The position numbers and the translations under genes were made by a program. The notes under the pieces were generated by a model that saw only the letters and a list, made by a program, of their open reading frames with translations, did no database searches and was not told the DNA's origin. From Deltaproteobacteria bacterium (GTDB lineage Bacteria; Bdellovibrionota; UBA2394), in contig JAFLCD010000010.1 in the NCBI GenBank assembly GCA_017302715.1, positions 1 through 64,000 of the forward strand: a stretch of DNA of 64,000 bases, in the 5' to 3' direction. Of this stretch, positions 1 through 64,000 are shown in pieces. Positions within the stretch are counted from its first letter, which is position 1. Every line of letters starts with the position of its first letter.

Positions 1-240
1 TTTGGAGGAATTATGCTTCACCATCATCGGAATTTTAAGCTGATCTAAAATTTCAGGACTTAAGCTTAAGCAGATGAGTCCGCGCGCAAATTTTGCCATG
101 AAGTTGATATTTTCAGCCGTTGCAAATTCAGCAGCGCAGACGAGATCGCCTTCGTTTTCTCGATCTTCATCGTCAACGAGAATGATCATTTTTCCTTGGC
201 GAAGATCTTCGAGAAGTTCAGAGACGTTGGAAGTTTTCAT
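1..240 (-). CDS. ribB: 3,4-dihydroxy-2-butanone 4-phosphate synthase, N-terminal part (cut by window edge)
   Basis: Makes 3,4-dihydroxy-2-butanone 4-phosphate from ribulose 5-phosphate, the four-carbon precursor of riboflavin. The reverse-strand translation starts [19 protein letters not shown] and continues with the family's acidic metal-binding stretch [12 protein letters not shown], then [14 protein letters not shown]. Only about 80 codons lie in the window; the rest runs off the left edge, so a fusion to a RibA domain (RibBA) cannot be judged. The start ATG overlaps the ribE stop as ATGA (237-240), which indicates translational coupling within a rib operon. Confidence 0.9.
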
Positions 241-827
241 TTGCTTTGCCTCGCAACATATTTAGCAATCACATCGACCTCGAGATTAACTTGCTGCCCA
301 ATCACGTAGGTGTGAAAAATAGTTTCATTCCAGGTGTGTGGAATAATCATGAGTTCAATTTCATTTGTTTCATCTAAAAGTTGGTTGATGGTGAGACTGA
401 CGCCATCGATGGTGACTGAACCTTTTTCAATAAAATAATTGGCTAGAGGAGTGGGATATTGAACGCGCACTCGCCAGTAGTCGCCGATTTTTTTGAGATT
501 TGTAATTTTGGCAATCGCATCGACATGACCTTGAACGATATGACCGCCTAAAAAGCTCTGCGCCTGAACGGGGAACTCGAGATTGATTTTATCGCCGGCG
601 GAAAGTTTCGAAAGATTGGTGCGCGATAAAGTTTCTGGAGAAATCTGGGCCGTAAAAGTGGAGGCCTCAGCCGTGATCGCGGTAAGGCAAACGCCGTTGA
701 CGGCGATGCTGTCGCCTTTTTTAAAAGGCGGATGTTTTCCTAAAATAGAAATTTCGGCGCGAGCTTGTCCGTCGTCCGATTGATAGGATTTAAGATTTCC
801 TAGATTTTGAATAAGGCCTGTAAACAT
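237..827 (-). CDS. ribE: riboflavin synthase, alpha subunit
   Basis: Cytoplasmic enzyme that dismutates two 6,7-dimethyl-8-ribityllumazine molecules into riboflavin and the pyrimidinedione. At 196 residues it has family length and shows the two lumazine-binding repeats: the first begins [12 protein letters not shown] and the second is around residue 95 ([12 protein letters not shown]). It sits between ribD (38-bp overlap upstream) and ribB (4-bp overlap downstream) on the minus strand, so the three genes are read as one operon. Confidence 0.95.
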
Positions 828-1890
828 GAAGAAATCCTCGAGCGCAAATGTCAGACCCTAAAAGGCTGACTTCCTTGGGCTGGAATTTAATCGAAGCTTC
901 AAGTCTTTTCAATCGGGGTATCTTTAAAGCGAGATTCGGTGGCGACTGCAGGGTATTTTGTCCGAATCCAAGCAGATAGCCGGTTCCAAAAAAGTGAATG
1001 ATTTCATCGACGGCACCTTCCTCGAGAAAACTTGCGATGAGTTTGGGGCCACCTTCCACCAAAAGATGGCAAATGCCGTGCTCTTCATAGAGGGGACGGA
1101 GCAAATCTCTTAAAGGAGCTCGCTCTTTGAGGATAATCAGGTTTTTGGGGCCATTGGCCTTCACAATATTGGACAGTGATTTTGAATGAGGCTCCCCAAA
1201 CACCACCACCATCTTCGCTTCTTTTTTTGGGGACGGAGCAGAACCTTTTTTAGCGGGGGCCATCGTCAACCGAGCATTCAAAAACGGCTGATCGGCTGTA
1301 ACTGTGTTTTTGCCCACTCCCACGGCGTCTACTTGGTGACGGAGTAAATGTACGCTCGCGCGTGACTCCGTCCCCGTGATCCATTGTGAGCTGCCAAAGT
1401 CGTCGGCCATTCGGCCATCGAAGGTGGTCGCCATCTTGATGGTCACATAGGGTAGGCCGAGTTGCTGATTCTTGATGAACGCCTGGTTCAATTCGGCGGC
1501 CTGATTCGCCAGGCAACCGACGTCGACCTTGATTTTGCCCTTTTTTAACTCTTTGACTCCGTCCCCAGAAACTTTGGGGTTGGGGTCGAGGTGGGCGGCG
1601 ATCACGCGGGCGAATTTTTTTTGAACTAATAAAGGAGCGCATCCAGGTGTTCGTTTTTTCTCAAACGCACAACAAGGCTCAAGGTTTATAAAAATCTCGG
1701 CCTCTGAGAAATTTTTGAATTTTTTACGTTCGGCATCTCGAATCGCTTCGACTTCTGCGTGAGGCAGTCCAGGTCCTCGATGAAATCCTTCACCAACGAT
1801 TTTTTCTTTGTAAACGATAACGGCGCCTACTTTTGGATTGGGAAGTAAACAGCCGTCAGCTTGACTTGCCAGCTCAAGAGCGCGAGCCAT
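790..1890 (-). CDS. ribD: bifunctional riboflavin deaminase/reductase RibD
   Basis: Carries out the second and third riboflavin steps: deamination of the pyrimidine and NADPH-dependent reduction of the ribose side chain. The N-terminal deaminase half has the zinc motifs HAE (residues 44-46) and PCC...TPGC (71-83). The reductase half has WITGTES and VGKNTVTADQPFLNARL. The ATG used here lacks a Shine-Dalgarno and drops the conserved first helix. Eight in-frame codons upstream (IKKTDQIF) restore a family-like start at an ATA codon (1912-1914), preceded by AAGGTGAT. Three copies of a GGGGACGGAG motif lie inside the gene. No FMN riboswitch was seen upstream. Confidence 0.93.
   Translation of the reverse strand: MARALELASQADGCLLPNPKVGAVIVYKEKIVGEGFHRGPGLPHAEVEAIRDAERKKFKNFSEAEIFINLEPCCAFEKKRTPGCAPLLVQKKFARVIAAHLDPNPKVSGDGVKELKKGKIKVDVGCLANQAAELNQAFIKNQQLGLPYVTIKMATTFDGRMADDFGSSQWITGTESRASVHLLRHQVDAVGVGKNTVTADQPFLNARLTMAPAKKGSAPSPKKEAKMVVVFGEPHSKSLSNIVKANGPKNLIILKERAPLRDLLRPLYEEHGICHLLVEGGPKLIASFLEEGAVDEIIHFFGTGYLLGFGQNTLQSPPNLALKIPRLKRLEASIKFQPKEVSLLGSDICARGFLHVYRPYSKSRKS
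1229..1238 (+). repeat. GGGGACGGAG motif, copy 1 (inside ribD)
   Basis: Ten-base motif GGGGACGGAG on the plus strand, so ribD itself reads the complement CTCCGTCCCC here (around GSAPSPKK). It is one of five exact copies in the window. Confidence 0.6.
1366..1375 (-). repeat. GGGGACGGAG motif, copy 2 (inside ribD)
   Basis: The motif is on the minus strand, extended to GGGGACGGAGTCA and read in ribD as G-T-E-S. A nearby opposite partial copy (ACGGAGT at 1340-1346) forms a 7-bp inverted repeat with ACTCCGT at 1365-1371. Confidence 0.6.
1557..1566 (-). repeat. GGGGACGGAG motif, copy 3 (inside ribD)
   Basis: The same 13-mer GGGGACGGAGTCA on the minus strand, but in a different reading frame from copy 2 (read G-D-G-V-K). 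Shared protein sequence therefore does not explain the match. Confidence 0.6.
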
Positions 1891-1911
1891 AAAAATTTGG
1901 TCTGTTTTTTT

Positions 1912-1925
1912 TATTCGATCACCTT
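1912..1925 (-). promoter_or_regulatory. Shine-Dalgarno and possible ATA start of ribD
   Basis: On the minus strand AAGGTGAT (1918-1925) matches the anti-Shine-Dalgarno tail. AGG is followed by 7 nt and then ATA (1912-1914), in frame with ribD and 24 bases before the first ATG. No ATG, GTG, TTG or CTG lies between the upstream in-frame TAA and that ATG. Initiation at ATA is inference. Confidence 0.4.
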
Positions 1926-2047
1926 TTTCCTTAGAAGTTTAATAGCCTCGGCTCCCATCGAGCAAGGCTCGAAACGTGCCGTTAGAGCCCTAACTTGGCC
2001 GAACTAGCTATTGCCTGTTTTTTTCCTAATCCGTAGGTTGATGATCC

Positions 2048-3631
2048 ATGGAAAAAGTTCCGCCAAAAGCCCCGCAAAATGCCCAAGACGCGGCAGAACC
2101 CGTGCTTTCAGAAAATTCCGTAATGCAAATTCGACAGAAAAAAGTGGCCGATTTGCGCGCGGCTCAAACCAATCCTTATCGAGTTGCTGAAAATCCAAAA
2201 AATTTAGCTGCTGAACTTCGAGAGAGGTTTGATTCATTCTCTAAAGAGGAACTTGAAACGAAGAGAAACATTCATGAGGCTGGCGCCACCATCAAATTTT
2301 CGGTGGCTGGACGTATTTTGCTCTATCGATCTTTTGGAAAATCGACTTTCATGACGATTCGCGATCGATCAGGTCGCATTCAGATTTTTTGCCAGCAGTC
2401 CAAGCTCAATGCCGAAGCCTATGACCTCGTCAAGCACGTCGATCTTGGCGACATCATTTTTGTGGAAGGCACCATTTTCAAAACGAAAACCGGTGAACTT
2501 TCGATCGACGCTGAAAAATTTATTTTGCTGACGAAAAATATTCGTCCGCTCCCCGAAAAATTTCACGGCCTCACCGATGTCGAAGCTCGCTATCGGCATC
2601 GTTACGTCGATCTCATTTGCAACGACGCCGTCAAAGATGTTTTTGTCACTCGCGCGCGAATCATTCAGACAATTCGAGATTTTTTTAATCGTCGCAACTA
2701 TCTCGAAGTTGAAACCCCCATGCTTCATCCGCTCGTTGGCGGAGCCGCAGCTCGACCTTTCAAGACGCATCACAATACCTTGAAGATGGATTTGTTTATG
2801 CGAATCGCACCTGAACTTTATTTGAAGCGATTGGTGGTTGGCGGACTCGATCGAGTTTTCGAAATCAATCGATGCTTTCGAAACGAAGGTATTTCGATCA
2901 AACATAATCCTGAATTTACGATGCTCGAATTTTATGAAGCTTATGCGAATTATCATGGGCTCATGACTCTCACCGAAGAATTATTCGAAGAACTCGCTCT
3001 CAAAGTTTGCGGAAAAACCGAGATCACTTATCAGGGCCAAGCGATTTCTCTCAAGCGACCTTATCGTCGCTTGACGGTGATCGAAGCTCTTAAAGAATTT
3101 GCGCTTCCAAATCCTGAAGATAAAACTGCGGTCACAAACCTGCTCAAGAAAAAAGGATTTGAAGTCGATTCAAAGACTCCACTCGCTGAACTTCAATGGC
3201 AATGTTTTGAAGAAGTCGTCGAGTCGCAACTCATTCAGCCGACTTATGTTCTCGATCATCCGATTCAAATTTCTCCACTCGCTAGACGTAGCGAAGAAAA
3301 TCCAGATGTGGCTCAGCGTTTCGAGCTCTATATCGGCGGAAGAGAACTCGCCAATGGATTCAATGAGCTCAACGATCCCGAAGATCAGCGCCAACGTTTT
3401 CTCGATCAAGTTCGAAGAAAAGCGGCGGGCGATCAAGAAGCGGCTGATTACGATGAAGATTATATCGAAGCCCTTCAATACGGACTTCCTCCTACAGCGG
3501 GCGAAGGAATCGGAATCGATCGCTTGACGATGTTGCTTACAGATTCGCCAAGTATTCGCGATGTGATTTTATTTCCACAGATGAGACCGACTGCTTCAGC
3601 TGCAGCTGCGGAGCCCGGGGCGAAATCCTAA
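2048..3631 (+). CDS. lysS: lysyl-tRNA synthetase, class II
   Basis: Charges tRNA-Lys with lysine. The 527-residue product has the N-terminal anticodon-binding OB fold (VAGRILLYRSFGKSTFM, about residues 85-101) and the class II catalytic core: motif 2 RCFRNEGISIKHNPEFTMLE and motif 3 GIGIDRLTMLLTDSPSIRDV near the C terminus. A short Ala/Glu-rich tail follows. About 25 extra N-terminal residues precede the usual start region; a start at the ATG at 2123 would remove them. It leads a plus-strand operon, with lolC starting 2 bases after its stop. Confidence 0.96.
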   Translation: MEKVPPKAPQNAQDAAEPVLSENSVMQIRQKKVADLRAAQTNPYRVAENPKNLAAELRERFDSFSKEELETKRNIHEAGATIKFSVAGRILLYRSFGKSTFMTIRDRSGRIQIFCQQSKLNAEAYDLVKHVDLGDIIFVEGTIFKTKTGELSIDAEKFILLTKNIRPLPEKFHGLTDVEARYRHRYVDLICNDAVKDVFVTRARIIQTIRDFFNRRNYLEVETPMLHPLVGGAAARPFKTHHNTLKMDLFMRIAPELYLKRLVVGGLDRVFEINRCFRNEGISIKHNPEFTMLEFYEAYANYHGLMTLTEELFEELALKVCGKTEITYQGQAISLKRPYRRLTVIEALKEFALPNPEDKTAVTNLLKKKGFEVDSKTPLAELQWQCFEEVVESQLIQPTYVLDHPIQISPLARRSEENPDVAQRFELYIGGRELANGFNELNDPEDQRQRFLDQVRRKAAGDQEAADYDEDYIEALQYGLPPTAGEGIGIDRLTMLLTDSPSIRDVILFPQMRPTASAAAAEPGAKS

Positions 3632-3633
3632 GA

Positions 3634-4845
3634 ATGAAACTCGAGATTTTTTTAGCTCGACGTTATATGAGTTCGCATCGCGGCGGTCTTTCGGTGATTA
3701 CCTGGATCGCGCTCGCTGGAGTAATTGTCGGCGTGATGAGTTTAGTCGCGGTACTCGCCGTGATGAGCGGGTTCGAAAAAGAATTACGCGCTAAAATTCT
3801 CGGAAACAACGCGCATATTTTAGTTCAGATTCGCGATATTCCTAAAACTCAACCTGAAGTTCTAGAGAAAACGATCAACAAAATTCGCAGCGTCGATGGA
3901 GTCGCTTCGGCGATGCCTGTCATTTACGGCGAAGGTTTTATTTTAAGTTCGAGCGGAGATTCTGAAGGCGTTTTACTTAAAGGTGTTGATCCAAAACTCG
4001 TTCAAGAAGTTCTCGATTTAAAAAATTACGTCGCCGATGGAAATTGGAAAAATTTTAAAGATAATTCAGTAATTTTGGGCGAATCGCTTGCGAATCGCTT
4101 GAGTTTAGAAACCGGAGATTCGTTCACTCTGATTTTAAATCGCGGAGAATTTTCTCCGTTTGGCATCATGCCCAAAATGAAAAAATTAGTTCTCTCTGAT
4201 TCTTTTAAATCTGGAATGAGTCAGTTTGATTCTCGTCACGGATATCTTCCACTTTCTTTTGCCGAAGAACTTTTTGAAACTCGCCCACATACGATCGAAG
4301 TTCGCACCAAAGATCCTCGCGAGATTGCCAAAGTAAAAGAGAGAATTCGCGGCAACGTGGATGAAGCGATCAGCGTTCAGGATTGGATTTCGGTGAATTC
4401 AGATTTTCTTTCGGCTCTTCAACTTGAAAAAACGGCGATGGCTGTGATCCTCGGGCTCATCGTTTTGGTTGCCGCTTTCAATATTTGCGGATCCCTCATC
4501 ATGATTGTTCGCGATAAAACAAAAGATATCGCGATTTTAAAATCCATGGGTGCACTCGACTCGAGCGTTCTCAAAGTATTTTTTATTCAGGGGATGTTTA
4601 TCGGAATCGTCGGCACGATCGTTGGAATTATTTTCGGTATTATCTTGAGTTTGATTTTGCGCGACTACATTAAATTTCCGCTCAATCGCGAAGTTTATAT
4701 GATCGACACTTTGCCCGTAGATTTACGCATAAGTGATTTGCTCGCTGTCGCTGCCGGTGCCCTTTTAATTTCTGCGATCGCTACACTTTATCCTGCGCGA
4801 TTGGCCGCAAAAATTATTCCGACGGAGGGACTTAAGTCTGAATAG
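3634..4845 (+). CDS. lolC: LolC/LolE-family lipoprotein-releasing permease
   Basis: Inner-membrane subunit of the ABC complex that extracts outer-membrane lipoproteins and passes them to LolA. The 403 residues have one N-terminal membrane helix (about 20-45), a large periplasmic domain, and three C-terminal helices (about 268-290, 312-340, 372-395), the FtsX/MacB permease layout. Family signatures are YMSSHRGG at the start and AVMSGFEKELRAKILG. Only one LolC/E-like permease lies here, so it may act as a homodimer (LolF type); that is inference. lolD follows with an 8-base overlap. Confidence 0.92.
   Translation: MKLEIFLARRYMSSHRGGLSVITWIALAGVIVGVMSLVAVLAVMSGFEKELRAKILGNNAHILVQIRDIPKTQPEVLEKTINKIRSVDGVASAMPVIYGEGFILSSSGDSEGVLLKGVDPKLVQEVLDLKNYVADGNWKNFKDNSVILGESLANRLSLETGDSFTLILNRGEFSPFGIMPKMKKLVLSDSFKSGMSQFDSRHGYLPLSFAEELFETRPHTIEVRTKDPREIAKVKERIRGNVDEAISVQDWISVNSDFLSALQLEKTAMAVILGLIVLVAAFNICGSLIMIVRDKTKDIAILKSMGALDSSVLKVFFIQGMFIGIVGTIVGIIFGIILSLILRDYIKFPLNREVYMIDTLPVDLRISDLLAVAAGALLISAIATLYPARLAAKIIPTEGLKSE
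4824..4840 (+). promoter_or_regulatory. Shine-Dalgarno and CTG start of lolD
   Basis: GGAGGGA (4824-4830), 7 nt, then CTG (4838-4840) in the lolD frame, overlapping the lolC stop. No ATG, GTG or TTG occurs in frame between an upstream TAA and the Walker A region, so CTG is the most economical start. Confidence 0.65.
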
Positions 4846-5506
4846 CTTAAAGGTCGTCGACCTCCATAAATCTTATCATCGTCTCGGAAAAAAAATTCCT
4901 GTCCTCGCCGGAATTTCATTTGAACTCGAGCCCGGAAAATCTCTCGCAGTCGTCGGAGCAAGTGGAGTGGGCAAATCGACTTTACTCCATTGCTTAGGAC
5001 TTTTGGATATTCCCGATAGCGGAGAAATTCGAATCAACGATCAAGTCGTTCAATTTGATTCTAAAGATAAGCTCGCGCAAAATCGCCGCCGTTCGATCGG
5101 ATTTGTTTTTCAATTTCATTATCTGATGGCGGAACTTTCGGCTGCCGAAAATGTAGCGGTTCCACTTTTGATTCAGGGCGTTTCTCAAGCCGAAGCTATC
5201 GAGCGATCTAAACTTTGGCTGGGTCGAGTGGGCTTAAGTCATCGACTTACGCATCGACCTGCTGAGCTTTCGGGGGGTGAACAGCAGCGCGTAGCGATCG
5301 CTCGAGCGCTCGTGCATCAGCCAAAAGTGATCCTTGCAGATGAGCCGACTGGAAATCTTGATCCCGACACCGCTCGTCAGGTATTTGATGTACTGAAAGA
5401 AGAATGTAGAAAATTGAATTCAATCCTTATGATGGCGACACATAATATGGAGCTCGCCCGAAATCTCGACGCTGTTAAAACTCTCCATCGAGGTGTTCTC
5501 GAATGA
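4838..5506 (+). CDS. lolD: lipoprotein-releasing ABC transporter ATPase LolD
   Basis: ATPase that powers lipoprotein extraction with LolC. It shows Walker A GASGVGKST, Q-loop FVFQFHYLMAELSA, signature LSGGEQQRVAIARALV, Walker B VILADEPTGNLD and a switch His (MMATHN). A GTG start at 4967 would begin inside Walker A and cannot be right. Starting at CTG 4838 gives 222 residues (LolD is usually about 230), with N terminus NSLKVVDLHKSYHRLGKKIP matching the family. The CTG is preceded by GGAGGGA at 7 nt. Its stop overlaps the bamA ATG (ATGA). Confidence 0.9.
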   Translation: MNSLKVVDLHKSYHRLGKKIPVLAGISFELEPGKSLAVVGASGVGKSTLLHCLGLLDIPDSGEIRINDQVVQFDSKDKLAQNRRRSIGFVFQFHYLMAELSAAENVAVPLLIQGVSQAEAIERSKLWLGRVGLSHRLTHRPAELSGGEQQRVAIARALVHQPKVILADEPTGNLDPDTARQVFDVLKEECRKLNSILMMATHNMELARNLDAVKTLHRGVLE

Positions 5507-7848
5507 GATTTTCTTTTTTGACTAAAATGCTGGGGGCTTTTGCCTTTTTCTCGCTCGTCGCAAGCTCTGCAATTTTTTCGCAAAATATTACAAGAATTGA
5601 AATTCAGGGTAACGAACGATTGAGCCATGATGCGATTCTTCAATATGTAAATTCTAAGCCCGGCCAAGCTATTGATCGCTTAAGAATTCGCGACGATTTA
5701 AAGAATCTTTATAATTCGGGACTTTTTAAAGATATCCAAATCGATGTCGCTGAGGACGGCGCTGGTTCAAAACTCATCATTAAGCTTCAAGAAAAAGATT
5801 ATATTCAAGAAATTCGATTCGTCGGAAATAAAGACATCTCTAAAGAAGATCTCGAAAAAGCAATTACATTAAAGCCTCCGTTTTTATGGGACGATGCGCT
5901 TGTTAAATCGAGTCTCGAGAAAATTCGAAAACTTTATCGAGACAAAGGTTTTTATCTCGTTACTTTGCGAACCGAAGTTCTCACCGAGAGCAAAAAGAAA
6001 ATTTTAAAATTTGAAATCGACGAAGGTTCTAAAGTCGAAGTGAAGAAAATTTATTTTCAAGGAAACTCCGTTTTTTCGGATGAAGTTTTAAAAGAAGCCA
6101 TGATTACCAAAGAAGGTGGCTTTTGGAGTTTCTTATCTGGAAGCGGAAGATTTGATGAAGATCTTTTGGCTCAAGTCGATGCTCGCCGCATTCAACTTTA
6201 CTATTGGAAGAATGGTTATGCTTTTGCCAAGGTTGATGCCCCATCGATTACATTTACTCCCGATCGACGAGAAGTTTTTGTCTCTTATCATATTGAGGAA
6301 GGCGAAAAGTATAATGTAGGCGAAATTAAATTTTCGGGAGATCTCGACTTCATTCCTGATCCAGAAAAGTTAAAGCGAGAAATCGCTTCGAAAAAAGGCG
6401 CAGTTTGGAATTATTTAAAAATCCAAGATGACATTCAGCAGATTCAAGATATTTACGGTGACCGAGGTTACGCCTACACCAACGTCAGTCCCGATTGGAA
6501 AATTTCTGAGTCGGATCCGCGAGTCTTGGATATCGAATTTAGAATCGACAAGGGAAGCATCGTTTATTTTGGAACGATTGAGATGCAGGGCAATTTAGAA
6601 ACTCTCGATCGAGTTATCCGTCGCGAACTCGAGTTTAAAGAAGGCGAGCTTTTCAATGTCACTCGGTTTAGAAATTCGAAAGAAAATCTCGAGCGATTAG
6701 GATATTTCACCACCGTAAAATTTATCCAAAAAGATATTCTCGCCGAAAATCGAATGGACGTGATTATCGAAGTTGAAGAAAAACAAACGGGCACTCTTAC
6801 TCTAGGTGCAAGTTTCTCATCTTTTGATCGATTTGGTCTTCAAGGCGCCGTTTCAAAAGTGAATTTATTCGGCCGCGGCTATGACATCAGCGTGAACGGA
6901 ATTTTTTCGGGTAAGCGCCAAACTTTTCAGGCCACTTTTGTTAATCCGCGAGTGAACGATACAAAAGTTTCACTGACGTTGAATGCTTTTAATAACGAAT
7001 ATCAATCGATCGATGAAACGACGATCAAAGAGCGCGGCGGCAGTGTAACGGTTGGCTATCCGATTCAAAAAAATTGGTCCGTCGCAGGAACTTATTCGAT
7101 TCAAAACGTCGATCTTAATATTGAAAATGAAATTAGAAGTATTTTTCCTCATTCAACAGGCTTGCAATCGAGTTTAGGGTTTTCGATTAGTCGAGATACC
7201 TTGAACACCCGCGAAATGTTTTTACCTTCTCGAGGTATGCTCAATACTCTTTCGACGACCATGGCTTCAAAAGCTTTTGGCAGTGATATGAGTTACTGGA
7301 AAGTTTCACTCGTAAATAAAAAATACATTCAGGTTTTTGATGAAGACTCGCTGATTTTTCCGGCGAGTGTTTTGAGTTTTGGACTTCGCATGGATTATGT
7401 TCAAGGCATTGAAGGAAGAAGCACTCCGTTCAATGAGAGATTTATTCCTGGAGGTATTTATACCATTCGAGGTCATCTCTTTAGATCCTTAGGCCCCTAT
7501 ATTTATGTGCCGGTTCCAATCACCGGACGTTCGGGGGACAGCTCTGAACTTGGCGTCACAGAATCTAAAAAAATTCGCGTGGGTGGAAACAAACAGATCA
7601 TCGCCAATGTTGAATATCTTTTTGATATCTTTAAAGAGGCTAAAATTAAGGGCGTACTTTTCTTTGATGCCGGAAATACCTTTCCTGAAAGGGAGCTAAA
7701 ATTAAGTGATATCCGATTGAGTACGGGCTTTGGATTTCGCTGGTTCTCGCCTTTAGGGCCTTTACGCTTTGAATGGGGTATTCCGTTGGATAGACGAAAA
7801 GATGAAGACTCTATTCTATTCGACTTTTCAATTGGCGCGCCTTTCTAG
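5503..7848 (+). CDS. bamA: outer membrane protein assembly factor BamA
   Basis: Outer-membrane Omp85 protein that folds and inserts beta-barrel proteins. The 781 residues comprise a signal peptide (about 1-26, ending SSAIFS), five POTRA repeats (about 28-430; e.g. ITRIEIQGNERLS and KKIYFQGNSVFSDEVLKEA) and a 16-strand barrel. The barrel carries the Omp85 loop-6 motif as IRGH (GGIYTIRGHLFRSLGP) and the chain ends in Phe (SIGAPF), as outer-membrane proteins do. Coupling to lolD and skp gives an envelope biogenesis operon. Confidence 0.95.
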   Translation: MRFSFLTKMLGAFAFFSLVASSAIFSQNITRIEIQGNERLSHDAILQYVNSKPGQAIDRLRIRDDLKNLYNSGLFKDIQIDVAEDGAGSKLIIKLQEKDYIQEIRFVGNKDISKEDLEKAITLKPPFLWDDALVKSSLEKIRKLYRDKGFYLVTLRTEVLTESKKKILKFEIDEGSKVEVKKIYFQGNSVFSDEVLKEAMITKEGGFWSFLSGSGRFDEDLLAQVDARRIQLYYWKNGYAFAKVDAPSITFTPDRREVFVSYHIEEGEKYNVGEIKFSGDLDFIPDPEKLKREIASKKGAVWNYLKIQDDIQQIQDIYGDRGYAYTNVSPDWKISESDPRVLDIEFRIDKGSIVYFGTIEMQGNLETLDRVIRRELEFKEGELFNVTRFRNSKENLERLGYFTTVKFIQKDILAENRMDVIIEVEEKQTGTLTLGASFSSFDRFGLQGAVSKVNLFGRGYDISVNGIFSGKRQTFQATFVNPRVNDTKVSLTLNAFNNEYQSIDETTIKERGGSVTVGYPIQKNWSVAGTYSIQNVDLNIENEIRSIFPHSTGLQSSLGFSISRDTLNTREMFLPSRGMLNTLSTTMASKAFGSDMSYWKVSLVNKKYIQVFDEDSLIFPASVLSFGLRMDYVQGIEGRSTPFNERFIPGGIYTIRGHLFRSLGPYIYVPVPITGRSGDSSELGVTESKKIRVGGNKQIIANVEYLFDIFKEAKIKGVLFFDAGNTFPERELKLSDIRLSTGFGFRWFSPLGPLRFEWGIPLDRRKDEDSILFDFSIGAPF

Positions 7849-7893
7849 TAGGTTTTGGAAATCAATTTATTAAAGTTTAGAACAAGGAGACTT

Positions 7894-8493
7894 ATGAAAC
7901 TTTTAGTGAATACATTTTTTCTCATTTTAGCGGCTTCTGCTGTTTCAGCGGCAGATTTCAAATTGGGAGTTGTTGATTTTCAGCAAGCTTTAAACGGCGT
8001 TGAAGAAGGAAAAGCTGCAAAGGCTAAACTCAAAAATGAATACGAATCAAAAATGAAGGTAGTCGAAGCTAAGCAAAAAGATTTCGATGCCAAAAAAGCA
8101 AAGTTCGACAAATTGCAGGCCGAAATTGCAGAACTTCAAAAGCAAGCCCAGTCGGGGCTTCTAAAGGCTGATGGCCAAGAAAAGGGACGAAAGCTTGAAG
8201 GGGAGTTCAGAAAACAACTCGAAGAAATTACTGAGCTCGATCAAACGATTCAAAAAACTCGAATGCAATATCAAAAAGAAATGGGCGAAAAAGAAGCTAA
8301 AGAAACCGATGTTATTTTGACAAAATTAAAAGCCATCGTTGCCGATATTGGAAGAAAAGATGGATTGTCCATGGTACTTGAAGCTTCGGCCAGCGGTTTG
8401 GTGTATGCATCGGATCCAGTGATGCTCACTGAAAAAGTTATTCAAAAATATAATAGCACCCACAAAGGTGGAGATACGAAGGAGAAAAAATAA
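7894..8493 (+). CDS. skp: periplasmic chaperone Skp/OmpH family
   Basis: Periplasmic holdase that hands unfolded outer-membrane proteins to BamA. The start at 7894 is chosen because AAGGAGA precedes it and a clean signal peptide begins there (MKLLVNTFFLILAASAVSA); an ATG at 7855 would add 13 residues ahead of the signal. The mature part begins with the family-like KLGVVDFQQALNGVEEG and continues as a long charged helical coiled coil (about 45-140) before a short C-terminal domain. At 199 residues it is slightly longer than E. coli Skp. Confidence 0.9.
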   Translation: MKLLVNTFFLILAASAVSAADFKLGVVDFQQALNGVEEGKAAKAKLKNEYESKMKVVEAKQKDFDAKKAKFDKLQAEIAELQKQAQSGLLKADGQEKGRKLEGEFRKQLEEITELDQTIQKTRMQYQKEMGEKEAKETDVILTKLKAIVADIGRKDGLSMVLEASASGLVYASDPVMLTEKVIQKYNSTHKGGDTKEKK

Positions 8494-8660
8494 TGGGAAA
8501 TGGTGATAATCGCAGAAGTCGTAAATTTGTTCAAAAAGCTGGTCAGGCTCGAAAAAAAGCGCGCTTGAAAAGACAAGCTGCAGCCACTAAAGCTGCTCGT
8601 CAAAGTGCTCCAAGAAAAGCTACGACTGCTACGACGACAAAAAAAGCTGCAGCTAAGTAA
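8493..8660 (+). CDS. small basic protein, possible THX-like ribosomal protein
   Basis: A 55-residue protein, very rich in Lys, Arg and Ala, that overlaps the skp stop by one base (TAATG) and has GAAGGAG upstream. Its N terminus MGNGDNRRSRKF resembles the MGKGD-x-x-(T/R)-R start of bacterial THX/S31 ribosomal proteins, and the rest is a KARLKRQ and Ala/Thr/Lys tail. Assignment to THX is inference from the first dozen residues. It could instead be an unrelated nucleic-acid-binding peptide. Confidence 0.6.
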   Translation: MGNGDNRRSRKFVQKAGQARKKARLKRQAAATKAARQSAPRKATTATTTKKAAAK

Positions 8661-8681
8661 TTTTTGTTTTTAATTTAGTTT

Positions 8682-9650
8682 CTAAGCAGAAGGCGGGGCC
8701 ACAAGCTCCGCCGCTTTTTTTTCTAAAACACGCAAACTCGAGAAAACTCGATTTCTTCCGGCGCGTTTTGCTTGATATAAACATTTGTCAGCCGCATCGA
8801 CAAGATCGTCGGTCGTTTTTCGTCTCTTCATATCGAAGTCTGCAACTCCAATCGAAATAGTACTCGAGACAAATTGATCATGAGATTTAAAAGAATGCTC
8901 GGCCACTTTGCTTCGAATTCTCTCTGCCAATCGAACAGCATCGGCAAGCGGAGTATCCGGAAAAATAATAATGAATTCGTCCCCTGCATATCGGCCTACA
9001 TAGTCCACATTTCGAGTTGCATCTTTTAGAATTTGAGCAATCTCTTTAAGAACCACATCTCCGGTGGGGTGACCAAATCGATCGTTGATCTCTTTAAATT
9101 TATCGATATCGATGATGCAAACCGAAAGAGGTTTAGAATATCGAAAGGCTCGCTGAATCTCTGTTTCTACTTGGCGAGTCATGAATCGATAATTGTAAAT
9201 TCCCGTCATTTCGTCGGTGAAAGTCATTTTTTGTAACCGCTCATTCGCGCGGCGAAGTTCTTGAATCAAAAATCGATTGGTCTCGATCAGCTCATGTTTA
9301 GATTTTGCTTCGCGAATAATGCTCGGAAGTCTTTCGAGATAGAGAAGCTGAGTATCTTTAACGACGTAATCGTAAGCGCCTTGCTTGATGGCTTCGGAGG
9401 CGATCATTTCATTTCCGTGACCGGTTAAAAAAATCACCGGAGTGGTGATTTCCATGTCTTTGAGCATTTTTAAAACATCGAGGCCCGAGCGAAGAGGCAT
9501 GCTGTAATCGAGCAATAAGAAATCGTAATTTTTAAATTCTTGAGTGGGCTCAGCTTTGTCGGTGACAGAAACTTCCCAGCCTTCGCGAATGAGTCTGCGC
9601 GCTGCTAATTCAGAATGTGCAGGATTGTCGTCGACGATCAGGATTTTCAT
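8682..9650 (-). CDS. response regulator with GGDEF domain (diguanylate cyclase)
   Basis: Predicted to make cyclic di-GMP when phosphorylated. The receiver domain (1-118) has acidic pocket D7-D8, phosphoacceptor D48 (FLLLD) and K98. A helical linker (about 120-143) leads to a GGDEF domain (145-300) with DxD (DIDKFKEIND) and the active-site loop as AGDEF (222-226). The inhibitory I-site RxxD is RNVD, five residues before it. The start at 9650 is chosen because it overlaps the kinase stop as ATGA; an ATG two codons upstream is possible. AGDEF variants can be active. Confidence 0.9.
   Translation of the reverse strand: MKILIVDDNPAHSELAARRLIREGWEVSVTDKAEPTQEFKNYDFLLLDYSMPLRSGLDVLKMLKDMEITTPVIFLTGHGNEMIASEAIKQGAYDYVVKDTQLLYLERLPSIIREAKSKHELIETNRFLIQELRRANERLQKMTFTDEMTGIYNYRFMTRQVETEIQRAFRYSKPLSVCIIDIDKFKEINDRFGHPTGDVVLKEIAQILKDATRNVDYVGRYAGDEFIIIFPDTPLADAVRLAERIRSKVAEHSFKSHDQFVSSTISIGVADFDMKRRKTTDDLVDAADKCLYQAKRAGRNRVFSSLRVLEKKAAELVAPPSA
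8692..8722 (+). terminator. intrinsic terminator of the lysS-lolCD-bamA-skp operon
   Basis: GGCGGGGC (8692-8699), loop CACAA, GCTCCGCC (8705-8712) form an 8-bp stem with one G-U pair, followed by GC and eight T (8715-8722). It lies inside the last codons of the convergent response-regulator gene. Confidence 0.85.
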
Positions 9651-10579
9651 GCCCATACATCACCTCGTTTTCGTCGAGGCAAGCAGACGGTAAAAGTCGT
9701 TCCGATATTTTGCTGACTTCTCACCAGAACTCTACCCCCGAACGATTCTGCAATACGTTTGACGATCGAAAGCCCTATTCCCATTCCATCTGTTGGAACG
9801 TCTTCAAGTCGAGTGAAAGGTTGAAAAATTCTTTTCAAATCTTGAGAGTCGATTCCAACGCCATTGTCTTTGATCGAGATGCGATGAAAAGTTGAATCGC
9901 GTCGATAAGAGATCGCAATCGTCGGATCGACAGCTTTCTTATGATACTTCAGCGAGTTCGCAATCAGGTTTAAGAAAACTTGGTAAAGCCGAACGGGATC
10001 TCCTTTTAATATGACGTCGTCATCGGGCAAATGAATTTTACCTTTGTTGCGAGCGATCTGTTCCGAAAGGCTGGTCGTAACGCTCGTTAGTAAATCTCTT
10101 AGAGAGATCTCAGTAAATTCTTGAGGATCTTGATAGAGCTTTGAAATCGATTGCAAACTTCCGACGAGAGAGTGGAGTGAATTCACCGCTTCTCGAATGA
10201 CTTTAAGATAACGACGCTGATCTTTACTTTCGATTCCTGTTTCATCGAGTAATTTTGTAAATCCTTCGAGCGTAAGTAGCGGCTCTTTTAAATCATGAGA
10301 AAGCATATTGAACATCAGCTTCCATTCGCGATCTCGCTGCTGAAGCCGATGCAATTCTGTCTTCAATTGAAAAATAAGTTTCGACTTAGGAAATTTCTCC
10401 GAAGATTTTTCGTTCAGACTTTCACGACCGAGTGGAAGCTCCGCTTGCTTGGTATCTCGAGCGCGTTTTTTCTGATTTTCTTTTCTCGCTTGCGTCATTT
10501 TTTTGTCCGATCTCCCAGTGCCCAAAAATCCGAAAAGATGATGAATTTTAGAGCTAGTTGCGCTCCCTGTCAAAAGCAC
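9647..10579 (-). CDS. soluble sensor histidine kinase
   Basis: Partner of the downstream REC-GGDEF protein. It has a HisKA dimerisation helix with H-box MLSHDLKEPLL (His about residue 95 from the GTG start) and a HATPase domain with N-box LNLIANSLKYH, G1 DNGVGID and G2 GMGIGLSIVKR. No membrane helix or recognisable sensor domain is present; the first 90 residues are basic and helical. The GTG at 10577-10579 gives 310 residues; the ATG at 10496-10498 (MTQARKEN) gives 283 and is equally likely. Confidence 0.88.
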   Translation of the reverse strand: MLLTGSATSSKIHHLFGFLGTGRSDKKMTQARKENQKKRARDTKQAELPLGRESLNEKSSEKFPKSKLIFQLKTELHRLQQRDREWKLMFNMLSHDLKEPLLTLEGFTKLLDETGIESKDQRRYLKVIREAVNSLHSLVGSLQSISKLYQDPQEFTEISLRDLLTSVTTSLSEQIARNKGKIHLPDDDVILKGDPVRLYQVFLNLIANSLKYHKKAVDPTIAISYRRDSTFHRISIKDNGVGIDSQDLKRIFQPFTRLEDVPTDGMGIGLSIVKRIAESFGGRVLVRSQQNIGTTFTVCLPRRKRGDVWA

Positions 10580-10764
10580 GACAGAAGCACATGATATCCC
10601 TCAGTTTTTGTTCAGTTTTTTTGAATCCCAAATTCGTGACGCTTCATTGTAACGCAACTTTTGTTTCTGCTCAGTCAAAATTTTTTCAGCCCCCTTTGTT
10701 TACTGTCAAAGTTCTGTTACCGTTGAGCTGTCGGGTTTTTGACTTTTGGGGGGAGGAATTTCGA

Positions 10765-11931
10765 ATGAACAAATCGGATAATACTGAAACTAGTCTTCAG
10801 TTTAATATTCCATCAACTTCAGAAACACAAAATGAGCCAGCAAATAACGGCTGGACCAAACCCGCTCTCGATCAAGCTTCTGAACAAGCTCAATCTCATC
10901 TTCAAACTCAAGAAAAAAACATTTCTGGATGGTTAGCAGAAGCAACTCCATTTATTGGACAGTCCGCTGCGATCAAAGAAATTTTTGCGCTCATCGAAAA
11001 AGTAGCGAACACGGATTCAACTGTTTTAATTTTGGGAGAATCGGGAACCGGAAAAGAACTTGTCGCTCGTGCTCTTCATAATAATTCAATTCGTCGCTCG
11101 CGACCTTTTGTTCCGGTAAATTGCGGAGCGATTCCTTCGGAACTTTTAGAAACTGAACTTTTTGGTCATTTAAAAGGTGCTTACACAGGAGCGATCGCCA
11201 ATCGAGTGGGCCGATTTACTTTGGCGCACCAAGGCACATTGTTTTTGGATGAAATTGGAACCATGCCTGCAAGTTTGCAAGTGAAGATCTTGCGAGCGCT
11301 GCAACTTAAAGAATTCGAACCGGTCGGTGGCAATAAAACTTTGAAATCAGATTGTCGTGTGATCGCAGCTACCAATATCGATCTCGAAGTTGAAGTCAGC
11401 AAAGGGACTTTTCGAGAAGATCTCTATTATCGATTGAATGTTATTCCGATTACTTTGCCTTCGCTCAGAGAGAGACGAGAAGATATTCCACTTTTGATTA
11501 ATCATTTTATTAAGCACTTCAATACGAAGAAGGGTTACAAGATCGAAGGCGTAAGTGCTGAGGCGATGGATGTACTTTGCCGATACAACTGGCCAGGCAA
11601 CGTTCGCGAGCTTGAGAATATTTGTCAGCGTCTTTGCATTTTAAAATCTGCTGGCACGATCGAAGTTTCAGATTTGCCTGCAAAATTACATCAAGTGCGA
11701 GCCCTTTCGAGCAGCACGACCACTCCATGGTCGCATTGGTTGACTGAGGGCATTCCAGATGCAGGTATTCCTTTTGACGATCTCGTTACTCAATTTGAGA
11801 ACGATCTGATCAATAAGGCTTTGGAGCAAACGAGATGGAACAAAAATAAAGCCGCACAGCTTTTACATCTCAACCGAACGACTTTGGTCGAAAAGATCAA
11901 GAAGCGCGGTTTAGCTCCTTCTCATAATTAA
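10765..11931 (+). CDS. sigma-54-dependent transcriptional activator
   Basis: AAA+ enhancer-binding protein that opens sigma-54 promoters. The start at 10765 is chosen for the GGGAGGAA just upstream. Of 388 residues, 1-58 look disordered; then follow Walker A GESGTGKE (91-98), the sigma-54 contact loop GAYTGA (138-143, usual form GAFTGA), Walker B GTLFLDEIG (157-165) and arginine-finger region FREDLYYRLNVIPI. A C-terminal Fis-type helix-turn-helix is NKNKAAQLLHLNRTTLVEKI. There is no receiver domain, so the input is unclear; the divergent kinase need not be its partner. Confidence 0.92.
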   Translation: MNKSDNTETSLQFNIPSTSETQNEPANNGWTKPALDQASEQAQSHLQTQEKNISGWLAEATPFIGQSAAIKEIFALIEKVANTDSTVLILGESGTGKELVARALHNNSIRRSRPFVPVNCGAIPSELLETELFGHLKGAYTGAIANRVGRFTLAHQGTLFLDEIGTMPASLQVKILRALQLKEFEPVGGNKTLKSDCRVIAATNIDLEVEVSKGTFREDLYYRLNVIPITLPSLRERREDIPLLINHFIKHFNTKKGYKIEGVSAEAMDVLCRYNWPGNVRELENICQRLCILKSAGTIEVSDLPAKLHQVRALSSSTTTPWSHWLTEGIPDAGIPFDDLVTQFENDLINKALEQTRWNKNKAAQLLHLNRTTLVEKIKKRGLAPSHN

Positions 11932-11994
11932 ATAAAACCCAGTTTCTTTCAGCGATTGCGGATTTTTGAGGCTTTCGGTTAGTCTTGTCGGACT

Positions 11995-12549
11995 ATGACA
12001 ATCAAATCTGACCGCTGGATCACCAAAATGTCTAAAGAACAGGCAATGATTACTCCGTTTGAGTCTTCGCAAGTGAGATCGGGAGTGATTTCGTTTGGAG
12101 TTTCGTCTTATGGCTACGATATGCGTTGCACAGATGAATATAAAATTTTTACGAACGTGAATTCGACCGTTGTGGATCCTAAAAATTTTCAGGAATCTAA
12201 TTTTGTAGAATTCAAAGGTCCAGTTTTAGTTGTGCCACCCAACTCTTTCGCGCTCGCAAGATCGGTTGAGTATTTTAAAATTCCGCGAAATGTTTTGGCC
12301 GTTTGTTTAGGCAAATCCACTTATGCGCGATGCGGAATTATCTGCAACGTCACACCTTTCGAGCCCGAGTGGGAAGGTCATGTGACCATCGAAATTTCAA
12401 ATACCACTCCGCTGCCCGCGAAGATTTATTCGAACGAAGGTATTTGCCAGGTTTTATTTTATGAGTCGGACGAACCTTGCGCCGTTTCCTACAAAGATAA
12501 AAAAGGTAAGTATCAAGGTCAGACGGGGATTACTTTACCAAGATTGTAA
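11995..12549 (+). CDS. dcd: dCTP deaminase
   Basis: Deaminates dCTP to dUTP for thymidylate synthesis. The 184-residue product matches the trimeric dUTPase-fold deaminases: SSYGYDMRC near residue 40, the Ser/Arg active-site segment [12 protein letters not shown], and the catalytic-Glu region [14 protein letters not shown]. It ends [12 protein letters not shown], like other Dcd proteins. It is convergent with the repeat-protein gene 3 bases beyond its stop. Confidence 0.94.
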
Positions 12550-12552
12550 TAT

Positions 12553-13983
12553 TTATTCTGGAGCGACAGGCTCTTGAATGATGCGAATGATTTCTCTGAA
12601 ACCTTCTTTGTCTGATGGAATTTCAGCTGGGAATTTCTTGCCCGCTTTTTTGTGAGCTTCGATGACTATTTTTATGCCGGCAGCAATTCGTTTTTGTGCA
12701 GTTAAATGACCTTGCTGAGAGTTATCTCCGTCATGTGATTTTAAATCGAGGCTGTTTACCTGCTGAAATGTTTCTGCCTTTATTTTTTCAGGAATTCCCT
12801 CAAGTAACTGAAGGATAGCTTTTTTTGCGCCACTATTTTCAAAAAATCCTTCATCAGCAATTTCTTGAAGAGCTCGAATACCACCATCTTTTGCCGCAAA
12901 ATCTTTAGCCCATTGGATCCATTTTATATAAGGGAGGTTTTCAATGAATAGAGAAAAAGCCATTTGATCTGACGGAATTTTATCTGGAAGGCTAAGTCCA
13001 TTTTTTCGATGGGCGGCGATGACAATATTTATTCCGGCTGCGATTCGTTTTTGTGCAGACAGTTGGCCGTATTGAGAGATCCTTCCATCGGAAGCCTTAA
13101 AATCAAGTTGGTTTATTTGCTGAATCGCTTCTTCTTTTATTTTATCAGAAAGTCCTTCGAGTAATTGAAGGAGAACTTTTTTTGCGCCTTCATTGCGACT
13201 GAATGAGTCTGTAATGATTTCTTGAAGGACTCGAACGCCACCATCTTTCGCCGCAAAATCTTTAGCCCATTGGATCCATTTTATATAGGGGAGGTTTTGA
13301 ATGAATAGAGAGAAAGCCATTTGATCTGACGGAATTTCATCTGCAAGGCTAAGGCCATTTTTTCGGTGGGCGTCGATAACAATTTGTACCCCTTCGGCAA
13401 TTCTTTTTTGTGAAGATATCCAACCTAATTGAGCATTATTACCGTCGTAAGTTTTTAATTCCAGGCGGTCGATTTGATCAACTGCCGCTTTTTTTTCTAC
13501 TTCAGGGAGCCCTTCGAGTAACTGAAGGAGAGCTTTTTTTGCACCGTTATTTAAAGTAAATATTTCCTCAGCGATTTCTTGAAGAACCTTAATCCCACCG
13601 TTTTGAGATGAAAAATTTATGGCCCATTTGATCTTTTTAACAAGAGGCATATTTTGAATAGATTGAGCAAAATCTTCTCGATTAGTGGGAATTTCCGCTG
13701 GGAAACTTATACCGCTCCTTCGATGAGCCTCGATCACGATTTTTATTCCCGCCGCAATTCTTTTTTGTGCGTGTAGATAGTCCTGTTGGGCATCTGATCC
13801 ATCACTAGTCCTAAACCCAAGTCTTTTTATTTGTTGAATTGTTTCTTCTTTTGTCTCGTCAGAAAGCCCATCAAGTAATTCAATGAAAGTTTTCTGCGCG
13901 CCATTTTTTGTACTAAATCTTTCTGCAGCGATTTCTTTAAGGATTTGAATGCCACCATTTTCTGCGGCAAAATCTTTAGCCCA
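12553..13983 (-). repeat. four tandem ~357-bp coding repeats
   Basis: In-frame tandem repeats of 119 codons in the 3' half of the 892-residue gene. Nucleotide identity is high between the last two units, e.g. a shared stretch at 12890-12950 and 13245-13305. Confidence 0.85.
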
Positions 13984-15231
13984 TTTTTCTTCGGCTTCAG
14001 ACATCAAGATTTTATGGCGTTTTCGTATGGTTTCGATTTCAGGTGAGGCTAATTGAGCCGATTCAATAGCCCGAGTAGAGCGCAAGTGATTTCGAATTAA
14101 AAATTTTCTTAAACCATCAGCACTCACTTGAAATTGATCGGCGAAAAATGACAGAGAAGAGGCCGGATGATCATCAATGATATCTCGAACAACTTCTAAC
14201 TGCAGCAATCCATTTTTTTTGACAAATCCATAAGGAGAAATTTCAACATTCTTAGGTCGAGGTCTTGCTGCCTCTGTCAATCTGAGTAAATGAAGTCGAG
14301 CAGCGACTGAAGCTTCTGTTCGCTGATTGTCTTTAAATATTTGATTTAAATGTTCTGCTATTTCAGCGGTGGTGAGTTCCATTCCATGAAGTTCCACAAG
14401 AATTTCATCTTCTGGCATTCTGAAACTACTCCAGTCTCCAAATCGAGACCAAGATTCCCCTCGGTTTTCAACCCCAAGCGCATGATTCATAAATTCATAA
14501 GCGTCTGGTGTCATTCCAAACTCTCGTTTGAAATCTTCGTATGACGGATTTAAAATACTTTTTTCGCTGAGATTGCTTAATAATTTTTGATAGCGATTGT
14601 GCAGGCTGAGATTGAGAATACTTAAGTCCTGATAAACCTCACCCTGAGTGATTACAAGTTCATCGGCCATTTCTCGCACGGATTTGCGGCCGAGATTCAC
14701 GGCATAGTAACCATAACGTTCAACAGCTGCAGAGTTTGATTCTGTGAGATAGAGTATTTTTTGATAAGCTTCGAAAGTTTCGGCAATTTCTTCTGACTTT
14801 CCAATTAATTCTCGGTTTTGAACTTCAGATCCAAAAAGCATTCGACCATAAAAATGTACAAGATCGAGAACCTCTCGTTCTGATAAAAAATATTTTTCAG
14901 CAAAGTCTTTTAAATTTTTTGAACCGAGACTTCTTAAAGGTGCAGGAATTTCTGTGATGAAGTTAAAAATATCCGATTCAAAACTCCAAAAAAGTTCAGC
15001 TTCAGCGGAGCCTCGTATAACGACATGATTCTTATATTTGTCTTCTTTAAAAAGTGAGGAGTGATCTTGTCTAAATCGAGATCCAAAAGGTTGGTCCGCA
15101 AATCGATCGTGAGCGAGTGAGATCACTAAACTTCGACAGAAATCTTTAGTTTGCGATGGAGAGAGTTCAAGTGCATAGGATGTCGAATAGAACAATCCAC
15201 CCATTACTAAAATTTTATTAATCCAATTCAT
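12553..15231 (-). CDS. exported protein with four ~119-residue repeats, unknown function
   Basis: 892 residues with an apparent signal peptide (about 1-21, MNWINKILVMGGLFYSTSYA). The N-terminal part (about 22-416) is helical and unassigned, with three short helix-turn-helix-like stretches, e.g. KSVREMADELVITQGEV and LTTAEIAEHLNQIF. Residues 417-535, 536-654, 655-773 and 774-892 are four tandem copies of one module, each opening WAKDFAA.(N/D)GG and holding GAKK...LLEGL and AQKRIAAGI.IVI.AHR..G. Repeats 3 and 4 are most alike, suggesting recent duplication. The upstream paralogue ends 1 bp before its start. No family is recognised. Confidence 0.85.
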   Translation of the reverse strand: MNWINKILVMGGLFYSTSYALELSPSQTKDFCRSLVISLAHDRFADQPFGSRFRQDHSSLFKEDKYKNHVVIRGSAEAELFWSFESDIFNFITEIPAPLRSLGSKNLKDFAEKYFLSEREVLDLVHFYGRMLFGSEVQNRELIGKSEEIAETFEAYQKILYLTESNSAAVERYGYYAVNLGRKSVREMADELVITQGEVYQDLSILNLSLHNRYQKLLSNLSEKSILNPSYEDFKREFGMTPDAYEFMNHALGVENRGESWSRFGDWSSFRMPEDEILVELHGMELTTAEIAEHLNQIFKDNQRTEASVAARLHLLRLTEAARPRPKNVEISPYGFVKKNGLLQLEVVRDIIDDHPASSLSFFADQFQVSADGLRKFLIRNHLRSTRAIESAQLASPEIETIRKRHKILMSEAEEKWAKDFAAENGGIQILKEIAAERFSTKNGAQKTFIELLDGLSDETKEETIQQIKRLGFRTSDGSDAQQDYLHAQKRIAAGIKIVIEAHRRSGISFPAEIPTNREDFAQSIQNMPLVKKIKWAINFSSQNGGIKVLQEIAEEIFTLNNGAKKALLQLLEGLPEVEKKAAVDQIDRLELKTYDGNNAQLGWISSQKRIAEGVQIVIDAHRKNGLSLADEIPSDQMAFSLFIQNLPYIKWIQWAKDFAAKDGGVRVLQEIITDSFSRNEGAKKVLLQLLEGLSDKIKEEAIQQINQLDFKASDGRISQYGQLSAQKRIAAGINIVIAAHRKNGLSLPDKIPSDQMAFSLFIENLPYIKWIQWAKDFAAKDGGIRALQEIADEGFFENSGAKKAILQLLEGIPEKIKAETFQQVNSLDLKSHDGDNSQQGHLTAQKRIAAGIKIVIEAHKKAGKKFPAEIPSDKEGFREIIRIIQEPVAPE

Positions 15232-15232
15232 A

Positions 15233-16117
15233 TCAAGGGCGCACCCGAGCTTTTATAATTCTCATTATTTTTTCAAAGCCTTCTTTATCAGCAGGAATTT
15301 CATTTGGAAATTTTTTACCCGCTTTTTTGTGGGCGGCGATGACAATCATGATGGCTTTTCTCATCCGCTTTTGAGCATTCAACCGACCCATCCGAATGAG
15401 CTCACCTTCCCGTGCGCTCATATTTAAATTTTCAATTTCTTGAGTGGCCTGGTTACGATTTTCCAAGGGAAGATCCATGAGTAAGCCAATTAAAATATTT
15501 TTTGCTCCAAAATTTCGAGTAAAATCCGTAAAATAAGGAGACGTTTTTTTTAGCACCATCACGCCACCGATTACTGAGGAAAACTTTTTAGCCCACTCCA
15601 AGTTTTTAACATAAGGTAATTCTGCAATTAATTTTGCAAATCCTACTTTGTCACTGGGAGTTTCTTTGGCCAACTTTCTTCCTGAATTTCTGTGTGCTTC
15701 GATAACAATTTTCACGGCTTTTGCCATTCGTATCTGTGCGCGCTTTGTTCCAGCTATTGCCGATGGTCCATCTCGTGCTTTCATATTTAAATCTTCAATT
15801 TCTTGAATGGCCACCGTACGAATTTCATCTGGAACTCCTTCAAGGAGCTCGATTAAAATATTTTTTGCATCAAAATTTGCTGTGAAGCTTAGAAACATCT
15901 CTTGCAGCACTTCAATGCCACCGCCAGCCGCTGAAAACTTTTGATCCCACTCCAGATTTTTAGAAAGCACTTGAGGAACGCCCACACAAAGCTCGTTTGT
16001 TTTATCTGTTACTGTCGCAAAGACAACAGTGGGCTGAAAAAAAATAGCGATCAATGCGAAGGCGATCGCAATAAGACTTACCCGAATGATTGAGAACGAT
16101 GGTTTATTAAAATTCAT
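15233..16117 (-). CDS. exported paralogue with two ~119-residue repeats, unknown function
   Basis: 294 residues: an N-terminal hydrophobic signal or anchor (about 9-35) and two copies of the module found four times in the downstream gene, at about 57-174 (opening WDQKFSAAGGGIEVLQE) and 175-294 (opening WAKKFSS). Shared landmarks are LIELLEGVP, KIVIEAHR and KKAGKKFPNEIPADKEGF. A single Cys (C44) sits in the linker. The first of a two-gene minus-strand unit; promoter not identified. Function unknown. Confidence 0.85.
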   Translation of the reverse strand: MNFNKPSFSIIRVSLIAIAFALIAIFFQPTVVFATVTDKTNELCVGVPQVLSKNLEWDQKFSAAGGGIEVLQEMFLSFTANFDAKNILIELLEGVPDEIRTVAIQEIEDLNMKARDGPSAIAGTKRAQIRMAKAVKIVIEAHRNSGRKLAKETPSDKVGFAKLIAELPYVKNLEWAKKFSSVIGGVMVLKKTSPYFTDFTRNFGAKNILIGLLMDLPLENRNQATQEIENLNMSAREGELIRMGRLNAQKRMRKAIMIVIAAHKKAGKKFPNEIPADKEGFEKIMRIIKARVRP

Positions 16118-16268
16118 TTTTTACGCCAACCTTAGACAAACCTTATAAAGAGCAAGAAATATGCCAAAAAACCCCCTTTTAAAGGCATCTAGGGGCCCAT
16201 TTGGCCTTAGACTGGGGTAAGAAATCCGCAGTCTTAGAGATAAATTCCAGCTATATTTAAGGGGACTC

Positions 16269-17123
16269 ATGAAAACTGCCGACCTTCATTTTCACACTAA
16301 AAACTCAGACGGAAAACATTCGACCGCTGAAGTTTTAGAAATGCTCAAAAAATCTCGCGCTCAAGATTTGGGATTTGCCGTGCTGACGGATCACGATGGA
16401 GTGGCGGGCTATCAGGAATTTGCAGAAGGAGTGAAAGATTGGTGGAAGCCGATTTGTGCTTCGGAGCTTTCGTGCACGTATGAAGATCCAAAATTTCCAA
16501 AGGGCAGTATCGAATTGCATTTGCTCATGTATGGAATTGACCCTGCTGAAAAAGAGCTTCAAGAAAAATTTGAGAAGTTTAAAGAAGAGCGCCGCTTAAG
16601 ATTTTTTCGAATTTGCGATCGAGTCAAAGCGGCTGGTTACAAAATCGATCCAGAAAGTATCGCAAAGAAACATACAGGCGTTCTGGGCCGACCTCACGTG
16701 GCCGATGCACTCGTTGCAGCCGGCGCGGTGAAAACTCGCTCAGAAGCCTTTGAGCTCTTTTTAGGAGATGGAAAGCCATTCGATGTAAAAAAATGGAGGT
16801 TTCCTCTCGAAGATGCCGTTAATTATGCGAAAAAATTTGGATGCAAAACGTCAATTGCTCATCCGGGACAATATGGTTTCAAGGAAGAAATTTTAAAACG
16901 CTTCAAAGATATGGGCGTAGATGCGATCGAAGTTTATCATCCGCGTCATGATCCAGAAAATTTTCGCTACTATTCTGAGTGCGCCAAGCGTTTAGGGTTT
17001 AAAATATCGGGAGGAAGTGATTTTCACACTTTCGAAACGGATCGAGTGGGCGATGAACCCAGTTTAGGGCGAACGCAGTATCCACTTGAAGAGGCGAAAA
17101 ACTTTTTGGGAGCCATGATCTGA
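16269..17123 (+). CDS. PHP-domain phosphoesterase
   Basis: Metal-dependent phosphoesterase of the PHP superfamily, close in layout to TrpH/YciV-type nucleoside bisphosphate or RNA-end phosphatases. Metal ligands are visible in ADLHFHTKNSDG (residues 4-15), LTDHDGV (about 40), CASELSCTYED (about 64) and the C-terminal GGSDFHTF (about 255). SD AAGGGG lies 4-9 bases before ATG. Its stop overlaps the CTG start of the downstream ferredoxin-like gene. Exact substrate is not deducible from sequence. Confidence 0.88.
   Translation: MKTADLHFHTKNSDGKHSTAEVLEMLKKSRAQDLGFAVLTDHDGVAGYQEFAEGVKDWWKPICASELSCTYEDPKFPKGSIELHLLMYGIDPAEKELQEKFEKFKEERRLRFFRICDRVKAAGYKIDPESIAKKHTGVLGRPHVADALVAAGAVKTRSEAFELFLGDGKPFDVKKWRFPLEDAVNYAKKFGCKTSIAHPGQYGFKEEILKRFKDMGVDAIEVYHPRHDPENFRYYSECAKRLGFKISGGSDFHTFETDRVGDEPSLGRTQYPLEEAKNFLGAMI
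17108..17122 (+). promoter_or_regulatory. Shine-Dalgarno and CTG start of the ferredoxin-like gene
   Basis: GGGAG (17108-17112), 7 nt, then CTG (17120-17122), which overlaps the upstream TGA as CTGA, the same geometry as the ATGA junctions elsewhere in the window. No ATG, GTG or TTG is available in frame before the cysteine motif. Confidence 0.6.
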
Positions 17124-17422
17124 GCACAGGTGATTACAATCGAAATCTTTTTGGTGAGATCGAAAAATTCATCAAGATCGATATTTTAGGAAAAGAATAC
17201 GAAGTTCCTGAAAAATTAGAGCTCTTAAGAGTTTTTCAATTTTTAGATTTCACGATCGATTATGCGCGCCTCTGTTGGAATGGCTCGTGCCATCGCTGCA
17301 CCATCCATTACGAAATCAAAGATAAAAAAATGGAAGGCATGAGCTGCCGATTAAAGTGCACCGAAAATATGAAGCTCAACAAACTTCCACCGACCGTGAA
17401 GCCTGTTAAGTCTGAGTCTTAA
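17120..17422 (+). CDS. small 2Fe-2S ferredoxin-like protein with CTG start
   Basis: A 100-codon frame that standard start rules miss. The translation, from CTG read as Met, is M-STGDYNRNLFGEIEKFI and continues to a cysteine cluster C52-x4-C57-x2-C60 (LCWNGSCHRC) with further Cys at 76 and 80. This fits the plant-type/SdhB-type 2Fe-2S motif C-x4-C-x2-C...C. Hydrophobic pattern KIDILGKEYEVPEKLELL before it resembles the beta-grasp strands. It overlaps the PHP gene stop by 3 bases and converges on the next gene with a 4-base overlap. Redox partner unknown. Confidence 0.75.
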   Translation: MSTGDYNRNLFGEIEKFIKIDILGKEYEVPEKLELLRVFQFLDFTIDYARLCWNGSCHRCTIHYEIKDKKMEGMSCRLKCTENMKLNKLPPTVKPVKSES

Positions 17423-17874
17423 TTCATTCGGCGTATCAGCTGAATCCATAAATACAGAGCAGAAAATGAAATTCCTGCCAGAGCAAAACCGATAAGGCCG
17501 TGTACGAGAGGAAATCTTCCCGTTTGTGAAATCGTGCCGGTGATCAGAGATAAAACAGATGCGGCAATTCCGAGAAGGGCGAGCGAGAGAGATTTTTGTC
17601 TAAGCTCTTGAAGGGCAGAGAGTTTATTTTTATTAAAAGTTTTTTCTGCCAGCGAATGTCTTTGAATATCAAAAAGCAAATCTCGACTTCCGCGAATTAA
17701 AAAAATACTTCCGACGATTAAAAAAAAGACAGAGCTAAGCGCAAAGCTTAAATGCAGATTGGCGGTATTGTTGACGGTGATTCCGGTTAGGCCAAAGCCC
17801 AAATAGATATTAAAAAAGATTCCTAAAGTGCCGAGCAAAACAAAAATCAAACCGATCCACAGACTCATACGCAT
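17419..17874 (-). CDS. four-helix membrane protein at the end of the ccm cluster
   Basis: 151 residues with four predicted membrane helices (about 5-28, 43-63, 97-117, 124-146) and a basic loop between helices 2 and 3. No family is recognised. It follows ccmD by 3 bases on the minus strand, so it is probably co-transcribed with the cytochrome c maturation genes, but nothing in its sequence shows a role there. Confidence 0.75.
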   Translation of the reverse strand: MRMSLWIGLIFVLLGTLGIFFNIYLGFGLTGITVNNTANLHLSFALSSVFFLIVGSIFLIRGSRDLLFDIQRHSLAEKTFNKNKLSALQELRQKSLSLALLGIAASVLSLITGTISQTGRFPLVHGLIGFALAGISFSALYLWIQLIRRMN

Positions 17875-17877
17875 GAA

Positions 17878-17991
17878 TCAGATTTTCTTTTCGAGCTTTC
17901 CAAGTTTTTTGAGAAGGCATGCGCTTGTGCCAAAGAAAATCAGCCAAAACGCGATATAACCGGCGACAAAATAAAGATAAGTATCAGCCAT
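17878..17991 (-). CDS. ccmD: CcmD-like small membrane protein
   Basis: A 37-residue reading frame: MADTYLYFVAGYIAFW, a single hydrophobic helix, then a basic cytoplasmic tail ending KLGKLEKKI. Size, one helix, tail charge and position directly after ccmC (8-base overlap) match CcmD, which helps release heme-loaded CcmE from CcmABC. Confidence 0.8.
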   Translation of the reverse strand: MADTYLYFVAGYIAFWLIFFGTSACLLKKLGKLEKKI

Positions 17992-18652
17992 TTAATTTTT
18001 TCTCCTGACGATCTTGAAGTTTAATCGTACGCAAAATCAAATCTACCAAATGAGCTGCAAGTAAAAAAACCGCAAGCATCATAACTTCTAAGCCTGTTCG
18101 AAAAGAGTCGGGGAGTCCTTCTGGATTTCTTAAGACTGAAGGATGGATACCTCTCCAAAGTTGAACCGAAAAATGAATGAGTGGAATATCAAGAACCGCA
18201 AGAACAGCAATGATCGCGCCGATAATGGAAGTGCGGCGACTTAATCCTTCGCGATCGTGAAAGAGTGCACGTACAAAACAATAAGCAAGTAACAAAATGA
18301 AAACGATGAATGCCGTTGTAAGGCGAGGATCCCACGTCCAATAAACTCCCCAAATCGGCTTAGCCCAGATCGGTCCAGAAACAATCACCACCGTTGCAAA
18401 AATCGTGGCGACATAAAGTGTCGCGCGAGCCCACTGATCGTAGTTAAGCTTTTTTTCATATAAATAGAGGCAAGAATAAATTGCGCCCACAATCAGGCAG
18501 ATATACATGGCGAAGGCGGCAGGTACGTGAAAGAAAAATATTTTCTGAACAAACCCCTGCTGAGCTTCTGGCGGAAGCCAAAGCAAAACATAAGATAAAG
18601 CTCCCAGCATCGAAACGGCAGCCAACCAAAAAAGAATCCATGAGCGGTTCAT
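17984..18652 (-). CDS. ccmC: heme exporter/handling protein CcmC
   Basis: Inner-membrane protein that loads heme onto CcmE. It has six hydrophobic segments and the tryptophan-rich heme-handling motif WGVYWTWDPRLT (about residues 105-116), flanked by conserved His in FFFHVPAAF and PLIHFSVQLWRGIHP. 222 residues, family length. Upstream is ccmB (57-bp gap); ccmD overlaps its 3' end. Confidence 0.93.
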   Translation of the reverse strand: MNRSWILFWLAAVSMLGALSYVLLWLPPEAQQGFVQKIFFFHVPAAFAMYICLIVGAIYSCLYLYEKKLNYDQWARATLYVATIFATVVIVSGPIWAKPIWGVYWTWDPRLTTAFIVFILLLAYCFVRALFHDREGLSRRTSIIGAIIAVLAVLDIPLIHFSVQLWRGIHPSVLRNPEGLPDSFRTGLEVMMLAVFLLAAHLVDLILRTIKLQDRQEKKLNG

Positions 18653-18709
18653 GAGAGAAATTTTAGTGGGGGAAAGCTGGAGAGTCGATCAAAACCTCTA
18701 TCGAAAATT

Positions 18710-19330
18710 CTAAGCCGATAAATCATCAAAAAAGAATTCAAAGATCGCCGCGCTTAAGAAGGCGCCGCCGACGAGAAAGCTTAAAAGGACGTAGAGCCAT
18801 GAGCCCTCAAGGCCGAGGCTTAAGCTAAAGGATGCCAAAATCACTGGAGTCGCGAGTGGCAAATAAACGATCGAGAATAAAAATTCTCTTTCAAGCTGCA
18901 GCATCAATCCTAAGACAGTGCCAATAGGAGCGAGTGTAAGCGAAGTCAATGCGATCAGTTCGACGAAATGACGGGCGTCTAAATCTGTTGGCGAAAAAAA
19001 GAAGACGGTCATCAGCAAATAAAAACATCCCATCAAAAAGGCTGCGAGAAATTGAATGATGGCCTGACTTAGGAAAATCTTTAAACGCGAAATTTTAAAA
19101 GCCGTATAAAAATGAAAATTCTTAAAGCGATTTTCTAAGCCAAAGCTCCGAAAATAAAGTGCTGTTGAGCCAAAAAAATAAGTGAGCCAAAAGGCCGATC
19201 GCCAAGAAACAGTCGAAGTCGAGCTTTGAGTAAACTCAATAATGAGCAACATCGGAATGCCGAGCATGATCGCTGGTCCGATCGAGGCGCAGGCGTTTCG
19301 AAAATCTTTTTTAAGAAGTGCCAGCATCAT
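18710..19330 (-). CDS. ccmB: heme ABC exporter permease CcmB
   Basis: 206-residue polytopic protein starting ALLKKDFRNA..., like CcmB (LLRRDLRLA...), with about six membrane helices. Permease partner of CcmA in the CcmABCD complex that releases holo-CcmE. The start overlaps the ccmA stop as ATGA. Confidence 0.88.
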   Translation of the reverse strand: MMLALLKKDFRNACASIGPAIMLGIPMLLIIEFTQSSTSTVSWRSAFWLTYFFGSTALYFRSFGLENRFKNFHFYTAFKISRLKIFLSQAIIQFLAAFLMGCFYLLMTVFFFSPTDLDARHFVELIALTSLTLAPIGTVLGLMLQLEREFLFSIVYLPLATPVILASFSLSLGLEGSWLYVLLSFLVGGAFLSAAIFEFFFDDLSA

Positions 19331-19884
19331 AATGAAAGCACCTTCGCAGCTTTATCTGAGAACTCATTCTCTTGATGAGTGGTTATAAAAATGAGGTTTT
19401 GTGTAGCTGCTTGAGTAATGAGATCTGAATAAATTTTTCTTTGCTCGTGATCAAGTGGACTCAAAGGCTCATCGAGCAATAAGATTTTAAAGTTCATGGC
19501 AAGAGCAAACGAGAGTTCGACTTGTCGGCGCTGGCCTAAACTCAATCGATCAAATCTCTGTTCATAAAACTTAGAAATCTTTTCTAAGTTTTGCGCAGTT
19601 GGCTTTCGGCCAAGCAATTGAGAAAACCATTCGATATTTTCTTTGACGGTCCAAGAGCCCATCATCCAGGGCTCAACTCCTACGACTCCAACTTCCATTT
19701 GCGCGCCCATGATCTCGCCAGCTGTGGGCGCAGTTCTGCTCATCAAAATTCTGAGAAGAGAAGTTTTGCCAGTGCCGTTTGCACCTTTGATCAAATGAAT
19801 TCCAGATGAAGCTGATTCAAAATTCAGCGGACCTAAATGAAATTTTCCAAGATTCAATTCTAAGTTTTTAAATTGAACCGACAT
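19327..19884 (-). CDS. ccmA: heme exporter ATPase CcmA
   Basis: 185-residue ABC ATPase with Walker A GANGTGKTS, signature LSLGQRRQVELS, Walker B ILLLDEPLSPLD and switch His (FITTHQ). Short CcmA-type length and position before ccmB support the name. Starts with TAATG overlap to the upstream gene. Confidence 0.92.
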   Translation of the reverse strand: MSVQFKNLELNLGKFHLGPLNFESASSGIHLIKGANGTGKTSLLRILMSRTAPTAGEIMGAQMEVGVVGVEPWMMGSWTVKENIEWFSQLLGRKPTAQNLEKISKFYEQRFDRLSLGQRRQVELSFALAMNFKILLLDEPLSPLDHEQRKIYSDLITQAATQNLIFITTHQENEFSDKAAKVLSL

Positions 19885-20945
19885 TAAGCGGCTGCACTTT
19901 CTGCAGGATAGTAAGCAGCGAGTTTTTCTAAAATCTGAATTCGCTTTCTTTGAAATTCATTTTCTGAGATCAGTCTTTCAGATTTTAGTTTGAGCAAAAT
20001 TTGCAAATCTTGAAGAAGTCGCTTCTTTTCATCAGCCCCTGTGTTCGTGCTCAAATCTCTTGAAAGACTCAGACCTAAAATGAATAAAAGAAAAAAACCT
20101 GCGAGAGGAATAACTTTTCCCATTTCGATGTGGAGTGGAAGGCCAGTGATTTTAAATTGAATCTCTTTTGTTTTTTCGATTTTGGCATCAAAAGCGCGAA
20201 TAGGTTTTTCAGAAACCACTTTGTTGGTAGATTCGCTGAGATTAAGTCCTAAAATTTTCAGTTCAGGTCGATCCGTTCCAAAGCTTATTTTTTCTACAGG
20301 TAGAGAAAATGTTTGCTGAAGGTCGAAGCTTCGACCAGGCTTTTCAATCGCAAAAGAAAAATTGAAGCGCGACGTGCCGGGCAAAAGCGGGCGAGAAATA
20401 ATAATATCATTGCCTTCGAATTTGGTTTCTTTTTCATCGAACCCAAAATTAAATCGCAGATCAAAAGCTCCTGGAGGCAGAGTAAATCTAAAAACTTCAT
20501 CGTGATGGCTGGGGTCTCCCACGATCGTAAAATGAGAAGGGTTTTCGATCACGATTTCTTGATCGATTTTTAATCCTGCCTCGGTAGCACTTATAAAATA
20601 TCTTAAATCGGTGATCGAGATTTCGGGATTTGAAGTCGCCGTTTTAAAAACTTCAATCAGTGCAGGAGTCTTAGGAATTCGAGACGAAATAAAGACCGGC
20701 GAAAAATAAGAAATATTTTCATAAAAAGTTCGCGCGACTAAATTCATTTCTTCTTTAGGATCAAATTCAAATTTCGCGATGCCTTGAGCATTGGTAAGAA
20801 TTTCTTTATTGGCTTTGGGTTCGCCTTCTTTGAATCCGATGAATTCTATTTTTTGACCCGCAACGGGCTTCTGATTGAGGCGCACTTCGACGCTGAAGCT
20901 TGCACTGACGAGTAAATTGACGGTCAAAGCCGCCCATAACAACAT
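19884..20945 (-). CDS. membrane-anchored periplasmic protein in ccm cluster, unknown
   Basis: 353 residues: an N-terminal signal (MLLWAALTVNLLVSASFS), a carboxypeptidase-regulatory-like beta domain (VEVRLNQKPVAGQKIEF...), further beta-rich sequence, one membrane helix at about 274-293 (VIPLAGFFLLFILGLSL) and a cytoplasmic helical tail. Between ccmI-like and ccmA genes, 1-base overlap with ccmA. Probably part of the cytochrome maturation unit by position only; it is not a known Ccm subunit. Confidence 0.75.
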   Translation of the reverse strand: MLLWAALTVNLLVSASFSVEVRLNQKPVAGQKIEFIGFKEGEPKANKEILTNAQGIAKFEFDPKEEMNLVARTFYENISYFSPVFISSRIPKTPALIEVFKTATSNPEISITDLRYFISATEAGLKIDQEIVIENPSHFTIVGDPSHHDEVFRFTLPPGAFDLRFNFGFDEKETKFEGNDIIISRPLLPGTSRFNFSFAIEKPGRSFDLQQTFSLPVEKISFGTDRPELKILGLNLSESTNKVVSEKPIRAFDAKIEKTKEIQFKITGLPLHIEMGKVIPLAGFFLLFILGLSLSRDLSTNTGADEKKRLLQDLQILLKLKSERLISENEFQRKRIQILEKLAAYYPAESAAA

Positions 20946-20954
20946 TGTATAAAT

Positions 20955-21299
20955 TTAACTTTGGCGATCTAGAGAGGCGAGATCTTTTTCAATGGCTTTT
21001 AAAAGAGGATTTTCTTTCTCGAACGCTTCAATGTTGGAGTAAATCTGCGCTGCCTCAGCAAGAGTTTGGGCTTTTAGGTCTCTGTAGACATCGTCGTCCA
21101 TTTTTTTAAGGCTATGATCAAGCTCAAGGTCGCTCAAGTTTTCGAGCAATCGCTCTTTTTCAAACAATAATTTCTCATATTTTCTAAGCGGATCGACTTT
21201 ATTTAAAATGCCCTTCATCGATTGAAGCATGGGACTTAAAATACCTACAAAAACGAGAATTCCGACGACGGCTGCCACGGCAAAAAACGCGATATCCAT
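20955..21299 (-). CDS. CcmI-like N-terminal domain protein
   Basis: 114 residues: one membrane helix (about 3-25), then a coiled segment ERLLENLSDLELDHSLKKM and KMDDDVYRDLKAQTLAEAAQ. This pattern resembles the N-terminal membrane and leucine-rich part of CcmI (…LRDLEFDYxxGKLSEEDY), without the TPR domain that binds apocytochrome. It begins directly after the ccmF stop. Confidence 0.6.
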   Translation of the reverse strand: MDIAFFAVAAVVGILVFVGILSPMLQSMKGILNKVDPLRKYEKLLFEKERLLENLSDLELDHSLKKMDDDVYRDLKAQTLAEAAQIYSNIEAFEKENPLLKAIEKDLASLDRQS

Positions 21300-23279
21300 T
21301 TAAGTTTTTGCCTTTGGCTTTTTTCGTAAATTCATTGGTGGCAACATAGCGATGAGTCCGCCGATGACGAGAATCAATCCACCCGACCAGAGAAATGAAA
21401 TTACAGGATTCAATGTGACTTGAATATGGGTCTTCTGAGTTTGGGGTTCGACGGCTCCCAAAGTAAAATAAACATCCTCTTTAAACTGCGAAAAAATATC
21501 GACGATGGTCGAAGGTTGATCGGGATTTTTATAATAAAATCGTGCGGGTTTTACGGTGCCCACTTTTTCTGAACCTCGATAGAGGTCGACGATTGCATAC
21601 ATTTCTTCCTGATTAGGAGTATCGTAACTTTCGAGTCCTCTAAATTGGATGGTGTATTCATTAAAGTGCGCGACTTCTTCGGGCTTCAGCGAAAATTCAA
21701 AAATTTGTTTATAGGCGGTGCCTGCAACTCCCATAAAAATGAAAACCATTCCGATATGCACAATATAGCCGCCATACTTTCGATTATTTTTTAAAACGGC
21801 ATGCGTGAGTGCCAACCACCAAGGTTCTTTTTCGGTAATCATTCTGGCGACCGTGCCTTTATGAAACTCCATAACAAGTGTGGTGAGCACAAAAGTCGCG
21901 CCAAAAATCGTGATCAATACATACCAATGATAGATATGCAGCAAAGCCGCTCCACCCGTGCATGAGAGCCCGATGATGATGGGCCAAGTGAAACTCGACT
22001 TCATATTTTCTTTAGAAGCTTTTCTCCACCCGATCACGGGGCCGATTCCCGTAAGGACCAATAAAAATAAAGCGCCAGGTGCAATCATTTTATTAAAAAA
22101 CGGTGGGCCCACAATAATTCGAGTGCCGATCACAAGTTCACTCAGGGTCGGAAACATCGTGCACCACAAAATCAGAAACGCCGTTCCGACGAGAACGATA
22201 TTATTTAAAACGAAGGCACTTTCTTTCGAGAAAAAACTTTCGAAGATAGTGGGCGAGCGCAATTCATTCCGCCGTTTCCAAATCCAGTAGCTGCAAAAAA
22301 TAATCGTAAAAATTAAAAATCCTAAAAAGTAATAACCAATCGAGGATCTTGCAAAACTGTGAACCGATTGAACAACACCGGAGCGAGTGAGGTAGGTTCC
22401 TAAAATAGTGAGGCAAAAAGAAATGACGATGAGAGTGATATTCCAAAATTTAAGCATTCCTCTTTTTTCTTGAATCATCACCGAGTGCAAAAAAGCGGAA
22501 GCTGTAAACCATGGCATGATGGCCGCGTTCTCAACAGGATCCCATCCCCAAAATCCTCCCCATCCTAAAACGGTGTAAGCCCACTGAGCTCCGAGTAAAT
22601 TTCCGACGCTTAAGAAAAACCAAGCGATAAGAAGCCACAATCTTGTCGCTTGAATCCAGCGCGAGTCGAGTCGGTTGGTGATAAGGGCCGCCATGGCGAA
22701 TGCAAAAGGAACAGTCATTCCGACATAACCTAAATAAAGAGCAGGTGGATGAATCGCCATGCTCGGATTTTGCAAAAGTGGATTGAGCCCGCGGCCGTCA
22801 AATGGAGCTTCAGGAAAAAGTTTGAAAGGATTGTCACTATAAATAAGAAGGACTGAAAAAAAACTGAGGATGACTGCAAAGGTCGCGATCACATAGGGCA
22901 AGAGCGGGCGATCGGAATCGCGGTGAGTGAATACGGCAATGGATCCAAAAAGTGCAGTCAACCAAAGCCAAAATAAAAGACTTCCGTCTTGTCCGCCCCA
23001 AAGTGCGGTGATTTTGTAAATCGTTGGCATGGCGCGATTCGAATACCCATAGACATAGCGAATCCAAAAATTATCTGTCAGAAAAGAAAAGACGAGAATG
23101 AAAACGGCGATGCTGATAAGAACAGTTGCGATATAGAGGGAGCGTTCGCTTGAGAGAACTAATTTAGCTCGATTCATTTTGTCGCCAAAAACGGCGGCGA
23201 ACAAAGCATACACAGAGACGGCGAGTCCAAGGCTTAAACAAAATTCTCCAATTTGCGGAAGAAAAATCTGCCAACTCAT
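21300..23279 (-). CDS. ccmF: cytochrome c heme lyase subunit CcmF
   Basis: Polytopic heme lyase that transfers heme from CcmE to apocytochrome c. 659 residues with more than a dozen membrane helices, the WWD heme motif WGGFWGWDPVENAAIMPWF and conserved periplasmic His residues. Length and motif are those of the CcmF family. ccmE lies 53 bp upstream. Confidence 0.95.
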   Translation of the reverse strand: MSWQIFLPQIGEFCLSLGLAVSVYALFAAVFGDKMNRAKLVLSSERSLYIATVLISIAVFILVFSFLTDNFWIRYVYGYSNRAMPTIYKITALWGGQDGSLLFWLWLTALFGSIAVFTHRDSDRPLLPYVIATFAVILSFFSVLLIYSDNPFKLFPEAPFDGRGLNPLLQNPSMAIHPPALYLGYVGMTVPFAFAMAALITNRLDSRWIQATRLWLLIAWFFLSVGNLLGAQWAYTVLGWGGFWGWDPVENAAIMPWFTASAFLHSVMIQEKRGMLKFWNITLIVISFCLTILGTYLTRSGVVQSVHSFARSSIGYYFLGFLIFTIIFCSYWIWKRRNELRSPTIFESFFSKESAFVLNNIVLVGTAFLILWCTMFPTLSELVIGTRIIVGPPFFNKMIAPGALFLLVLTGIGPVIGWRKASKENMKSSFTWPIIIGLSCTGGAALLHIYHWYVLITIFGATFVLTTLVMEFHKGTVARMITEKEPWWLALTHAVLKNNRKYGGYIVHIGMVFIFMGVAGTAYKQIFEFSLKPEEVAHFNEYTIQFRGLESYDTPNQEEMYAIVDLYRGSEKVGTVKPARFYYKNPDQPSTIVDIFSQFKEDVYFTLGAVEPQTQKTHIQVTLNPVISFLWSGGLILVIGGLIAMLPPMNLRKKPKAKT

Positions 23280-23332
23280 TCAACGAAAGACTAGCGAAGC
23301 GAGTTAAATTTACCAATGCTATTCATCGAAAT

Positions 23333-23785
23333 TTAATACTGAGATTTGCCACGCATCTGCTCGAGAGGAGGCAGTCCTCCTTCAGAGTATTTGGACGCGC
23401 ATTTGGCCATCAGATTAGTGGCTTCGAAACGGTTATCGGGACGGCCTACACCTTCTACAACTACTTCAGATCCATCTTTGAACGTGTCAGGGGCAATGCC
23501 ACCGTAAGTGACATTTAAATTTTTTCCTAAATCTTCGACAACGAAAGAGTAAATCCCTGCATCTTTTTTTAGGGATTGCATTTTAACTTTACCAGCGAGC
23601 TTAATTTTTTTTCCGACATACTGAGGTTGTCGCTCAAGATATTCTGAAACCGTCATATAATAATGAACGGCTTCTTCACTGCCTTTCATTGAAAAAAAAG
23701 AGAGCGCTGCAATAACAAAGAGCGCAGCGACGATCCATCCCCAGCGAATACCTTTTGGATTATTTTTGGGCATTTGTTCGGTCAT
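23333..23785 (-). CDS. ccmE: heme chaperone CcmE, Cys-type (CxxxY) variant
   Basis: Membrane-anchored periplasmic heme chaperone. One N-terminal helix (about 16-32) is followed by the OB-fold domain: GKVKMQSLKKDAGIYSFVVED, NVTYGGIAPDTFKDGSEVVVEG. The usual heme-binding His of H-x-x-x-Y is replaced by Cys: C129-A-S-K-Y133. This CxxxY form is known from archaea and Desulfovibrio. First gene of the minus-strand ccm unit, divergent from a DHH phosphoesterase by 49 bp. Confidence 0.93.
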   Translation of the reverse strand: MTEQMPKNNPKGIRWGWIVAALFVIAALSFFSMKGSEEAVHYYMTVSEYLERQPQYVGKKIKLAGKVKMQSLKKDAGIYSFVVEDLGKNLNVTYGGIAPDTFKDGSEVVVEGVGRPDNRFEATNLMAKCASKYSEGGLPPLEQMRGKSQY

Positions 23786-23834
23786 TTAATATTCCTTGAG
23801 ACTTTCACCCTGAGTATGCCATGACTTTAACTGG

Positions 23835-24872
23835 ATGATAAAGGTCTCAAATGTATTTCCATTCGACTCGCAACTGCAAAGTGAAGCCGACAAATTTAAA
23901 AAATTAATCGCTCAATCGAAACAAATTTTGATTTCAAGCACATCGACGTCGGATGGTGACTCTATTGGAGCCCAATTAGGCATTTACGCCCTGGTCGCTG
24001 CGTTGAAGGGTGGAAAAACGGACGGGATTTGGATGGTCGATCATAGTCCGGTTCCTAATCGCTACGGATTTTTAAAAGACGCAGACAAAATTTTATCTAT
24101 TCAAGATTTTGATAAGTTAGAATCAAAACCTTCTTTTGATTTAGGAATTACGTTGGACGGCGGAACCGAGCGAACGGGAGATGTTCGAAAACTTTTTGAA
24201 AAAATTCCAGCGGTCTTGGTTGATCATCATGCGGTGGGGAGTCCTTTAGAATATGCTTCGCGTATTCTAGATCTCGAAGCCTCGAGTACCTGCGAATTAG
24301 TTTATCATCTGTTTGAGTATTTTGACATGCCAGTGAATAAAGAAATCGCGGAATCTCTTTATATCGGCATCGTTTTTGATACGGGCTTTTTTAAACATTC
24401 TTTAACAAAGCCGCGCACGCATTTTGTAGCATCGCATTTAGTTGAAACCGGAATTGATTTTTCCAAAATTTCAGACAAAGCACTTTTAGAACGAACTTGG
24501 GAAGCTCAGCAGTTACTTAAACTTTTGTTGAACAATATGGAAAAATCTAATGACGGACGCATCGTTTCTTCTCATTGGTCGCTCGCTGAATTAAATAAAA
24601 TAAATCCTCGAGATGGGGATCAAGAGGGAATGATCAACCAGCTTTATTATCTCGAAGGCTCAGAAGCGATTGCTCTCTTTGTTGAAAAAGATGAGGGAGA
24701 AGTTAAAATTTCATTTCGCTCCAAAGGAAAAGTGAATGTCGCTGAATTCGCTCGTTCTCTCAACCCAGATGGCGGTGGTCACGTAAGAGCCGCAGGTTGT
24801 GTGATGAAGGGCAGTCTCGCAGACGTTAAGCTCGCCGTTGTTAAGAAACTGCATTCGCTTTTACAAACGTAG
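23835..24872 (+). CDS. DHH/DHHA1 phosphoesterase, NrnA-like
   Basis: 345-residue DHH-family phosphoesterase, likely degrading short oligoribonucleotides, pAp or linear dinucleotides. Motifs in order: STSDGDSIGAQLG (residues 36-48), LDGGTERTG (about 108), VDHHAVG (about 131), FDTGFFKHS (about 186) and the DHHA1 glycine loop DGGGHVRAAG near 316. The 3' end overlaps the convergent methyltransferase by 32 bp. Whether it prefers nanoRNA or pAp cannot be told from sequence. Confidence 0.88.
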   Translation: MIKVSNVFPFDSQLQSEADKFKKLIAQSKQILISSTSTSDGDSIGAQLGIYALVAALKGGKTDGIWMVDHSPVPNRYGFLKDADKILSIQDFDKLESKPSFDLGITLDGGTERTGDVRKLFEKIPAVLVDHHAVGSPLEYASRILDLEASSTCELVYHLFEYFDMPVNKEIAESLYIGIVFDTGFFKHSLTKPRTHFVASHLVETGIDFSKISDKALLERTWEAQQLLKLLLNNMEKSNDGRIVSSHWSLAELNKINPRDGDQEGMINQLYYLEGSEAIALFVEKDEGEVKISFRSKGKVNVAEFARSLNPDGGGHVRAAGCVMKGSLADVKLAVVKKLHSLLQT

Positions 24873-25662
24873 AAAAAAAGACAGAACCCTCAGTGCATTT
24901 AAGAGTTTCAAGCTCGACTTTCATCGCTTGGACATCGGCGATCGAAACTTTTTTTAATTCTAGAAGTTTTGGAGCCGCGGAGAGCAACATATTCGTCCAA
25001 TCCTCGATGCATTGCGCTCGCAATTTTGGATTTCGATTGTCAAAATGATGCACCACGATTTCTGTTTTAACTTTTTTGTAACCGGCCTCGAGTAAATAGT
25101 TGGCAAGTTTGGCGCCGACAAATGGATCGCCTTTTAAATTCCACTGATGGTCGTTAAATTCGAACCAATATTTTAAGGTCGCCGGAGAATAAGGATGCAC
25201 ATAAAAAGAAGAATTCAAAACTTCGGTTAAATAAATGGGCGATGCAGGCCTAAGAGTGCGGCGCACTTCTTTCAAAACTTCGATGGGACTTTCAAGATGT
25301 TCTAAAAACCAGCATAAAAAGGCGCCATCGAAACTTTTATTTTTAAACGGCAAATGTCGCGCATCGCCTTGATGAAATTCCACGCGCTCTTTCTTAGCTT
25401 GCTTTTGAAGGTGATGCTTCGCTCGATTTAATTGATCCGCAGAAAAATCAACGCAGGTGACTTTGGATTTAGGAAAATGTTTAAGAATAATTTCCGTCTG
25501 AGCTCCGACTCCACTGCCGACTTCTAAAATATTTTTAGATTTCTGAAATTTGATGTCTTGATAAATCCAAGGCTCAAAAAATTTGGCCTGCTTATAAAGC
25601 CGGTCCTGTTCGAGCTTTGAAAAGCCATGCAAATATTTAGGCTGATTGATCTCTGTCATCAA
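24841..25662 (-). CDS. class I SAM-dependent methyltransferase
   Basis: 273 residues with Rossmann motif I ILEVGSGVGAQTEI, motif II VTCVDFSADQL and the motif IV/V region DGAFLCWFLEHLESP. Resembles UbiE/type 11 methyltransferases. Substrate unknown. Its 5' end overlaps the CcmH-like gene by 26 bp, so it belongs to the thiB-thiP-ccmH unit. Confidence 0.85.
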   Translation of the reverse strand: MMTEINQPKYLHGFSKLEQDRLYKQAKFFEPWIYQDIKFQKSKNILEVGSGVGAQTEIILKHFPKSKVTCVDFSADQLNRAKHHLQKQAKKERVEFHQGDARHLPFKNKSFDGAFLCWFLEHLESPIEVLKEVRRTLRPASPIYLTEVLNSSFYVHPYSPATLKYWFEFNDHQWNLKGDPFVGAKLANYLLEAGYKKVKTEIVVHHFDNRNPKLRAQCIEDWTNMLLSAAPKLLELKKVSIADVQAMKVELETLKCTEGSVFFSTFVKANAVS

Positions 25663-26086
25663 GGTCTCTTAAAATTTTATTCTGAATTTCTGAAGGAGCA
25701 GAATGCAAAATGGACTTTGCCTTCTGCATAGTCGCGGCTTCTCTTTTATTTTTACGTTTCCAAAAAATAAGAACGCTAAAAATACCGAGAACAAAAAGTA
25801 TCCATGGAACAATATAGGCCAAGCTTTCTCGGCCTTCACCTTTGGGAGTCATTCGAAGTTTATTGTCATATCGAGCGTTAAGTTCTTTTAAAAGATCTTC
25901 AGATTTCTCTCCATTTTTCATTCTTAAAACAATCTCTTCACGTAACTCTTGAGCTTGAGAACTCGGGCATTCAAGCAAAGAATTGCCTTTGCAGTATGGA
26001 CTCCAAATTTGACCAAAAAGTTCGTAAGGATCTTGGCTCGACGGAGCCGCAGAAATCAAAGCTAGAAAAAGAAAAAAACTATGCAC
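25637..26086 (-). CDS. ccmH: CcmH/NrfF-family-like protein with altered cysteine motif
   Basis: 149 residues: signal peptide (about 1-15), a CcmH-like helical domain, one membrane helix (about 88-108) and a charged tail. Match to CcmH comes from IWSPYCKGNSLLECPSSQAQ followed by ELREEIVLRMKNGEKSEDLL and NARYDNKLRMTPKGEG. Ordinary CcmH has LRCxxCQ with CxxC, for apocytochrome thiol reduction; here the cysteines are C32 and C40 (C-x7-C). It lies apart from the main ccm block, 2 bp after thiP. Confidence 0.7.
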   Translation of the reverse strand: MHSFFLFLALISAAPSSQDPYELFGQIWSPYCKGNSLLECPSSQAQELREEIVLRMKNGEKSEDLLKELNARYDNKLRMTPKGEGRESLAYIVPWILFVLGIFSVLIFWKRKNKREAATMQKAKSILHSAPSEIQNKILRDLDDRDQSA

Positions 26087-26088
26087 TT

Positions 26089-27540
26089 CTAAAGATTAGG
26101 GTTGCGAGAGAATTTCGTCACGATAAAAGCCATCGATCCTAGCGAAAGACATAACATCAGCACTGAAACTGCCGTCGCCTCTTCAAATCGATATTGGCTA
26201 AGCAATCGCGAGATGAGTACCGAAAACGGCATAAGTTTTTCGCTATAAAACAAACTTAATGCTGCAAGTTCTCCGATGGAAGCTCCAAAGATCATGGCGA
26301 ATACAAATGCCACAGGTGTTTTCCATCTAGGCCAATCAGCTGAAAAAAAAGCTCGAGTTCGAGACGCGCCTAAATTTTGCGCGGCTTCAAAAAGAAGGGG
26401 GGATCGCTTTTCTTCCAACCATCGCAACCAACGAAATGAAAAAGGCAAAAATGAAATACTTTGTAAAATGACCATGGCAAAAAAGCTTCCTTCAAATGGA
26501 TCAATCCATCGCGAAAACAAAATCCAAAATCCTATGCCGATCACTAAAATAGAAATTCCGCTGGGGGCTTGAGCGAGAAGCTCTAAGAGAGGTTTGAGTC
26601 TTGGCTTTTTATAGGCGAGCCAAAGTAAAAAACAATTTATGCACAAGGTGAGTAATGCCGCGCAAAACCCAAGCTTGATAGATAGCCAAAGTGGCCCTGA
26701 AATATTTTTTATAAATTCATAAAAATTTTCTATTCTAAAAAAAGTGGGAACAGACTGAATCATAAAAAGCAAATAAGGGGCAATTAGCAGGATAGTGAGA
26801 AGACTTAAAATCCAATTCCAGGAGTTTTTCTGTATCTTTCTTAAAGGTGCAGAAAAAGAAGCGGGTGCAAATGCATTTCTATTCAAATAAAAAATGAAAA
26901 ATGGAATGAGACTTAAAATAATCTGCCAAAATGAGGCGGCGATTGCAAGATCCCACTGCGGCTCTCCAAATCTTAAACTGCGATAGATACTGGTTTCGAG
27001 GCTTTGAACTTGAGGGCCGCCACCTAAAATAAGAACCAGCGCAAAGCTTGTCATACAGAAGCAAAAAACTTGAGCGCAGCTTCCAGCAAAAGCCGAACGA
27101 ATGCTCGGCCATAAAATATCCTTTAAAACTCTGAAGGGTTTTGCGCCTAAGCCTCGCGCCACATCGATTTGATCTTGAGGGATTTGAGAAATCGCGAGTG
27201 AGATTAAAAGTGCAACAAACGGGATATTAAAAAAAACAAGAGCGAGAATGACAGACTTCAGAGAGTAGAGAAAATCGAATTCAAATCCGAATCTTTGAAA
27301 AATTTGAATGAGCCATCCGCTTTTTCCTAAAATAGCAATCCAAGCGAAAGCTGCGATTAATCCCGGCACTCCAAACGGCAAGCTCAAAATTTTTCTAAGC
27401 TGCTCAGATCGTGGATGAAAAGCCGCGGCGATTCCAAAGGGAAGTCCGATAAGACCAGCAAAAAAAGTACTGACGCTGGCAAGAATAAGAGTTTGTTTAA
27501 CCGCGTAGAAAAGTCGTGGATCAAAAAAACTTTCGATCAT
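26089..27540 (-). CDS. thiP: thiamine ABC transporter permease ThiP
   Basis: 483-residue permease with about twelve membrane helices in two fused halves, each with an EAA loop (DVARGLGAKPFRVLKDILWP and AAQNLGASRTRAFFSADWP). The fused two-domain form is typical of ThiP and FbpB. Called ThiP because it overlaps by 4 bp the gene for a clear thiamine-binding protein. No ATPase gene (thiQ) lies next to it. Confidence 0.88.
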   Translation of the reverse strand: MIESFFDPRLFYAVKQTLILASVSTFFAGLIGLPFGIAAAFHPRSEQLRKILSLPFGVPGLIAAFAWIAILGKSGWLIQIFQRFGFEFDFLYSLKSVILALVFFNIPFVALLISLAISQIPQDQIDVARGLGAKPFRVLKDILWPSIRSAFAGSCAQVFCFCMTSFALVLILGGGPQVQSLETSIYRSLRFGEPQWDLAIAASFWQIILSLIPFFIFYLNRNAFAPASFSAPLRKIQKNSWNWILSLLTILLIAPYLLFMIQSVPTFFRIENFYEFIKNISGPLWLSIKLGFCAALLTLCINCFLLWLAYKKPRLKPLLELLAQAPSGISILVIGIGFWILFSRWIDPFEGSFFAMVILQSISFLPFSFRWLRWLEEKRSPLLFEAAQNLGASRTRAFFSADWPRWKTPVAFVFAMIFGASIGELAALSLFYSEKLMPFSVLISRLLSQYRFEEATAVSVLMLCLSLGSMAFIVTKFSRNPNL

Positions 27541-28592
27541 TGAGAGCTGAGTTCCCAGGCTTTTAACAAATTTTTAATTTCTATCTCTGAAAATGTAGAT
27601 TTAAAAAGTTTTTCTGGTTGAGGAATATTTTTAAAGGAAGCAGGAAGAGGCACATTTTTTCTAGCGGGCATCATCCAATTTTTTTCTGGTATTAAGGCCT
27701 GCGCTTCTTTTGAAATCAAAAATTCTAAAAAACTCTTCGACAGTTTTGTCTGAGTTTCATTTCGCTTTGAGTTTTTAATCAAAATAGCACCTTCGATTTG
27801 AATCGGATGCCCATCTTTAAATTCCAGCGCTCGATAGCGATTTTTGGAATCTCCATGAGCCTGGTGATAAGCTTCGCTTGTTGTATAACTCCAAACGAGG
27901 GGAGCTTCACCTTTTAAGAAAAGTCCATAAGCTTGCGACCAGCTTGGAGTGAGTGTCAGCCACTGCTTTGAAAACTGCTTAAAGAAATCGTTGAATTTGT
28001 CGGCACCGACAATCTGCTGAACTCCCAAAATAAATCCTAGGCCAGGAGTCGACGTGCGGGGATCTTCGAGTAAAATTTTTCTTTTCAATTGAGTATTGAG
28101 TAAATCGTTCCAATTTTTTGGAACAAATTTTAAATTTTTTGTGTCAGCAATAAAACTAAAGACTCCGTAGTCGAAAGGAACAAATCCACTTTCGATCAAA
28201 ACAATCGGATGCAAATTTTTTAAATCTTGGGGGGCGAAATCCTCCGCATATTTCTTAAAAGCCGGCCATAAGTTCTGATCGATTCCTAAGACGATATCTG
28301 CTGTAGGTTTTTTTCTGTCGAGATCGGATTTAAGGCGGGTAAGAATTTGGCCTCCGTCCCCATTAGCTAAGGCCTTGATTTTACATTGAAATTTTTTCTC
28401 GAAGGCTTCAAACAAGGCTGGACCGAGGCCCCCTTTCGCAAGCAGGCTATCGTAGGTATAAAGGACGAGCTCTGAGGGCGCCTCTGCATGCAGAGGCCTC
28501 ATTTGAAGAGCTGAAAGGGCAAGCAAAGTGAGCGAGCCAAAAAATAAATTCGAAAAAAACTTTATCGAGAGAATTTGTTTTTTTATTTTCAT
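27537..28592 (-). CDS. thiB: thiamine-binding periplasmic protein ThiB
   Basis: 351-residue substrate-binding protein with N-terminal signal (about 1-36). Family-specific stretches are LVLYTYDSLLAKGGLGP, ADIVLGIDQNL, SGFVPFDYGVFSF, LLEDPRTSTPGLGFILG, GLFLKGEAPLVWSYTTSEAY and KNWMMPARKNVPLP, all of which parallel E. coli ThiB (TbpA). The 5' end overlaps a divergent gene by 65 bp, leaving no room for a TPP riboswitch directly upstream. Confidence 0.93.
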   Translation of the reverse strand: MKIKKQILSIKFFSNLFFGSLTLLALSALQMRPLHAEAPSELVLYTYDSLLAKGGLGPALFEAFEKKFQCKIKALANGDGGQILTRLKSDLDRKKPTADIVLGIDQNLWPAFKKYAEDFAPQDLKNLHPIVLIESGFVPFDYGVFSFIADTKNLKFVPKNWNDLLNTQLKRKILLEDPRTSTPGLGFILGVQQIVGADKFNDFFKQFSKQWLTLTPSWSQAYGLFLKGEAPLVWSYTTSEAYHQAHGDSKNRYRALEFKDGHPIQIEGAILIKNSKRNETQTKLSKSFLEFLISKEAQALIPEKNWMMPARKNVPLPASFKNIPQPEKLFKSTFSEIEIKNLLKAWELSSQ

Positions 28593-29634
28593 ACTTAACT
28601 GTATTTCTCTGCCTTTTTTTCTAAGTCTGCCAGCCTTTTGTCAGGAATCAGGCCCTACTAAGGTCGATCCCAGCAGACACATTGAAGCACCATCACCTAT
28701 CGGAAACATATCGGTAGGAGTTTCGGATCCTAATGGAATCAAACAAGAGCGAAAGGATGGCTTAACAGATCTTGAGCTTGGACTTATTTATAAATTTAGA
28801 TCTAAAGAACTCATTCCAAATCTGATGACTCCTTCGTTTGAAGCTCAGCCTGTTGTTTTTAGCCGAGCTGAAAAGCAGAATAATCAGACGGATCCCAATG
28901 CTGCCTATGGCGCAGGATTTAAAATTTCTGCAAACGTCGAAAATACTTCGCTCAAATGGTTTTTGAGATTGGCAGCTGTTTCACCTCGCAATGATTCACC
29001 GGTAAGCCAAGATACGGTGGCAAGTTTTGAAGCTATGTTCGGGGTTTCTATTCCTCTCGCTGTTCATTTAAATCCAGATCGTTTGCAGCGACTTCGTCGA
29101 TCAGAGTTTCCAATTGATATGAAAGTGCCCGCTATTTTATTTGAAAAGCAGGATTCTCTTTCCGCAGATCAAAAAAAAGTTATTCATTCTGTTTATATGA
29201 GCGCGTTTTTTGGAATGATGAAACATATCGAAAGAAGTCGATTGCCGCATGAATCTCTTATGAATGAAACCGTCGCTGAAGATTTAGTAGCGTTTATGAA
29301 AACTCCGCTTTTTAATCCGACTTTAAGTTATTCAGACGAAGATATTTTACTCGGTCGAGTGGCTGCTACAGAAGCCGATAAACAAGCTGTATTGGTGAAA
29401 TACCTAAAACCTTTTTTAACAGATCGACTTCGTAATGATTATCGTTTGATAATTTATTCTGAAGGCGGCGAACAGCAAATTATTTTACAAATTTTTCCGA
29501 CTTATCTTTCGAAGAAAGAAGCAAATACAAATCTTTTTAATTCAGAGCAGATGATCGATGATTTTCTTTCAACGACCACTGAACATTTATCTTATCGACT
29601 TAGCGACTCTCAGCCGGATTTGAGAAATCAGTAA
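28528..29634 (+). CDS. exported protein of unknown function
   Basis: 368 residues from a GTG start (AAGGG 8 nt upstream). Residues 1-41 hold a hydrophobic stretch ICFFIFILNCISLPFFLSLP ending PAFCQE, consistent with a signal peptide or lipobox-like cleavage. The mature part is mixed alpha/beta with no recognised motif. It overlaps thiB 5' to 5' by 65 bp and the downstream convergent gene by 35 bp. No function assigned. Confidence 0.75.
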   Translation: MSEPKNKFEKNFIERICFFIFILNCISLPFFLSLPAFCQESGPTKVDPSRHIEAPSPIGNISVGVSDPNGIKQERKDGLTDLELGLIYKFRSKELIPNLMTPSFEAQPVVFSRAEKQNNQTDPNAAYGAGFKISANVENTSLKWFLRLAAVSPRNDSPVSQDTVASFEAMFGVSIPLAVHLNPDRLQRLRRSEFPIDMKVPAILFEKQDSLSADQKKVIHSVYMSAFFGMMKHIERSRLPHESLMNETVAEDLVAFMKTPLFNPTLSYSDEDILLGRVAATEADKQAVLVKYLKPFLTDRLRNDYRLIIYSEGGEQQIILQIFPTYLSKKEANTNLFNSEQMIDDFLSTTTEHLSYRLSDSQPDLRNQ

Positions 29635-30568
29635 CGCCTTCTGATCGATCATTTTCATAGAGGCTATCTTCGCTGGCCGATGATGGAGCAGGTGCTAATT
29701 GGCGTTTATCTCTAAACTCAGGATCTCGATGATCTTCGACAAAAGCATGCATGGCTTGATCGTTAAATAATTTTTCGATTTCTTGTTGTCGCTTCGTTTT
29801 CTTTTCTTGAGCTAACAACATTTTCTTCTTCGTAAAAACTTCATTGAGCTTGGTTGAAAATTCTTTCCAAGCTGCCTGTCGTAAATCTTCTTGTTTGATC
29901 TTTAAAATAAGAGCAATAGCAGGCTGCTCGATTTCTTGAATAAAGCGGCCAGAACTTAAAAGTTCTCCCATTTTTTGTACGCTCGCCTTTTTCAAAATTC
30001 TTCGCAGGTCTTGAATGCGTTGAAGCCCTTCTTCTTTAAGATCCGCAAGTACTTGTTGATCCTTTTCAGAAGCGAATTCTTTAATCGCTTTCATTTCATT
30101 CTGAACGGTATCAATGCAATTTGAGTTAGCATCCACGCTTTGAGCTTCTTTAAGAAGGCTCACCAAGCGATCTACACCAGGCGCGACTGCGTCGCGAATC
30201 GTTTTAAAGTTAACATCCATTTTGCCCGAAAGAGTTTCGAGTCGCTTTTTGCTTCCCTGAGATAGCTGGAGATGAACTTCTTTGGCCCAGTCGCTAACGA
30301 TCGAGTTGCGAAAGGGAGGAAACAAAAGCTTATTTGAAAGAATAATGACAGGCTCTAAAAATGTTTCAAACGCAACAGATGAGATTGCAATCTCTCGAAC
30401 TTTTTCTGCGTTTTGCGCAGCTTCAAACTGCTGGGTGATTAAACTTTGTAAGTGCGTCTTTGTTTGGGAAATTTGTTGAAAGACAAAATATTCTTTCAAT
30501 CCAAGAAGACTTAAAAGAACGACAAGACCAGAAATATAAAAGAATTTTGTTTTCATATCTGACTCCAT
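29600..30568 (-). CDS. membrane-anchored coiled-coil protein, unknown
   Basis: 322 residues: N-terminal membrane helix (about 9-24, FYISGLVVLLSLLGL), then almost entirely charged helix with predicted coiled-coil (for example QKMGELLSSGRFIQEIEQ, AWKEFSTKLNEVFTKKKM) and an acidic tail. Overlaps the ppsR stop by one base. No known family; last gene of the maeB-glpD-ppsR unit. Confidence 0.75.
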   Translation of the reverse strand: MESDMKTKFFYISGLVVLLSLLGLKEYFVFQQISQTKTHLQSLITQQFEAAQNAEKVREIAISSVAFETFLEPVIILSNKLLFPPFRNSIVSDWAKEVHLQLSQGSKKRLETLSGKMDVNFKTIRDAVAPGVDRLVSLLKEAQSVDANSNCIDTVQNEMKAIKEFASEKDQQVLADLKEEGLQRIQDLRRILKKASVQKMGELLSSGRFIQEIEQPAIALILKIKQEDLRQAAWKEFSTKLNEVFTKKKMLLAQEKKTKRQQEIEKLFNDQAMHAFVEDHRDPEFRDKRQLAPAPSSASEDSLYENDRSEGVTDFSNPAESR

Positions 30569-31398
30569 TATGTCTGTTTCGAACTGACCAGTAAAAGAAT
30601 TTCACTGGCCGTCTCTTCGACAGCTTTGTTTGTTACATCAATAATTGTCCACTGGTGACGCCGCGCAAGATTGCGAGCAGCCGTCAGTTCTTCGGAGATA
30701 TTTTTTAAATCGATATAAGTATCAGATTGATTTGGTGCTGTGCCCAATCGATCGAATCTTGCTTTGCGAATTCTCGCTAAATGAGTGGGTTCAATCGTGA
30801 GTAAAAAAACAGGAACTCCGCTTTCACCCGCTATGTGCAGACTTCCGGGCGGTTCAATTCCTGCGACGAGAGGAACATTGGCGACTCGATAACCTTTGTG
30901 TGCAAGATACATGGATGTCGGAGTCTTTGAAGTTCTACTCGCACCGGTTAAAATTATTTCTGCATCGCCCAAATCATCTTGTCTCATTCCGTCATCGTGC
31001 TTAACGGTGTACTCAATAGCTTCGACTCTTTCAAAATAATTGAGCGCTTGTGTCGAATGCAGCGCACCGATGTCTTGCGTTGGGTTGAGATGAAGAAACT
31101 CAGAAAACAAATCGATCGTCGGATAAAAAATATCCACGCCAAAGAGCCCGCGCTTTTTTGATTCGGACCAAATGAGCTTACGCAGTTTTTCTTCGGCAAA
31201 AGTATAGGCCACTAGATAAGGCGACTCGAGTTTGTCGAGCGCTCGTGCAAGTTCAATTGGGTTTCTAATTTTTGGAAAGCGGAGCAGGGCTGCATCCGAA
31301 CGTTTGAACTGAGCTAAAATAGCTCGCACATAATTTTCTGCAGTATCACAAGTTCCATCTGAAATAACAGCGATGCGCTCGGTTCGCCTTTTCTTCAT
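30568..31398 (-). CDS. ppsR: pyruvate-phosphate dikinase/PEP synthase regulatory kinase-phosphatase
   Basis: DUF299-family bifunctional Ser/Thr kinase and Pi-dependent phosphorylase that switches PEP synthase or pyruvate phosphate dikinase off and on. Recognised by DGTCDTAENYVRAILAQF (start), the P-loop GASRTSKTPTSMYLA (about residue 152), NVPLVAGIEPP and the closing IDVTNKAVEETA. Located after glpD and maeB, genes of three-carbon metabolism, which fits a role in gluconeogenesis. Its target enzyme is not in the window. Confidence 0.92.
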   Translation of the reverse strand: MKKRRTERIAVISDGTCDTAENYVRAILAQFKRSDAALLRFPKIRNPIELARALDKLESPYLVAYTFAEEKLRKLIWSESKKRGLFGVDIFYPTIDLFSEFLHLNPTQDIGALHSTQALNYFERVEAIEYTVKHDDGMRQDDLGDAEIILTGASRTSKTPTSMYLAHKGYRVANVPLVAGIEPPGSLHIAGESGVPVFLLTIEPTHLARIRKARFDRLGTAPNQSDTYIDLKNISEELTAARNLARRHQWTIIDVTNKAVEETASEILLLVSSKQT

Positions 31399-31446
31399 AA
31401 GATAAAAAATTTTTAACGATTTATGGTCCCAAAAGCAATGGGAGTT

Positions 31447-32895
31447 CTAGTGAGCCGGCTTATCCCATGTGTAAGAATGTAAAATTTCATCTAAGGCTTG
31501 ATTTTTTTGCTCTGACTTCCATTCAAAAATTTTTGCGAAAGTCTCAGTGACTTTTTCGGCGATCTGTTGAGTGGGCATCTCATAATAAAGAGATGTTCGT
31601 CTGCGAATAAAATCTAAAGGCATCAAGGCCATTTCATTTTCGATGCAGTATTTTACTTGTTCTTCTAAGCTTGATGATTCCCAAGCCGTATCAATCTCAA
31701 GACTTTTTTCTGCTGTTAAACATTCTTGCATCTCAACTCGATTTTTCAAATGATCGAGAGCTTCTTGAGCCATCAAGCGATGACTCGTTAATTTTCCACC
31801 CAAGATGTGAAAAATATTTTTGGGATTCTCTTCGATTTTATGTTCACGAGAAATTTCTGAGTTGCTTTCGGCTTTTGCTGGTTTGAGAAGTGGGCGCACG
31901 GCCGCCCAGGATTGATAAACATCCGCCCGAATAATATTGGAGCGAAAATATTTATTCACCATCGAAAGAATATAATTCAAATCGGCTTCAGTCGCTCGCG
32001 CTTGATGGGGATCGCGAATGGATGTGTCCGTTGTTCCAAAATAAGTGGACGACTTCCACGGAATCGCAAAAAGAATTCGGTCGTTCTCAGGATCTGGCAA
32101 AACAAACGCCGTATTGATGGGCAATTTTTCTCGCGGAATTAAAAAATGAACACCTTGGGTAAGCTTCAAGGCATCGTCGAGATTCCACATTTTGCGAACT
32201 TCGTCTGAAAAAGGACCGGAACAATTAAAAACGAATTTTGAACGAATTTTATAAATCACTGAATCCAAAGTATCTTCAACCAAAAGTGGTTGGAGGTTAC
32301 CTTCTTGAGAAAATGATTTTACTTTCATTCGGCTAAGGCAGACGGCGCTATTTTTATGAGCTGATTTGATGAGTTCAATCACCACTCGAAAATCTTCAGC
32401 AAAGCTATCGATGTAAACACAAGCTCCTGAAAGATTTTCGGACTTCAAGACTGGAAACATTTCTGCAGCTTCTTTTGCGGAATAATTTTTGTGATGAACT
32501 CGAAATCTTGAAAAAGCATCGTAAAGAAAAAGTCCTATATTGAGCATCCAACGTGCAGGAAACTTGCGTTTAAAAGTAGGAAACACAAATTCCAGATCTT
32601 TCACCATGGGAGCGTAAAGTTTTTTCAATAGCTCGCGCTCATGGATCGCATGCCGCACAAGTTTAAATTCATAATTCTCGAGATAGCGAACCCCGCCGTG
32701 TAAAAGTTTGCTCGAACCCGAGCTCGTGCCCGAAGCAAAATCTCCAGCTTCTAAAAGTACAACTTTTAATCCGCGCAGAGCTGCGTCTCTGGCGACAGCA
32801 GCGCCTGTAACCCCGCCACCGATGATGGCAATATCAAAAACCTCTGAATTTATTTTTGAAAGGTCATGAGCACGAGTTTTATAAGAAAAAGACAT
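31447..32895 (-). CDS. glpD: aerobic glycerol-3-phosphate dehydrogenase
   Basis: FAD flavoprotein that oxidises glycerol 3-phosphate to dihydroxyacetone phosphate and reduces quinone at the inner membrane. Evidence: FAD site DIAIIGGGVTGAAVARDAAL, family motif GTSSGSSKLLHGGVRYLE (about 56-73), the AIPWKSSTYFGTTDT segment and HILGGKLTSHR. 482 residues, close to family length. Starts 7 bp after the maeB stop. Confidence 0.93.
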   Translation of the reverse strand: MSFSYKTRAHDLSKINSEVFDIAIIGGGVTGAAVARDAALRGLKVVLLEAGDFASGTSSGSSKLLHGGVRYLENYEFKLVRHAIHERELLKKLYAPMVKDLEFVFPTFKRKFPARWMLNIGLFLYDAFSRFRVHHKNYSAKEAAEMFPVLKSENLSGACVYIDSFAEDFRVVIELIKSAHKNSAVCLSRMKVKSFSQEGNLQPLLVEDTLDSVIYKIRSKFVFNCSGPFSDEVRKMWNLDDALKLTQGVHFLIPREKLPINTAFVLPDPENDRILFAIPWKSSTYFGTTDTSIRDPHQARATEADLNYILSMVNKYFRSNIIRADVYQSWAAVRPLLKPAKAESNSEISREHKIEENPKNIFHILGGKLTSHRLMAQEALDHLKNRVEMQECLTAEKSLEIDTAWESSSLEEQVKYCIENEMALMPLDFIRRRTSLYYEMPTQQIAEKVTETFAKIFEWKSEQKNQALDEILHSYTWDKPAH

Positions 32896-32902
32896 CCGTT
32901 TT

Positions 32903-35356
32903 TTAAGAGCGCGACGATCGACCTAAGGTCTTCGCCGAACGCATATTTTTCTTTTGTGAATGCTTAAGCGGTTTTTTAATCGTCGCCTTTGCTTTTTCAG
33001 ATCCTGAATCATTAACGTGTTGCTCATTTGTATTTGCTTCAGCTGCGGCAATCGTTGCAATGCGAACCACTTCCTCTACAGAGGCACCTTGTTGAAGTAC
33101 ATGCACAGGTTTTCGTGGGCCCATCAAAATCGGACCGATCACATCGGCCGATCCCAGTTGTTGCAAAAGTTTGTAAGCGATATTTCCCGCTGCTAAACTT
33201 GGAAAAATTAAAATATTCGCAGGCGCCTTAAGACTCGAAAACGCATACTCCGATAATCTTTCCATCGATACGGCAGTGTCCGCTTGCATTTCGCCATCGA
33301 CTTCTAAGTCAGGACGTTTTTTTCGAATCAGTTTAACGGCGTCTTGAATTTTATCGTTGATCGGATGTGGAGCAGATCCAAAGTTCGAGAAACTAACGAG
33401 AGCAATTCTGGGATGAATTTTAAAGAATTCTGCTTTCTCAGCTGTTTGAATTGCAATCTCTGCTAATTTTTCGGCGTCGGGAACAATATTCACGGTTGTA
33501 TCTGCAAAAAATAAAACGCGATCTTTAAATAACATAATAAAAAGACCCGCGGCGTATTTATATTGCTCTTTCATTCGAATGATTTGAAGAGCAGGACGAA
33601 TCGTTTCTGGATACGATTTTGAAATTCCCGAAACCAATCCATCGGCTAAACCCTCTTCAACCATCATCAAACCAAATTGAGTTCGTCTGTTGACGGTACG
33701 CTCAGCTTCGCGAAGCAAAACGCCGCGGCGTTTTCGAATATCATAATATTTTTCGGCAAAACGTTTGGTGAGCTCATCATTTTCAGAGTCTAAAATCGGA
33801 ACGCCTTTCAATTGAAGCCCCAAACTTTTTTTCACCGCTTCAATCTCTTTAGGCTTTCCAATCAAAATCGGTTGAGCGATTCCTTCTTCCAATAAAATAT
33901 GCGCGGCCTTTAAAATTTTTGGATGCGATCCTTCTGGAAACACAATGCGCCGCAATTTTTTCTTCGCTTTGAAAACCGCGATATTCATGATCTGTCGCGA
34001 GCGATCCATCGTCAGAGCCAACTGCTCTCGATACTGCTCAAGATTAATTTTTTTCTTGGCCACTCCCGATTTCATCGCAGCTTCGGCAACAGCAGGAGCT
34101 ACCCAAAGCAAAACGCGAGGATCAAAAGGTTTTGGAATAATATATTCGGGACCGAAAACGAAATTTTTACCTTCATAAACTTTTGAAACCGAATCGGGAA
34201 CATCTTGTCGTGTCAGTTCGGCCAAAGCTTTTGCGGCCGCGACTTTCATATCTTCGTTGATTGAAGTTGCTTCGACATCGAGTGCGCCTCTAAAGATAGA
34301 GGGAAATCCAAGCACATTGTTCACTTGATTCGGAAAATCAGATCGTCCCGTGGCGACGATGGCATCAGGTCTCGCCGCACGAGCTTCTTCGTATCCGATT
34401 TCGGGGGTCGGATTAGCCATCGGAAAAATCATCGGATTTTTTGCCATGCCTTTAACCATCGATTGAGTGACCACTCCGCCGACCGATAATCCAATAAAAA
34501 CGTCGGCTCCTACGAGCGCGTCTTTCAAGGTTCTCAATGAAGTCTTGAATGCAAATTTTGCTTTATAGGGATCGAGATCATTTCGACCCGCGTGAACGAC
34601 TCCTGCTTTATCGCAGAGAATAACATTTGATCGTTTCACTCCAAACGTCAGTAAAATATTGGCGCAAGCAATCGCAGCTGCACCCGCTCCGCTAAAAACA
34701 ACTTTCACGCTTCCCGCTTTTTTCTTCGACAGCACGAGCGCATTGATAAAAGCAGCAGCGACGATGATCGCGGTTCCATGCTGATCGTCATGAAAAATTG
34801 GAATTTTTAAAGTATTTCGTAAACGCTCTTCGATTTCAAAACAATCAGGGGCTTTAATATCTTCTAAGTTGATTCCGCCGACTGTGGGCTCAAGCATCTG
34901 ACAAGCTTTGACGACTTCATCCGGAGTTGGCGCGTTCAACTCAATATCGAAGACATTAATATTGGCGAATTTTTTAAACAAAACGCCTTTGCCTTCCATC
35001 ACGGGTTTCGCTGCGAGTGGTCCAATATTTCCTAAACCCAGTACCGCTGTTCCGTTCGTAACGACGGCCACTAAATTTGAGCGAGCGGTATAAGAGCTTG
35101 CCGCTTTTGGATCGCGAGCAATTTCCATGGAAGGGGCTGCGACTCCGGGAGAATAGGCTAAAGAAAGGTCGCGTTGAGTGAGGCACTGTTTACTTGAAAC
35201 AACCTCGATTTTTCCAGGCAAGCGCGTTGCCCGGTCCATCGACGCATATTCGTGATAGGTCAACGCATCTTCGTCATTGATTCTTTCTTCGGGAGGATTT
35301 TCGTTGTTACCGGAACCTGTGGATTTAAAACTTTTCAAGCCTTTTTTTTTGCTCAT
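32903..35356 (-). CDS. maeB: NADP-type malic enzyme with phosphotransacetylase-like domain
   Basis: Converts malate to pyruvate and CO2. The malic N-terminal domain (about 35-165, [17 protein letters not shown] region), Rossmann NAD(P) domain (about 170-420, [14 protein letters not shown]) and a C-terminal PTA_PTB domain (about 455-770, [39 protein letters not shown]) are in MaeB order. At 817 residues it exceeds the usual ~760 by a basic Lys/Ser-rich tail from about 775. Heads the maeB-glpD-ppsR unit. Confidence 0.94.
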
Positions 35357-35446
35357 AGAACTTCCATTCGTTGACAGACTTATTTCACCCCATTTAGTGT
35401 GATTTTTTACAAGATTTTAGTCGAGGGGGGAATAAGGTAAATCAGT

Positions 35447-36025
35447 ATGTTTCGCGGCGATTCTTTTATAAAAGAGCATTCTATCGATGAGGAATCGGCC
35501 AAATTAGGGATGGAGGCCCGATCTATCCTAAAATCCATACAAACTGAGGAATCCAAGCTGCAATATTCAGCCAACTTAACTCGCTCTGACCGACATTATT
35601 TTAGAGCGCGCGCTGACTACTATCGACTTTCTTTAAAGCGACTTCCAACGGAAGAGCGTCTGATACTCGAGCCTTCGTTGGCGAGATTCAATGAGAAAAT
35701 TATTCGTTTGGAATTAGAAGATGGAGTGGTGGAAGCCAAGCCGATTCCATTTTTAGCCCAGGTGGAAAAAAGCACCTTTGAGAAAACTTCAGACCGACCT
35801 GCCGAAAAAGTTTTTGAAAACTCCATTCCGCTTTCGTCTTCGATGTCAGCATCTTTAGCAGAATTTAAAACTTCAGGATCTCTATCGCCGCAATCTTTAG
35901 ATGAAATGATTTCGCAACTTTCTTTGGTTCAGTTGGCTCTCTCAGCCGATATCAACGCAGAGTCTCGCCGGATTTTAGCCGACGGACTTGAGCGCGTGAT
36001 TCAAAGATTGAAATCGATTAGTTAA
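35447..36025 (+). CDS. hypothetical cytoplasmic helical protein
   Basis: 192 residues, no signal peptide or membrane helix, mostly charged helix with a Ser-rich middle (about 124-150). No family recognised. Upstream, TTGACA at 35374 could serve as a -35 element on plus; the gene converges on the next with 2 bp between stops. Confidence 0.7.
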   Translation: MFRGDSFIKEHSIDEESAKLGMEARSILKSIQTEESKLQYSANLTRSDRHYFRARADYYRLSLKRLPTEERLILEPSLARFNEKIIRLELEDGVVEAKPIPFLAQVEKSTFEKTSDRPAEKVFENSIPLSSSMSASLAEFKTSGSLSPQSLDEMISQLSLVQLALSADINAESRRILADGLERVIQRLKSIS

Positions 36026-36027
36026 AT

Positions 36028-38037
36028 TTATCTTTCGCAGGAATATGGACCAACCAATGGTTTGATTTCTGCTAATTTAATAATTTCATCTTCAGTTAAT
36101 TCATGAGAAGGGACCAGGCTTGCTTGAACGTTCGTAGCGTCTACCGTTCTTCCTGCAAGATTTTGCTTTCTTGAGATTTCTAAGCCCGCTTTTGCTTGGG
36201 CATAAAATTTTTCAGCCTCATCTTGAGCATATAGAACGGCATGCTGTTGACCGTGAAGACGGAAGGTTTCGTTCTTAAGTTTTTGAAGAACCAAAGATCG
36301 AAATTCTCGAATCTCTGCACCTTCTAATTCTTCAGGAACTTTTAAATTCTCTGCAGCATCTGCTAATTTTTGAAAGTCTTTTACAGAAATCAACGTTGTA
36401 TCTGTCGTCAGATTTAAACTTTCAATCAACTTATCTGCAAAAGTATTGGCTAGTTTTGGAATTTTTGAAAAAAGTGCTTCAGGAAAATTCTTTTCAATTT
36501 CTTCTTTTTGCGTAGCGATATTCGCCTGAATTTTCTTTTGAAATTCAACGAGTTTGGGAAGAGTATTTTCCACTGAAGCTTTTACGATTTCTAAATCGGC
36601 GACTTCTTTTTTGAGCCGTTCAATCCACTTATCGTCTCTGTTAATCCAATATCGATTTTCTTCGGTTTGTAGCCGACTTTTACTATTATTTAAATCGATA
36701 GTGATCTTGCTCAGGTATTCGTTCAATCCTTTCTGTCTTGCGATATATAAACGTTTGTCGCCACTTCGACGATTCTTGCTTCCGTCGAGAGCATAATAGT
36801 TATCGGTCCATTCATTATTTTGATATCTCCAGTTCCTGTTATCCTTATTTCGAGGGTTGTAATCTTCATATTCGACAGCTAATTTGGCGACAAAATTTTT
36901 CTGCTCGCGATTCCATCTGTTACTTTCATCTTGAAAAGTGACTTCTAAACCTGTCTCATAGTTTCCATTCATCTTAGCTTCGAGATCGGTATTAGCGGCA
37001 TCTCTTTTGAAGTTAAAAGAAGCCAATGAAAAATCTTCTTCGTGATCGATAAGATTGTTGAGCTTCGTTTCAAATGGATACGAATCGCTTTTAGATTTAT
37101 GAGCGGTTATCTCATGATCTCGTTGGTAAAGTGCAAGTTTGCTTCGAATGTCACTTGCAACTCCTTGATCGTTCCAAAGCGCTTTCGTTAGTTCTTCGTG
37201 AAAAAGTTCAGTCTGTTTTAAGACTTGCTCCATACCTTTTGGATTTTCTTTGTCTGTTTTTGGATCGTAAATATCTGATAATTTTTTAAAACTATCGAAG
37301 TTCATTCCTCTTTCGATGGCTCGTTCAAGTGCCATGGTGATAAATGATTTAGCAGCAGTAGAATTTTCATCGCTGGCTTTGACGTTTGATTTCCAAAGTG
37401 ATGAATCATCCGCCGTTTTTACAACAACTGAAGTTTTTAAACTGGAATTTCTAAGGCGTACATCGATAAGGCGCAGGAGTGCCTGGAAGTTAATCTGCTC
37501 ATGAATTTTTTCATTTGATTTTGAACTTTCTTCAAGTCCTGCAAGACTGTTTGCGCGTGGATTTTTCATAAGAGCAGACGCAACTTCGTTTCCGAGGGCT
37601 AAAAGAATAGACTTATATTTCAACCGATCTTCAATGACGAGTTGAAGGGCGTGCAGACCTTTTTCTCTTACTAAGCCTGTGATTTCTGCGCTATCGATAT
37701 CGATTCCTATAATGGGACCGTATTTTTCAAGATGATAATATTTTGTAAGTCGCTCTCGTTCTTGAGGAGAAATAGTTAAGGTATCGATGGATTGACTGAT
37801 TTTTGTTCCAGCTCTTTCGATCTCGGTTCGAATTTCTGCTAATTTTTGTTCTATAGGTTTGGTGTCGACATAAAAATGAGTAGAGCGATCGATATTATAG
37901 GTATCGTTATAAATCGAAGTGTATGAAGAGTTGTCCCAGCTCTGTCGTCCCAGAACGTTGAGTCCCCAATCGGCTTGTGCGGCATTTGAAATTAATAAAA
38001 TATTCGCCAAAGAAAAATAAGTGAATCTGCTGAACAT
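36028..38037 (-). CDS. large exported coiled-coil protein, unknown
   Basis: 669 residues with signal peptide (about 1-22, ending NAAQA) and a highly charged, helical mature part; coiled coils are likely around 65-100, 430-520 and 595-640. An Asn/Arg/Tyr-rich stretch near 405-430 (DYNPRNKDNRNWRYQNNEW) is distinctive. One Cys at the C terminus (SCER). No family recognised. A strong minus-strand terminator and probable structured RNA lie 55 bp upstream of the start. Confidence 0.8.
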   Translation of the reverse strand: MFSRFTYFSLANILLISNAAQADWGLNVLGRQSWDNSSYTSIYNDTYNIDRSTHFYVDTKPIEQKLAEIRTEIERAGTKISQSIDTLTISPQERERLTKYYHLEKYGPIIGIDIDSAEITGLVREKGLHALQLVIEDRLKYKSILLALGNEVASALMKNPRANSLAGLEESSKSNEKIHEQINFQALLRLIDVRLRNSSLKTSVVVKTADDSSLWKSNVKASDENSTAAKSFITMALERAIERGMNFDSFKKLSDIYDPKTDKENPKGMEQVLKQTELFHEELTKALWNDQGVASDIRSKLALYQRDHEITAHKSKSDSYPFETKLNNLIDHEEDFSLASFNFKRDAANTDLEAKMNGNYETGLEVTFQDESNRWNREQKNFVAKLAVEYEDYNPRNKDNRNWRYQNNEWTDNYYALDGSKNRRSGDKRLYIARQKGLNEYLSKITIDLNNSKSRLQTEENRYWINRDDKWIERLKKEVADLEIVKASVENTLPKLVEFQKKIQANIATQKEEIEKNFPEALFSKIPKLANTFADKLIESLNLTTDTTLISVKDFQKLADAAENLKVPEELEGAEIREFRSLVLQKLKNETFRLHGQQHAVLYAQDEAEKFYAQAKAGLEISRKQNLAGRTVDATNVQASLVPSHELTEDEIIKLAEIKPLVGPYSCER

Positions 38038-38090
38038 AAAGTCTCCTCAAATAAATTTTGTAAACAGCTTCTATTATGCAAGTCGCGTGC

Positions 38091-38135
38091 CAAAAAAAGA
38101 AAAGGGCCAGAAGGAGGAGGATCTTCTAGCCCTTT
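38091..38135 (-). terminator. intrinsic terminator of a minus-strand transcript
   Basis: On minus: AAAGGGCTAGAAG, 9-nt loop, CTTCTGGCCCTTT, then CTTTTTTTGG. The 13-bp stem has one G-U pair on minus but a C-A mismatch on plus, favouring minus-strand transcription. Confidence 0.8.
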
Positions 38136-38300
38136 CAAGACTTGTTAATCTGCAAAGCCCGGTGGTGTCTGTGGTGTGGCAAGGCTTGGCGTATGTATGT
38201 GCGAACTTCGCAGGCTTCCAAGTCGGTGGCAGCTCTGATCCCTTGGGGGGTCAAACCGCCTTTGGTTTCTGCCGTCTCCTCACAAAATTTTTTTCTTTAT
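38091..38300 (-). ncRNA. candidate structured small RNA ending in a terminator
   Basis: Minus-strand sequence upstream of the terminator can form several helices. GGCAG...CTGCC (about 38266-38229) encloses AAACC-GGTTT and GACCC-GGGATC hairpins. GACTTG...CAAGTC encloses AAGCC...GGCTT and a GCGAA-TTCGC hairpin. No long open frame is present. It could be a stand-alone small RNA or a regulated leader of the 669-residue gene. It does not match 6S, SRP, tmRNA or RNase P signatures that I checked by eye. 5' end not determined. Confidence 0.45.
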
Positions 38301-38513
38301 AAAATAATTTCTCCCTGTTTCTGATTCCTCTAGAGGCGTATTCGCCGAGGATTCAGCTCTCTTTACAATCTTTAAAGAGTGCAAAACTCATGCCATGCAA
38401 AAAGTTCATAGATTTCAGAGTTTAGGCGTTTAAGCGAAAGAAACTGGGGAATGGATGTCTCAATGAGGAAGCGCGGATGTCGCAGATCGACTATCGAAAA
38501 TTGCTTTAAATTT
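38301..38513. other. gene-free stretch between the RNA element and the M50 protease gene
   Basis: With the RNA candidate this makes a 476-bp region without a protein gene. I see no convincing coding frame here. It probably holds the RNA promoter on minus and the 3' end of the protease transcript. Confidence 0.6.
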
Positions 38514-39218
38514 TTATCGCAGTAAAAAATTCGCCGTCGCATAGACGGGGACGGCGATCACAGTTCCTAAGATATTCATTCGAGTGACCAAATCTAAAAT
38601 GATCAGTCCAAAAAGTGCCATGCCACCATAGACGGCATTCCACTGAGTGTAGGCAAACGAGGCGCGCAGAGGAAGTAGGCGAGCGAGCATATGGTTTCCA
38701 TCGAGCGGGCCGATCGGAATGAGATTAAAAAAACAAAGCGCGAGATTTAAAACCAAAGAGATCTGAAAAAGTTTTGTAAAAATTCCGATATTTTCTACGC
38801 CAAACCACGCGGGTGCTCCGATGTTGAGCAAAATTGCAAAAATAACAGCGAGAGAAAAATTCATGAACGGGCCAGCGAGTGCGACCCAAAAAGCTCCCCA
38901 AGAATTTCGAAACTGACTGGGGTTGATGGGCACAGGTTTTGCCCAACCAAATCCAATGAGTAAAATCGCCATCGTACCGAGCGGATCAAGATGCGAAAGT
39001 GGATTCAGCGAAAGTCTGCCCATTTGATGCGGCGTATCATCGCCAAATCTTTTTGCCATATAAGCGTGGCCCCATTCGTGAAAAGTCAGAGCGGGAATCA
39101 GCGCGGCGATGAGATAAGGCAACCGAGTGACGAAATCTTCGTGAAACAGCACGACCTCATAGAAGCTGAAACGAATAAAGGTTACAATGAAAATTGAAAT
39201 GCCTTCAAAACCCACCAA
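38514..39218 (-). CDS. site-2-protease family (M50B) membrane metalloprotease
   Basis: 234-residue polytopic protein with zinc motif HEWGH (about residue 46, in LTFHEWGHAYMAKRFGDDTP) and the second motif NLIPIGPLDGNHMLARLL supplying the Asp ligand. This is the minimal M50 form without PDZ domains. Likely cleaves membrane protein segments; substrate unknown. Its 5' end overlaps the divergent aminotransferase gene by 32 bp. Confidence 0.88.
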   Translation of the reverse strand: MVGFEGISIFIVTFIRFSFYEVVLFHEDFVTRLPYLIAALIPALTFHEWGHAYMAKRFGDDTPHQMGRLSLNPLSHLDPLGTMAILLIGFGWAKPVPINPSQFRNSWGAFWVALAGPFMNFSLAVIFAILLNIGAPAWFGVENIGIFTKLFQISLVLNLALCFFNLIPIGPLDGNHMLARLLPLRASFAYTQWNAVYGGMALFGLIILDLVTRMNILGTVIAVPVYATANFLLR

Positions 39219-40398
39219 AGCGGCCCAGCTAGCGGGGCATCAAAAGCTTGCGATCGATGGTGGAGTTCCTATTCGAAGCACGCTGCTTCCGTACTCGAGA
39301 CAAAATATCAGCGAAGAAGACATCGCTTCGGTTTCAGAAGCACTCCGCTCAGACATCATTACGCGCGGACCTTATGTTCAAAACTTCGAGCGTGCTGTCG
39401 CCGATATGGTTGAGATGCCGTACGCCGTCGCTTTTTGCAATGCCACTGCCGCACTTCACGCAGTGATGGCAATGATTGGCGCCGAAAAAGGCCGAGTGAT
39501 TACTTCACCCATTACTTTTGCCGCTACTTCTAATTCTGTTTTGTATTGCAACGGCAAGGCTGAGTTTCAAGATGTAGAATCTTCGACCATGAATCTCGAT
39601 CCTCATTCGCTTAAAGATTTAAAAGACGTTGTCGGAGTCGTGCCCGTCGATTTCTCGGGAAATCCTTGTGACTACCCTGAGTTTCAAAAACTTCAGGCCA
39701 AATATAAATTTCGTTTGATATCGGATGCAGCTCATAGCTTAGGCGCGACTTTAAATAAAAAGCCTGCAGGCAGTTTTGCTGACATTACGGTTTTTAGTTT
39801 TCATCCGGTGAAATCTCTTACCACCGGAGAAGGTGGAATGGTCGTTTGCAAAAATAAAGAAGAAGCTGAATTTTTACAGCGCTTTCGAAGCCATGGAATT
39901 GTTCGCACAGAAACTCCTGGGTTTTATCGACAAGAATTCTTGGGATTTAATTACAATGTCACCGACATTCAATGTGCACTTGGACTTTCGCAATTAAAGT
40001 CGCTACCGAATTTTATTTCGCGACGAGAAGAAATCGCCATGCAGTACAATGAGTTCTTTGCGAAGTCAGATTTAGTGGATATTCCCGTACTTACCAAAGG
40101 AGCGAGATCAGCTTGGCATCTTTATCCACTGCGATTGAAGTTAGAAAAATTAACGACTGATCGAGTTCAATTTTTAAGAGCGCTAAACGCCGAAAACATT
40201 GGCGCGAATGTGCATTATATTCCCGTCTACTGGCACCCGCACTACGAGCGGATGGGCTATAAGCGCGGACTTTGCCCCAAAGCCGAGCATGAATACTTGC
40301 GAGAGATCTCCATTCCTGTTTTTCCAGGAATGACCGCCAAAGATATTTCGGATGTCTGTCAAGCAGTAGAAAAAGTTCTCGCCGCTTATTCTCGATAA
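39187..40398 (+). CDS. DegT/DnrJ/EryC1/StrS sugar aminotransferase, PseC-like
   Basis: 403-residue PLP aminotransferase for nucleotide-sugar 4-keto groups. Family landmarks: TRGPYVQNFERAVADM, NATAALHAVM, TSPITFAATSNSVLYCNG, SDAAHSLGA and the PLP-Lys segment FSFHPVKSLTTGEGG. The last two are close to PseC of pseudaminic acid synthesis. No other pse gene is nearby, so the sugar is uncertain. The start may lie a few codons downstream (MPSKPTKAA). Confidence 0.88.
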   Translation: MKIEMPSKPTKAAQLAGHQKLAIDGGVPIRSTLLPYSRQNISEEDIASVSEALRSDIITRGPYVQNFERAVADMVEMPYAVAFCNATAALHAVMAMIGAEKGRVITSPITFAATSNSVLYCNGKAEFQDVESSTMNLDPHSLKDLKDVVGVVPVDFSGNPCDYPEFQKLQAKYKFRLISDAAHSLGATLNKKPAGSFADITVFSFHPVKSLTTGEGGMVVCKNKEEAEFLQRFRSHGIVRTETPGFYRQEFLGFNYNVTDIQCALGLSQLKSLPNFISRREEIAMQYNEFFAKSDLVDIPVLTKGARSAWHLYPLRLKLEKLTTDRVQFLRALNAENIGANVHYIPVYWHPHYERMGYKRGLCPKAEHEYLREISIPVFPGMTAKDISDVCQAVEKVLAAYSR

Positions 40399-40485
40399 AA
40401 AACTTCAGGCAAAATTTTAAGCTAGTCTTGTCTTTCTCCTTAGAGGCCTTAAGTTAATTGTGTAGAATAAAATTAAAGGAGCCGA

Positions 40486-40728
40486 ATGAAATCAACTCGT
40501 CGATCGACAAATAGTTCTTCTGGTTCTGGTCTTGCGCAAGTGGCCATCTGGAAAGAGAGCAGTGATGCTCACCAACTCCATGATGTTTTTGCGAACTATT
40601 CGCAGGATGTTTTTTATGACTTCGCGAAGCCGCTTTATTTATTGGGATCACAGGGTTGGAGTCCCATGCTTAAAGCGAGTTCAGATGGAAGTTTCTTTGT
40701 TTTCTCTCTCGATGAAAAGCGCGTATAA
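40486..40728 (+). CDS. small hypothetical protein
   Basis: 80 residues, preceded by AAAGGAG at good spacing. Ser/Thr-rich start MKSTRRSTNSSSGSG, then a compact mixed segment with many aromatics. No signal, no family recognised. It precedes mutT by 9 bp and probably shares its transcript. Confidence 0.65.
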   Translation: MKSTRRSTNSSSGSGLAQVAIWKESSDAHQLHDVFANYSQDVFYDFAKPLYLLGSQGWSPMLKASSDGSFFVFSLDEKRV

Positions 40729-40737
40729 AAACAACCG

Positions 40738-41130
40738 ATGAAGGTTGTTGTTGGCATCTGCATAAAAAATAAAAAAATTTTAATGGGCAAGCGCTTAGAC
40801 TCGGATGTTTTTTACCCTGGGCACTGGGAATTTCCTGGCGGCAAAGTTGAGGCTGGTGAGAGCGATGAAGTGGCTCTTGCGAGAGAATTTAAGGAAGAGC
40901 TGGGATGTGAGATTACCTCATTTAAATTTCATACAGAGATCGAGTGGACGTATCCTAAACGCACCGTGGAGCTCAGATTTTATTTTGTAAGCATTCAACC
41001 AGATGAAATATCTCAGCTCAATCCGCAGGCGCATTCAGAATTGAGATGGCTTGAAATAGAAGAGGCCTTGAAACTTCAAGGCCTCCCTGCGAATTTAAAA
41101 TTGATCGAAAATCTGCGCGATAAAGTCTAA
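40738..41130 (+). CDS. mutT: 8-oxo-dGTP diphosphatase, Nudix family
   Basis: 130-residue Nudix hydrolase with intact box GGKVEAGESDEVALAREFKEELG (residues 36-58, glutamates REFKEE). The start VVVGICIKNKKILMGKR, middle EWTYPKRTVELRFYFV and WLEIEEA near the end match MutT, which removes oxidised dGTP. It ends exactly at the convergent gene's stop. Confidence 0.88.
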   Translation: MKVVVGICIKNKKILMGKRLDSDVFYPGHWEFPGGKVEAGESDEVALAREFKEELGCEITSFKFHTEIEWTYPKRTVELRFYFVSIQPDEISQLNPQAHSELRWLEIEEALKLQGLPANLKLIENLRDKV

Positions 41131-41589
41131 CTAGCGAACAGCGCAGACGGCACGAACGGTCTGACAAGCAGTAGAGATTTTGCCGATGTCTGAATCTGAA
41201 GGATAAGAAATTTTGCTGATCGCTGCTTTTTCGCAGGCGATATTTCCTTCTCTTGTTATTACCTTGCAGTCTGCTGTGATTTGAGCCTTAGCGCGATTTA
41301 CAGCATTTACGATTTGGTCAGCGCTTGGATAACTTAAATAAGATAGATTCTGTTTCAGATGTTCAACATCGACAGTCATCGTGATGGTAAGTCCGTCTAA
41401 ATTATTTTGATTCTGACAGTTGTCTTGAAGCATTTCATCGATCATATCGAGTTTGTATTCGATGCGATCGAGTTGAGAATAGTTTCGCGTATCTTTTCGT
41501 TCCATATTACGTCTATTCGATTGTGCTGATAAATTTTGCGTACTCGCTAAAGTAGCAATCGCCGCGGTTAAAATAAAAAATACTTTCAT
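41131..41589 (-). CDS. small exported cysteine-containing protein
   Basis: 152 residues with a clear signal peptide (about 1-22, MKVFFILTAAIATLASTQNL). The mature part has a helical segment (LDRIEYKLDMIDEMLQ) and two short related blocks, YPSADQIVNAV and YPSDSDIGKIS, with about five Cys likely in disulphides. It follows the flagellin-like cluster on minus but is separated by a 9-bp-stem hairpin and about 110 bp, so it may be transcribed separately. Confidence 0.75.
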   Translation of the reverse strand: MKVFFILTAAIATLASTQNLSAQSNRRNMERKDTRNYSQLDRIEYKLDMIDEMLQDNCQNQNNLDGLTITMTVDVEHLKQNLSYLSYPSADQIVNAVNRAKAQITADCKVITREGNIACEKAAISKISYPSDSDIGKISTACQTVRAVCAVR

Positions 41590-41616
41590 AATTTCCCCTC
41601 CATTAACTGACCCCCA

Positions 41617-41645
41617 AATACTTAGGTCCCCACGAGCTAAGTATT
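41617..41645. terminator. 9-bp hairpin between the flagellin-like cluster and the small exported gene
   Basis: AATACTTAG, 11-nt loop, CTAAGTATT, a perfect stem. On plus it is followed by ATTCTCTATTTTT. On minus there is no T run, so it is a weak terminator or an operator for the 41131-41589 gene. Confidence 0.45.
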
Positions 41646-41699
41646 ATTCTCTATTTTTAGTAGAGGATGGCGCAGTGTGTAAAGATTTATCGTTTTGGC

Positions 41700-42512
41700 T
41701 TATTGAGGAGGAGATGCCTGAACGATAAGACTTACTGAAGCCAATCGCAGCCGTAAATCATCTAGAGCGGATTTAAGATAGAAATAGGCTTCTTGAGATG
41801 CATCCAAAGTTCCTATGCTAATGTTGAATACACTTTTTTCTTCTAAAGAAACTTTTTCGCCATTCATTTCAAAAGATTTTTCTGACCACAAAAGAAGTTT
41901 TGATTTTTGCGAGGGGACTGCATTTACGCCCGTTTGATAAGAAATTGAATTGATAGCATCTACAGCTTCTTCAGCTGAGAATCGATTGAGAAAAATTCTT
42001 GCTCCGTTCAATTGAATCTCAGTGTTTTGATCGGAAGAAAGAAAAAATTCTTTTTTTGCAATTTGGCCAAAACTTCTGTCTGTAATCGGCTCTATTTTAT
42101 ACTTCATGGGGATTTCTTCTCCACCCATCGTCGACTGACTTAAGCTGGTAAACTCCAATCCGTCTTTTAAATAAAAGTATTGCTTTCGAAAGGAATCTTG
42201 AAAATCCGTTTGGTTTATAAGGCGTTTTATATCATCTAGAAAAAAAGATTTTTCTGAATTCAAATAATTTCGATCGGTAGCTCCCATGGTAGGGTTACTT
42301 GCTAGTTGAGCAAGCTCTCGTACTCGAACGAGATAATTGGTTATCATCTGAAGATTTTGGCTCGCTTCTATTCCAATGGCTCGAGCCTCATCGTTGCTGA
42401 AACGAACAAGTTCACTCTGTTCTGAAAAAGCATTTGAATTTTTAAAAAAAACAAAAAAAATAAATAAAATTAAAAAACTTTTTCTCATAAATAATTCTTC
42501 TTTCAAATTCAT
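41700..42512 (-). CDS. Sec-exported flagellin-like protein 2
   Basis: 270 residues from the ATG that overlaps the upstream stop (ATGA at 42509-42512); an ATG at 42488 (MRKSFLIL) is an alternative. A hydrophobic signal (about 11-28) precedes SEQSELVRFSNDEARAIGIE. Residues 50-105 match the flagellin N-terminal D1 helix: LQMITNYLVRVRELAQLAS, then ATDRNYLNSE and INQTDF. Residues 165-208 resemble the flagellin hook IN motif (IQLNGARIFL...AINSISYQTGVNA). The C-terminal helix (DASQEAYFYLKSALDDLRLR) matches the flagellin C-terminal D1. Both D0 ends are missing. Confidence 0.75.
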   Translation of the reverse strand: MNLKEELFMRKSFLILFIFFVFFKNSNAFSEQSELVRFSNDEARAIGIEASQNLQMITNYLVRVRELAQLASNPTMGATDRNYLNSEKSFFLDDIKRLINQTDFQDSFRKQYFYLKDGLEFTSLSQSTMGGEEIPMKYKIEPITDRSFGQIAKKEFFLSSDQNTEIQLNGARIFLNRFSAEEAVDAINSISYQTGVNAVPSQKSKLLLWSEKSFEMNGEKVSLEEKSVFNISIGTLDASQEAYFYLKSALDDLRLRLASVSLIVQASPPQ

Positions 42513-43681
42513 CGTGGAGGACAATTTCCTAAAATGGGAGTTATTTGACTACGATGCAAATGAGTTTGCATAATAGCTGCATCTAGTTGGGCTAATGCCC
42601 AACTAGCTTTTGTTTGCGTAGAAATTTCTGTCTTAAGAATATTTTGCTGGTTACGCTCTATTATTCGTTCTTCAGAGAGGTCAAAAAGAGACGAGTTTAT
42701 CTTCAACTTAAAAGGGCTTGAAGATCGGAGTTTAAATTTTCCAAAAAATGTTTGTTTTCCCGCATTGATTTTTCCACCAAATATCTTCGAGGCTTCAGGA
42801 GTGAGGAAGAAACTGATATTTCGTCCATCGGCAGCTGTCAGTAAAATATTTTCTGTCGATCCTATTGCTAAACTCGCCTTAACGGCTGTCGAGCTTGAAA
42901 TAAAATTAATAGCCGATATGAAGTTAGGCAAAGTACTAACGTTACCCGTGATAGATACTCCATTAATTTTGAATTCACCTGCTTTCAGTGATTGATTGGA
43001 ATTTCCAGTAAAGTTTAAATTCTTAAACTCCACTTCTGTAGGTCGTACCTCGCTGTAGACTTGAGTGAAGCTAGCTTGAGCATTAATACGCTTCGCAATA
43101 GCAATTGAGCTGACAAGATTTCCATCTACAGAAATCGTATCTTCGTTGGCTGTAGGTGCTTCAATAAGAATGTCGTTGAGCAAAAAATTTCCAAATGAGT
43201 AAGAATTATCTTTAGGCTCAATTGTAAGAAAAATTTCAGCAAGACTTCCCATAATGCTTAAATCGAAAGGTTCTATTCTATAATTAATCGGAACATTCAC
43301 TTGATCGATCGCTGAATGGCGTAAAGTTCTAAATTGAAGCCCGTCTTTAAAAAAAGCGTAAGTGTCGCCAAATGTATCTGTAAATGAAGCGCGTGTAATA
43401 AGTTCAAAAATCTCTTCATTTTTTTTGGCGTATGTAATTTGTAAAAATTGACGATCAGCCGTTCCCAAGGTGCTGTTGGCAGCTTGAATAGCGAGTTCTC
43501 TTTGATGGTTAAGGATTTCAGTTAAACGAATCAGGATCCGTTCCGCCTTTTCGCCAATAGCGTTGGCTTCTTGGCAGGTAAAGCGTAGTTCGGCTTGGGT
43601 TGCCGCTGAGGTTGCTTCACTTAAAGTTAGATTGATTAAGCAAAGGAACACAAAAATTTTGAGTTTAGAAATAAATTTCAT
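42509..43681 (-). CDS. Sec-exported flagellin-like protein 1
   Basis: 390 residues with signal peptide (about 1-26, KIFVFLCLINLTLSEATSA). Flagellin D1-like N-helix at 36-104: AERILIRLTEILNHQRELAI, then QAANSTLGTADRQFLQ and ELITRASF, closely paralleling RMRELAVQAANGT...DR of flagellins. Two hook-IN-like repeats at about 165-215 and 233-290 (AGEFKINGVSITGNVSTLPN, then LLTAADGRNISF). The C-terminal D1-like helix is QTKASWALAQLDAAIMQTHL. The canonical D0 ends and the type III export signal are absent. Lies between the FliD-like gene (10-bp gap) and its smaller homologue. Confidence 0.78.
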   Translation of the reverse strand: MKFISKLKIFVFLCLINLTLSEATSAATQAELRFTCQEANAIGEKAERILIRLTEILNHQRELAIQAANSTLGTADRQFLQITYAKKNEEIFELITRASFTDTFGDTYAFFKDGLQFRTLRHSAIDQVNVPINYRIEPFDLSIMGSLAEIFLTIEPKDNSYSFGNFLLNDILIEAPTANEDTISVDGNLVSSIAIAKRINAQASFTQVYSEVRPTEVEFKNLNFTGNSNQSLKAGEFKINGVSITGNVSTLPNFISAINFISSSTAVKASLAIGSTENILLTAADGRNISFFLTPEASKIFGGKINAGKQTFFGKFKLRSSSPFKLKINSSLFDLSEERIIERNQQNILKTEISTQTKASWALAQLDAAIMQTHLHRSQITPILGNCPPR

Positions 43682-43691
43682 AGATATCCTT

Positions 43692-45392
43692 TCAATGTGA
43701 GCTTTCTGACTGAAGTCTGTTTTCTATCTGAATGATTTGAGTATTAAGTCTGTAAATTCTAAGTGGAAGGCTGCCGTTCGATGGATCCACCATCTTAAGC
43801 AGTACGTTATCAAAGCCTTTTGCAAAACCTCTGTTGTCATTTTTGCCTTCAAAAAATATTCGAAGATCGTCATAGGATTCTGTTAAAATCAAATTAAGTT
43901 TTGCTTCATCTTTTAAACTGAGCAGTCCTCGTCTGTCGGAATCGGTAAAAATTCCTAATTCTGATAAAGATTTGATACGGCTATCATTCGAGTAAATATC
44001 CGTAACAGAAGTTGTAAGCTGCCATAGAATATCAACAAGAAGTGAATCTCCAGCCATTAAATTGGGTATATTTTTTTTCTCAACTTCGTAGCCAATTGTT
44101 TTCTGAATCCATGTGATGATTGAATTATATTTCTTAATCAAATCTTTTAATTTTGTGACTGCGCTTTGAGTGCCACTCTCAGTCACTGAAATGGTCTTTA
44201 AATCACCTGGATCTGCAGAGTGAAGTGTCAGTTTTACTCCTGGAATGAAATCAGAAATTTCATTGCTATCTCGATAAATGGAATTGCTGCCAACAATAAT
44301 TAAAGAATCTTGTCCTTGAGTTTGAACAGAAAAATTTGCAGCACTTAAATGAGTAAGCGTACTCAATTCAAATTGAAAATTCGGATGCCAAATGGAGTTG
44401 TCTGGATCTCGCTGGCCGCTACGTTTGTCAGTGATTATAAGCCGCGCCGACATATCCCCACCAGCGCCTGTATCGAACACAGTGGCTTGAATTTCTTTGG
44501 AAGACGAATTCAAAATTTCAGCAAAACCTAAGAGGCTCGTGCCTTTAGGGATATCAAAAACGTTTTTATGCCCGCGAATTTGGATCGTAAATTCGGCATC
44601 TGTCTCCGTGACACTTTCATTTACTCCTGAGAAGCGAGCTGCCCAGACTTCGTTTGTCGCCAATCGTTCTACACTTAGTGTAAAAATAGAATTCAGTGCT
44701 TTGGAATTCGCAGTGCCCATTACAACATTTGGATCAGAGCTCGATACCACCTTTGCTTTGAGATCATCTGTATTTAAAAATTGATATAAATTTCCTCTGA
44801 AATTTCCAAGCTGTTGATAAAGATCTGTTAAGATGGCTACTTGCGTAGCTAATTTCATTCGTAAAATTTCTAAATCTTTAGTGCTTTTTTGAGCGAGTGG
44901 AGAGGGTTGAAACGTATTTTTCAGTTCAATTTCGCTCAGATGAAGACTGATGACATAGTCGTCATCTTGATAGCCGGCCATACGTAATAGCTCATGAAAA
45001 ATGTGTTTAGAGAGTGGGCGATTGTCTCGAAGATAGATATCCCAACGCTCTTGAATAAGCCAAAGCTTGTCATCTTGGATGACGGAATCAATTTTCGAGC
45101 CGCCGTTATCTACGTCTTTATTTTTTTTATCGCTGGCTGAAACAACTTTAATTTTTTGAATCGTCAGTTGCTTGGTTAAAAGACTGAGATCCAAATTGAA
45201 TCGATTGATAATATTTTTACCTTCGGGTGTTGAAGAAAGATAATCGAGAACTTTCAATCCTGTTTCAATAAAAGTGCGGCGAATTTCATCTCCGCCGTTT
45301 CCAACGCCGTGTCCAGGGATTGGAGCGTCTTCTTGGGCAAAGATTGGACTCAAGCCTAAACTTAGAATGAGAATAAAAAATATTTTCTTCAT
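43692..45392 (-). CDS. Sec-exported FliD-like (filament cap) protein with extra N-terminal domain
   Basis: 566 residues from the ATG overlapping the regulator stop (ATGA). Signal peptide 1-19. Residues 25-160 form a domain with GVGNGGDEIRR, DNGGSKID and HELLRMAGYQ. From about 180, FliD features follow: QLGNFRGNLYQFLNTDDLKA then KVVSSSDPNVVMGTA, EISDFIPGVKLTLHSADPG (about 378), KLKDLIKKYNSIITWI (414-429), MAGDSLL (446), SLSELGIFTD and SLKDEAKLNLIL, and a final helix RIYRLNTQIIQIENRL. It stops there, lacking the D0 tail of true FliD. Confidence 0.8.
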   Translation of the reverse strand: MKKIFFILILSLGLSPIFAQEDAPIPGHGVGNGGDEIRRTFIETGLKVLDYLSSTPEGKNIINRFNLDLSLLTKQLTIQKIKVVSASDKKNKDVDNGGSKIDSVIQDDKLWLIQERWDIYLRDNRPLSKHIFHELLRMAGYQDDDYVISLHLSEIELKNTFQPSPLAQKSTKDLEILRMKLATQVAILTDLYQQLGNFRGNLYQFLNTDDLKAKVVSSSDPNVVMGTANSKALNSIFTLSVERLATNEVWAARFSGVNESVTETDAEFTIQIRGHKNVFDIPKGTSLLGFAEILNSSSKEIQATVFDTGAGGDMSARLIITDKRSGQRDPDNSIWHPNFQFELSTLTHLSAANFSVQTQGQDSLIIVGSNSIYRDSNEISDFIPGVKLTLHSADPGDLKTISVTESGTQSAVTKLKDLIKKYNSIITWIQKTIGYEVEKKNIPNLMAGDSLLVDILWQLTTSVTDIYSNDSRIKSLSELGIFTDSDRRGLLSLKDEAKLNLILTESYDDLRIFFEGKNDNRGFAKGFDNVLLKMVDPSNGSLPLRIYRLNTQIIQIENRLQSESSH

Positions 45393-46168
45393 TTTTGAGC
45401 TGCCTTCTTTTCTGTAGAAAAATTGAGAGGAAAAATTTGTATGCAAAGTTTGAAAACTTCTTCGGCTTCTTTTGTTTCAGCGATCTTGCAAATTTTCTCA
45501 CGAAAATCTCTTACAAGCTGACGAATACGATTGAGATTTTTTGGATTCATTCGAAAAGTGAGGGAGGTGAAATCTCGAGCTTGAAGTGGATGATTTTCAA
45601 GTGATTTTTGAGCGAGTTCCAAAGATTCAAAATGGCTTCTTAAAATACTTTCGTCTGAAATCCCGTCAGAAGAGTGATAGCTTTTGCCAGTTGCCTTCCA
45701 TTGAAGTTTAGAAATCTTTTCAGCCAGTCCTAATCGTTGAAGTCTTTCGAGCGAACGTAAAACTTCGCCTTCGGAGATATGGAGAGATGTGGCTATTTTT
45801 CGAGGTATTCCTTTTAAGCGCTCTACTTCTAAGAGAGATAAGATCGCGAAGTGCTGCCAGCTTGAGATAAGAGCAAACTCATCGGCTTTGAGAATTTGAT
45901 ATTTAAGCGGCAAATGAGAAGTTTCATTATTGAAAATATTTTCTATAAAGCGGCTTTGGTTTTCGTCCCGCAGTCTTTCAATAACTCGATTGGCGAGTTT
46001 GGTAGAAACGGCTCTCTTTCCTCGGATAATTTCTGAAACAGCAGAAGGAGTCAGTCCGATTCGTTTTGAAAAGGCCCTGAGAGAGTAGCGAGTATTCTTA
46101 TTTTTTGCTGAAGAAAGTGCCGTTTGAAGCAAACGTTGAAACTGATGCTGATTTATCTTCCCCTTCAT
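45389..46168 (-). CDS. TIGR02147-family transcriptional regulator
   Basis: 259 residues: N-terminal helix-turn-helix (RAFSKRIGLTPSAVSEIIRG, about 27-46), then the TIGR02147/DUF4423 region with a second winged-helix segment IATSLHISEGEVLRSLERLQ and the closing LTFRMNPKNLNRIRQLVRDF then REKICKIAE, a hallmark of the family. Known mainly from Bdellovibrio-like bacteria and Fibrobacteres. The gene is coupled by ATGA to the FliD-like gene, so it probably controls the cluster, perhaps through the upstream palindrome. Confidence 0.88.
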   Translation of the reverse strand: MKGKINQHQFQRLLQTALSSAKNKNTRYSLRAFSKRIGLTPSAVSEIIRGKRAVSTKLANRVIERLRDENQSRFIENIFNNETSHLPLKYQILKADEFALISSWQHFAILSLLEVERLKGIPRKIATSLHISEGEVLRSLERLQRLGLAEKISKLQWKATGKSYHSSDGISDESILRSHFESLELAQKSLENHPLQARDFTSLTFRMNPKNLNRIRQLVRDFREKICKIAETKEAEEVFKLCIQIFPLNFSTEKKAAQK

Positions 46169-46208
46169 TCATAGACATTGTGTGGAAGAAGAAAATTTTC
46201 TTCAAGAT

Positions 46209-46244
46209 TTTTTGGAACATTTTGTTCCAAAAATAAATGGAACA
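46209..46244. promoter_or_regulatory. palindromic operator upstream of the TIGR02147 regulator
   Basis: TTTTTGGAAC, 5-nt centre, GTTCCAAAAA (46209-46233): 10-bp perfect arms. A further half-site GGAACA is at 46239-46244. It sits 41 bp upstream of the regulator ATG. No T run follows on minus, so an operator fits better than a terminator. Confidence 0.55.
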
Positions 46245-46251
46245 TCTGTTT

Positions 46252-47064
46252 TTATTTACTTTTCAAAATCTTTTGAACCGCAGGAACCGCTGAGATTAAA
46301 TAAACAATACCAATAAAAACCAAACAAATGGTCGCGGTGGTCACATAAGTAGAGGCGAGATTTTCTCGAGAGAATCCGAATTCGAGATGTAGGCGATTCA
46401 TATCGCCGTTGGTGTCTTCTTCTCCGCCCCATATTGTGCCCCAGGGAATCAATGCTTCGGATCGATAAATATGAAGCCAAAGCATAAAGCTCTGCCAAAA
46501 ACTAATCACACTCCAAGGCACCACAATAAATCTGAGCAGGGGCCAATAAGTCGGAGTAGGAATATGAACACTAAACGCTGCGATAAAAATCGAAGATAAA
46601 ATAAATTCTCCGCCAACACCTCCGTAGACCATCGACATTTCCCAAGCTTGGTGACTGGCGATAAAAGTATAAAAGCATTGAGCGATGAAGAGAGCTGCAG
46701 CGATAAAAATAAGATAAGGCGATTTATATCGATAACCTTGCACGCCGATCACGCCGATTAAAAAAAGAGCGCAGAGATAAGTAAAGATGGATTTGTCTAA
46801 ACTCATCGGAGCAAATCCTAAAAGAGGAATGGAAGCGCGGCCACTCAGCCATGCAAAAAGAGAATGGCCGATTTCATGAAACCAATGTCCAAAACCAAAG
46901 CTGAGCCATCGAATAAGGCCCGAGCTTTCGGTGATCGCTGCCAATAGAAAGCATCCCGGTAAAAACAAAATTTTAAGCCATGGATTTTGAGAGAACTGAT
47001 CAAAAGGCGAGTCTGGATTCGAAAAATTGTCAGAATTCGCATCGTTTTCAAGAAAATCATTCAC
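46252..47064 (-). CDS. polytopic membrane protein with HEIGH motif, M50-like
   Basis: 270 residues with about seven membrane helices and a zinc-protease-like motif HEIGH at about residue 63 (GHWFHEIGHSLFAWLSGRAS) on the second helix. Resembles M50 peptidases but I do not see the NPDG-type second motif, so catalysis is uncertain. Divergent from the exported FAD oxidoreductase by 62 bp. Confidence 0.7.
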   Translation of the reverse strand: MNDFLENDANSDNFSNPDSPFDQFSQNPWLKILFLPGCFLLAAITESSGLIRWLSFGFGHWFHEIGHSLFAWLSGRASIPLLGFAPMSLDKSIFTYLCALFLIGVIGVQGYRYKSPYLIFIAAALFIAQCFYTFIASHQAWEMSMVYGGVGGEFILSSIFIAAFSVHIPTPTYWPLLRFIVVPWSVISFWQSFMLWLHIYRSEALIPWGTIWGGEEDTNGDMNRLHLEFGFSRENLASTYVTTATICLVFIGIVYLISAVPAVQKILKSK

Positions 47065-47126
47065 ATGATCATTATATTAGGAAATCTTGTTTCAGGATTA
47101 AAGACTTTCAACGAAAGGGGATTCTT

Positions 47127-48890
47127 ATGAAATTTATACGTCCAACTCTCGCTTTTTTGCTCAGCATTAATATGTCAGTTGCTGTTTTGGCGGCGGCAAA
47201 AACTGATTATCCCATCACGATTGTTGGCGGAAATGAGGCTTCTTTCACTCCGAGTGTGAAAAGTAAAAAGCCGATCGTTGATTCTGCAAAATACGATGTG
47301 ATCATTGTGGGTGGTGGCTTGGCCGGACTTTCTTCGGCTGTTTATTTAAGCGACGAAAAGAAAAAAGTTTTGCTTTTAGAAAAGGAAGCAGATTTTGGGG
47401 GACTTGCAGCCAAAGGAATGACGAGTGATGGAATTCGTTTTGATCGAGGAGCTGCTTATTGGACGGCACCTTATGAAGAAGAGCTTCAGATTTTTAAACG
47501 AATCGGATTAGGCAATTTTGAAAAGCATGCGATTCCTGAGCCCATTGATTCTTATTTGACGATTCAAAAAAAATCTAAAGCTCCCGACGAGCACAAACTT
47601 TATCGGGGCATTTGGGATGAAGGCCTGCACGATTTGCCCATCAGTTTTTCTATTTTTAAATACGAACTTTTGCAGGCGAATAAGGATAAATTAATTCCCG
47701 ATCAACCTTTCGAAGAATTCGCGAATCCCGAGCTAGATAAACTCACGGCCGTTCAATGGATCAATCAAATGCCTGCGAAGTTTAAATTTCGTAACGATGC
47801 TGAAGCTCAAGAGCTTCAAAAAAGATTCGCGGATGAAATTAAATCGAAAAAGATTTCAAAAGAAAATCCGATGAAAGAAGTGGTTGAATTTTTGCATCTC
47901 TTTTGTCGATCGGCTCTTGGATCAACTTGCAATAATGTTTCTGCTCTCGTATTTGCCAATTTTTATATTTCCGAAATTTCGACTCGGTATTCGAGCGATG
48001 TAGGAACTGCAAAAGCTGCAGAAAATATGGTGGAAATTTTAAAAGACGAAGAGCGACAGCCTTATGTGAACTTGTTGACCAAGGCGGCCGTAGGAAAAAT
48101 CTCTAAGGATAAAAAATCTGCAAAGTATACGGTATCTTATTTGAAAGATGGCGCGGTTCATCAAGCGAAAGCTCCTTATGTTGTTTTTGCGGCTCAGTTA
48201 AAGTTGGCGCCTAAGTTCATCGAGGGATTCAATGCTCAAAACAAAAGTGCAAAGGTGAGAAAGCAAGTCGCTGCTATTCAAAAATTAAAATACGCGCACT
48301 ATTCGATTCATGTAGCGACGGTGAAGGGCCATCCTTATCGAGATACCTATGATACGTGGGTGCGAGCTTCGGATTATTCGGAGAATGATTTTTCGGATGT
48401 GATTTTGGCTTATTGGATGAATCCAGAAATTGATGCCTATAAAGATTTCAAAGATTTTAAATCGCATCCTAAAGAGCCAGAAAATTCTTTAATTACGATT
48501 TATCACCCACATCCAGCTTCGGCGGTGAAAAATGGGAAAGGATTTACGGACGCTGACGCCAAAGCGATGGCTAAAAAAGCAGTTGCTCGAGTGGTAGAAC
48601 TTTTTAATCCCTTCTTGAAAAAGAATTGGAATACAGAGTTTGAAATTTTATCGGTGCAAACAAATCGATGGCCTTATTCGGCGCATATCGCAAACCCAGG
48701 ACATTTTACGAAGTCTGCAAAGCTGATGCGTAATCCATTTGGAAATATTTTCTTTGCGCACAATAATATGGGAACTCCCGCACTTGAAGAGGCGCTCTTT
48801 CGCGGCCACTGTGCAGCGATCAATGTACTTCATCGGATGGACCCAAGTTTCACTCGAGAAACTTGGTCGAAGTGCCCGATGGAAAATTAA
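47127..48890 (+). CDS. exported FAD-dependent amine oxidase-family oxidoreductase
   Basis: 587 residues; ATG at 47127 chosen for AAAGGGG upstream and the following signal peptide (FIRPTLAFLLSINMSVAVLA). The FAD-binding fold starts YDVIIVGGGLAGLSSAVYLS (about 51-70), then LLEKEADFGGLAA; the C-terminal flavin-domain segment is GNIFFAHNNMGTPALEEALF. NAD(P)/FAD amine oxidase superfamily (protoporphyrinogen oxidase or carotenoid desaturase fold). There is no twin-arginine motif although it binds FAD, so either Sec export with later FAD insertion or a membrane anchor is implied. Substrate unknown. Confidence 0.82.
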   Translation: MKFIRPTLAFLLSINMSVAVLAAAKTDYPITIVGGNEASFTPSVKSKKPIVDSAKYDVIIVGGGLAGLSSAVYLSDEKKKVLLLEKEADFGGLAAKGMTSDGIRFDRGAAYWTAPYEEELQIFKRIGLGNFEKHAIPEPIDSYLTIQKKSKAPDEHKLYRGIWDEGLHDLPISFSIFKYELLQANKDKLIPDQPFEEFANPELDKLTAVQWINQMPAKFKFRNDAEAQELQKRFADEIKSKKISKENPMKEVVEFLHLFCRSALGSTCNNVSALVFANFYISEISTRYSSDVGTAKAAENMVEILKDEERQPYVNLLTKAAVGKISKDKKSAKYTVSYLKDGAVHQAKAPYVVFAAQLKLAPKFIEGFNAQNKSAKVRKQVAAIQKLKYAHYSIHVATVKGHPYRDTYDTWVRASDYSENDFSDVILAYWMNPEIDAYKDFKDFKSHPKEPENSLITIYHPHPASAVKNGKGFTDADAKAMAKKAVARVVELFNPFLKKNWNTEFEILSVQTNRWPYSAHIANPGHFTKSAKLMRNPFGNIFFAHNNMGTPALEEALFRGHCAAINVLHRMDPSFTRETWSKCPMEN

Positions 48891-48894
48891 TTTA

Positions 48895-49086
48895 TTATTT
48901 TAATGAACGTGTGATTGCGATTCGTTTATCGTGGGGGACAAGCTCAGGGTTTTTATTCCACACCTCTCGCATGAATTTTCGAAATCCATCCGTCCAGTCA
49001 AGCAACTGGTCGGGAGTCAATTGCGGTGTTTCTCCCCAATATTCCTTTAATTTAATCTTTTTGTTTTTTAAGTTCTTCAAGATCAA
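48895..49086 (-). CDS. small helical partner of the nucleotidyltransferase
   Basis: 63 residues if started at TTG (49084-49086); the first codons overlap the nucleotidyltransferase gene and the true start may be later. The core TPQLTPDQLLDWTDGFRKF then MREVWNKNPEL is a short helical module like small partners found beside MNT-type nucleotidyltransferases. Low confidence in start and role. Confidence 0.5.
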   Translation of the reverse strand: MILKNLKNKKIKLKEYWGETPQLTPDQLLDWTDGFRKFMREVWNKNPELVPHDKRIAITRSLK

Positions 49087-49537
49087 ATAAATCCTTTGGT
49101 CGGCCGGCTATCTTTTTCATGTACATGAGATCTTTTTTACCTACAACTTGGATTGTAGCATCCGTTACCGTAACCTTCAAACGCCGCCGCCATAGATCTT
49201 TAAAAGGCCTAGGCTCCTTTACAAAAATATCAACGAGTTCGAAGGGATTGGATGGATGAACGAAAGAAAATACTAACATTCCTTTTTTAGAAATCCATTC
49301 TTTCCGAATCTTTGGATTTGCAAAATCAACGGGATTTACTGGAACTCGAGGTTGATAGCCGAGGCGCAACATCATTTTAACAAATGCGAGAATATTTTTA
49401 GGCTGAAGATGAATAATCAAATCAAGATCAACTGTAATCCGTTGAACTTTGTGAAAATTCACAGCTAGACCACCAGCAAGTAAATACCGGATCTTTCGCT
49501 TCTCTAATTCCTCAAAAATTTTTCTGTACGGAACCAT
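49052..49537 (-). CDS. MNT/AbiEii-type nucleotidyltransferase
   Basis: 161 residues with GGLAVNFHKVQRITVDLDLI (about 22-41): the GG(S/L)-x8-14-DxD nucleotidyltransferase motif with D37 and D39. Resembles DUF6036/AbiEii-like NTases that often act as toxins or antitoxins. Paired with the small downstream gene; an 8-bp palindrome lies just upstream. Confidence 0.75.
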   Translation of the reverse strand: MVPYRKIFEELEKRKIRYLLAGGLAVNFHKVQRITVDLDLIIHLQPKNILAFVKMMLRLGYQPRVPVNPVDFANPKIRKEWISKKGMLVFSFVHPSNPFELVDIFVKEPRPFKDLWRRRLKVTVTDATIQVVGKKDLMYMKKIAGRPKDLFDLEELKKQKD

Positions 49538-49566
49538 GCCATAGTGATTTTAGCTAACAATGAAGT

Positions 49567-49585
49567 ATCTGACTAGAAGTCAGAT
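49567..49585. promoter_or_regulatory. 8-bp palindrome upstream of the nucleotidyltransferase pair
   Basis: ATCTGACT, AGA, AGTCAGAT, a perfect inverted repeat 30 bp before the NTase start on minus. No T run follows, so it looks like an operator. It could also serve the end of the upstream gene. Confidence 0.4.
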
Positions 49586-49616
49586 TAAAGTCTGCTGAAG
49601 CAAAAACTGCTAATTA

Positions 49617-50621
49617 TTACTTACACACTATCGTTTTGATATAGTTAGGAGCTCGGCGCTCAGAGTTTACCCACTCAAAATGATCAAATGTTTGTGCGTC
49701 TGTCATAATGGCGACATTGCCATTGTAGGGATTTGTCTCGTCGGGTCGAAAGTCTATGAATTTCATTCCACGAATTTCACAAAAATTTATCGCCAAATCT
49801 TTAAGTGTTTTTCCAGGCTTTGGATGGATTCGATATTCAATGAATTCTGCTTTCCTAGCTTCTGGAAATAGTCTTCGTTCAAACATTCGAACACTGGGGT
49901 TCATAAAAGTTTTACTTCCATCTCGGTTCGTAAGAACTCTTTCAGGAAAATTTTTAATTTTTTGTATTAAAGTTTTTGCTTCCTCGGTTTCCATTTGTTC
50001 TGGTGAAAGCTGAAATGAAATCAATCCGATAAAGCCAGCCGACTGATCATAAGAACCAACACTTCCATAGCGTGGATTTTCTAAAGTAGGTGGAGCAGAA
50101 AAATATTTGCGACCTTCTTTTCTCTCTCCCCATTCGACAATATTAATGAGACTGCCGCTACTAATGCCGCCTCTTAAAGAAGAGACTAAAGAAACTCCGT
50201 ATGTCTTTGCAAAAGCTTCTCCCAATTTTTGGGCATATTCAATTTGAGGCTGCGCATTATCTTTCTGCCAATAGGGTTCATGGTTATAAAGATAGTCTCC
50301 TAGATAAATATAAAACTCTTCGCGCTGATCATTTATCATTTTTGGAGTATCTAAAACAACAACTCCAGACGGAAATATCGTAAAGCTTCTTGTAACGACA
50401 TTTTTCATCCCAATTTTATCTAAGAGCTCTCGTCCTAAGTTATAAATGTCTTTCTCTTCAGGCGGATTCTTCGGTGAAGCCTCTACTTCAATAGCCTCAA
50501 GATGCTTGGCCAAACCATCTGGTTCAGAACATGATTCTGCGTTAAGCGGATTGAAAATTTTTAAAGAAAATAAACTGGTGAATAGAATAGATCTTATAAG
50601 AAAATATTTGCGTTGTTTCAT
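49617..50621 (-). CDS. exported protein of unknown function
   Basis: 334 residues, signal peptide about 1-27 (ending NPLNAES). Mature part has many aromatic and Tyr/Gly segments (RGGISSGSLINIVEWGER, GSVGSYDQSAGFIGLISF) and two late Cys. No recognised motif. Monocistronic by appearance. Confidence 0.7.
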   Translation of the reverse strand: MKQRKYFLIRSILFTSLFSLKIFNPLNAESCSEPDGLAKHLEAIEVEASPKNPPEEKDIYNLGRELLDKIGMKNVVTRSFTIFPSGVVVLDTPKMINDQREEFYIYLGDYLYNHEPYWQKDNAQPQIEYAQKLGEAFAKTYGVSLVSSLRGGISSGSLINIVEWGERKEGRKYFSAPPTLENPRYGSVGSYDQSAGFIGLISFQLSPEQMETEEAKTLIQKIKNFPERVLTNRDGSKTFMNPSVRMFERRLFPEARKAEFIEYRIHPKPGKTLKDLAINFCEIRGMKFIDFRPDETNPYNGNVAIMTDAQTFDHFEWVNSERRAPNYIKTIVCK

Positions 50622-50695
50622 CTTTGCAGGCTCCGTTCTTTTTCGTGTTATTTAATATATTAGATTTGTGCAAGTTTCATGCCGGATGAACGGTG

Positions 50696-50730
50696 AAAAA
50701 AAGAGGGAATTGCGTTTCCACAATCCCCTC
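50696..50730 (-). terminator. intrinsic terminator of nrdJ
   Basis: On minus: GAGGGGATTG, 8-nt loop, CAATTCCCTC (10-bp stem with one G-U) followed by seven T. Lies 63 bp beyond the nrdJ stop. Confidence 0.85.
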
Positions 50731-50754
50731 AATCATTTCAAAATATTAAGCTGA

Positions 50755-50796
50755 CTTAACCGAAGGTTAAGAACAACCCGTCTGACCGAAGGTCAG
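50755..50796. repeat. two perfect GAA-loop hairpins at the end of nrdJ
   Basis: CTTAACC-GAA-GGTTAAG (50755-50771) and CTGACC-GAA-GGTCAG (50782-50796), 10 bp apart. The second covers the nrdJ stop codon. The core ACCGAAGGT is shared. Confidence 0.6.
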
Positions 50797-53700
50797 CTAC
50801 ATCCCATGCTTGCGCCGCAGTTCAAGCATTTATAGCAAGAACCGTTTCGCACGGTGGTGTGACCACAGCCGTCACAAAAGGGAGCATCACCCATCATATT
50901 TTTTAAATACGAATCGCCACCTGCTTTGCCGCTCGCTTTTTTGTTGAGCACTGCCGATCCCGCAGTCGCAGCTTTTGGAGCTGGCGGAGTTTGATCAACA
51001 GCGGTGTGAACTTCAGCTGAACTTTCAGAAGCATTTTCGGCTTCAAGCTCTTCGGGTTTTACCTGAACGAAATCTGTTCGGCCCAGGTATTCCATTCCAA
51101 GCACGCGGAAAACGTAATCGATGATACTGGTCGCGTATTTGACGTTGGGATGATTGACGGTTCCTTGAGGTTCAAATCTTGTGAATACAAATTTCTCTAC
51201 AAAAGTTTCAAGCGGAACTCCGTGTTGCAAACCCACCGAGATCGCGATCGCAAAACAATTCATCATGCTTCTGAAAGCTGCGCCTTCTTTATGCATATCG
51301 ATAAAAATTTCGCCCAAACTTCCGTCTGGATATTCGCCCGTTCGCAAATAAACTTTGTGTCCGCCGACTCGCGCTTCTTGAGTGAAGCCCGAACGTTTGC
51401 GTGGAAGCTTTCTTCGCGTCACTTGAGCAGGTGTTTCAACCGCTTCGTTTGACGAAGTTTTTGCGTTATCAGATTTTGTACTGAGGGGTTGCGAAGCTTT
51501 GCAACCATCGCGATAAACGGCGACCGCTTTAAGGCCGAGCTTCCAGCTTTGTTTGTAAATATCTTCGATGTCTTCAACGGTGGTGTCGTTTGGAAGATTA
51601 ACCGTTTTAGAAATCGCGCCACTTAAGAATGGTTGGGCAGCTGCCATCATTCGCACATGTCCCATCGGAGCGATGAAGCGAACACCTTTGCCACATTTGT
51701 TCGCGCAATCGAAGACAGGATAATGTTCTGTCTTTAAGTAAGGGGCACCTTCAATCATCATCGCACCGCAGATGATGTCATTGGCTTTTGAAATTTCATC
51801 TTCTGAAAATCCAATAGCTTTTAATAAATTAAATCCTGGAGCAGAGGCGGCTTCTTTTTTAATTCCAAGCTCTTGAAGAGCGGCATCTCCTAAAGCGAAA
51901 GCCGAGAACGCTTGAGAGATTTCAAAAGTTCCTGGCAATTTGGTTTCGATTTTTTTGAGCGTCTCTCTCGAAAAACCTTTTTGTAAAAGTTTGTCGGTTG
52001 AAATATAGGCGTTGCCTTCAAAAGTTTGAGTTCCGGTGACGTAATGAATGATCGCGTCGACTTCGTTTGATTTATAGCCAAGTCGTTGCAGGGCAAGTGG
52101 AACTGATTGATTAATAATTTTAAAACTTCCACCGCCGGCGAGTTTTTTAAATTTCACCAGAGCGAAATCAGGTTCAACACCTGTGGTATCGCAATCCATA
52201 AGTAAGCCGATCGTTCCGGTAGGGGCGAGTACGGTCATCTGAGCATTTCGATAACCATGTTTTTCGCCAAGACTTACCGCCATATCCCAATCCTCTTGAG
52301 CGGCTTGAATCAATTCAGGATCAGTAGTGGTCAAACGATAAGCTGCATCGCGATGCATATTCATAACGTTGAGCATGGGCTCGCGATTTTTTTCGTAACC
52401 TGGGAATGGTTCTTTTTGCGAAGCGATCTCGGAAGAAACTCGGTAGCCGTGTCCTGTCAAAATCGCAGTCAGTGCTCCCGCCATTTGATTCGCTTCTGCG
52501 GAATCATAGGGAAGTCCGTTCACCATCAATAGAGTTCCAAGGTTGGCGTAACCCAAACCGAGTGGACGATAGTCGTGAGAATTTTGTGCGATACCTTTGG
52601 TTGGATAGCTTGAGTAGTCGACTAGAATTTCTTGAGCGGTCGAGAAAACTCGAATCGCTTGTCGATAACCTTCGATATCGAAACCTTTTTCTTCACTCCA
52701 ATATTTCATGAGATTGAGCGAAGCTAAATTACAGGCTGAATCATTGAGGAACATATATTCCGAACAAGGATTCGAAGCGTGAATGCGATCGGTGTTCGGA
52801 GATGTATGCCATTTGTTAATCGTTGTATCGTATTGCAAACCTGGATCGGCGCACTCCCATGCGGCTGTTGCGGCTTGTCTCCAGAGGTCTCGCGCGCGAT
52901 AAGTTTCGCAAATCTGTCCGGTCGTTCTAAAGCGAGTCGAAAAATTTTCGTCGTTTACGACGGCGTTCATAAAATCATCGGTGACGCGAATCGAGTTGTT
53001 AGAATTTTGTCCGGCGACGGTGCGATAAGCTTCGCCATTAAAATCTGCGGGATATCCATTTTGAATAAGGATGCGCGCTTTTTTCTCTTCTTTAACTTTC
53101 CAATTAATAAAGTCAGAAATTTCTGGGTGATCCATATCGAGACAAACCATTTTGGCTGCTCTTCGAGTAGTTCCGCCTGATTTCGTAGCGCCCGCTCCGC
53201 GATCGAGAACTTCTAAGAAACTGATAAGGCCAGAACTTAATCCACCACCGCTTAAAGTTTCTTGTCGTCCGCGAAGTTTAGAAAAATTTGTTCCCGTGCC
53301 CGATCCGTATTTAAAAAGACGAGCTTCGTTTTTGGTGAGTTCAAAGATGCTCATCAAATCGTCATCTACATTTTGAATAAAGCAAGCAGAGCACTGAGGA
53401 TATTCGTAAGCATTACGAGTCATATCGATCGTATCGGTTTCAGGATTCCATTTGAAATTTCCTGGCGAACCAGTAATGCCGTATTCTTCGTAGAGTCCGC
53501 AGTTAAACCAAACAGGAGAATTGAAAGCTCCACGCTGAGTAATTAAAAGAGAGGTGAGCTCTGCTTCAAAAATTTCTCCGTCTTTTTCGGTTTTGAAATA
53601 GCCGCCTAAACGTTGGCCGGCTTTTCGAATCGATCGTGCGATACGGGTGACGAGTTGACGAGCTGAACTTTCGTGATCGACATCGCCAGCACGTTTTGCA

Positions 53701-54011
53701 ACTCCCGCTTTTCTAAAAAATTTTGAAACGGCGATATCGGTCGCAAGTTGTGACCAATCCGCAGGAACTTCCACAGATTCCATTCCGCTGACGACAGAGC
53801 CGTCAGTATTAGCGATAACACTTTTTCGCTTAACCCAATTGATTTCATCGAAGGGGTGTTTACCCTCTGTCGAAAAATACCGTGAAAATTTTAAACCCGC
53901 TCCAGTAGAAGACGCCGCCCCTTTAGTCGTATTTGCGGTTGTCTTTGAGCGATCAGATGTTGTTGTAGCCATAGAATTACGTGTCCTTTTCGTTGTCCCT
54001 TTAGTCTCCAT
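50793..54011 (-). CDS. nrdJ: vitamin B12-dependent (class II) ribonucleotide reductase
   Basis: Reduces ribonucleotides to deoxyribonucleotides using adenosylcobalamin, without need for oxygen. 1072 residues: a Ser/Thr-rich N-terminal extension (about 1-45), then NrdJ core segments [14 protein letters not shown] (about 166), [33 protein letters not shown] (about 419-438) with NPCSE substrate loop, [15 protein letters not shown], and a C-terminal zinc/cysteine tail CDGCG...[13 protein letters not shown]. Two NrdR-like boxes lie 63-110 bp upstream of the start. Confidence 0.95.
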
Positions 54012-54073
54012 TAATATTTCCCCCCCACTATTTTTAAGTCTGTCTTTCGGTCCAAATTAGGTCAATTCGAAAA

Positions 54074-54089
54074 ACACAATATATTGTGG
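54074..54089. promoter_or_regulatory. NrdR box 1 (upstream of nrdJ)
   Basis: ACACAATATATTGTGG, a near-perfect palindrome matching the NrdR consensus (ACACwATATATTGTGT type). 63 bp before the nrdJ ATG on minus. Confidence 0.7.
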
Positions 54090-54105
54090 TTTTATTTCAA
54101 TTATG

Positions 54106-54121
54106 ACACAACCCGTTGTAT
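54106..54121. promoter_or_regulatory. NrdR box 2 (upstream of nrdJ)
   Basis: ACACAACCCGTTGTAT, a palindrome sharing ACACAA...TTGT with box 1. Centre-to-centre distance to box 1 is 32 bp, about three helical turns, as usual for NrdR operators. Confidence 0.65.
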
Positions 54122-54211
54122 TTTTGCAGAGGGCTTAAAGTGAGTGAAATGCTGCAGTTAGTTAAAAAGTGCGGAAGTTCATCTCATCTTTTTGGGGTGG
54201 TTTGGGTCAAG

Positions 54212-55960
54212 TTAAAATCGATAGGTCGCCGAAATTTTTCCGTGAATTTCTGAAGCGAGCGGATAGCCGTCTACTTCCATTCTTTGCCAGCCCAATAAAT
54301 TAAAAATTCTTAAATCGAAAAACCATTTTCGAATCTGGGCTCGCGAATGAAATCCAAAATCCCACTGACTAGAAATTTCATTGGAGCTGTTGGGATCAAT
54401 TTGAACAGAAGAACGTGCGTAGAGTGGAAAATCAAAGCCTACAGGTTCATTTGGAAAAAATTCAAAATTCGAATGCCAGAGATGTGTCGGTTGATAACTG
54501 GCTTGATGATCATCGAGTGAGACGCGTTGCAGCGTATAATTTAAAGACATCACAAAAAATTCTGCGGGCTGAAAACGAGCCTCATTTTCGAGGCCCAAAA
54601 TAACAGAGGTGCCTAAGTTTTTAACTTGCCAAATATTATTCACTTGGCTGCTGCGTAAATAATTTAAATTTCGACTCGCGAAGAAGGCTTGTTTTAATTT
54701 TAAAGTTCGCGTTTGCGAAAACTCATACCCAAAATCTCCCTGAAGACTTCGCTGGCGTTTAAGATTTGGATTACTTATCGCGTATGGAAGTGCCTCCATA
54801 TACATATCGGTGAACGAAGGAGCTTTGGAGAGGTAGGCAGCATTCCAAAGCAGACCAAAATTTTTAAGGAGCGAATGTCTTCCGCCGATCCCTGGATTAA
54901 TTGCCAAGTGTTCTTCGTCTAAATCAGACAAATAATCGACTCGTACTCGCGGATGAATGAGATGAGAGGAATTTGGGCTAAGGGTAGCACTTAAAATTCC
55001 GCTTATACTTTGGCGATAGGGAATGGGCGTTGATGTTTCGATGGAGTTCTCTCTTTGAGTTGTCCAAAGTTTATCGAGATTCCAAATAAAAGTTTCCTCG
55101 AAAGATAAATTTTTAGAAACTCCATGTCGATTTTGAATTTTTACTCCGCAGCTCAGCCAACGATTCGTGGTTTGACGAAAGCTGTCGGGTTGCTGATCGC
55201 TTTGATTTTGAAATCGACTCCAAGCCGAAGTCGTCAAAGTTTTAATTTGATATTGAGCCGCGAGCATAGGAGCAAAACTTTTCATGCTCGCTTGAGGGGT
55301 GACCCACGAAAGACTGCCGGGCATCTCTTGATCCGAATACAAGACTTGTCCCCAAACTTGAAAATTTTCACTTTGCTTCCATGCGCGCGCCGCCACTTTT
55401 TTATGCGCGTTGTGTTCACGCTTTTGAGAGATGCCATTTTGCTTAAATGAATAATTATTTTCGGACTGCTCATAGGCAAAACTCGCGTGCGGAATTTGTT
55501 GTCCGATAAAATAAGTTTCATAAGAACCTATACCTAAACTTGTTTTGAATTTATTTTCTTGAGGAAGCTGAAATTGAATCTCTCCACTAGGGCTGGAAGA
55601 GTTTGGAGTGTAGCCCCCTCGAATGATTCGCGCAGATTCTAAACCAAAGAGAGAAAAATTATTGAAATCAAACTCGCCTTGAGCTTCTGAATTGAGTGGC
55701 ACACCTTCAAGGCTTACAGAGACTTCACGAGCGGGTGATCCGCGCATAGAAAAAGTTTTGACTCCTGAATCTTTTAAAAATAGAGAAGTGGATTGATTTA
55801 AAATTTCTGCAGCATTTGAATTTGTTCCCGATTGAGACAGATCAAGATCCGATGTGAAGCTCGTTGGCGCTTCACTCGCTCTTCCTTGGACAGTTTGCGC
55901 AAAAGATTTTGAACAAAATGTCAGAATTAGAATAAATAAAAAGTTTTTCAAGGCATTCAT
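54212..55960 (-). CDS. TonB-dependent receptor, BtuB-like
   Basis: 582 residues with signal peptide (about 1-21, ending KSFAQ). A plug-domain segment shows GVKTFSMRGSPAREVSVSLE then GVPLNSEAQGEFD and ARIIRGG; after it comes a beta-barrel of alternating strands ending in Phe (SATYRF). Short length and plug resemble BtuB-type vitamin B12 receptors. Location beside B12-dependent nrdJ hints at cobalamin uptake, but no B12 riboswitch was seen, so the ligand is inference. Confidence 0.85.
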   Translation of the reverse strand: MNALKNFLFILILTFCSKSFAQTVQGRASEAPTSFTSDLDLSQSGTNSNAAEILNQSTSLFLKDSGVKTFSMRGSPAREVSVSLEGVPLNSEAQGEFDFNNFSLFGLESARIIRGGYTPNSSSPSGEIQFQLPQENKFKTSLGIGSYETYFIGQQIPHASFAYEQSENNYSFKQNGISQKREHNAHKKVAARAWKQSENFQVWGQVLYSDQEMPGSLSWVTPQASMKSFAPMLAAQYQIKTLTTSAWSRFQNQSDQQPDSFRQTTNRWLSCGVKIQNRHGVSKNLSFEETFIWNLDKLWTTQRENSIETSTPIPYRQSISGILSATLSPNSSHLIHPRVRVDYLSDLDEEHLAINPGIGGRHSLLKNFGLLWNAAYLSKAPSFTDMYMEALPYAISNPNLKRQRSLQGDFGYEFSQTRTLKLKQAFFASRNLNYLRSSQVNNIWQVKNLGTSVILGLENEARFQPAEFFVMSLNYTLQRVSLDDHQASYQPTHLWHSNFEFFPNEPVGFDFPLYARSSVQIDPNSSNEISSQWDFGFHSRAQIRKWFFDLRIFNLLGWQRMEVDGYPLASEIHGKISATYRF

Positions 55961-56065
55961 TTAAACTGAGAAAAAGCGCATCGCAAGCGTACTCATCTTG
56001 TTTTAGCAGTTTGCGGCATTTGTCGACGCTCTCCACCAAGATTCAAAGCGAGTTACCTTGAAAGA

Positions 56066-56749
56066 ATGATAGCTTTTCTTTCACCTGTTGTTTTGAGCGC
56101 TCTCAGTCTGGGTTTGCAATTCTCCGATATTAAAGCAGGGGATTGTCTTGGGGTCGATCAGTTGAAATCTTTAGTCCATATCGATCAGCTCGATAATTAT
56201 TTACCTGGGGAATGCCGAACCAGTTATCCCCTTGAAGGAACGATTACTCAAAAAATGACCTGCGGCTTAGAAATGAAAACGGGCGACTGGAAAAGAGCCA
56301 TGGCGGAACATACAAAACCTGGAATTTTTTTTCCTCCCTGTATGAAGTCGGTCACCGCGCTTTCCTATATGAATTATAAAATCAAAGATCAGCTCACCGA
56401 GGAATCTTGCTCCGAAGATAAAGCCGAAGCCATTGAGTTACAAAAAGAAACGATGAAGACTCAATATTTTCAAATCGCACAAGGTGCGGCTTATCTTCCT
56501 CATCCACTTACGATTGAAAGTTATTCCTACAAAATGGATCCCGACGAGGGCTATGTGATTTCTTCATGTCAGAACACAGATATTCAACTTGATTACTTAG
56601 GTTGGGGAGTTTTGCAGGCAAAAGTTAAACTCACTGATTGCATGACGAGCGATAAACCTTTTTGTCGCGTCGCCAAATTAGAACTTTCAACGGATAAAGA
56701 CGGACGAGATTGCGGCCTCATCAAAAAAATTGATGATTGCAAAGAGTGA
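56066..56749 (+). CDS. exported cysteine-rich protein, unknown
   Basis: 227 residues with a short N-terminal hydrophobic signal (MIAFLSPVVLSALSLGLQF) and about ten Cys spread through the mature part (CLGVD, GECRTS, TCGLE, PCMKS, SCSED, SSCQN, DCMTS, FCRV, DCGLI, DCKE), suggesting several disulphides in the periplasm or outside. No family recognised. Convergent with the next gene. Confidence 0.75.
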   Translation: MIAFLSPVVLSALSLGLQFSDIKAGDCLGVDQLKSLVHIDQLDNYLPGECRTSYPLEGTITQKMTCGLEMKTGDWKRAMAEHTKPGIFFPPCMKSVTALSYMNYKIKDQLTEESCSEDKAEAIELQKETMKTQYFQIAQGAAYLPHPLTIESYSYKMDPDEGYVISSCQNTDIQLDYLGWGVLQAKVKLTDCMTSDKPFCRVAKLELSTDKDGRDCGLIKKIDDCKE

Positions 56750-56764
56750 GCTCGGCCTTCGTTT

Positions 56765-57988
56765 TTAGAAATACGATTTAATCATCATGCCCGCTGTTCG
56801 TGCATCGACAACATTTTTTCCTGCAAAAGGTTGTCGGTAAAACGCGGTCACTCCGTAAGGAATTCTCGACTGACCCGCGCGCACAGCTGGAAGATTTGAG
56901 TATTCAAGTTGAATCAAACCTTCGTGTAAAAGTTCATCCGTATTATTTTCAAGTAAAGAGAGATCTACTCCGGCGGGACCGCCAGAAAATGAATCCGAAA
57001 ATTTTTGTTTGAACCGATACTTGGGACTGATGGTCCAATATTTTTGCAGAGTTAAATTTCCTTCGAGCCCAGCTTCCCAATAATCTCCCAATTTTCTTTG
57101 AAGAGAAGTGGGAGCCATTCCGATTGGTAAATCTGCCGAAAACGGAATGCGATAATTTCCGGAATTAGGAAGTTGAGCGATATAACCGGTTTCGAGAGTG
57201 AAATATAAATTTGAAAGCGGTTGGTAATCGACGTAGTGATAAGCTCCGATATCCCACTGACCATCTCCAAATCCTGCGTTCACTAAAACATTTTCATCTT
57301 TTTCATTTCCGGTTGGCAGGCGAGTGCCAAGTTTGAAAGTCGTTTTGAGTGGAAGTGCATTGTAATAATTATATTTGGCGCCAATTTCGACATCGCCAAC
57401 ACCTGTGGACGACCAAGATTTTAAACCACTCGAATATTGAAACTGATTGGTGAGAAGAGAATTCAAACCTTGAGTGGTTGTGGCCGCACTCATTTGGCTC
57501 ATTGCCGCTTTCAGATTTGGATCGGGCATATTGTTGGTAACGCGCTCAAAATTTTGATCGGGAGTAGAAGTGGATTTCACTTTAATTTCGCCGTGAATAA
57601 TCGGAACAATCACTCCAATACTTAAGCGATCGGTAAGTCCGTATTCTGCCACTAATGTATTGCTGATAAACATTGAGTCGACATCTGTTTTAAGTTCAGC
57701 GGCTTGAGAAATATTTGCGTTGAGCGGAGCTGCGTTCACGGCTTTAAAAAGTGCTGCGGAGTTTTTGTTAATCAGACTTAAAAATTTTGCGTCTAAACTT
57801 TTTGAATAAGTGGATCCAAGAGAACTCGAAATGCCTGAGTCGTTGAGTTGATTTGTAAATTGGCTGTAAGCAGTGGCGAGTCTGAGTCTCCATCGGCCTT
57901 GTGGCAGAACGGCCGCATCATCCGCGTAGGTCTCAGGAATAATAGAAAAAATAAAAAGTGAAAAAACCAATCCCGCTTTAAGGTTCAT
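56765..57988 (-). CDS. outer-membrane beta-barrel protein, transporter-like
   Basis: 407 residues from the ATG at 57988 (AAAGGGGGG upstream; a start at 58039 would add 17 residues before the signal). Signal peptide about 1-22. Mature part opens LPQGRWRLRLATAYS and has alternating barrel strands such as GDVEIGAKYNYYNALPLKTT, FKLGTRLPTGNEKD and YWTISPKYRFKQKF. Ends with aromatic Phe (IKSYF). Resembles FadL/phenol-type or DUF-type porins; substrate unknown. Confidence 0.75.
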   Translation of the reverse strand: MNLKAGLVFSLFIFSIIPETYADDAAVLPQGRWRLRLATAYSQFTNQLNDSGISSSLGSTYSKSLDAKFLSLINKNSAALFKAVNAAPLNANISQAAELKTDVDSMFISNTLVAEYGLTDRLSIGVIVPIIHGEIKVKSTSTPDQNFERVTNNMPDPNLKAAMSQMSAATTTQGLNSLLTNQFQYSSGLKSWSSTGVGDVEIGAKYNYYNALPLKTTFKLGTRLPTGNEKDENVLVNAGFGDGQWDIGAYHYVDYQPLSNLYFTLETGYIAQLPNSGNYRIPFSADLPIGMAPTSLQRKLGDYWEAGLEGNLTLQKYWTISPKYRFKQKFSDSFSGGPAGVDLSLLENNTDELLHEGLIQLEYSNLPAVRAGQSRIPYGVTAFYRQPFAGKNVVDARTAGMMIKSYF

Positions 57989-58060
57989 CAGAACACCCCC
58001 CTTTCTTTTATTGCTATCAGAAAGAAAGTTTTGAATCACCTAAAGATCGAAAGCGGAACT

Positions 58061-58546
58061 TTATTTCAAATAAAATTGGCCAGTGACGAGAGGAATATCG
58101 CCAAAATAAATCACAAAACTGATAGGCAGGCTCGGATTTAAACTTCCAAAATTTAAAGCAGCATATTTAGGATTACCGTTTGTATCCGAATTAAAACCCA
58201 TTTGATCGCTAGAATTTGCTTCGATCAAAAGTGCAAAATCTTGGTTTAAATTATCTTGCTTAAGATTAAGCCGCAAATTTGTTCCCGTAAAATTATTTTG
58301 AGTAGGCGAGTAGACAGATCCAAATTTTCCTAGTGCCACGATGAGGCCTTCGCCTTGTGTGTTCAAAGTTCCAGAGATTGAAATCAGGCTTGTATTTAAT
58401 CGAGGGTAGGTAGAATTCGAATTGAAATCATCGCCATTTAACTCCGTCCCCGAAATCGTATCGGCATGAGGGGCGTCGCCTCCGCAGCCCGATAAAGCCC
58501 CCAAGGCCAAGATTAAGAATACGTATTGAGAAGTGATTCGCTTCAT
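58061..58546 (-). CDS. small lipoprotein
   Basis: 161 residues with lipoprotein signal and lipobox LSGC (Cys about 21; MKRITSQYVFLILALGALSG then CGG). The mature part is beta-rich and acidic. One GGGGACGGAG copy lies inside it, read as ISGTE-like G-T-E. It starts 21 bp upstream of the porin-like gene's longest frame and may be co-transcribed with it. Confidence 0.75.
   Translation of the reverse strand: MKRITSQYVFLILALGALSGCGGDAPHADTISGTELNGDDFNSNSTYPRLNTSLISISGTLNTQGEGLIVALGKFGSVYSPTQNNFTGTNLRLNLKQDNLNQDFALLIEANSSDQMGFNSDTNGNPKYAALNFGSLNPSLPISFVIYFGDIPLVTGQFYLK
58442..58451 (-). repeat. GGGGACGGAG motif, copy 4 (inside lipoprotein gene)
   Basis: Exact 10-mer on the minus strand, followed by TT. 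Confidence 0.55.
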
Positions 58547-58676
58547 AAGTTTAAATCCCCACTGCTCTTTAAGAATGCAATTTTCAAGCCCGGCTATAGA
58601 TGGCTTAAAACGGCTTTACAGGCGGCTTTGCGGCATTTTTTGTCTCTTTTTGAGGGCTTAACCTTGCAGCTTTTGC

Positions 58677-58726
58677 AAGGGGTCGGGTCGGAAAGGTGCC
58701 AGGTCAGCTTTCCGACCCGACCCCTT
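58677..58726. repeat. perfect 19-bp inverted repeat (REP-like hairpin)
   Basis: AAGGGGTCGGGTCGGAAAG (58677-58695), 12-nt loop GTGCCAGGTCAG, CTTTCCGACCCGACCCCTT (58708-58726). GC-rich stem followed on plus by TT. Could act as a terminator, but it lies between divergent genes and looks like a REP/mobile hairpin. Confidence 0.8.
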
Positions 58727-58747
58727 TTGAGACATCTATGTCTCAAA
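58726..58747. repeat. adjacent 9-bp inverted repeat
   Basis: TTTGAGACA, TCTA, TGTCTCAAA, perfect arms immediately after the 19-bp hairpin. Confidence 0.7.
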
Positions 58748-58771
58748 TCGCACTTTAAAAGTCGCAGTTTT

Positions 58772-58781
58772 GGGGACGGAG
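58772..58781 (+). repeat. GGGGACGGAG motif, copy 5
   Basis: Exact 10-mer on plus, in the hairpin-rich intergenic region. Confidence 0.6.
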
Positions 58782-58871
58782 CTAAGTTAAGTGCTGAAAA
58801 TGACTGGGTCTTTTGGGCGGGTGGGTAGGCATAGGTCTTGCTCCTTTTAATGAGTAAGGGAGAGGAACTAC

Positions 58872-60341
58872 GTGAGACAAAGTTTACTAAAATTTAAAAT
58901 CGCAAACTTAGGCTTAGGGATTCTTTGTTTCATTTTCGGAAATATTTCAATTCAAGCGGCTGATTTAGAAAATGTTCTCTCTTGTTCTGAGTTTAAAACC
59001 GTCGCTCGATTTATTCAGAAGCAACATCTTCGATTTCAACAACTTCAAGATTCTACCAGCGCGATCAATGAACTTTTAGAATCTGCAAAAACTTCGATGC
59101 CCACCACTTTAAGACTTTTAGGTTATCCTTTTTTAGCCGCGCAATTTGAAAACTACAGACTCGCGGCATTTAAAAAAATAAATGCTCAAAGTTTAGATCA
59201 AGTCTGCGCATTTTTAGAAACTTCAACTTATCGTGCGGCTTATCTCAAAAGCTTTGCGCGTGCGTTAGATCCTTATTCTGATTTTTATTTAAATGAAGAG
59301 CTCGAAACTAAATCCTCTGTTGTCGATGGAGAATTTATCGGTGTTGGAATCGGCACCGATCCTAAAGAAGATTATTTAGAAATTACTGAAGTGGTTGCCG
59401 AAGGTCCTGCTCATGTAAAACTAAAACCTGCAGATAAAATTTATAAAATCGATGGTTATCCAGTTTCAGGTCTGAATGAAATGGAAATTCGTCAGCGCAT
59501 TCGCGGTCGTATAGGCACCGAAGTGAAGTTTTCTATTTCTCGAGACTCGCAAATGATCGATGTCACGGTTGTGCGCGATCATATTCGTCAACCTTCGGTA
59601 TCATTTGCTTGGATGAAGGATCGAGTTCTCTCGATTAAACTTTCTCGCTTTTTCAAACCGACGGCTTCTGAAGTTGAAACGATTCTCGCCCATGAAGCTC
59701 CTAAAGCTCGCGGCATTATTTTAGATCTTCGAAATAATCCCGGAGGTTTGCTGCAAGCCGCGCGCGATGTGGTGGATCTCTTCATCACTCAAGGAGTTGT
59801 TGTTTATCTCAAAGGAAAAAATGTGGAAGACCAAGTTTGGGCGCTTCGAGACGGAGGTTATTTAAATATTCCATTGGTGGTACTTGTGAACGAAGGAACG
59901 GCAAGCGCTGCAGAAATTGTTGCCGGTGCTCTTCAAGACTATGGCCGTGCCGTTGTCGTTGGACAAAAAACTTACGGTAAAGGTTCGGTGCAAAATATTT
60001 ATGAGACTCAGCAAATTTTAAATACTCGCTACAAGGGTGGAATGAAGCTAACAACTCTTTGGTATTATTTGCCCTCCGGTCGCAGCGTAAAATCTCTGGA
60101 TCCCGATGTTCATGTGATGGCTGCTGAAGGTGAGAAAGTTATTCCTCATCCTCAAATGCCGTATCGAGGTGCCGATCAAATTGAGGTCGCACAACTTCCA
60201 CTTTTTGGAAATCGTTTAGCTCTCAACTCAAAGAAGATGGAAAAGCTTTCGAAAACGGCTAAAAGTTCCGAGGAAGCCGGACAAGCTTTGCTCTTAGAAA
60301 AATGGGCAGACTTTTCATCTGCCCATTCTCTTGATCAATAA
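58872..60341 (+). CDS. ctp: C-terminal processing protease (S41 family)
   Basis: 489-residue periplasmic serine protease. Signal peptide about 1-31 (ending IQAAD). PDZ domain about 150-230 (VDGEFIGVGIGT, DKIYKIDGYPVSGLNEMEI). S41 domain with LDLRNNPGGLL, catalytic Ser in NEGTASAAEIVAGAL and catalytic Lys in GQKTYGKGSVQ. GTG start, with AGAGGA 6 nt before. Likely trims envelope proteins. A short TTGGAC triple repeat follows its stop. Confidence 0.93.
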   Translation: MRQSLLKFKIANLGLGILCFIFGNISIQAADLENVLSCSEFKTVARFIQKQHLRFQQLQDSTSAINELLESAKTSMPTTLRLLGYPFLAAQFENYRLAAFKKINAQSLDQVCAFLETSTYRAAYLKSFARALDPYSDFYLNEELETKSSVVDGEFIGVGIGTDPKEDYLEITEVVAEGPAHVKLKPADKIYKIDGYPVSGLNEMEIRQRIRGRIGTEVKFSISRDSQMIDVTVVRDHIRQPSVSFAWMKDRVLSIKLSRFFKPTASEVETILAHEAPKARGIILDLRNNPGGLLQAARDVVDLFITQGVVVYLKGKNVEDQVWALRDGGYLNIPLVVLVNEGTASAAEIVAGALQDYGRAVVVGQKTYGKGSVQNIYETQQILNTRYKGGMKLTTLWYYLPSGRSVKSLDPDVHVMAAEGEKVIPHPQMPYRGADQIEVAQLPLFGNRLALNSKKMEKLSKTAKSSEEAGQALLLEKWADFSSAHSLDQ

Positions 60342-60375
60342 CAATTGGACTTGGACTTGGACTTAACGGAAATTT

Positions 60376-60795
60376 TTAGAAATCAGCTGATTCTTGTGAC
60401 GACGAAGAATTATTGTTGTTCGACTGTTTAGCTTGTCGATCATCATCTTTAGAACTTTCATCAGCTTTTTGAGTCTCTTTTTGATCATCGGCTCGATCTG
60501 ACTTTTCAATAATTTGTTGAGAGACTGCACGAGAAATATCGCTCGAGACGACGGGTTGTTTGCTGTTTGAGCTACTGCTCGAACTTGAAGCAGAGTTTGC
60601 ATTTGAACTTGCAACTTGCTGAGACTTTTTAGAATTCACGGCATCTTGCACTTGAGTCTCAGGAGAAGTGGCTTTGGCAACTTGAGTATTAGTCTGTGTA
60701 TCCCCAGATTTTTGAGGCTTGGGATCAGCTTGCTGGCTCTGAGTATTAGCAGCCTGCGCACTTGAAGATTTTGAAGCTACATTTGAAGTATCCAT
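60376..60795 (-). CDS. low-complexity Ser/Gln/Asn/Lys-rich protein
   Basis: 139 residues from ATG 60795 (AAGGGTG upstream); a GTG at 60804 would add three. No hydrophobic segment. Composition is almost only Ser, Gln, Asn, Lys, Asp, Thr and Ala, with poly-Ser and poly-Asn runs. Probably intrinsically disordered. No function assigned; coding status rests on the ribosome binding site and frame length. Confidence 0.55.
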   Translation of the reverse strand: MDTSNVASKSSSAQAANTQSQQADPKPQKSGDTQTNTQVAKATSPETQVQDAVNSKKSQQVASSNANSASSSSSSSNSKQPVVSSDISRAVSQQIIEKSDRADDQKETQKADESSKDDDRQAKQSNNNNSSSSQESADF

Positions 60796-61267
60796 AATAA
60801 ACACCCTTTCCCCTTCTCTATTCTAACCCCTATTTGGGGCGATGCAGCATATGCACAAAAGACCTATCGGCAGGGCGTCTAGGAACTTTAGCTAAATGGA
60901 CGGAATTCTTAAAAGATGAATAATATCATATATTTAAGTCATTAAAAAATTCAACATAGACGTATGAGAATCACATATTCGCTGCAGACGTTGGTCTATA
61001 AGGTCTCCCCCAAAAAGGGGCCCCCCTCATATCCCAACCGGCGGCGCAAACGGTAAACCTTAAAACAGTCTGTGTTGAATTTTTTAACAGGCGAAAATCT
61101 CTGCGTAGTTTAATGACCTAAAAGTGTCCCTACCCATAAGAAATTCAGAAAAAAACTTTTCATTACTCGCATGAATTTTTTAGCAACTTTCGTTGCAGGG
61201 TAATTGGCATGCTTCGTGAAGGTCATCCGAGAAGTGGGTGTAGTTTCGGATCAACGAAGGGATGTTC
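60796..61267. other. 472-bp gene-free region with an inverted-repeat element
   Basis: Holds the 146-bp element at 60942-61087 and the leader of the glycine-rich gene. The leader carries hairpins GCAAC-TTTC-GTTGC (about 61185) and ATCCGA...TCGGAT (about 61228-61254). No coding frame seen. Confidence 0.65.
60942..61087 (+). mobile_element. 146-bp element with 20-bp inverted ends: MITE or structured RNA
   Basis: Left end TTAAAAAATTCAACATAGAC, right end GTCTGTGTTGAATTTTTTAA, differing at one base that is a U-G pair only in plus-strand RNA. Inside are GTATGAG/CTCATAT, AGAC-GTTG-GTCT and CCCC-AAAAA-GGGG helices. Ends of TTAA suit a TA-type MITE; the U run suits a terminator-closed RNA. Undecided between the two. 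Confidence 0.5.
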
Positions 61268-62419
61268 ATGAAAAGCATTTATTATCTGATCGGTGCATTA
61301 AGTATTTCAACTGCTTTTGCGCAAACAGAATCAAGTGAGTTAAAAGTACATAAAGCCACCGACGTTTTAGTGAGATCTGAAAATAAAGGTCGCGCCGTTT
61401 ATTTTGGTGACGATCTCAATCTCGCCGCAAACGAAACCTTAGTTTTTGATGAACCTGCTACTGTCTATTTGAATTCGCTGAAAATGGATTCCGCTTCGAG
61501 CATCAACACGAACGGAAATAAAATGGATCTTCTCGTTCGTGATCAAGTCGATTCCGATAACGGAGTCATCGATGTCTCCTTTAATAAGACGATCGATGTA
61601 AGTGGTCAGGATGGCCCTGTCGGTGAAGACGGCGCCAAAGCCGCCGACGCTTTGAAAGGTGGAGCGGCTGCATCAGGCACGAACGCCACTTCTGGCGGCG
61701 CGGGTGGTGACGGACAAAAAATTTCCATTCTCACTCCTTATCTTAGAGGAAATATTATTTTAATCACGAAAGGTGGGGATGGTGGCCGCGGTGGTAACGG
61801 TGGTGACGGCGGTGTGGGCGGTAAAGGTTTTTCGGGAATGGATGCGCGAGTGCTTTATCATTTTCGCGGAATGGACGGACTTCCTATCGATTCTCTTTTA
61901 TCGATCGGCGCGATGATTGGTATTCCCTATGTCGGACAAGTTTTGGCGATTCTTTCTATCTTTAACGGAATCAAAATTGGCGACGGCTTTGACGGCTTCG
62001 ATGGCGGTCGCGGTGGTAACGGCGGTAACGGTGGCTTCGGTGGGAACGGCGGTAATGCTGGAGACATCAGTCTTGTTTACGGCCGGCAAGTGGATGGAAC
62101 AAAAATTTATATCAACACTCGCGGAGGAAAAGCGGGAGCTGCAGGTCGCGCTGGACTTGGTGGAGTCGGCGGTATGGGTGGAGAAGGCGGACAAGCTGGA
62201 GATATTTTTGCTCGCGATGGAAAGCCTGGAAAATCAGGTGAAGCCGGTGTTCGCGGAGTCGAAGGTCGTCCAGGAAATCCTGGAAAAGCCGGTAAGGTTA
62301 GCGTGGTTGAAACCGACGATCCAAAGTGGGTTGGATGTTATGTTCAATACAAAGAACTCTTAGAGATGGGAGAAGACGTAAGTTTCGCTCGCGAAATGTT
62401 ACGAGCCTGTGATTCATGA
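61268..62419 (+). CDS. exported glycine-rich collagen-like protein 1
   Basis: 383 residues from ATG 61268 (GAAGGG 6 nt before; the ATG at 61262 abuts the Shine-Dalgarno). Signal peptide about 1-18 (ISTAFAQ). An N-terminal beta-rich part (about 20-110) precedes Gly-X-Y-like runs, e.g. GGDGGRGGNGGDGGVGGKG and GGRGGNGGNGGFGGNGG, and a collagen-like GKPGKSGEAGVRGVEGRPGN. The C-terminal cap (WVGCYVQYKELLEMGED ... CDS) has two Cys. Probably a surface or extracellular structural protein. Stop overlaps the next start (ATGA). Confidence 0.8.
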   Translation: MKSIYYLIGALSISTAFAQTESSELKVHKATDVLVRSENKGRAVYFGDDLNLAANETLVFDEPATVYLNSLKMDSASSINTNGNKMDLLVRDQVDSDNGVIDVSFNKTIDVSGQDGPVGEDGAKAADALKGGAAASGTNATSGGAGGDGQKISILTPYLRGNIILITKGGDGGRGGNGGDGGVGGKGFSGMDARVLYHFRGMDGLPIDSLLSIGAMIGIPYVGQVLAILSIFNGIKIGDGFDGFDGGRGGNGGNGGFGGNGGNAGDISLVYGRQVDGTKIYINTRGGKAGAAGRAGLGGVGGMGGEGGQAGDIFARDGKPGKSGEAGVRGVEGRPGNPGKAGKVSVVETDDPKWVGCYVQYKELLEMGEDVSFAREMLRACDS

Positions 62420-64000
62420 TCCATTTTATTTTGTTTAGTCTGATTGGGGCGGGTAGCCCGGATCAGATTCCTTCTGTTGAAATTTCTGAGGGAGCTTCGA
62501 AAGTTATCGAAGCTCCCGCTGCGCTTCAGGCCCTTGAGATGGGCGAAGTCAAACTCGCAAAAAATTCTTCTTTAATTTTACCTTCGTTTCGTTCGATTCG
62601 AATTCAACATTTGATCGCCGAAGAAGGCGCGCGCATTCGATTTGCTGCGAATGCATCGGGTGGCAGCGGAGAAAATTCCGCAAGCGGCAAAAATTCTGAA
62701 AACGCGAGATTCTTTTTAGGAAAAGTCGAAGGTCATATCGTGATCGAAGCTAAAGGTGGAGACGGCGGCGACGGTCAAAATGGAACGAACGGACAAAATG
62801 GTCGCGATGGCGGGCCTGGTCCAGACGGTCGTACACTTTTATTCGGATGGGTTTATATCGGCGACGGTGGTGATGGAGAAAACGGCGCGCATGGTGAACA
62901 CGGTGGCGACGGAGAAAATGGCGGCAACGGTGGCAACGGTGGAAAAATTTTACTTCTGTATAAAGAAAAAACTTTAGATTCAAAAATCATCGTCGATGTA
63001 TCGGCCGGTCGCGCCGGCAAAGCTGGATTAGCCGGCATGGGTGGACTTGGCGGCAACGGTGGAGCTGGTGGTCAGGGAGTAAATCGCGGACATCAAGGTG
63101 CGATGGGCGTCTCAGGACTTTCAGGATTTCCCGGAAAGCCTGGCGAACCTGGTCAGCCCGGTGAAGCTTTAGTGTATCAAGTGAATGATGAACTTTTCGA
63201 ATGTCTTTTCAGATTGGATTTATTTAATAGCGCCGAAGATTTGCGTGAAGAAGATTTTGATCAGTGCAGAGAAATCACTTCCTCAGAAGATTTAAATTCT
63301 CCGATCGTCGTTGCTTCGAATCACAAGATTCTCGATATTCCTCTTTCTGCAGAAAAAATAATGTGGGTTCAAGCGGACGGGGAGTCTGGAGTTTCAGCTC
63401 CGTCTGCAAAATTTTTTGGCACAAGACCTTATGACGGAAGTTCTGGTGCTGCAGGCGGAGATATTACGATTTTAGTGCGAGATATTCCCGAGTCGACCGT
63501 TATCACAGCGAGAGGCGGCATGGGTGGAGACGCGGGAAATGGCGCCAACGGAAAACGCGGGCTCGACGGAAAAGATGGACGAGATTTTGGATTCAAGCGA
63601 AAAGCTGAGCCCGGGGAAGATGGCGAGCGAGGTGGCAACGGTGGCGCCGGATCAAACGGTGGCCAAGGTGGAAAAGGTGGAAAAATCAGAATCGTTCGTG
63701 TGAAACAAAACGCTGAAGATATTGACGATTCCTGGATGAATTTTTTTGAGACTGATGTGTCGTCTGGAACTGGTGGAAAAAATGGAGTGGGCGGCATCGC
63801 CGGCCGAGGTGGTCAAGGTGGCAGAGGCGGAAAAATTCCTGGCGTCGATGGCGATCAAGTTGAAAAAAGAGCTCCCGACGGAAAACCTGGCCCTTCAGGA
63901 ACAAACGGCAAAGAGGGAAAAAAGGGTGAACGGGGCGAAGACGGGGTTGTAGAATTTTACGAAGCGGACACCTATGCCGCTTGGGTAGTTGAAGATTTCA
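62416..64000 (+). CDS. exported glycine-rich collagen-like protein 2 (3' cut by window edge)
   Basis: Open frame of 528 codons running off the right edge, coupled to the preceding gene by ATGA. Short N-terminal hydrophobic signal MIHFILFSLIGAGS. Two or more beta segments alternate with Gly-rich collagen-like runs (GGDGGDGQNGTNGQNGRDG near 115; GGNGGNGGK; GFPGKPGEPGQPGE; later GEDGERGGNGGAGSNGGQGG). A cysteine-bearing linker (LFECLFRLDL...DQCREI) resembles the C-terminal cap of protein 1, so this may be a duplicated form of it. Confidence 0.78.
   Translation, partial: MIHFILFSLIGAGSPDQIPSVEISEGASKVIEAPAALQALEMGEVKLAKNSSLILPSFRSIRIQHLIAEEGARIRFAANASGGSGENSASGKNSENARFFLGKVEGHIVIEAKGGDGGDGQNGTNGQNGRDGGPGPDGRTLLFGWVYIGDGGDGENGAHGEHGGDGENGGNGGNGGKILLLYKEKTLDSKIIVDVSAGRAGKAGLAGMGGLGGNGGAGGQGVNRGHQGAMGVSGLSGFPGKPGEPGQPGEALVYQVNDELFECLFRLDLFNSAEDLREEDFDQCREITSSEDLNSPIVVASNHKILDIPLSAEKIMWVQADGESGVSAPSAKFFGTRPYDGSSGAAGGDITILVRDIPESTVITARGGMGGDAGNGANGKRGLDGKDGRDFGFKRKAEPGEDGERGGNGGAGSNGGQGGKGGKIRIVRVKQNAEDIDDSWMNFFETDVSSGTGGKNGVGGIAGRGGQGGRGGKIPGVDGDQVEKRAPDGKPGPSGTNGKEGKKGERGEDGVVEFYEADTYAAWVVEDF

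Follow-up and report, generated by a model that had tools for sequence, protein, structure and literature searches.

The window, the whole 64,000-nucleotide stretch of Bdellovibrionota DNA that we analyzed, carries four tightly coupled genes on the minus strand at positions 41700 to 46168, all of them at the coordinates given in a preliminary description. A transcriptional regulator (45389..46168) is followed by a FliD-like protein (43692..45392), a first flagellin-like protein (42509..43681; 390 aa), referred to here as flagellin body 1 or P2, and a shorter second one (41700..42512), flagellin body 2 or P1. We placed the start of the FliD-like gene at ATG 45392 (566 aa) rather than at TTG 45446, which opens an ORF of 584 aa, because the ATG forms an ATGA overlap with the stop codon of the regulator. 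The gene for flagellin body 1 starts 10 bp past the FliD-like stop, and that for flagellin body 2 starts either at ATG 42512, again in an ATGA overlap, or at 42488, so that its product measures 262 to 270 aa. A putative operator with three TGTTCCA half-sites (46213..46244, minus strand) precedes the regulator. Of the 38 ORFs in the window that reach 220 aa, 20 were scanned, together with both flanking proteins, and for these the claim that no flagellar gene lies nearby holds. The window genome is denoted G000 and the five genomes of its family, a little-studied relative of predatory bacteria, G000 to G004, with G002 representing a second genus. G001 corresponds in contig numbers and match coordinates to the public metagenome-assembled genome UBA2394, which NCBI assigns to Bdellovibrionota, Bacteriovoracia.

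Profile searches agree with the family names originally proposed. The regulator, which consists of a helix-turn-helix (HTH) region and DUF4423, matches NCBIfam TIGR02147 well above the model cut-off (E value of 5.8e-35; 121.1 bits against 50) and Pfam DUF4423 at 3e-37. The FliD-like protein has significant matches to Pfam FliD_C (1.7e-32) and FliD_N (6.3e-7). No Pfam match was listed for flagellin body 1, and those of flagellin body 2 were all below threshold; NCBIfam flagellin models detected both (8.5e-16 and 1.1e-8, respectively), at scores far under the full-length cut-offs. A comparison to PHROGs gave one weak match.

Flagellin and FliD are taken to need D0 at their ends and export through the flagellar channel. 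Instead of N-termini suited to type III export without a Sec signal, the three structural proteins of the operon have predicted signal-like N-termini, as had been noted earlier: the 9-residue Kyte-Doolittle peak reaches 2.8 to 3.6 in these proteins compared to at most 1.12 in 18 signal-less flagellins of the family. Signal sequences were assigned by our own reading of hydrophobicity and cleavage-like motifs. These three proteins would accordingly be expected to exit the cytoplasm through Sec and not through a flagellum, and the Sec-type signals support the earlier suggestion of redeployment in the periplasm or at the surface insofar as they predict a location outside the cytoplasm.

The structure predictions and fold comparisons proposed in the preliminary description were run, and the AlphaFold2 models of the FliD-like protein (mean pLDDT of 89.0) and flagellin body 1 (mean pLDDT of 87.4) match the expected folds. 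For the FliD-like model, Foldseek placed FliD chains on top (E value of 6.4e-24 to 9m67), and VIA aligned residues 184 to 549 with residues 43 to 411 of Escherichia coli FliD (5h5v) at a Z score of 27.0; the widest VIA alignment paired residues 160 to 566 with residues 19 to 428 of a solved FliD (Z score of 26.4). The model thus contains the D1, D2, and D3 folds of the FliD (HAP2) cap. The protein is 44% identical to the canonical FliD of the same genome across residues 199 to 579 of the 584-aa ORF, and this match stops at residue 441 of 492. Judged from the model, the protein is a FliD body (43695..44897) that has no C-terminal D0 and has another domain at its N-terminus instead; the terminal D0 helices of FliD were not found. 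The first approximately 165 residues are not FliD but comprise the signal sequence and a domain of about 143 aa (residues ~23 to 165; 44898..45326) that starts with a GNGGD motif followed by an HE motif. The earlier view that D0 was replaced by a Sec signal is therefore right for the FliD-like N-terminus as far as the signal goes, but it overlooked this GNGGD/HE domain.

Foldseek matched the flagellin body 1 model to two Helicobacter pylori flagellins and one from Campylobacter, followed by five entries named bacterial cell-surface flagellin. By VIA, residues 22 to 390 aligned with residues 52 to 453 of H. pylori FlaA (Z score of 22.0; 335 residues) and residues 31 to 390 with residues 62 to 435 of Salmonella FliC (1ucu; Z score of 13.3; 149 residues), and almost all of the best 50 matches listed were flagellins. 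A profile alignment to the canonical FliC of the same genome likewise spans residues 68 to 444 of 511. The protein thus has the D1 fold and sequence of flagellin, and since the model aligns to FliC residues 62 to 435 only, D0 is gone at both ends. The loss of D0 at both ends, claimed originally for the whole set, therefore stands for the flagellin body 1 model and, in the FliD-like protein, for the C-terminus. The flagellin identity of flagellin body 2, whose sequence likewise has no D0, rests on sequence and orthology. Chance resemblance to flagellin and FliD was considered and is ruled out by structure and orthology. Despite their flagellin fold and sequence, the exported bodies differ from FliC in lacking D0 at both ends, in their Sec-type signals, and in their position outside a flagellar operon.

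The flagellin body 1 model also matches structures 2zbi, 3k8v, and 3k8w, which we take to be the cell-surface flagellin p5 of Sphingomonas sp. A1. Sphingomonas p5 keeps its D0. The portion available of an account of Sphingomonas A1 describes a flagellin homologue of the cell surface or outer membrane that serves as a receptor for alginate, and for p5 it says nothing of a FliD partner, a regulator, or a GNGGD domain (PMC8286568). By analogy, the exported bodies would act like this surface receptor and unlike a flagellum.

The GNGGD/HE domain extends well beyond this family. Of the 290 genomes in the phylum sample, 71 matched a five-sequence profile of the domain, and we examined 46 domain loci, consisting of the window, 5 earlier loci, and 40 regions drawn mainly from the best of the match list. 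The domain ORF was obtained in 45 of them; at L164, the exception, a longer overlapping ORF took its place. A TIGR02147-type regulator lies directly upstream or divergently in 43 of the 45 loci, a count mildly biased by the choice of the five seed domains beside such regulators: on the same strand and within 100 bp upstream in 37, and divergent within 500 bp in 6. In the two remaining loci, the regulator was located farther upstream in one, and none was seen before the contig end in the other. TIGR02147-type regulators were recognized throughout with our own profile, seeded with five of these proteins and then enlarged; there were 47 in the domain loci (341 kb, leaving out the window length) and none in partly overlapping control loci (331 kb).

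What is attached to the domain varies. Its C-terminal part is FliD in the window genome and in G002, flagellin in the sister genera G001 and G004, and elsewhere ankyrin repeats (L150), DUF4360 (L136, L137, and L148), or an outer membrane protein (OMP) barrel (L171); for many others, Pfam gave no match. The operon therefore shares its regulator, gene coupling, and N-terminal domain with a pair found across the phylum and differs from it in the FliD/flagellin payload. The GNGGD/HE domain would then be the standard exported partner of TIGR02147-type regulators, with the FliD body as its C-terminal part here. The HE motif is invariant in 25 aligned domains and was found in 44 of the 48 domain regions. 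The domain had no significant match in a Pfam or PDB profile search, and VIA barely probes it, with FliD entries filling the matches listed. The identity of a zincin metallopeptidase was considered on a motif-level hint and rejected: HExxH occurs in 0 of the 48 regions, and HHalign gave a probability of 1% between the 25 domains and a profile of two HExxH proteins encoded beside TIGR02147-type regulators (L105 and one sequence from G044). Besides the regulator of the operon, the window genome has four DUF4423 regulators, and near three of them a secreted HExxH protein is encoded, as the next gene (L102), the second gene downstream (L103), or divergently (L105).

The putative operator consists of half-sites at 46244-46238, 46229-46223 (inverted), and 46219-46213, containing a core palindrome with 11-bp arms. 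Its layout in G000, TGTTCCA-N8-TGGAACA-AAA-TGTTCCA, recurs in the same architecture upstream of the orthologous G002 regulator as TGTTCCC-N6-GGGAACA-CTT-TGTTCCC. The exact core, KGGAACANNNTGTTCCM, occurs a single time in each of G000 and G002, at the operon in both cases, and is absent from G001, G003, and G004. Sites with one mismatch occur at control level over the five genomes (8 versus 7 per strand), and we therefore make claims for the exact sites alone. Palindromes with arms of at least 9 precede 10% of 50 regulators compared to 1.2% of mononucleotide shuffles, which are a weak null. The palindrome upstream of the G001 regulator differs from that of the operon, and the G004 regulator and most others among those listed have no upstream palindrome with arms of at least 7. 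Matches to a sigma-70-like promoter in the region were at shuffle level (12 versus 11.9). The single occurrence of the exact core per genome suggests that the operon is private and self-regulated in the genera of G000 and G002, in line with the dedicated regulator suggested earlier; the TIGR02147 regulator would bind its own promoter and control this operon only.

Searching for the same gene order in other Bdellovibrionota, as had been recommended, recovered the identical four-gene order in G002 at about 35% protein identity. Exported flagellin bodies are present in all five family genomes, seven in total: two each in the window genome and G002, one standing alone in G003, and one in each of the fusions of G001 and G004, where it follows the GNGGD domain. 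Exported FliD bodies occur in four of the five, at full size in G000 and G002, and separate exported mini-FliDs made of D2-D3 are encoded in G000 (L075), G001 (L072), and G004 (L073, with a weak signal sequence). No exported FliD body was found in G003, where the exported flagellin body also stands without a detected regulator or GNGGD domain. Outside the family, no exported flagellin bodies were seen in 285 other genomes of the phylum (E value of 1e-12), a search from which weaker or crowded-out relatives could escape because only the best six or fewer candidates per genome were scored; the flagellin-body profile reached at best 54.6 bits there, mainly on the first D1 stretch of flagellin-sized ORFs. 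When all candidates were scored in 59 genomes, the sole match beyond the family was to an ordinary flagellin, encoded in G043. The FliD-like query had no match in the named genomes. Outside the exported set, the best sequence matches of the flagellin bodies are the family's own FliC proteins.

In an unrooted tree of the seven exported bodies and 13 canonical family flagellins, the exported bodies form one group (support of 94/99), with the caveat that two rows are long-branched and six of the seven exported bodies have unusual composition. P2 pairs with G002b and P1 with G002a; therefore, the two-flagellin operon is probably older than the split of the two genera. Between G000 and G002, differences at codon positions 1/2/3 are 0.53/0.41/0.68 for the FliD-like protein, 0.53/0.37/0.65 for flagellin body 1, and 0.47/0.35/0.64 for flagellin body 2, a pattern that fits purifying selection; those of canonical FliC are smaller (0.34/0.26/0.57). 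It is hardly credible that the operon consists of decaying duplicates of ordinary flagellin and FliD with N-termini hydrophobic by chance. Rapid divergence and the shortness of the second flagellin would agree with decay, but the ORFs and ATGA couplings are intact in two genera, the operator is present in both, the codon positions show a purifying pattern, and the signal-bearing bodies group together. A pseudogene or relic is ruled out on these same grounds.

End branches of the tree measure 0.8 to 2.2 for the exported bodies versus 0.09 to 0.77 for canonical flagellins. Exported, D0-less, fast-evolving bodies would be compatible with decoys absorbing flagellum-binding phages or other flagellar partners. 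We consider this improbable, as no pointer to phages was seen and fast evolution also fits release from filament constraint.

Conservation within the flagellin fold bears on whether the exported bodies still meet flagellin. Among six exported members (leaving out the short P1), mean identity is 0.27 in the N-terminal D1, 0.27 in D2, and 0.23 in the C-terminal D1, compared to 0.49, 0.43, and 0.45 among 11 canonical flagellins (leaving out two incomplete rows). Within the orthologous pairs, D1 (0.39 and 0.40) is slightly above D2 (0.34 and 0.35), and the relaxation of D1 is therefore only partial. Parts of the D1 motif RxRELAIQA.N are retained in the exported bodies. The RxRELA face of D1 touches neighboring subunits in filaments. 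Given this partly kept face and the conservation of D1 in the pairs, the exported bodies may contact flagellin. This leads to the main rival of the recognition role favored below, in which the proteins are flagellum-associated factors of the periplasm or sheath lumen that bind the cell's own filament inside the sheath or catch stray periplasmic flagellin. We regard such a role as possible but on the unlikely side. Besides the D1 features, flagellin and FliD bodies sit together in one operon, and the window genome retains an ordinary fliD elsewhere, apparent flagellar operons with fliS, flgK, flgL, and fliC-like genes (names mostly read from sequence), and 15 Flagellin_N matches. The flagella of Bdellovibrio and Bacteriovorax are sheathed according to the accessible part of one source (PMC7175336), which by analogy might extend to the present genome. 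However, D1 is no better conserved than D2 over the six exported members, no flagellar gene was found among the window neighbors scanned, and the exact operator core occurs nowhere else in the genome.

Cysteines set some of the exported bodies apart from FliC. The mature flagellin body 1 has a Cys at either end, Cys36 (codon 43574-43576) and Cys387 (codon 42521-42523), and four of the seven exported bodies (P2, G002a, G002b, and the G003 protein) have one Cys where the first D1 helix begins and another near the C-terminus. Both are absent from P1, whose sequence is free of Cys throughout, and from the flagellin part of the G001 fusion, and the G004 fusion has the C-terminal Cys only. No Cys at all is present in 16 of 18 ordinary family flagellins; the Cys pair alone, with seven proteins, is nonsignificant (Fisher, p of about 0.14). 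Helices in the P2 model span residues 36 to 67 and 356 to 386, and thus the two Cys lie on either side of the end from which D0 has been lost. This arrangement is only suggestive of a terminal disulfide, which in most members would clamp the flagellin helices in place of D0.

Because one operon in two genera holds a cap together with two subunit types, its D0-less products might be seen as building a new filament that depends on Sec, or a surface structure tipped by the cap. We find this very improbable: D0 is absent and D1 constraint relaxed, two genera have flagellin fused behind the GNGGD domain in an operon without FliD, and the operon contains no evident assembly gene. An ordinary filament is argued against by the absence of D0 and by D1 being no better conserved than D2 overall. 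A cap-and-subunit complex, in which a D0-less FliD and disulfide-clamped flagellins form a family-specific apparatus at the surface or in the sheath under a private TIGR02147 switch, is speculative and rather unlikely.

The explanation that we tentatively prefer, at somewhat less than even confidence, is that the operon encodes Sec-exported, nonpolymerizing FliD and flagellin bodies that function as periplasmic or surface recognition or binding proteins under a private regulator. FliD D2-D3 and the outer flagellin domain would serve as the binding surfaces. We favor this recognition role in view of the missing D0, the relaxed constraint on D1, and the private operator, and because the other identified payloads of the GNGGD/HE domain, the flagellin fusions of G001 and G004 aside, are nonflagellar. 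The lone flagellin body of G003 is an observation that counts against it.

Here, flagellin and FliD bodies have jointly shifted to Sec export and shed D0 while remaining under selection, which points to an undescribed role for them outside the flagellum. The operon is thus a natural test of what a flagellin body and FliD D2-D3 do without a flagellum. Among the literature matches listed, mostly from the open literature and in part as excerpts, none concerned a Sec-exported or nonflagellar flagellin or FliD of this kind. The analysis further reveals a pairing that recurs across the phylum, a TIGR02147-type regulator and a GNGGD/HE exoprotein with changeable C-terminal payloads, of which no description was found in literature searched by the names TIGR02147 and DUF4423. 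Another DUF4423 protein, Bd3700 of Bdellovibrio bacteriovorus, connected to the present operon by family alone, is tabulated in the available portion of one study among predator proteins upregulated during growth in prey (PMC12546842).

The 2.39-Mb genome from which the window derives (G000) carries many flagellin-type genes for its size (loci L001-L008 and L080-L096). Of its 15 Flagellin_N matches, 10 fall in open frames 500-661 aa long, and several sit outside flagellar operons; the window's own genes, a gene resembling FlgL and some doubtful matches are counted among the 15. The public MAG UBA2394 yielded 21 profile matches, some of which are pieces of one gene. At locus L087 of G000 (6299-7084), a 261-aa protein with a Flagellin_N match over residues 67-138 (E value of 1.3e-6) lacks the terminal polymerisation domain D0 and has no evident signal sequence. 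The same genome encodes an exported D2-D3 mini-FliD (L075, 1969-2733), directly preceded by a sigma-54-type activator gene and followed by a superoxide-dismutase-like gene, both neighbors being named as read from the sequence.

Downstream of the window operon by 110 bp, and on the same strand, lies a gene for a small, secreted-looking protein of 152 aa (window 41131-41589), for which a Pfam search returned no family above its cut-off.

Pairs of a TIGR02147-type regulator and a GNGGD/HE exoprotein were seen at loci across the phylum, with variable C-terminal parts (window 44898-45326, minus strand; L136-L175 in the phylum sample). At five loci (L145, L146, L147, L155, and L161), one regulator is followed by a tandem pair of GNGGD-type genes, one member of each pair having a partial or weaker domain match. 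Apart from the one in the window operon, G000 has four DUF4423 regulators, and secreted HExxH metallopeptidase-like proteins are encoded beside three of them (L102 4458-5567, L103 1045-2934, and L105 5846-6814).

Follow-up and report, generated by a model that had tools for sequence, protein, structure and literature searches.

The window, a 64,000-nucleotide stretch of a contig from a member of the Bdellovibrionota (genome G000), carries an operon in the order TIGR02147/DUF4423 regulator, FliD-like fusion protein and two flagellins that bear Sec-type signals and lack D0 (Table 1). The fusion begins with an ATG codon and consists of a Sec-type signal peptide, expected to be cleaved after IFA, an N-terminal domain (N-domain) and the D1, D2 and D3 domains of a FliD filament cap. 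Pfam placed FliD_N at residues 174-247 (profile positions 23-96 of 97; 29.6 bits, cut-off 24.8) and FliD_C at residues 360-562 (profile positions 1-208 of 236; 113.3 bits, cut-off 25.4; E 1.6e-32), and residues 1-173 returned zero Pfam matches. The same genome encodes its own complete FliD (492 aa, contig C12). Aligned with it, the body of the fusion spans FliD residues ~25-446, so that ~25 N-terminal and 46 C-terminal amino acids, D0 at both ends, are missing. The AlphaFold2 model of the fusion was confident (mean pLDDT 87.6), and a fold search with the whole fusion returned FliD structures such as E. coli FliD D1-D2-D3 (5h5v; TM 0.72, normalized by target length). From residue 33 the N-domain forms a separate alpha/beta fold in the model, also predicted confidently.

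Table 1. Positions of the operon genes, the domains of the FliD-like fusion and the candidate operator in the window.
Feature	Position	Strand	Basis or sequence
Flagellin 2, exported, D0-less, 262 aa, shorter, without cysteine pair	41700..42488	-	
Flagellin 1, exported, D0-less, 390 aa, one cysteine at each cut end (Cys36, Cys387)	42509..43681	-	
FliD-like fusion, exported, 566 aa: signal peptide, N-domain and FliD D1-D2-D3 without D0	43692..45392	-	
FliD D1 C-terminal part, residues 406-562, ending before D0	43707..44177	-	FliD_C profile; stop at own-FliD residue 446 of 492
FliD D2-D3 (outer head), residues 206-405	44178..44777	-	54% identity to own FliD, groups with own FliD
FliD D1 N-terminal helix remnant, residues 165-205	44778..44900	-	model helix; 15% identity to own FliD
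N-domain, residues 21-165, GNGGD ... HELLR ... Y..S	44898..45332	-	profile matches and separate fold in model
Sec-type signal peptide, residues 1-20	45333..45392	-	MKKIFFILILSLGLSPIFA
TIGR02147/DUF4423 HTH regulator, first operon gene, 4-nt overlap with fusion gene	45389..46168	-	
Candidate operator TGTTCC-N10-GGAACA-N3-TGTTCC, upstream of regulator	46214..46244	.	

A sequence-only reading of this gene had described a FliD-like cap fused to an extra N-terminal domain and truncated before the D0 tail. Much of that description held. The motifs GNGGD, DNGGSKID and HELLRMAGYQ lie where it had placed them (residues 31-35, 95-102 and 133-142), and the segment that carries them is indeed a domain of its own, foreign to FliD: the search that the reading had proposed, for this domain alone in other exported proteins, found it without FliD elsewhere in the phylum. 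The FliD part does stop ahead of the C-terminal D0, with IENRL at residues 556-560. A frameshift concealing a D0 tail was rejected; the D0 gap is real because the next gene, with its own signal peptide, starts 10 nt past the stop codon and no FliD-like frame lies downstream. The relative in G002, a genome from another genus, likewise stops ahead of D0 with the next gene directly behind. What the reading had overlooked were the Sec-type signal in residues 1-20, the loss of the N-terminal D0 and the two adjoining flagellin-like genes. The domain is thus extra to FliD as claimed, but a working cap is unlikely, since a Sec-type signal replaces the D0 and flagellar export region at the N-terminus, the C-terminal D0 is gone and the operon continues with D0-less exported flagellins. 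True caps have no signal peptide and leave by flagellar export, whereas the copies in both G000 and G002 have a signal-peptide-like start, and the fusion gene sits outside the flagellar gene cluster.

Both downstream genes encode flagellins with D1 and the outer-domain fold, the fold judged from a structural model for the first gene only, and alignment with the genome's own FliCs showed that the D0 helices are absent at both ends. Flagellin 1 matched the NCBIfam flagellin model over residues 42-380 (E 8.5e-16); its structural model (pLDDT 88.6) retrieved flagellin folds, with bacterial cell-surface flagellin (2zbi, 3k8v) among the best matches. Flagellin 2 matched the same model with E 1e-08, covered Flagellin_N profile positions 57-130 below the cut-off and grouped in the tree with the second copy of G002. 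A cysteine at the point where an N-terminal D0 would stop and another at the C-terminal end occur in four stand-alone copies (G000 first, G002 first and second, and G003), whereas 13 of 14 true flagellin sequences have no cysteine at all. In the flagellin 1 model the pair lies at the start and end of the D1 helices (36-67 and 356-386), and apparently it forms a disulfide across the cut ends that stands in for D0.

The family of the window's genome was represented by five genomes, all of which encode exported D0-less flagellins, seven in total. A profile built from D1 of the exported copies scored these seven at 145-169 bits and found none outside the family among 192 phylum genomes, the next match (65 bits) being an ordinary flagellin. 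The four-gene order of the operon is identical in G002. In G001 and G004, the N-domain known from the FliD-like fusion is followed by a flagellin body in one protein, again downstream of a TIGR02147 gene, and in G003 the exported flagellin stands alone, without N-domain. Additionally, exported proteins comprising barely more than FliD D2-D3 (233-254 residues) are encoded in G000, G001 and G004. Searching a genome collection with the whole fusion gave zero relatives.

The first operon gene belongs to the TIGR02147 family (121.1 bits, cut-off 50; PF14394 128.4 bits, cut-off 30). The palindrome GGAACA-N3-TGTTCC occurs once per genome in G000 and G002, both times upstream of the operon regulator and accompanied by a third half-site; the window contains a single spaced TGTTCC-N(6-12)-GGAACA where 0.01 would be expected. 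In G001 the single copy of GGAACA-N3-TGTTCC lies at the start of a different TIGR02147 gene. Judging from this placement, the palindrome is probably the regulator's operator. Two neighboring genes were considered as operon or system members and set aside. G002 has a different gene upstream of the regulator in place of 46252-47064 (-), which encodes a membrane protein with a HEIGH motif, possibly a site-2-type peptidase; the exported 152-aa protein after the operon (41131-41589, -) is unmatched in the remaining four genomes of the family.

The N-domain belongs to a wider set of exported proteins. Its profile matched proteins of varied length in 49 of 144 phylum genomes, and outside the window's family the domain is joined to many different C-terminal regions. 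A TIGR02147 gene lay within 3 kb of all 45 sampled loci (44 within 1 kb), despite only 0-23 DUF4423 genes per genome; in 31 loci it immediately preceded the N-domain gene in the same orientation, usually overlapping it by 4 nt. The conserved core comprises GNGGD, a Trp, HE and then Y..S; residues 21-165 of the fusion had no significant match in Pfam or NCBIfam. As the sequence-only reading had noted, HELLR is not a full HExxH zinc motif; most relatives have HE.L(R/G), and an HExxH metallopeptidase was rejected for lack of that motif. HE(L/F)(A/G)H proteins also neighbor TIGR02147 genes (L150:4846-5814, L155:599-1312, L167:4449-5285 and L042:4206-5180), including one from the genome of the window, but the N-domain shares no profile similarity with them and is not their degenerate form. 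A scan of the genome collection with three N-domains gave 14 loci, labeled Bdellovibrionales, Bdellovibrionaceae, Bdellovibrio, Bacteriovorax, Bacteriovoracaceae or Bdellovibrionota, with one record of Lysobacteraceae. One further protein joins the N-domain to apparent ankyrin repeats beside a divergent TIGR02147 gene (L083:4200-5483). Many other TIGR02147 genes of the phylum (L158-L166, L152) precede exported proteins with a G-rich start, e.g. GNGGD, after the signal peptide, in which the N-domain profile match is absent or weak.

The ancestry of the exported proteins is mosaic. In the tree of flagellin D1 plus linker, every exported copy fell on one side of a branch with 97/97 support, in line with an insertion after D1N that the exported flagellins have in common and FliC lacks; grouping this part of flagellin 1 with its own FliCs was rejected (p 6e-12). 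The outer domain of flagellin 1 lies inside the FliCs of its own genome (support 100/99), and for the outer domains a single group of all exported flagellins was not rejected (p 0.2). For FliD D2-D3, each exported copy went with its own FliD and a group of exported copies was rejected (p 0.0026); for the C-terminal part of FliD D1, their common origin was not rejected (p 0.45). Conservation is inverted as well. Between genomes, true flagellins are 67% identical in D1N but 35% in the outer domain; for flagellin 1 against its own FliC the order is reversed, with 35% in D1N and 53% in the outer domain. Likewise, exported FliDs and their own FliDs are 54-58% identical in D2-D3 and 9-15% in D1N. 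Overall, the inner parts (D0/D1) have strongly diverged, and the outer domains are often nearest to the cell's own flagellum, with tracking weak or absent in the second flagellins and in G003 and G004. Substitutions have saturated the four-fold sites, yet the first two codon positions stay conserved, which shows that the genes are old and have been kept by selection and rules out both a recent duplication and decay of the genes.

Textbooks treat flagellin and FliD as assembly proteins. Their D0 makes up the packing of the filament core and contains the region for flagellar export, and a FliD cap needs it at both ends to insert into the filament. The fusion resembles FliD (HAP2) in the sequence and fold of D1-D2-D3 but differs in lacking D0 at either end, in its Sec-type signal and N-domain, and in its place outside the flagellar cluster. 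The two downstream proteins share D1 and outer domains with FliC and depart from it in the missing D0, the Sec-type signal and the shared insertion; stand-alone copies other than flagellin 2 add the cysteine pair. Cell-surface flagellins (PDB 2zbi, 3k8v and 3k8w), alginate-binding flagellins of Sphingomonas, have the same fold and lie on the cell surface, but to our knowledge D0 loss with Sec export has not been described for them. Flagellinolysins still polymerize and carry an HExxH peptidase within their central variable region (PMC5595980). A foreign domain is joined to a flagellar filament protein there as here, but our N-domain is N-terminal, takes the place of D0 and lacks HExxH. Flagellins with complete D0/D1 ends and propeller-type FG-GAP repeats as variable region also occur, two of them in the window's own genome (L206:803-2677, Pfam FG-GAP_3, E 1.9e-40; L207:1231-3201) and others at L210, L211, L212, L213 and L215. 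Released vesicles that carry the real receptor bind phages as decoys (review PMC12474301). The mode of action proposed below is alike in relying on released receptor copies but differs in that dedicated copies, predicted not to polymerize, are encoded. For a counterpart of this arrangement, or for flagellins with signal peptides or without D0, we found no description in open-licence papers.

We are highly confident of the anatomy. On this basis we provided a putative mechanism. The local TIGR02147-type regulator, probably acting through GGAACA-N3-TGTTCC, would control one FliD-like and two flagellin-like proteins. Because all three carry Sec-type signals and have lost D0, they would arrive in the periplasm or outside the cell folded and unable to polymerize. 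The cap protein would carry the GNGG-HExLR domain in place of D0, and stand-alone flagellins would instead hold their cut ends by a disulfide. Outer domains that stay resident-like are what would be expected if whatever recognizes the flagellar tip or shaft must recognize the copies too, and the likeliest use would be as a decoy toward flagellum-recognizing agents, such as phages that adsorb to flagella. That these proteins are exported, non-polymerizing imitations of the surface of the resident flagellum, or decoys, we consider possible at somewhat short of an even chance. The complete proposal, a dedicated and regulated cap-and-filament mimic set with inner parts swapped for a new domain or a disulfide and outer surfaces matched to the resident flagellum for use as decoys, is more doubtful.

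Several features would favor mimicry: the loss of D0 at both ends with predicted Sec-type signals in all members, the operon and palindrome in a second genus, the restriction of the seven D0-less exported flagellins to the family, where all five genomes have them, the D2-D3-only exported proteins of three genomes, the outer-domain tracking, the inverted conservation, the codon pattern and the cysteine pairs of four copies. Against it stand the unevenness of the tracking and the outer-domain group of exported flagellins that was not rejected; gene conversion by the resident genes long ago could also account for the tracking, with no selection for mimicry. Moreover, D1 is retained beyond the needs of a bare decoy, and neither the FliD-like protein nor flagellin 1 matched any phage or defence family. 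Flagellar domains may instead have been re-used for binding at the cell surface, as adhesins or receptors, with the N-domain as an anchor or partner-binding module. Cell-surface flagellin is among the top fold matches of flagellin 1, and other exported proteins combine the N-domain with a wide range of C-terminal regions. However, we saw no lipobox or other anchor in the exported proteins of the operon, and binding by itself accounts neither for outer domains that follow the resident flagellum nor for the inclusion of a cap head, so we regard re-use as adhesins as unlikely, though deserving real weight.

The proteins could also be accessory parts that attach to the native filament or to its cap from the periplasm or a sheath lumen, e.g. 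in a sheathed flagellum. Cap and filament homologues do co-occur, and the part of the FliD copy that is best kept is the cap head, formed by D2-D3. Filament compatibility of FliD resides in the terminal coiled coil (PMC8533109), and this coiled coil has lost its ends here, which argues against a working cap; the packing regions of D1 are also the most diverged, and docking on the flagellum is in our view quite unlikely. We find it improbable that the exported protein informs the regulator, whose gene immediately precedes its own, about export or about the flagellum. The constant presence of a TIGR02147 gene near the N-domain speaks for such a sensing pair, yet the two partners should occupy different compartments, and sensing explains the pairing but not the flagellar bodies. 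Lost D0 and strongly diverged D1 might suggest functionless, decaying duplicates of flagellar genes. Almost no credence is left for decay, since the frames are open, signal peptides and operon are kept between genera, the fold models of the fusion and flagellin 1 are confident and the codon pattern already contradicts it.

If the mimic reading is correct, the operon would offer an initial way into the large family in which a regulator is paired with an exported protein (TIGR02147 with GNGG-HExLR), for which we found no description; nor did we find a paper describing TIGR02147 in the open-licence literature. Receptor mimicry by dedicated bacterial proteins would become testable. These cells would maintain look-alikes of the flagellum for their own sake, exported by another route and without the part that serves assembly.
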